Shown here: positions 1 through 11,017 of the stretch, one piece after another
Layout: every line of letters starts with the position of its first letter
Position numbering within the stretch: position 1 is the first letter of the stretch
Origin: Oscillospiraceae bacterium
GTDB lineage: Bacteria; Bacillota; Clostridia; Oscillospirales; Ruminococcaceae
NCBI GenBank assembly: GCA_031285945.1
Contig: JAITVF010000037.1
Span: 1 to 11,017 of the forward strand
DNA length: 11,017 nt
Direction of reading: 5' to 3'
Program-made: the position numbers and the translations under genes
The notes under the pieces: model-generated
The model's database searches: none
What the model saw: only the letters and a program-made list of their open reading frames with translations
What the model was told of the DNA's origin: nothing

Positions 1-36
1 CCCTTCCCTTTCGGGCTCTTTCAAGATATTTAATTT

Positions 37-68
37 AAAAAAAGCGGGCAACGCGCCCGCTTTTTTTT
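37..68 (-). terminator. rho-independent terminator of rpsU
   Basis: A 6-bp GC stem (GCGGGC 44-49 / GCCCGC 55-60, loop 50-54) is flanked by seven A on one side and eight T on the other, so the stem can extend by A-T pairs. It begins 8 bases beyond the rpsU stop. The A and T runs on both sides mean it could also work for a plus-strand transcript entering from the left, but no gene is visible there (bases 1-36 hold nothing I recognise). Confidence 0.9.
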
Positions 69-76
69 GAATCACG

Positions 77-253
77 CTATTTGAACTTACGCTTGCGCGC
101 AGCCTCGGACTTCTTCTTACGCTTAACCGACGGCTTCTCGTAGTGTTCACGCTTACGGACTTCCTGCAACACGCCCGACTTAGCACATTGCCTTTTAAAC
201 CTGCGCAGCGCGCTGTCCAAGGATTCGTTATCCTTGATGCGTACCTCTGACAT
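77..253 (-). CDS. rpsU: 30S ribosomal protein bS21
   Basis: Small-subunit ribosomal protein bS21, a component of the 30S platform near the anti-Shine-Dalgarno end of 16S rRNA. The product is 58 residues, the normal family length. It begins [19 protein letters not shown], contains the family's [12 protein letters not shown] stretch, and ends in a very basic tail rich in Lys and Arg. An upstream in-frame ATG would add ten residues, but I place the start at the ATG 251-253. It gives the standard bS21 N-terminus and has GGGAGGG about 8 bases upstream. The gene is monocistronic, with its own consensus promoter (386-414) and terminator (37-68), and lies divergent to spoIIID. The leader from the predicted start site to the ATG is about 125 nt. 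Confidence 0.96.
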
Positions 254-385
254 CTCTGATTCCCTCCCCACGCTGTGCAGCAAAAGTCGCGTCGCTGCGG
301 GAAAAGCCGCTTACCTGGCCCCCGCGCTGCCGCATCCGCCCATACGGGCGTGATCCCCCTATTAGCAACAGGATTATCAATGCTA

Positions 386-414
386 ATTATACCGGAAACA
401 AGGCCTTCTGTCAA
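386..414 (-). promoter_or_regulatory. sigma-A promoter for rpsU
   Basis: Read on the minus strand, a perfect TTGACA (409-414) and a perfect TATAAT (386-391) are separated by exactly 17 bases. Transcription should start near 379, giving a leader of about 125 nt before the rpsU ATG. Full consensus fits a highly expressed ribosomal protein gene. Confidence 0.9.
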
Positions 415-439
415 GTCAATACTTAAGAGAATGCGCGCG

Positions 440-462
440 TAAGGGCGCTGCGCGCGCCCTTA
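440..462. repeat. 9-bp inverted repeat between divergent promoters
   Basis: TAAGGGCGC (440-448) and GCGCCCTTA (454-462) form a perfect 9-bp stem with a 5-base loop. No T-run follows on either strand, so it does not look like a rho-independent terminator. It sits 26 bp upstream of the rpsU -35 box, in the roughly 450-bp divergent rpsU/spoIIID region. Apart from this repeat and the two promoters, I see nothing in 284-700; the open frames there have no Shine-Dalgarno and no recognisable product. A protein-binding site or a barrier between divergent transcripts is possible but unproven. Confidence 0.5.
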
Positions 463-645
463 AAATATAGCGTGACCGCGCTGGCAGCCGGCGGGCGATT
501 ACGGGTAGCCGCCGCGAGGCTTCCCGTAAGCTGTTTAGCGTTGGATATCGCCCTGTGCGCAAGGCAGATGGCCCGCCGCCCCGCGGGGGACGACAGACGG
601 CAATGCCAAACGCCAATAAAAAGGGGAGCAGATTCGCGAATAAAG

Positions 646-676
646 TCATATCTTCCCTGAGTGCCCGCATATAAAT
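646..676 (+). promoter_or_regulatory. candidate sigma-E promoter for spoIIID
   Basis: TCATATCT (646-653) resembles the sigma-E -35 element, and CATATAAA (668-675) resembles the CATACAAT-type -10 element. The spacing is 14 bases, within the usual range for sigma-E. In Bacillus subtilis spoIIID is transcribed by the mother-cell sigma-E, so the match is where it is expected. The implied start near 682 leaves a short leader before the Shine-Dalgarno at 693-699. No good sigma-A promoter was seen in this interval. Confidence 0.6.
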
Positions 677-705
677 TAGCATAGTACATCGAGGGAGGGT
701 TGGAT

Positions 706-963
706 TTGAAAGGGTTGCCCGAAGAGCGCGCGGTCGCGCTTGCGCAGTATATAGTGGAAAAAGGCGCCACGGTGCGCCAGGCGGCAAAAAAGTTCAGTGT
801 AAGCAAATCAACCGTACATAAAGATGTCAGCGAGCGGCTGCGGACTGTTAACGAGAATCTTTACGAGGCGGTAAAACGTGTGCTCGAACAAAACAAACAG
901 GAACGTCATATACGCGGGGGCCTTGCAACCAAGACCAAATACGAGCTCCTGCGCGGCAAATAA
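706..963 (+). CDS. spoIIID: sporulation transcriptional regulator SpoIIID
   Basis: SpoIIID is the small DNA-binding regulator that acts in the mother cell after sigma-E, activating and repressing sporulation genes. The 85-residue product carries a helix-turn-helix at about residues 21-42 with the signature SVSKSTVHKDVSERL, followed by the basic C-terminal region RHIRGGLATKTKYELL typical of the family. Length matches the usual 80-95 residues. I choose the TTG at 706 over the TTG at 700. GGGAGGG (693-699) then lies 6 bases upstream, whereas from 700 it would abut the start codon. The resulting N-terminus, MKGLPEERAV, also lines up with clostridial SpoIIID (MKEYIEER...). The gene stands alone, with a sigma-E-like promoter and its own terminator. 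Confidence 0.95.
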   Translation: MKGLPEERAVALAQYIVEKGATVRQAAKKFSVSKSTVHKDVSERLRTVNENLYEAVKRVLEQNKQERHIRGGLATKTKYELLRGK

Positions 964-997
964 CCGGGAGCGGTATTCTTAGGTTATAAAAAAACAC

Positions 998-1037
998 GAG
1001 GGCGTGCGGGCTTATAATCCCGGGCACGCCCTCTTTT
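998..1037 (+). terminator. rho-independent terminator of spoIIID
   Basis: GAGGGCGTGC (998-1007) pairs perfectly with GCACGCCCTC (1024-1033), with further G-C pairing inward, and is followed by TTTT. It starts 34 bases after the spoIIID stop. An A-run precedes the stem, so weak function on the other strand, facing the MFS gene, is possible. Confidence 0.85.
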
Positions 1038-1052
1038 ATATTGGCGGGCTAT

Positions 1053-1217
1053 TAGGGCTTGTTTGATAAATAACCCATGTTCGTCATTTTGCCAAATTTT
1101 GCAGATTCCCTGCTCGTCGCCCTTGCCTGGCGTCAGCCAAGCGGCGTCCTCCTCACACAAAATCCGTCAAAATTTTAGGCAAAAGCACGAACTGGAACAT
1201 TTATCAAACAAGCCCTA
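1053..1217. mobile_element. MITE-like element with 19-bp terminal inverted repeats
   Basis: The ends, TAGGGCTTGTTTGATAAAT (1053-1071) and its exact complement at 1199-1217, form perfect 19-bp terminal inverted repeats. Imperfect complementarity continues inward: TTCGTCATTTTGCC near 1080 against GGCAAAAGCACGAA near 1178, and CCAAATTTTG near 1092 against CAAAATTTT near 1167. Arms total about 50 bp around a GC-rich centre with its own small hairpin (GGCGTCAGCC). The outer TA on each side could be a TA target duplication, as in IS630/mariner-type MITEs. No plausible coding frame lies inside. It sits between two converging genes, so its insertion broke nothing visible. Element type is inferred; no second copy is in this window. 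Confidence 0.7.
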
Positions 1218-1238
1218 TACCGGCAGTATTATATTTTA

Positions 1239-2414
1239 TCATCTCACGCCCTTGTAGAGCCCGACCGTCATAAAGGCCATGGCAAAAAGCAAAATCGCTG
1301 TAAAAACCGGCAACAGCCCGTAGCCTGCCCGCGCGCCCATAAGACCGAAGAGGGGCGGCATTAATGTTGTGCCCACATAGGCGCTGGCCATCTGGAGCCC
1401 GATCATGGCCTGTGAATTTCCTCTTCCAAAGTTCGCGGGGGTATCGTGTATCAGGCTCGGATATATGGGCGCAAGGCCAAGGCCGATCAGGAAGAGGGCC
1501 GCCGAAATATAATAGCCCCCAAATGGCAAAAACAGCATAGCCGCTCCCGCCCCGATAACAAGCTGGCCCAGCGTGATCATACGCCTGTTGCTGAGCTTTA
1601 TGGCCAGGAATCCCGAGGCAAGCCTGCCAAGTGTAATCCCCGCGTAATAAACGGAAATGCGGCCGGCGGCGGCAGTAGTGGTAAACCGGTGAACAGTTAC
1701 AAGATAACTGCCGCCCCAAAGCCCCACCGAGCTTTCTATAGCGCAGTAGCAAAAAAAGGCGAGCATAACCTGTTTGGCTCCCGGGAGCCTGAGCAGAAAA
1801 AGCGCAGGCGGAGCTTTTTCGCCCTCACCTTCATCTTCTCCTCGCGCCGGGGGCGCTTTTTTCCAGAGCGGCAGCGAAAAGATAAGTATCGCCGCAAGCC
1901 CGAGCTGCAATATGGAAATCGTCCTGTAGCCCGAGCTCCAGGAATTAAGGCTCGCAAGGCTGCGCGCCATTATAACCGGGCCCAGTGACGCGCCCAGGCC
2001 CCAGAAGCAGTGAAGCCAGCTCATATGCCTCGCCTTGTAATGTAAGGCTACAAAATTGTTAAGCGCCGCGTCCACCGAGCCCGCGCCCAAGCCAAGCGGT
2101 ACGGCGCAAAGGCAGAGGGTCGCAAGCCCGCCCGAAACAGAAAATCCCCACAGGGCCGCCGCCGTCATGGCAACGCTTGCGGCGGTAACCGCGCCGGTTC
2201 CGAACCGCCTTATAACGCGGTCGCTTAGCAAGCTGGAGACCACGGTGCCCGCCGATATAATAACCGATATGATTCCCGCCGCGTCAATGCCGACGCCAAG
2301 CCCCCCATACATCGAGGGCCAGGCGCTGCCCAGCAGCGAATCGGGCAGCCCGAGGCTTATAAATGAAAGGTAGATTATCCCCAATAATAAAAGCATCCCA
2401 AACCATCCTGTCAT
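1239..2414 (-). CDS. MFS transporter, substrate unknown
   Basis: A 391-residue, very hydrophobic protein with a twelve-helix major facilitator pattern in two halves. The halves are joined by a charged central loop (about residues 185-203, KKAPPARGEDEGEGEK). The loop after helix 2 reads LLSDRVIRRFGTG, a recognisable MFS motif A. The stretch GAGSVDAALNNFVALHY...MSWLHCFWGLGASLGP resembles sugar/fucose-permease-like (FHS) members, but the substrate cannot be read from sequence. The start is uncertain. The ATG at 2414 has no Shine-Dalgarno. The in-frame ATG at 2396 has AGGA about 9 bases upstream and would remove only six residues. It lies 163 bp downstream of folT on the same strand, with no clear terminator between, so partial co-transcription is possible. 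Confidence 0.85.
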   Translation of the reverse strand: MTGWFGMLLLLGIIYLSFISLGLPDSLLGSAWPSMYGGLGVGIDAAGIISVIISAGTVVSSLLSDRVIRRFGTGAVTAASVAMTAAALWGFSVSGGLATLCLCAVPLGLGAGSVDAALNNFVALHYKARHMSWLHCFWGLGASLGPVIMARSLASLNSWSSGYRTISILQLGLAAILIFSLPLWKKAPPARGEDEGEGEKAPPALFLLRLPGAKQVMLAFFCYCAIESSVGLWGGSYLVTVHRFTTTAAAGRISVYYAGITLGRLASGFLAIKLSNRRMITLGQLVIGAGAAMLFLPFGGYYISAALFLIGLGLAPIYPSLIHDTPANFGRGNSQAMIGLQMASAYVGTTLMPPLFGLMGARAGYGLLPVFTAILLFAMAFMTVGLYKGVR

Positions 2415-2426
2415 AAAAATACAAAT

Positions 2427-2439
2427 CGCGACACGCGAC
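2427..2439. repeat. CGCGAC tandem direct repeat upstream of the MFS gene
   Basis: CGCGAC occurs twice, at 2427-2432 and 2434-2439, one base apart, 12 bases upstream of the annotated MFS start. It may be a half-site pair for a regulator or chance. No convincing promoter boxes were found in the rest of 2415-2577. Confidence 0.3.
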
Positions 2440-2577
2440 AGCTACAATAATATGCTAACATAAAGCTAAATACGGCCGCCCGCATAGCCTTCGCTCGCGA
2501 ATCACATATGCTGTGGTTTGCGCGTTTTTTTGTCATGTATAGTAGATTAACCTGTCGAATAAAAATCCCGCATAATC

Positions 2578-3120
2578 TCAGGCGTGGCTGATTCTGCCCG
2601 CCTCAAGGCGGCGCGCAAGGCGGCAGAACATCCAGGTCAAGAAAACGTGAAGGGGAATTTGAACTATGTTATTGACGATGCGCTGGCCCGTAAAAAACGT
2701 ACCGGCGGCCGCTCCGTACATAATAATATTCCACAGGTAATTTACCCCAAGGGTTACAAGCAAGGTCTGGGAAATATGGGCAAGAGTCACCCGCGGCACG
2801 CTGAGCCTTTGCCGGTAGAGGAAAAGCGCGTAGATAAAATTTACAATCATGGCGCTGAGAGCGTAGCCGGGAAACCACGGGCCCATCGGCCTTGCGATAT
2901 AGCCCACCGTATCGGCTACAAAGCCGAAGGCCACGCCCGCCCAGGGACCAAAGAGGCATCCGACGACCGCGCCCGGCAGGTAGGATAAAGAAAGCAGCTT
3001 AAAGGTATCGCCAATCGCTATGGTAAACTGCGACAGCACAAATGTAAGCGCCGCCATAAGGGCCATAAGCACCAGGTTGCGTGTCCTGAAAACACTCTGC
3101 AACGAAAAAAAAGTTCGCAT
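2578..3120 (-). CDS. folT: ECF transporter S component, folate-type (FolT)
   Basis: A 180-residue integral membrane protein of the ECF S-component type, with about six hydrophobic helices and short loops. These proteins bind a vitamin in the membrane and work with a shared EcfA/A'/T energising module, which is not encoded in this window. Family-like stretches include RNLVLMALMAALTFVLS at the first helix, LPGAVVGCLFGPWAGVAFGFVADTVGY..GPWFPGYALSA in the middle, and a C-terminal NYLWN..YG.....QRIVNNIVQIP region typical of FolT. The folate assignment is reinforced independently by a tetrahydrofolate riboswitch in the leader. Start ATG 3118-3120 is preceded by GGAGGT (3128-3133). That site is buried in a 13-bp hairpin, implying ligand-dependent control of translation. 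A small cytoplasmic basic tail ends the protein. Confidence 0.88.
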   Translation of the reverse strand: MRTFFSLQSVFRTRNLVLMALMAALTFVLSQFTIAIGDTFKLLSLSYLPGAVVGCLFGPWAGVAFGFVADTVGYIARPMGPWFPGYALSAMIVNFIYALFLYRQRLSVPRVTLAHISQTLLVTLGVNYLWNIIMYGAAAGTFFTGQRIVNNIVQIPLHVFLTWMFCRLARRLEAGRISHA

Positions 3121-3126
3121 AAAAAA

Positions 3127-3174
3127 TACCTCCGTTTATAATTTCGGCGGCATCCTGCGACATAAACGGAAGTA
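3127..3174 (-). promoter_or_regulatory. Shine-Dalgarno sequestering hairpin of folT
   Basis: On the minus strand TACTTCCGTTTAT (from 3174 to 3162) pairs with ATAAACGGAGGTA (from 3139 to 3127) over 13 positions with one G-U pair. This hides the entire GGAGGT of folT. A competing hairpin uses CATAAAC (3185-3191 on the plus strand reads gtttatg) to capture the same GTTTATG strand (3161-3167), reinforced by GGAA/TTCC. The two structures cannot coexist, which is the layout of a translational riboswitch expression platform. Confidence 0.75.
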
Positions 3175-3192
3175 TTATTCCATTGTTTATGC

Positions 3193-3313
3193 AACAGCGG
3201 GATGCGGAAAGCGCATCGCCAGACCATGACTTTTTCCTCAAAAGCCTTGCCTGTTCGTCCGTTCGGCAACTCCCCGTCCAAACGGCGCGTAACGCACGCT
3301 ATCCTACTCTATT
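3193..3313 (-). promoter_or_regulatory. tetrahydrofolate (THF) riboswitch aptamer
   Basis: Read on the minus strand, the element starts AATAGAGTAGGATAGCG and continues GTGCGTTA. It then has a stem CCGTTTGG/CCGAACGG enclosing a GACGGGGAGTTG loop, then ACGAAC, and ends GCATCCCGCTGTT. These blocks match, in order, the conserved THF motifs GAGUAG, GCGUUA, a GGGA-type loop, ACGAA and GCAUCCGC. AATAG pairs with CTGTT to close P1. GGATAGCG pairs with CGCTTTCC (one mismatch) as P2. CGGG of the loop can pair with CCCG near the 3' end as the known pseudoknot. THF riboswitches usually control folate transport or synthesis genes, and folT follows directly. Recognition is from memory of the family, without a covariance search. 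Confidence 0.8.
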
Positions 3314-3346
3314 GACAATGCGGGCAAAGCCTCGCCCAAACCTGAT

Positions 3347-3373
3347 TGTATAGCATAGCCCGATAAAAAGCAA
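3347..3373 (-). promoter_or_regulatory. possible promoter for the folT leader
   Basis: On the minus strand an extended -10, TGCTATACA (3347-3355), lies about 34 bases upstream of the riboswitch aptamer. A poor -35 candidate, TTGCTT (3368-3373), is at 15-base spacing. The extended TG may compensate. The start would be near 3340, just ahead of the aptamer, as needed. The rest of 3374-3477 holds only short GC-rich hairpins without assigned role. Confidence 0.45.
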
Positions 3374-3477
3374 GGGAATTAACTTTTATTTTGCCGCATG
3401 GGGCCGGCAGCGCCCGGAGCCCGGGCAGCGAGCGACCGCGGGTAATCTGCGGGACCGCCCTTATACCGCTCCCGCAT

Positions 3478-3506
3478 TTGACTGTCCGCTACAATTAGAG
3501 TATTAT
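3478..3506 (+). promoter_or_regulatory. sigma-A promoter of the desulfurase-thiI operon
   Basis: TTGACT (3478-3483) and TATTAT (3501-3506) at exactly 17 bases, each one mismatch from consensus. The start would be near 3513, about 35 bases before the TTG start codon of the desulfurase gene. No regulator site is evident, so expression is likely housekeeping. Confidence 0.8.
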
Positions 3507-3547
3507 GATTTTATTAACCCCGAATCCCTAAAGGAGCTGTTCTTAAC

Positions 3548-4714
3548 TTGCGCGAGGTTTATCTCGACAACGCCGCGACTACCCGCACACATCCAGACGT
3601 CGCTAAAAAAGCGCTTTTTATGATGCGTGAGGAATACGGCAACCCATCCTCACTCCACGCCAAGGGCCTTTCGGCAAGCGCCGCCCTGGAAGAAGCCCGG
3701 GGCAGGCTTGCGGAAATCTTGGGCTGCGAGCCGCGGGAGGTCTACTTTACCTCCGGCGGGACTGAATCCAATAATCTGGCGCTCACCGGCGCTTTTGAAG
3801 CGCGCCGGCGCAAGGGCTCGGGCATTGTGACAACGGCGGTAGAGCACTCCTCGGTCATTGAGCCCCTTCAGTTTCTTGAGAAAGAGGGCGCGAGGCTCAG
3901 CGTCGCCCCTCCACTGCCCGACGGCCGGTTCGACAAGAACGCCATAGCCGGCGCGGTTAATGAGGATACCGTTCTTCTTTCCTGCATGCTGGTCAACTCC
4001 GAGACGGGGGCCGTCGCTCCATTAGAGGAAATATCGGCGGCGGCAAGGGCCAAAAACGAGCGAATCCTCATACATTGCGACGCCGTGCAGGGCTTTGGCA
4101 GGCTTAACGTCTCCCCCAAAAGGCTGGGGGCCGACCTTATGAGCGTCAGCGGCCACAAGCTTCACGCCCCAAAGGGGATCGGCGCGCTGTATATTAAAAG
4201 CGGCGTGAGAATCCTGCCCATTTTAAAAGGCGGCGGGCAGCAGGTTGACAGAAGGCACGGCGTTTCCATCCGCCCCGGCACCGAAAACGTCCCCCTTGCG
4301 TGCGCTTTTGCCGAGGCCGCGTCCATAATGCACGCCAACCGGGCGGGAAATCTTGCCCATTTGCGGGATCTTTGCGAATATTTTATGAAAAGAGCGGCAA
4401 ATACACCGGGCTTGTGCATCAATTCACCCGGCGAAATGGCACCTTATATTTGTAACGTAAGCGCGCCGGGGTACCTTAGCGGGCACCTCGTCTCCTTCCT
4501 TTCGGAGCGGGGGGTGTACGTCTCGGGCGGGTCCGCCTGCTCGGGCGGAAAGGACAGCCGCGTCCTCGCGGCCATGGGCCTTGCCCCCGAACGTATAAAG
4601 GGGGCTGTGCGGGTTAGCCTCTGCCCCGACAATACCGAAGAAGACCTGGCCGCGTTCTTCGACGCTCTCGAGACCGCGACGCAAACTCTAAGGCGAACAG
4701 GGGCGCAGGGTTAA
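3548..4714 (+). CDS. cysteine desulfurase (NifS/IscS/NifZ type)
   Basis: PLP enzyme that takes sulfur from L-cysteine as a protein-bound persulfide and releases alanine. Cytosolic, 388 residues, normal for the family. Visible landmarks: N-terminal YLDNAATT (residues 5-12), TSGGTESNN (68-76), His100 in VEHSSV, Asp178 and Gln181 in HCDAVQ, PLP lysine Lys204 in SGHKLHAPKG, and the sulfur-accepting Cys331 in GGSACSGG. The loop after the Cys is about two residues shorter than in E. coli IscS. The segment after GGGQ (228-231) is about six residues longer than usual before RPGTENV. The start is TTG with AAGGAG 11 bases upstream; the product begins at the conserved N-terminus. thiI follows after 26 bases, so the most likely job is feeding sulfur to ThiI, as B. 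subtilis NifZ does. Confidence 0.93.
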   Translation: MREVYLDNAATTRTHPDVAKKALFMMREEYGNPSSLHAKGLSASAALEEARGRLAEILGCEPREVYFTSGGTESNNLALTGAFEARRRKGSGIVTTAVEHSSVIEPLQFLEKEGARLSVAPPLPDGRFDKNAIAGAVNEDTVLLSCMLVNSETGAVAPLEEISAAARAKNERILIHCDAVQGFGRLNVSPKRLGADLMSVSGHKLHAPKGIGALYIKSGVRILPILKGGGQQVDRRHGVSIRPGTENVPLACAFAEAASIMHANRAGNLAHLRDLCEYFMKRAANTPGLCINSPGEMAPYICNVSAPGYLSGHLVSFLSERGVYVSGGSACSGGKDSRVLAAMGLAPERIKGAVRVSLCPDNTEEDLAAFFDALETATQTLRRTGAQG

Positions 4715-4740
4715 ATCAAAACCGGGGAGCAAACAGATAC

Positions 4741-5922
4741 ATGAAGGAAATCATACTGCTCAAAAGCGGCGAGATCGCCCTCAAGGGCTTAAACCGCGGA
4801 AGCTTTGAAGATATGCTTATCAAAAACTGCAAGAGCGCGCTGAAGGATCTCGGGGAATTCAGGTTCCTAAAGGCTCAGTCGACCACCTTTGTGGAGCCTG
4901 CGGGAGACTGCGACATGGCCGAGGCCCTGGAGCGGCTTTCGCGCGTATTCGGGATCGCGGCTCTTTGCAGGGCCCGCGTGGCCGAAAAGGATTACGCCGC
5001 CCTGGAGGAGGCCGCCGCCGAATATCTGGGCCGCGAGCTTTTGTCAGCCAGGACCTTTAAAGTAGCCGCCAAGCGCTCCGACAAGCGATTCCCTCTAAAC
5101 TCCCCGCAGATATGCGAAAAGCTCGGCGCGTTTTTGCTCGGGCGCTTCCCCCACCTCAGGGTGGACGTTGAAAGCCCCGACGTTCTCGTTACGGTCGAGA
5201 TCCGCGACTTCGCGGCCTACCTTCACGGACGCCAGATACCGGGCGCGGGCGGGATTCCCGTTTCATCCTCCGGGCGGGGAATGCTTCTTCTCTCGGGCGG
5301 GATCGACAGTCCCGTGGCCGGGGTGATGATGGCTAAGCGAGGGCTTTCGATAAGCGCCATACACTTCCACACGCCCCCCTACACGAGCGAGCGGGCGCTT
5401 TACAAGGTAAAGCGCCTCGCCGGGATAATGACGCGCTACTGCGGTACGATACCCCTATTTATAGTCCCCTTCACCAAAATCTCCGAGCAGATCAGGGAGC
5501 TTTGCCCCGAGCAGCTTTCGACCATAATTATGCGCCGTTTTATGATGCGTATAGCCGACCGTATGGCTCAGCGCGACGATTGCGGCGCGCTTATTACCGG
5601 CGAGAGCGTGGGCCAGGTGGCCAGCCAGACCCTTCCCTCCCTCGCCTGCACCCAGGAGGGGCTGAGCCTTCCGGTGCTGCGGCCCGCGGTTGGAATGGAC
5701 AAGGAGGAGATCGTATCCCTCTCCCGTAAAATCGGCGCGTTCGAGACCAGCGTAGAGCCCTTCGACGACTGCTGCGTGGTCTTTACCCCCCGCCACCCCA
5801 AAACCAAGCCTAAGCTTGAAGAAATAATAAGGGCCGAAGAAGCCCTGGACCAGGGAGCCCTGATTCTTGAGGCGCTTGACGGCATAGAGAAAGTGTTAAT
5901 CCGCAATTTTGCCGGCTGCTGA
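4741..5922 (+). CDS. thiI: tRNA 4-thiouridine synthase ThiI
   Basis: tRNA sulfurtransferase that adenylates U8 of tRNA and replaces its oxygen with sulfur to give 4-thiouridine; some homologues also serve thiamine thiazole synthesis. 393 residues, the Gram-positive form lacking the C-terminal rhodanese domain of E. coli ThiI. Domains in order: ferredoxin-like N-terminal part and THUMP (about 1-165), ending in EIRDFAAYLHGRQIPGAGGIPV; then the PP-loop ATP pyrophosphatase with LLLSGGIDSPVAG (182-194), a TGESVGQVASQT block (286-297) and a Cys pair at 344-345 in FDDCCVVFTPRHPKTKP. Without a rhodanese domain, sulfur must come directly from a desulfurase, which is the gene just upstream. ATG start with GGGGAG 11 bases upstream. 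Confidence 0.96.
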   Translation: MKEIILLKSGEIALKGLNRGSFEDMLIKNCKSALKDLGEFRFLKAQSTTFVEPAGDCDMAEALERLSRVFGIAALCRARVAEKDYAALEEAAAEYLGRELLSARTFKVAAKRSDKRFPLNSPQICEKLGAFLLGRFPHLRVDVESPDVLVTVEIRDFAAYLHGRQIPGAGGIPVSSSGRGMLLLSGGIDSPVAGVMMAKRGLSISAIHFHTPPYTSERALYKVKRLAGIMTRYCGTIPLFIVPFTKISEQIRELCPEQLSTIIMRRFMMRIADRMAQRDDCGALITGESVGQVASQTLPSLACTQEGLSLPVLRPAVGMDKEEIVSLSRKIGAFETSVEPFDDCCVVFTPRHPKTKPKLEEIIRAEEALDQGALILEALDGIEKVLIRNFAGC

Positions 5923-5958
5923 CGGCTAAAAACTAACAACTACCCGGGGGGTTTTGCC

Positions 5959-8900
5959 TTGATCGCAGAGATTATTCTCATGCCCGACAGCCCTGACGCG
6001 TCAGAGAGCGCGAGGGTCTGCGCGCAAAGCGTGGCGCGGACCCTTAGCGGCGTGGGAATAAAGGTCCGCGAGCAGATAGGCCTTTGCGCGGGCCGGGGCG
6101 ACCTGCAAAGGGGAATCGCGGGCGCCCTTCGCCGCAGCAACCTTGTTATGATCCTGGGCGGACTGTCGCCCGAGTCGGGCGGCGTGGCCAGGCAGGTGGT
6201 CGCGCAGGGGCTCAGCCTTTCGACAGAGCTTAATCGCGACCTGCTCGATTCGATCCGAGATTACTGCCTTAAGACAGGAACCCCACAGGAGGATACCGAC
6301 GAAGCACTTGCCGTAATTCCGCGCGGCTCCCTCTTTTTTCCGGGGCGGGCGGGTAAAACCCCGGGGCTCATAATTTCGTCCTCAAGGCAGCATATTATAA
6401 TGCTGCCGGCGGTTGAGGAGGAGGCGGCGCAGCTTCTTAAAGAGGACGTTCTGCCCTGGCTTGCCAACCGGCCGACCGCCGAGCCGGCTACCGTAACCCG
6501 CACCGTACGCACCTGGGGTATTTCTGAGGAAATGGTTCGCAAAACAATCGCGGGCGTTATGAATTCCTCAAATCCTTCCGTTACTCTCCAAAAGGAGGGC
6601 GCGGAGATTCTTGTGCGGGTTAGCGGGCAGGGCGCCGGCGCCGGAGAAGCCGCGGCGGCCTGTACTCCGGCGCTTCAGCGGATTGTCGACCTGCTGGGCG
6701 ACTGCGCCTACGGCCTGGACGTGGATTCGCTGCAGGACGCGGTGGCGGACAAGCTGTTAAAAAAGCGGCTGAGCGTAGCCATAGCTGAATCTGGCAGCTC
6801 GGGAATGCTGGCCCGGGTCCTGAACGAGGCGGCGGGCGGCTCGCAGGTTCTGCGCCAGAGCGTCCTTGTCGACGACGACTACGAAAAAAAGGGGATTCTT
6901 GATATTCCCGGCAAGCTTCTTAAAAAGCGGGGCGGAGTCTGCGAGGAGGTCGCGGTCGCCATGGCCGACTCGGCAAGGGGTTTGGCGGACGCCGACATAG
7001 GCGTAGCCGTAACCGTCGGCCGGGGGGGCGACAAGCGCGCTCCCTGCGGCCTTGTGTATATAGCGGTCGCCGACAGCTCAAGCGTCTATGTCAAAAAGCT
7101 GGTGGTGGGTACCGGAGACCCCGCCGAAAACAACTACGTGGTCGACGCGGCCCTCTCGCGCGCCCTCAACATGATTCGCCTCTTTGTAGATTACCTGCCC
7201 GGGCGCTATATGGGCGCCATTCCTCTCGCGGACGCCCTCGCCGGCCGAACCGTAACCGACCTGCCCGACGAGGACACGGGCGGGAACGCCGGGCCACGGG
7301 AGAGCAAAGGCTTTGCGCGCAGGTTTTTCGGCAATTTCCATATCAAAAGGGCCGACAGGCCGGGGGTTAAGGTGAAGAAGCTAATTTTTATACTGGCTGT
7401 CCTGGTTTTTCTCGGTTCCGCGGGATACATCGGCTACTGGTATTTACAGTCCTGGCAGTTTCGGATGCAGTCGGTGGATCTCAGGGATATGTACACCTAC
7501 GGCAACATAGACCCCGGCGACCTGCCCGAGGATTTCCCCCGCAACTACCAGACTAAATTCGCCGCCCTTTACGCCCGAAACGAAGATATAATGGGCTATG
7601 TGAGCTACCCCGGCACCGAGATGGCTTACCCGGTGGTTCAATCGGAGGATAACGAATACTACCTGCGCCGCGATTACGACAAAAACCAGACTCAGCACGG
7701 CATACCCTTTCTTGACTGGCGGGTGGACGCTAAAACCCCCAGCGACAATATGGTCGTCTACGGCCACAACATGCAGGACGGCCAGCTCTTCGGCGAACTG
7801 ATGAGCCTTAACACCTACACAAATTCAGGCGCGGTCGATTTTTATAAAGAGCACCCCGTCTTTGATTTTTCCACCGTATACTCCGACGGTCAATACGCCA
7901 TCTTCTCGGTTTTTATCACCAACGCTTACCCCGAGCAGGGCCCTGTTTTTGATTACCACAACTTTATAGAGGCCAAAACTGACGATGATTTCGCCGCATA
8001 TGTAAAGGAAATCAAGGTCCGCAGCCTGATCGACACCGGAGTCGATGTAGAGCCGGGAGACAAGCTGGTCACACTTTCCACCTGCACCTACGAATTCACC
8101 GACGCCCGGTTTGTGGTGGTAGGGCGCAAGCTGCGCCGCAATGAAACCCCCGAGGACTTCGATACCTCGGCCGCTGTCCGCAATCCCTCTCCCCTTATGC
8201 CCGATATCTGGTACGACGCCTTTGGCGGCTCAAAGCCCGATATCGCGGGGGGGGCTAATGTAGTCACCTCCCCCGCGGCCGCCTCCCGCCTGCAGGTGAC
8301 TACCCCCCAAGCACTTTTGGCAGATCTGACCAGGGACGAAACCACCAGCCTGGAGACCGCGCCGCCAGGCCTTTCCCCGGAGGAGGACGGCGAACCTGAC
8401 GAATATTCCCAGCGGGGGGAGGCCTCGCAGCTTACCGGCGAGCCTGTAAGTATTAGCGCCCTCTCTTCCGCCGAGTCGTCACCCGAGCCCTCGCCTCCTC
8501 CCGAGCCCTCGCTTCCCGAGCGCCCGCCGCTTCTTCCCGAATCCTCCGAGCCGGAGCCTCCCAAGCCCGAATCCTCGGCGGCCGAAGAGGACGACCTTTG
8601 GGGGATAGACTTTGAGGAAGAGTCCTCAGAAAATATTGAAGACGCTGACGAGAATGAGAAGGCGGAAAACGAGGAATCGGCAGGGGACTACGACCGGAAA
8701 AGCCGGGACGCGGGCGAGCTTATGGTGACCGCCGGAGGAAAAACCGTAACCGGCGACGCGCTGGATATAGTTTCCCGCATCGTGCAAAACGAGATCGGCT
8801 CCGGTTTCCATACCGAGGCCATCAAGGCCCAGGCCGTGGCCGCCTACACCTTTATAAGCTTTTACAACCAGTCCGGCAGCGCCCCTTCGGTGATACTCGC

Positions 8901-9483
8901 CCCGTCGGCCGGCTCAAAGGTTACCTCCGCCGTGGAATCGGTTCTTGGCGAGGCCGTATATTACAGGGGGAACATAGCCCTCACAACCTACTACGCAACC
9001 TCAGCCGGGCAGACGGCCTCCTCCCGCGATGTGTGGGGAACGGCCTACAGCTACCTGGTTTCTGTAGACAGCCCGGTTGATGAGAACGTTAAAACCTTTA
9101 AGGCGACCAAGACCTTCAGCTACGATCAGATGCGTGATATTATAGACGATACCCTGGGCATCTCCCCCGACGGCGAACCCGAGGACTGGTTCGAAATACT
9201 CGGCCATCTCGACGGCGGCTACGTTGGAAATGTAAGAGTCTGCGGCGAAACCGAAACCTCTGGCGGCCGGAGAATTACAGGGCGATATCTGCGCGAAAGC
9301 GTTTTCGGTCTGCGCAGCTCCTGCTTTGAGATCGAGTTTGACGGCGACGACTTCATATTCACCACCTACGGCTACGGCCACGGCGTGGGAATGAGCCAGA
9401 ACGGCGCCAACGGCTACGCGAATGAGGGGCTTAGCTACGATGAAATTCTCACCCACTACTACCCCGGCACAGAGGTGTATTGA
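5959..9483 (+). CDS. CinA-like / class B sortase / SpoIID fusion membrane protein
   Basis: A single open frame of 1174 residues. Residues 1-170 resemble the MoaB/MogA-like domain of CinA, with its GGLGPT motif altered to GGLSPESGG (67-75). Residues 175-270 resemble the CinA middle domain, and 271-412 the CinA C-terminal (PncC) domain. There AES is kept (Ser278), but CTGG and the GIAGP loop are lost and the YSNxAK tyrosine aligns with Asp305. A basic stretch then leads into one transmembrane helix (about 474-496). Residues 535-725 are a class B sortase with His603 (YGHN), Cys709 (LSTC) and Arg717. A low-complexity Pro/Ser/Glu linker (about 770-915) joins a SpoIID/LytB domain (920-1174), with Glu945 in QNEIGSGFHTEAIKAQAVAA and a GHGVGMSQNGA motif. 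CinA parts should be cytoplasmic and the rest outside. TTG start, GGGGGG 7 bases upstream. An in-frame GTG at 7372 could start a shorter sortase-SpoIID form. Function is unknown; cell-wall anchoring plus peptidoglycan remodelling is inferred. Confidence 0.88.
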   Translation: MIAEIILMPDSPDASESARVCAQSVARTLSGVGIKVREQIGLCAGRGDLQRGIAGALRRSNLVMILGGLSPESGGVARQVVAQGLSLSTELNRDLLDSIRDYCLKTGTPQEDTDEALAVIPRGSLFFPGRAGKTPGLIISSSRQHIIMLPAVEEEAAQLLKEDVLPWLANRPTAEPATVTRTVRTWGISEEMVRKTIAGVMNSSNPSVTLQKEGAEILVRVSGQGAGAGEAAAACTPALQRIVDLLGDCAYGLDVDSLQDAVADKLLKKRLSVAIAESGSSGMLARVLNEAAGGSQVLRQSVLVDDDYEKKGILDIPGKLLKKRGGVCEEVAVAMADSARGLADADIGVAVTVGRGGDKRAPCGLVYIAVADSSSVYVKKLVVGTGDPAENNYVVDAALSRALNMIRLFVDYLPGRYMGAIPLADALAGRTVTDLPDEDTGGNAGPRESKGFARRFFGNFHIKRADRPGVKVKKLIFILAVLVFLGSAGYIGYWYLQSWQFRMQSVDLRDMYTYGNIDPGDLPEDFPRNYQTKFAALYARNEDIMGYVSYPGTEMAYPVVQSEDNEYYLRRDYDKNQTQHGIPFLDWRVDAKTPSDNMVVYGHNMQDGQLFGELMSLNTYTNSGAVDFYKEHPVFDFSTVYSDGQYAIFSVFITNAYPEQGPVFDYHNFIEAKTDDDFAAYVKEIKVRSLIDTGVDVEPGDKLVTLSTCTYEFTDARFVVVGRKLRRNETPEDFDTSAAVRNPSPLMPDIWYDAFGGSKPDIAGGANVVTSPAAASRLQVTTPQALLADLTRDETTSLETAPPGLSPEEDGEPDEYSQRGEASQLTGEPVSISALSSAESSPEPSPPPEPSLPERPPLLPESSEPEPPKPESSAAEEDDLWGIDFEEESSENIEDADENEKAENEESAGDYDRKSRDAGELMVTAGGKTVTGDALDIVSRIVQNEIGSGFHTEAIKAQAVAAYTFISFYNQSGSAPSVILAPSAGSKVTSAVESVLGEAVYYRGNIALTTYYATSAGQTASSRDVWGTAYSYLVSVDSPVDENVKTFKATKTFSYDQMRDIIDDTLGISPDGEPEDWFEILGHLDGGYVGNVRVCGETETSGGRRITGRYLRESVFGLRSSCFEIEFDGDDFIFTTYGYGHGVGMSQNGANGYANEGLSYDEILTHYYPGTEVY

Positions 9484-9525
9484 TACGGCCTAAGAGTGAA
9501 AATACAGCCAGGAGATGAAGCCTTG

Positions 9526-9942
9526 ATGAAAAGCTTTCGCAAAGAGCTCACCTTTAATATCCCATCAAGACGGGGTTTTAGGAATATCACCCGGGAGGTT
9601 CAGGCGGCAGTGGATGAAAGCGGCGTAAGGGAAGGGCTTTTGCTCTGCAACGCCATGCACATTACCGCCAGCGTATTTATAAACGACGACGAAAGCGGTC
9701 TTCATAGTGATTTTGAAGACTGGCTCGAAGCTCTCGCTCCCGAAAAGCCCCACGCCCGCTACCGCCACAACGGCTACGAAGACAACGCCGACGCTCACTT
9801 AAAGCGGAGCGTGATGGGCCGGGAGGCCGTTGTTGCGGTAACAAAAGGCAAGCTCGACTTCGGCCCCTGGGAGCAAATATTCTACGGCGAGTTCGACGGC
9901 CTGCGCGAAAAACGCGTCCTGATAAAAATCATAGGCGAGTAG
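9526..9942 (+). CDS. YjbQ / UPF0047 family protein
   Basis: A 138-residue member of the YjbQ family (UPF0047), small cytosolic trimers for which a weak secondary thiamine-phosphate synthase activity has been reported; the true role is unsettled. Family blocks seen: [11 protein letters not shown] near the N-terminus, [45 protein letters not shown], and the C-terminal [25 protein letters not shown] choose the ATG at 9526 because it gives the usual N-terminus. GGAG (9511-9514) lies 11 bases upstream; the adjacent in-frame TTG at 9523 is a close alternative, and a GTG at 9496 lacks a site. It is the last gene of the operon, 42 bases after the fusion gene, and is followed at once by a long palindrome. 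Confidence 0.92.
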
Positions 9943-9945
9943 CCC

Positions 9946-9995
9946 CGAATAGAACAGGCAGCCGTGAACGCGTTCGCGGCTGCCTGTTCTATTCG
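9946..9995 (+). terminator. 50-bp palindrome at the operon end
   Basis: CGAATAGAACAGGCAGCCG (9946-9964) is the exact complement of 9977-9995. The centre, GAACG/CGTTC (9966-9975), is also self-complementary, giving 25-bp arms with a single T/G pair that would be U-G in RNA. It starts 4 bases past the yjbQ-family stop. No T-run follows, so it is not a textbook rho-independent terminator, though position suggests transcript end formation or 3' protection. Confidence 0.6.
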
Positions 9996-10032
9996 CGCCC
10001 TGGCCAACTGGGGCAATGCTTACAATGGTTGA

Positions 10033-10061
10033 TTGACATTTTACGATGTTTCCTATAAGAT
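10033..10061 (+). promoter_or_regulatory. promoter of the GntR-family gene
   Basis: Perfect TTGACA (10033-10038) with TAAGAT (10056-10061) at 17 bases; TATAAG (10054-10059) at 15 bases is an alternative -10. The start would be near 10068, about 40 bases before the ATG. The -10 region overlaps a palindrome that could be an operator. Confidence 0.7.
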
Positions 10062-10066
10062 TATAG
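10053..10066. promoter_or_regulatory. candidate operator over the -10 region
   Basis: CTATAAGATTATAG is a palindrome with perfect 6-bp arms around a central GA, covering the -10 box and the following bases. GntR regulators often repress their own gene through an AT-rich dyad at such a position. Autoregulation is inferred from placement only. Confidence 0.45.
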
Positions 10067-10108
10067 AAGGTTACGTTACAAGTTGACGAAAAGAAACGGA
10101 GTCTGACC

Positions 10109-10843
10109 ATGATCGATTTGCAAAGCGCTACTCCATTGTACATGCAGGTCAAGGAGGACCTCATTCAAAAAATACGGGCAAAGGCGTTTGAACCCTCCAA
10201 CCGGTTGCCGTCCGAAAAAGAACTGGCCAGAATGTATGCGGTCAGCATGATTACTATTCGCAGAGCGGTCTCAGATCTGGTAGAGGAAAAATTGCTTCAC
10301 AAGCAGCAGGGTAAGGGTACCTTTGTGCTTTGGCGTCCGTTTGAGCGCGATGTATCTCATTTTTCGCTGAGCTTTACCGAGGCCTGCAGGGCGAACAATA
10401 TGGTAGCCTCGGCCGAGCTGCTGTGCAGCGCCGTAGAAAACGATCCTCCGGCTTTTGTTCGAGAAGCGCTCAAGCTGCCGCCCGGCGGCGGCGCGTTGTT
10501 TATTAAGCGGCTGCGGTATGCCAACGGGCACCCCATTGTCATTGAATCCACGTACTTTCCAATGTCCTACGCGTTTTTGCTCGATCTTGACCTCAATAAC
10601 AAGTCCCTGTACGAGAGCCTGAAAGCCAATGACCCATCCATTTGCATTCTTGTGAAGGAAGGCAGCCGCACCCTAAAGCTGACGCGCGCCGAAAAAGAAA
10701 CCGCGCAGCTGCTGAATATTGGCGCGAAAGCGCCGGTTCTGCTGTTCCGCAGCCTGGTGTTCAACGCGACAACCTCAATGCCCGTCCACACCAGTGAACA
10801 GATTGGCTACAGCGATCAATACGATTTTACCTTTCGCTTATAA
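10109..10843 (+). CDS. GntR-family regulator, HutC type (UTRA domain)
   Basis: A 244-residue transcription factor. Residues 1-73 form the GntR winged helix-turn-helix, beginning TPLYMQVKEDLIQKI and containing NRLPSEKELARMYAVSMITIRRAVSDL and the wing KQQGKGTFV. Residues about 93-240 fit the UTRA effector-binding domain, with FIKRLRYANGHPIVIESTYFP and the C-terminal TSEQIGYSDQYDFTFRL. HutC-type members usually sense sugar phosphates, amino acids or similar small molecules; the ligand here is not readable. ATG start, GGAG 7 bases upstream. It has its own promoter and is followed by a strong hairpin, so it appears monocistronic. Its target operon is likely itself or genes beyond the right edge. 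Confidence 0.93.
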   Translation: MIDLQSATPLYMQVKEDLIQKIRAKAFEPSNRLPSEKELARMYAVSMITIRRAVSDLVEEKLLHKQQGKGTFVLWRPFERDVSHFSLSFTEACRANNMVASAELLCSAVENDPPAFVREALKLPPGGGALFIKRLRYANGHPIVIESTYFPMSYAFLLDLDLNNKSLYESLKANDPSICILVKEGSRTLKLTRAEKETAQLLNIGAKAPVLLFRSLVFNATTSMPVHTSEQIGYSDQYDFTFRL

Positions 10844-10854
10844 CCGAACCCTAA

Positions 10855-10894
10855 AAAGCGGCCCCCGTGGCGTTAACGCCACGGGGGCCGCTTT
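10855..10894 (+). terminator. 40-bp perfect palindrome, terminator of the GntR gene
   Basis: A perfect palindrome centred on GTTAAC at 10872-10877. Its GC-rich arms begin AAAGCGGCCCCCGTGGCG and end with CTTT. It lies 11 bases past the stop. Symmetry and the A/T ends suit a bidirectional rho-independent terminator, though the T-run is only three bases. Confidence 0.7.
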
Positions 10895-10913
10895 GCGTAA
10901 CTTATACTACTCC

Positions 10914-10927
10914 GCATTTTAAAATGC
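10914..10927. repeat. AT-rich 14-bp palindrome
   Basis: GCATTTTAAAATGC is a perfect palindrome 20 bases after the GntR terminator. It may be part of a control region for a gene beyond the right edge, or chance. No start codon or promoter pair is clear in 10895-11017. Confidence 0.35.
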
Positions 10928-10944
10928 TTCTTTATATTGCTTAC

Positions 10945-10993
10945 GAACAGCTCATCAGGGCAAAGTGTTACATGTGCCCATTAAAAGCTGTTC
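10945..10993. repeat. two-stem inverted repeat near the right edge
   Basis: GAACAGCT (10945-10952) pairs with AGCTGTTC (10986-10993). Inside it, GGGCA (10958-10962) pairs with TGCCC (10975-10979), leaving unequal internal loops and a 12-base terminal loop. No T-run follows. It could be an RNA leader structure or an operator of the next gene. Confidence 0.35.
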
Positions 10994-11017
10994 ACAAAGC
11001 TCCATTGTCTTTATATT

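Follow-up and report, generated by a model that had tools for sequence, protein, structure and literature searches.

In this study, we show that the window, the 11,017-nucleotide stretch of DNA analysed here, holds a gene in which CinA domains, a membrane helix, a class B sortase and a SpoIID/LytB domain are joined in one reading frame, together with the first two genes of a conserved locus. The features are as follows.

3548..4714, + strand: NifS/IscS-type cysteine desulfurase, which comes first in the conserved locus; best NCBIfam match NifS, under the equivalog cut-off
4741..5922, + strand: thiI (tRNA uracil 4-sulfurtransferase), second in the conserved locus; NCBIfam 352.8 bits against a cut-off of 264.5
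5959..9483, + strand: fused gene, MoCF-KH-PncC, membrane helix, class B sortase, linker and SpoIID/LytB; uninterrupted frame of 1174 codons
5959..6483, + strand: degenerate CinA N-terminal (MoCF/COG1058) domain; E12, D45 and D76 equivalents are S, A and G, E156 equivalent retained
6496..6714, + strand: CinA KH domain, residues 180-252 (Pfam)
6724..7176, + strand: degenerate PncC/CinA domain, residues 256-406; S278 and K310 (Ser/Lys dyad) retained, D and V in place of Y58 and R145
7360..7446, + strand: single membrane helix, about residues 468-496 (hydrophobicity scan)
7543..8139, + strand: class B sortase domain, residues 529-727; codons of H603 at 7765-7767, C709 at 8083-8085 and R717 at 8107-8109
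8143..8703, + strand: acidic, proline-rich linker, residues 729-915, the most rapidly changing part among relatives
8743..9477, + strand: SpoIID/LytB domain, residues 929-1173; codon of the catalytic E945 at 8791-8793

An earlier note on this DNA had read from the frame a CinA-like region, a helix, a sortase, a linker and a SpoIID domain. This architecture is borne out by the open frame and by Pfam and NCBIfam matches. The four Pfam families that it named all exceed their cut-offs, MoCF_biosynth narrowly (residues 22-169, 27.1 bits against 26.6), CinA (residues 256-406, 91.1 against 23.5), Sortase (residues 551-723, 35.1 against 26.6) and SpoIID narrowly (residues 938-970, 25.2 against 23), as does CinA_KH (residues 180-252, 46.8 against 27), and the positions that it gave for His603, Cys709, Arg717 and Glu945 are exact. 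The TTG start codon at 5959 lies 7 bases downstream of GGGGGG and matches the starts of relatives. Residues 468-496, between CinA and the sortase, are the sole segment of the protein above the hydrophobicity threshold, which supports the helix position and topology claimed before; from the positive-inside rule we infer that CinA is cytoplasmic and both wall enzymes lie outside. The linker contains 46 D/E, 10 K/R and 26 P in 187 residues. Name-based annotation may hide such a protein, as the class B sortase cut-off is the only NCBIfam equivalog cut-off that it passes.

The conserved locus has the order nifS-thiI-cinA-srtB-spoIID, and most fetched loci have a NifS/IscS gene ahead of thiI. In relatives, cinA, srtB and spoIID are separate, fused in pairs or all fused. 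Counting as three-part any chain that combines a sortase and SpoIID with a match to MoCF, PncC or both, we read 37 chains in 37 genomes, with PncC undetected in eight and MoCF in two. The chain count leaves out L004, which is the same contig as G495, and two further sortases of the source genome; the KH-PncC-SrtB frames of G018, G022 and G034 stop at contig ends, and chains there may be split between rows. Seven of the ten same-genus genomes have the chain (KH undetected in G009); in G002 and G004 contig ends interrupt it, and no long match turned up in G003, which is 75% complete. The proteins of G006 and G007 align in a single frame over residues 1-1173 at 55-57% identity.

The SpoIID part scores 137 bits against NCBIfam SpoIID/LytB (TIGR02669, cut-off 83.3) and shares with SpoIID/LytB proteins, including the sporulation SpoIID (4RWR, 5I1T), the catalytic Glu, here E945, and the C-terminal GHGVGMSQ block. 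It differs from sporulation SpoIID in scoring 156.6 bits, under the equivalog cut-off of 234.75 (TIGR02870), and in tree position: among 70 rows above 100 bits, including at least one gene not adjoining thiI (G028), the SpoIIDs of the locus form a clade apart. On these two grounds membership in the sporulation family was rejected. Against TIGR02870, the range is 106-182 bits for seven lone SpoIIDs from the locus and 222-333 bits for 20 short SpoIIDs from 20 genomes, 16 of them above the cut-off and four just below it at 222-230 bits (G009, G010, G030 and G035). A scan for the zinc-ligand motif, in the form described in PMC6934232, was non-discriminating, with none in the group and only 2 of the 20 comparison proteins. 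Of 61 genomes, 57 have Spo0A and 52 have SpoIIP; neither is found in G027 (96% complete), which yet has a three-part chain, and this argues weakly against a sporulation-only role.

The sortase part, at 161.3 bits, exceeds the class B cut-off of 153.75 (TIGR03064). As in solved class B sortases (B. anthracis BA4783/SrtB 1RZ2, 2OQW and other solved SrtB), it has an N-terminal helix and an intact triad of H603, C709 and R717; unlike them, it is extended N-terminally by CinA and C-terminally by the linker and SpoIID, and some of its relatives lack the triad. Substrates described for class B sortases are NPxTG/NPQTN-type proteins (PMC11987632). NPxTG-type proteins are present in the source genome, which has two further sortases, and in relatives, and no sorting-signal gene was seen beside the window's fused gene. 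The TIGR03063 sorting signal was found in 4 of 61 genomes, the source genome not among them; PF00746 was found in 18 of 22 at E up to 0.1, above the cut-off in 10 of the 22 and never in the source genome; for a profile of seven hand-picked sorting signals the figure was 26 of 30, at an E limit of 0.5 and with many of the matches weak (G006 candidate, E 0.18). In the fetched stretches, a pattern scan picked out signal genes judged plausible by eye: one directly after spoIID in G011, those at distances of 2.9 and 4.9 kb from the G642 fused gene, and one 7 kb from the lone sortase in G017. A sorting-signal gene adjoining the locus is not general. Of five candidate substrates run against Pfam, three were matchless, one had two weak unrelated matches and one had Gram_pos_anchor below cut-off.

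It could be that only SpoIID matters, as a membrane-anchored lytic transglycosylase for which CinA and the sortase would serve as inert scaffold, spacer and membrane anchor. Its catalytic Glu is retained in 71 of 71 frames, whereas CinA is degenerate in 35 of the 37 three-part chains (G024 counted intact) and 11 of the 37, same-genus G009 included, have lost the sortase triad. Because of this loss, sortase chemistry is not always needed, and the triad-less sortases of G443, G533 and G642 are under purifying selection (dN/dS 0.09-0.10), as expected of a scaffold. However, the triad is intact in the other 26, the window's included, and in 42 of 42 lone sortases, whereas a spacer alone would be expected to lose it faster; we consider this explanation doubtful, though worth keeping in mind.

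CinA is an NAD-recycling enzyme (NMN deamidase/ADP-ribose pyrophosphatase) described as a dimer. The fused protein resembles CinA of T. thermophilus (4CT8) and S. mutans (6MR3) in its MoCF-KH-PncC order, its folds (in a model from two sequences, mean pLDDT 69.6), its Ser/Lys dyad and its E156 equivalent, but it continues into a membrane helix and two wall enzymes, and it scores 206.2 bits, under the NCBIfam CinA equivalog cut-off of 379. At the Mg/ADP-ribose residues E12, D45, D76 and E156 (T. thermophilus numbering; PMC4246079) it has S, A, G and E. The PncC changes S31A, K63A, Y58A and R145A are reported to leave no detectable activity (PMC5384747), and at these positions (A. tumefaciens numbering) it has S, K, D and V, the dyad being retained and the NMN-phosphate residues Y58 and R145 replaced. 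Judging from these positions, most ligand-contact residues of both active sites are gone in this lineage, and the CinA part is best read as a predicted cytoplasmic pseudoenzyme, a worn-out copy of the NAD-recycling enzyme. Two genomes affect the scoring: G461, whose N-terminus is missing at a contig start, was scored degenerate, as was G024, since its called start cut off E12; the upstream frame of G024 holds the motif, and it was reclassified as having an intact CinA and a lost triad. By Nei-Gojobori dN/dS, a rough measure for pairs whose dS exceeds about 1, the degenerate CinA part is under purifying selection in the closest testable pair, a claim that leaves out G000 pairs, and constraint is weak in G426-G525 (0.40-0.90), in PncC of G030-G035 (0.79) and in PncC of G599-G647 (0.36). 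Structure prediction, suggested in the earlier note, agreed with CinA in the folds of the domains and not in their arrangement, as the three domains were placed unlike those of solved CinA (whole-chain rmsd 12-13 A); because the model came from a two-row alignment, with the mean pLDDT given above and a pTM of 0.45, domain placement was left unused.

The earlier suggestion that the CinA part is an internal nucleotide or metabolite sensor, here extended to control of both outer enzymes, draws on the retained folds and dyad, on purifying selection in some pairs and on the 14 of 30 CinA-SrtB chains that retain all scored CinA or PncC residues. Sensing through the known sites is not supported, as their metal and phosphate residues are replaced in the fused protein; moreover, PncC is undetected in eight chains with MoCF and a sortase, the remainder of the chain persisting, and G014, G205, G300 and G639 leave too little room for the usual KH-PncC stretch. 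We therefore regard a sensor as unlikely, while binding of some other ligand is possible.

Unlike solved CinA proteins, the degenerate form mostly occurs where another CinA is encoded elsewhere: a second CinA was found in 41 of 46 genomes with a degenerate locus CinA and in 0 of 21 with an intact one, in a set of 67 genomes selected for having the locus, with G024 scored degenerate and the list compiled by eye (residues inspected in 10 of the 41; matches in short frames of 235 residues in G032 and 177 in G454). On the ThiI tree, which covers 62 of the 67 genomes (no ThiI in the fetched stretch for G497, G545 and G639) and has 42 of 59 inner branches not starred, the association reflects 5 changes, with one supported independent pair and at most five; it appears to be mostly one ancient event, not phylogenetically independent. 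The CinA tree includes nine hand-picked degenerate locus CinAs, and long branches may help to group its fast-changing rows. No second CinA was found in the source genome, which is 76.6% complete. The locus may offer an example of a metabolic enzyme turned pseudoenzyme within a membrane protein, its likely replacement being identifiable in the same genomes.

The fusions might also result from tight operon packing, which would put three unrelated activities on one chain with no working link. The genes are neighbours and co-directional in most fetched loci, and the fusions are varied, with 17 state changes on the ThiI tree. Against this, gene order is kept, all 68 CinA-SrtB joins have a transmembrane helix while none of the 37 SrtB-SpoIID joins does, and the degenerate CinA is still retained in most fused chains, and we find it improbable. 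An assembly join or frameshift, thinkable in a source assembly of 224 contigs, was rejected with near certainty, as independent assemblies carry the chain in a single frame (seven of ten in the genus and 37 genomes overall), some of two or three contigs (G008, G014). The chain is taken as real because relatives range from three separate genes through partial to full fusion, and this natural series allows stepwise tests of whether protein anchoring, glycan cutting and CinA are linked. The earlier note knew of no such system, and our literature searches gave no published description of it; the chain looks like a real, novel arrangement of known parts.

We think it probable that the fused protein serves membrane-tethered wall remodelling, with a pseudo-CinA inside and a sortase and lytic transglycosylase outside. 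The second CinA elsewhere would take over the metabolic work, and the pseudo-CinA, whose relatives are dimers, would serve in the cytoplasm as a base for dimerising or positioning, not as a sensor of NAD metabolites. SpoIID, tethered by about 190 residues, would cut glycan strands without stem peptides, and the membrane-held sortase would anchor NPxTG-type proteins close to the cutting spot. Such coupling of wall opening and anchoring, which the earlier note had raised, is something we infer, and it is favoured by relatives with the same genes adjacent but separate. A bolder version is tentative: a new wall machine in which the transglycosylase clears glycan and a sortase, sharing its tether, inserts NPxTG proteins at the cleared spot. 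Its foundation would be an NAD-recycling enzyme that was captured and turned into a pseudoenzyme base when the second CinA assumed its metabolic role.

Several observations count against wall remodelling, namely the triad loss, the weak CinA constraint in some pairs and the non-independence of the second-CinA association. So do the lack of an adjoining sorting-signal gene, the two further sortases and missing second CinA of the source genome, and the modelled CinA domain placement.

The architecture is spread across one family and its order within the Clostridia and is not unique to the source genome. In a class sample, 6 of 391 genomes match at E 1e-50, the source genome included and all from one order, and the match falls on a lone sortase frame in G059 and G127 and on a lone SpoIID in G025. 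The viral contig collection gave no relative, and plasmid and phage collections gave no match with 80% query coverage. The genome contig collection contributed one locus, L004, and H5, catalogued as phage, carries nifS-thiI-PncC-SrtB-SrtB-SpoIID and looks bacterial.

The fused chain is real and widespread. The window frame (5959-9483, plus strand) remains open for 1174 codons, and Pfam and NCBIfam matches place MoCF, CinA_KH, CinA/PncC, class B sortase and SpoIID/LytB domains along it in that order, which bears out the earlier note's reading of a single uninterrupted frame joining CinA, class B sortase and SpoIID parts; the residues it had named (H603, C709 and R717 of the sortase triad and the SpoIID catalytic E945) are exact. 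The sole strongly hydrophobic stretch of the chain separates its CinA part from its sortase. Solved relatives were found by sequence for the CinA part (6MR3, 4CT8), the sortase (1RZ2, 2OQW and further class B sortases) and the SpoIID part (4RWR, 5I1T), and in a structure model of moderate confidence the domains of the CinA part match solved CinA domains one by one.

A search for relatives of the same architecture, which that note had proposed, found that the chain recurs: it is present in 7 of 10 same-genus genomes, and 37 three-part chains (sortase, SpoIID and at least a MoCF or PncC match on one frame) occur in 37 genomes. Matches to the window chain were obtained in 79 of 297 genomes and 47 of 126 genera of the family sample (E 1e-70), in 21 of 394 genomes of the order sample (E 1e-60) and in 6 of 391 of the class sample (E 1e-50; all six from the same order), counts which include the window's own genome and differ from fusion counts, as one very similar domain may give a match. 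No description of sortase, SpoIID and CinA together was found in the literature searched, whose coverage excludes preprints and most subscription papers; judged by title and start of abstract, the papers in it that name both sortase and SpoIID do not have such a fusion as their topic.

Across wide genomic stretches, nifS-thiI precedes the cinA, srtB and spoIID genes, all co-directional. The neighbours in the window are as follows.

414-386, minus strand: perfect TTGACA-17-TATAAT promoter-like match
77-283, minus strand: small basic ORF downstream of this site, resembling ribosomal protein S21
2578-3120, minus strand: ECF transporter S component, flanking the nifS-thiI-fusion genes
9496-9942, plus strand: YjbQ (UPF0047; NCBIfam name secondary thiamine-phosphate synthase), on their other flank

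The state of fusion varies among the comparison genomes (G-numbers) and requires 17 changes on the ThiI tree. All three genes are separate in G023, G517, G573 and G650; CinA-SrtB is fused with SpoIID separate in, for example, G011, G033, G472 and G553; a lone PncC accompanies three sortases and SpoIID in G025, G171, G283, G333 and G396; PncC-SrtB is found in G015, G058 and G529, and CinA-SpoIID with the sortase undetected in G016 and G021. Within the fetched stretches of G028, G042, G048, G051 and G059, thiI-cinA was seen with neither sortase nor SpoIID, and in that of G042 nifS was not seen. Several individual loci (L-numbers) depart further. Three or four class B sortases in a row, all with intact triads, occur in L045, L046, L048 and L137-L140, followed by spoIID wherever the contig extends far enough. 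In L053, L054, L142 and L143 an intact cinA precedes a second gene with KH, the remnant of a PncC domain and a truncated sortase, which is joined to SpoIID in L053 and L054, is contig-cut in L142 and L143, and looks like a decayed tandem copy. The CinA-SrtB chains of L130, L173 and L180 have 444-560 extra residues beyond the sortase, and their genomes additionally hold a MoCF-SrtB-SpoIID chain. L263 (MT835515.1), filed as Bacteriophage sp., carries nifS-thiI-PncC-SrtB-SrtB-SpoIID and is therefore probably a mislabelled bacterial contig.

With the threshold set at a 19-residue Kyte-Doolittle mean of 1.6, hydrophobic stretches occur at 68 of 68 CinA-SrtB joins and at 0 of 37 SrtB-SpoIID joins. 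Such a stretch lies ahead of the domain in 41 of 43 lone sortases and 23 of 27 lone SpoIIDs, and anywhere in only 2 of 29 lone CinA/PncC proteins (the contig-cut G002 and one PncC). Fused chains thus have CinA and the two wall enzymes on opposite sides, and upon joining SpoIID loses its own anchor.

Residues were scored against references in PMC4246079 (CinA E12, D45, D76, E156), PMC5384747 (PncC S31, K63, Y58, R145) and PMC6934232 (SpoIID Glu), a part being degenerate if at least one scored residue is changed. Lone proteins are intact in 42 of 42 sortases and 27 of 29 CinA/PncC, the remaining two (G002, G004) being contig-cut. In 14 of the 30 CinA-SrtB chains no scored residue of either part is changed; a further 12 (including the contig-cut G461) pair an intact triad with a degenerate CinA, and in the last 4, three of them contig-cut, both parts are degenerate. 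None of the 37 three-part chains is intact in CinA and sortase together: 26, the window among these, have a degenerate CinA and an intact triad, 9 have lost both, and in 2 the triad is lost while CinA is intact (G027 and, once its misread start is corrected, G024). In the window CinA the equivalents of E12, D45, D76, Y58 and R145 are replaced, and E156 and the Ser/Lys dyad are retained.

The sequences themselves establish the chain, its order, the hydrophobic stretch, the residues and the locus. We propose that SpoIID would cut denuded glycan, that the sortase would anchor NPxTG proteins close to this cutting, and that the pseudo-CinA may serve as a base for dimerisation or positioning. The leading alternative holds that no function other than that of SpoIID is strictly required, the remaining parts being scaffold. 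The SpoIID Glu is retained in 71 of 71 frames; the sortases without a triad in G443, G533 and G642 have dN/dS of 0.09-0.10. Pairwise dN/dS indicates that some lineages still maintain the degenerate CinA. G006 against G007 gave 0.15 (MoCF), 0.16 (KH) and 0.13 (PncC), with 0.10 for SrtB, 0.12 for SpoIID and 0.34 for the linker, values similar to those of another computation; G515-G581 gave 0.18-0.20 in CinA and the intact pair G472-G553 0.07, 0.20 and 0.09. G426-G525 (0.40-0.90), G030-G035 (KH 0.42, PncC 0.79) and the PncC of G599-G647 (0.36) are weakly constrained.

In a census of 67 locus-bearing genomes, none of the 21 whose locus CinA is intact had a second CinA, against 41 of the 46 whose locus CinA is degenerate (Fisher p 5e-13, kinship ignored); the 10 of the 41 that were checked have all eight scored residues intact. 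The five degenerate-locus genomes in which none was found are those of the window (76.6% complete), G036 (87%), G429 (91%), G430, which keeps all four PncC residues at the locus, and G024, whose locus CinA is really intact. The association is mainly one ancient event, since CinA state requires 5 changes on the ThiI tree and the independent pairs number at most 5, of which 1 is supported. In the CinA tree, ten second CinAs form a single clade (97) nested in a supported set of 21 rows (96), the rest of which are CinAs from the order's other families. The nine degenerate locus CinAs also group together (99), perhaps helped by long branches. These groupings fit a single acquisition after which the locus copy decayed, the direction of events being presumed.

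A role in sporulation only is opposed by one case, G027 (96% complete), in which neither Spo0A nor SpoIIP was found and which keeps the three-part chain. The 70 SpoIIDs of the chain and locus group form one clade (98) that is distinct from 20 short SpoIIDs encoded in the same genomes or in related ones; the latter score 222-333 bits (16 over the sporulation equivalog cut-off, 4 just below), the window chain 157 bits and seven lone locus SpoIIDs 106-182. The window also encodes the sporulation regulator SpoIIID (700-963, plus strand; 125.8 bits), so the lineage has sporulation genes, and Spo0A was found in its own genome.

Class B sortases accept NPxTG-like signals, according to PMC11987632. 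No sorting-signal gene was found adjoining the window gene; a profile built from seven such signals detected, as candidate substrates, an NPDTG protein in its own genome (E 1.1e-4), an NPATG candidate in G001 and NPNTG candidates in G008 and, weakly, in G006 (E 0.18). G058 has NPGTG in a 2266-residue frame, and the only sortase detected there is the PncC-SrtB chain. Immediately 3' of spoIID in G011 (locus L032, about 12763-12915, plus strand) lies a peptide of ~50 residues with SPSTG, which consists of almost nothing but a class B sorting signal and a membrane helix.
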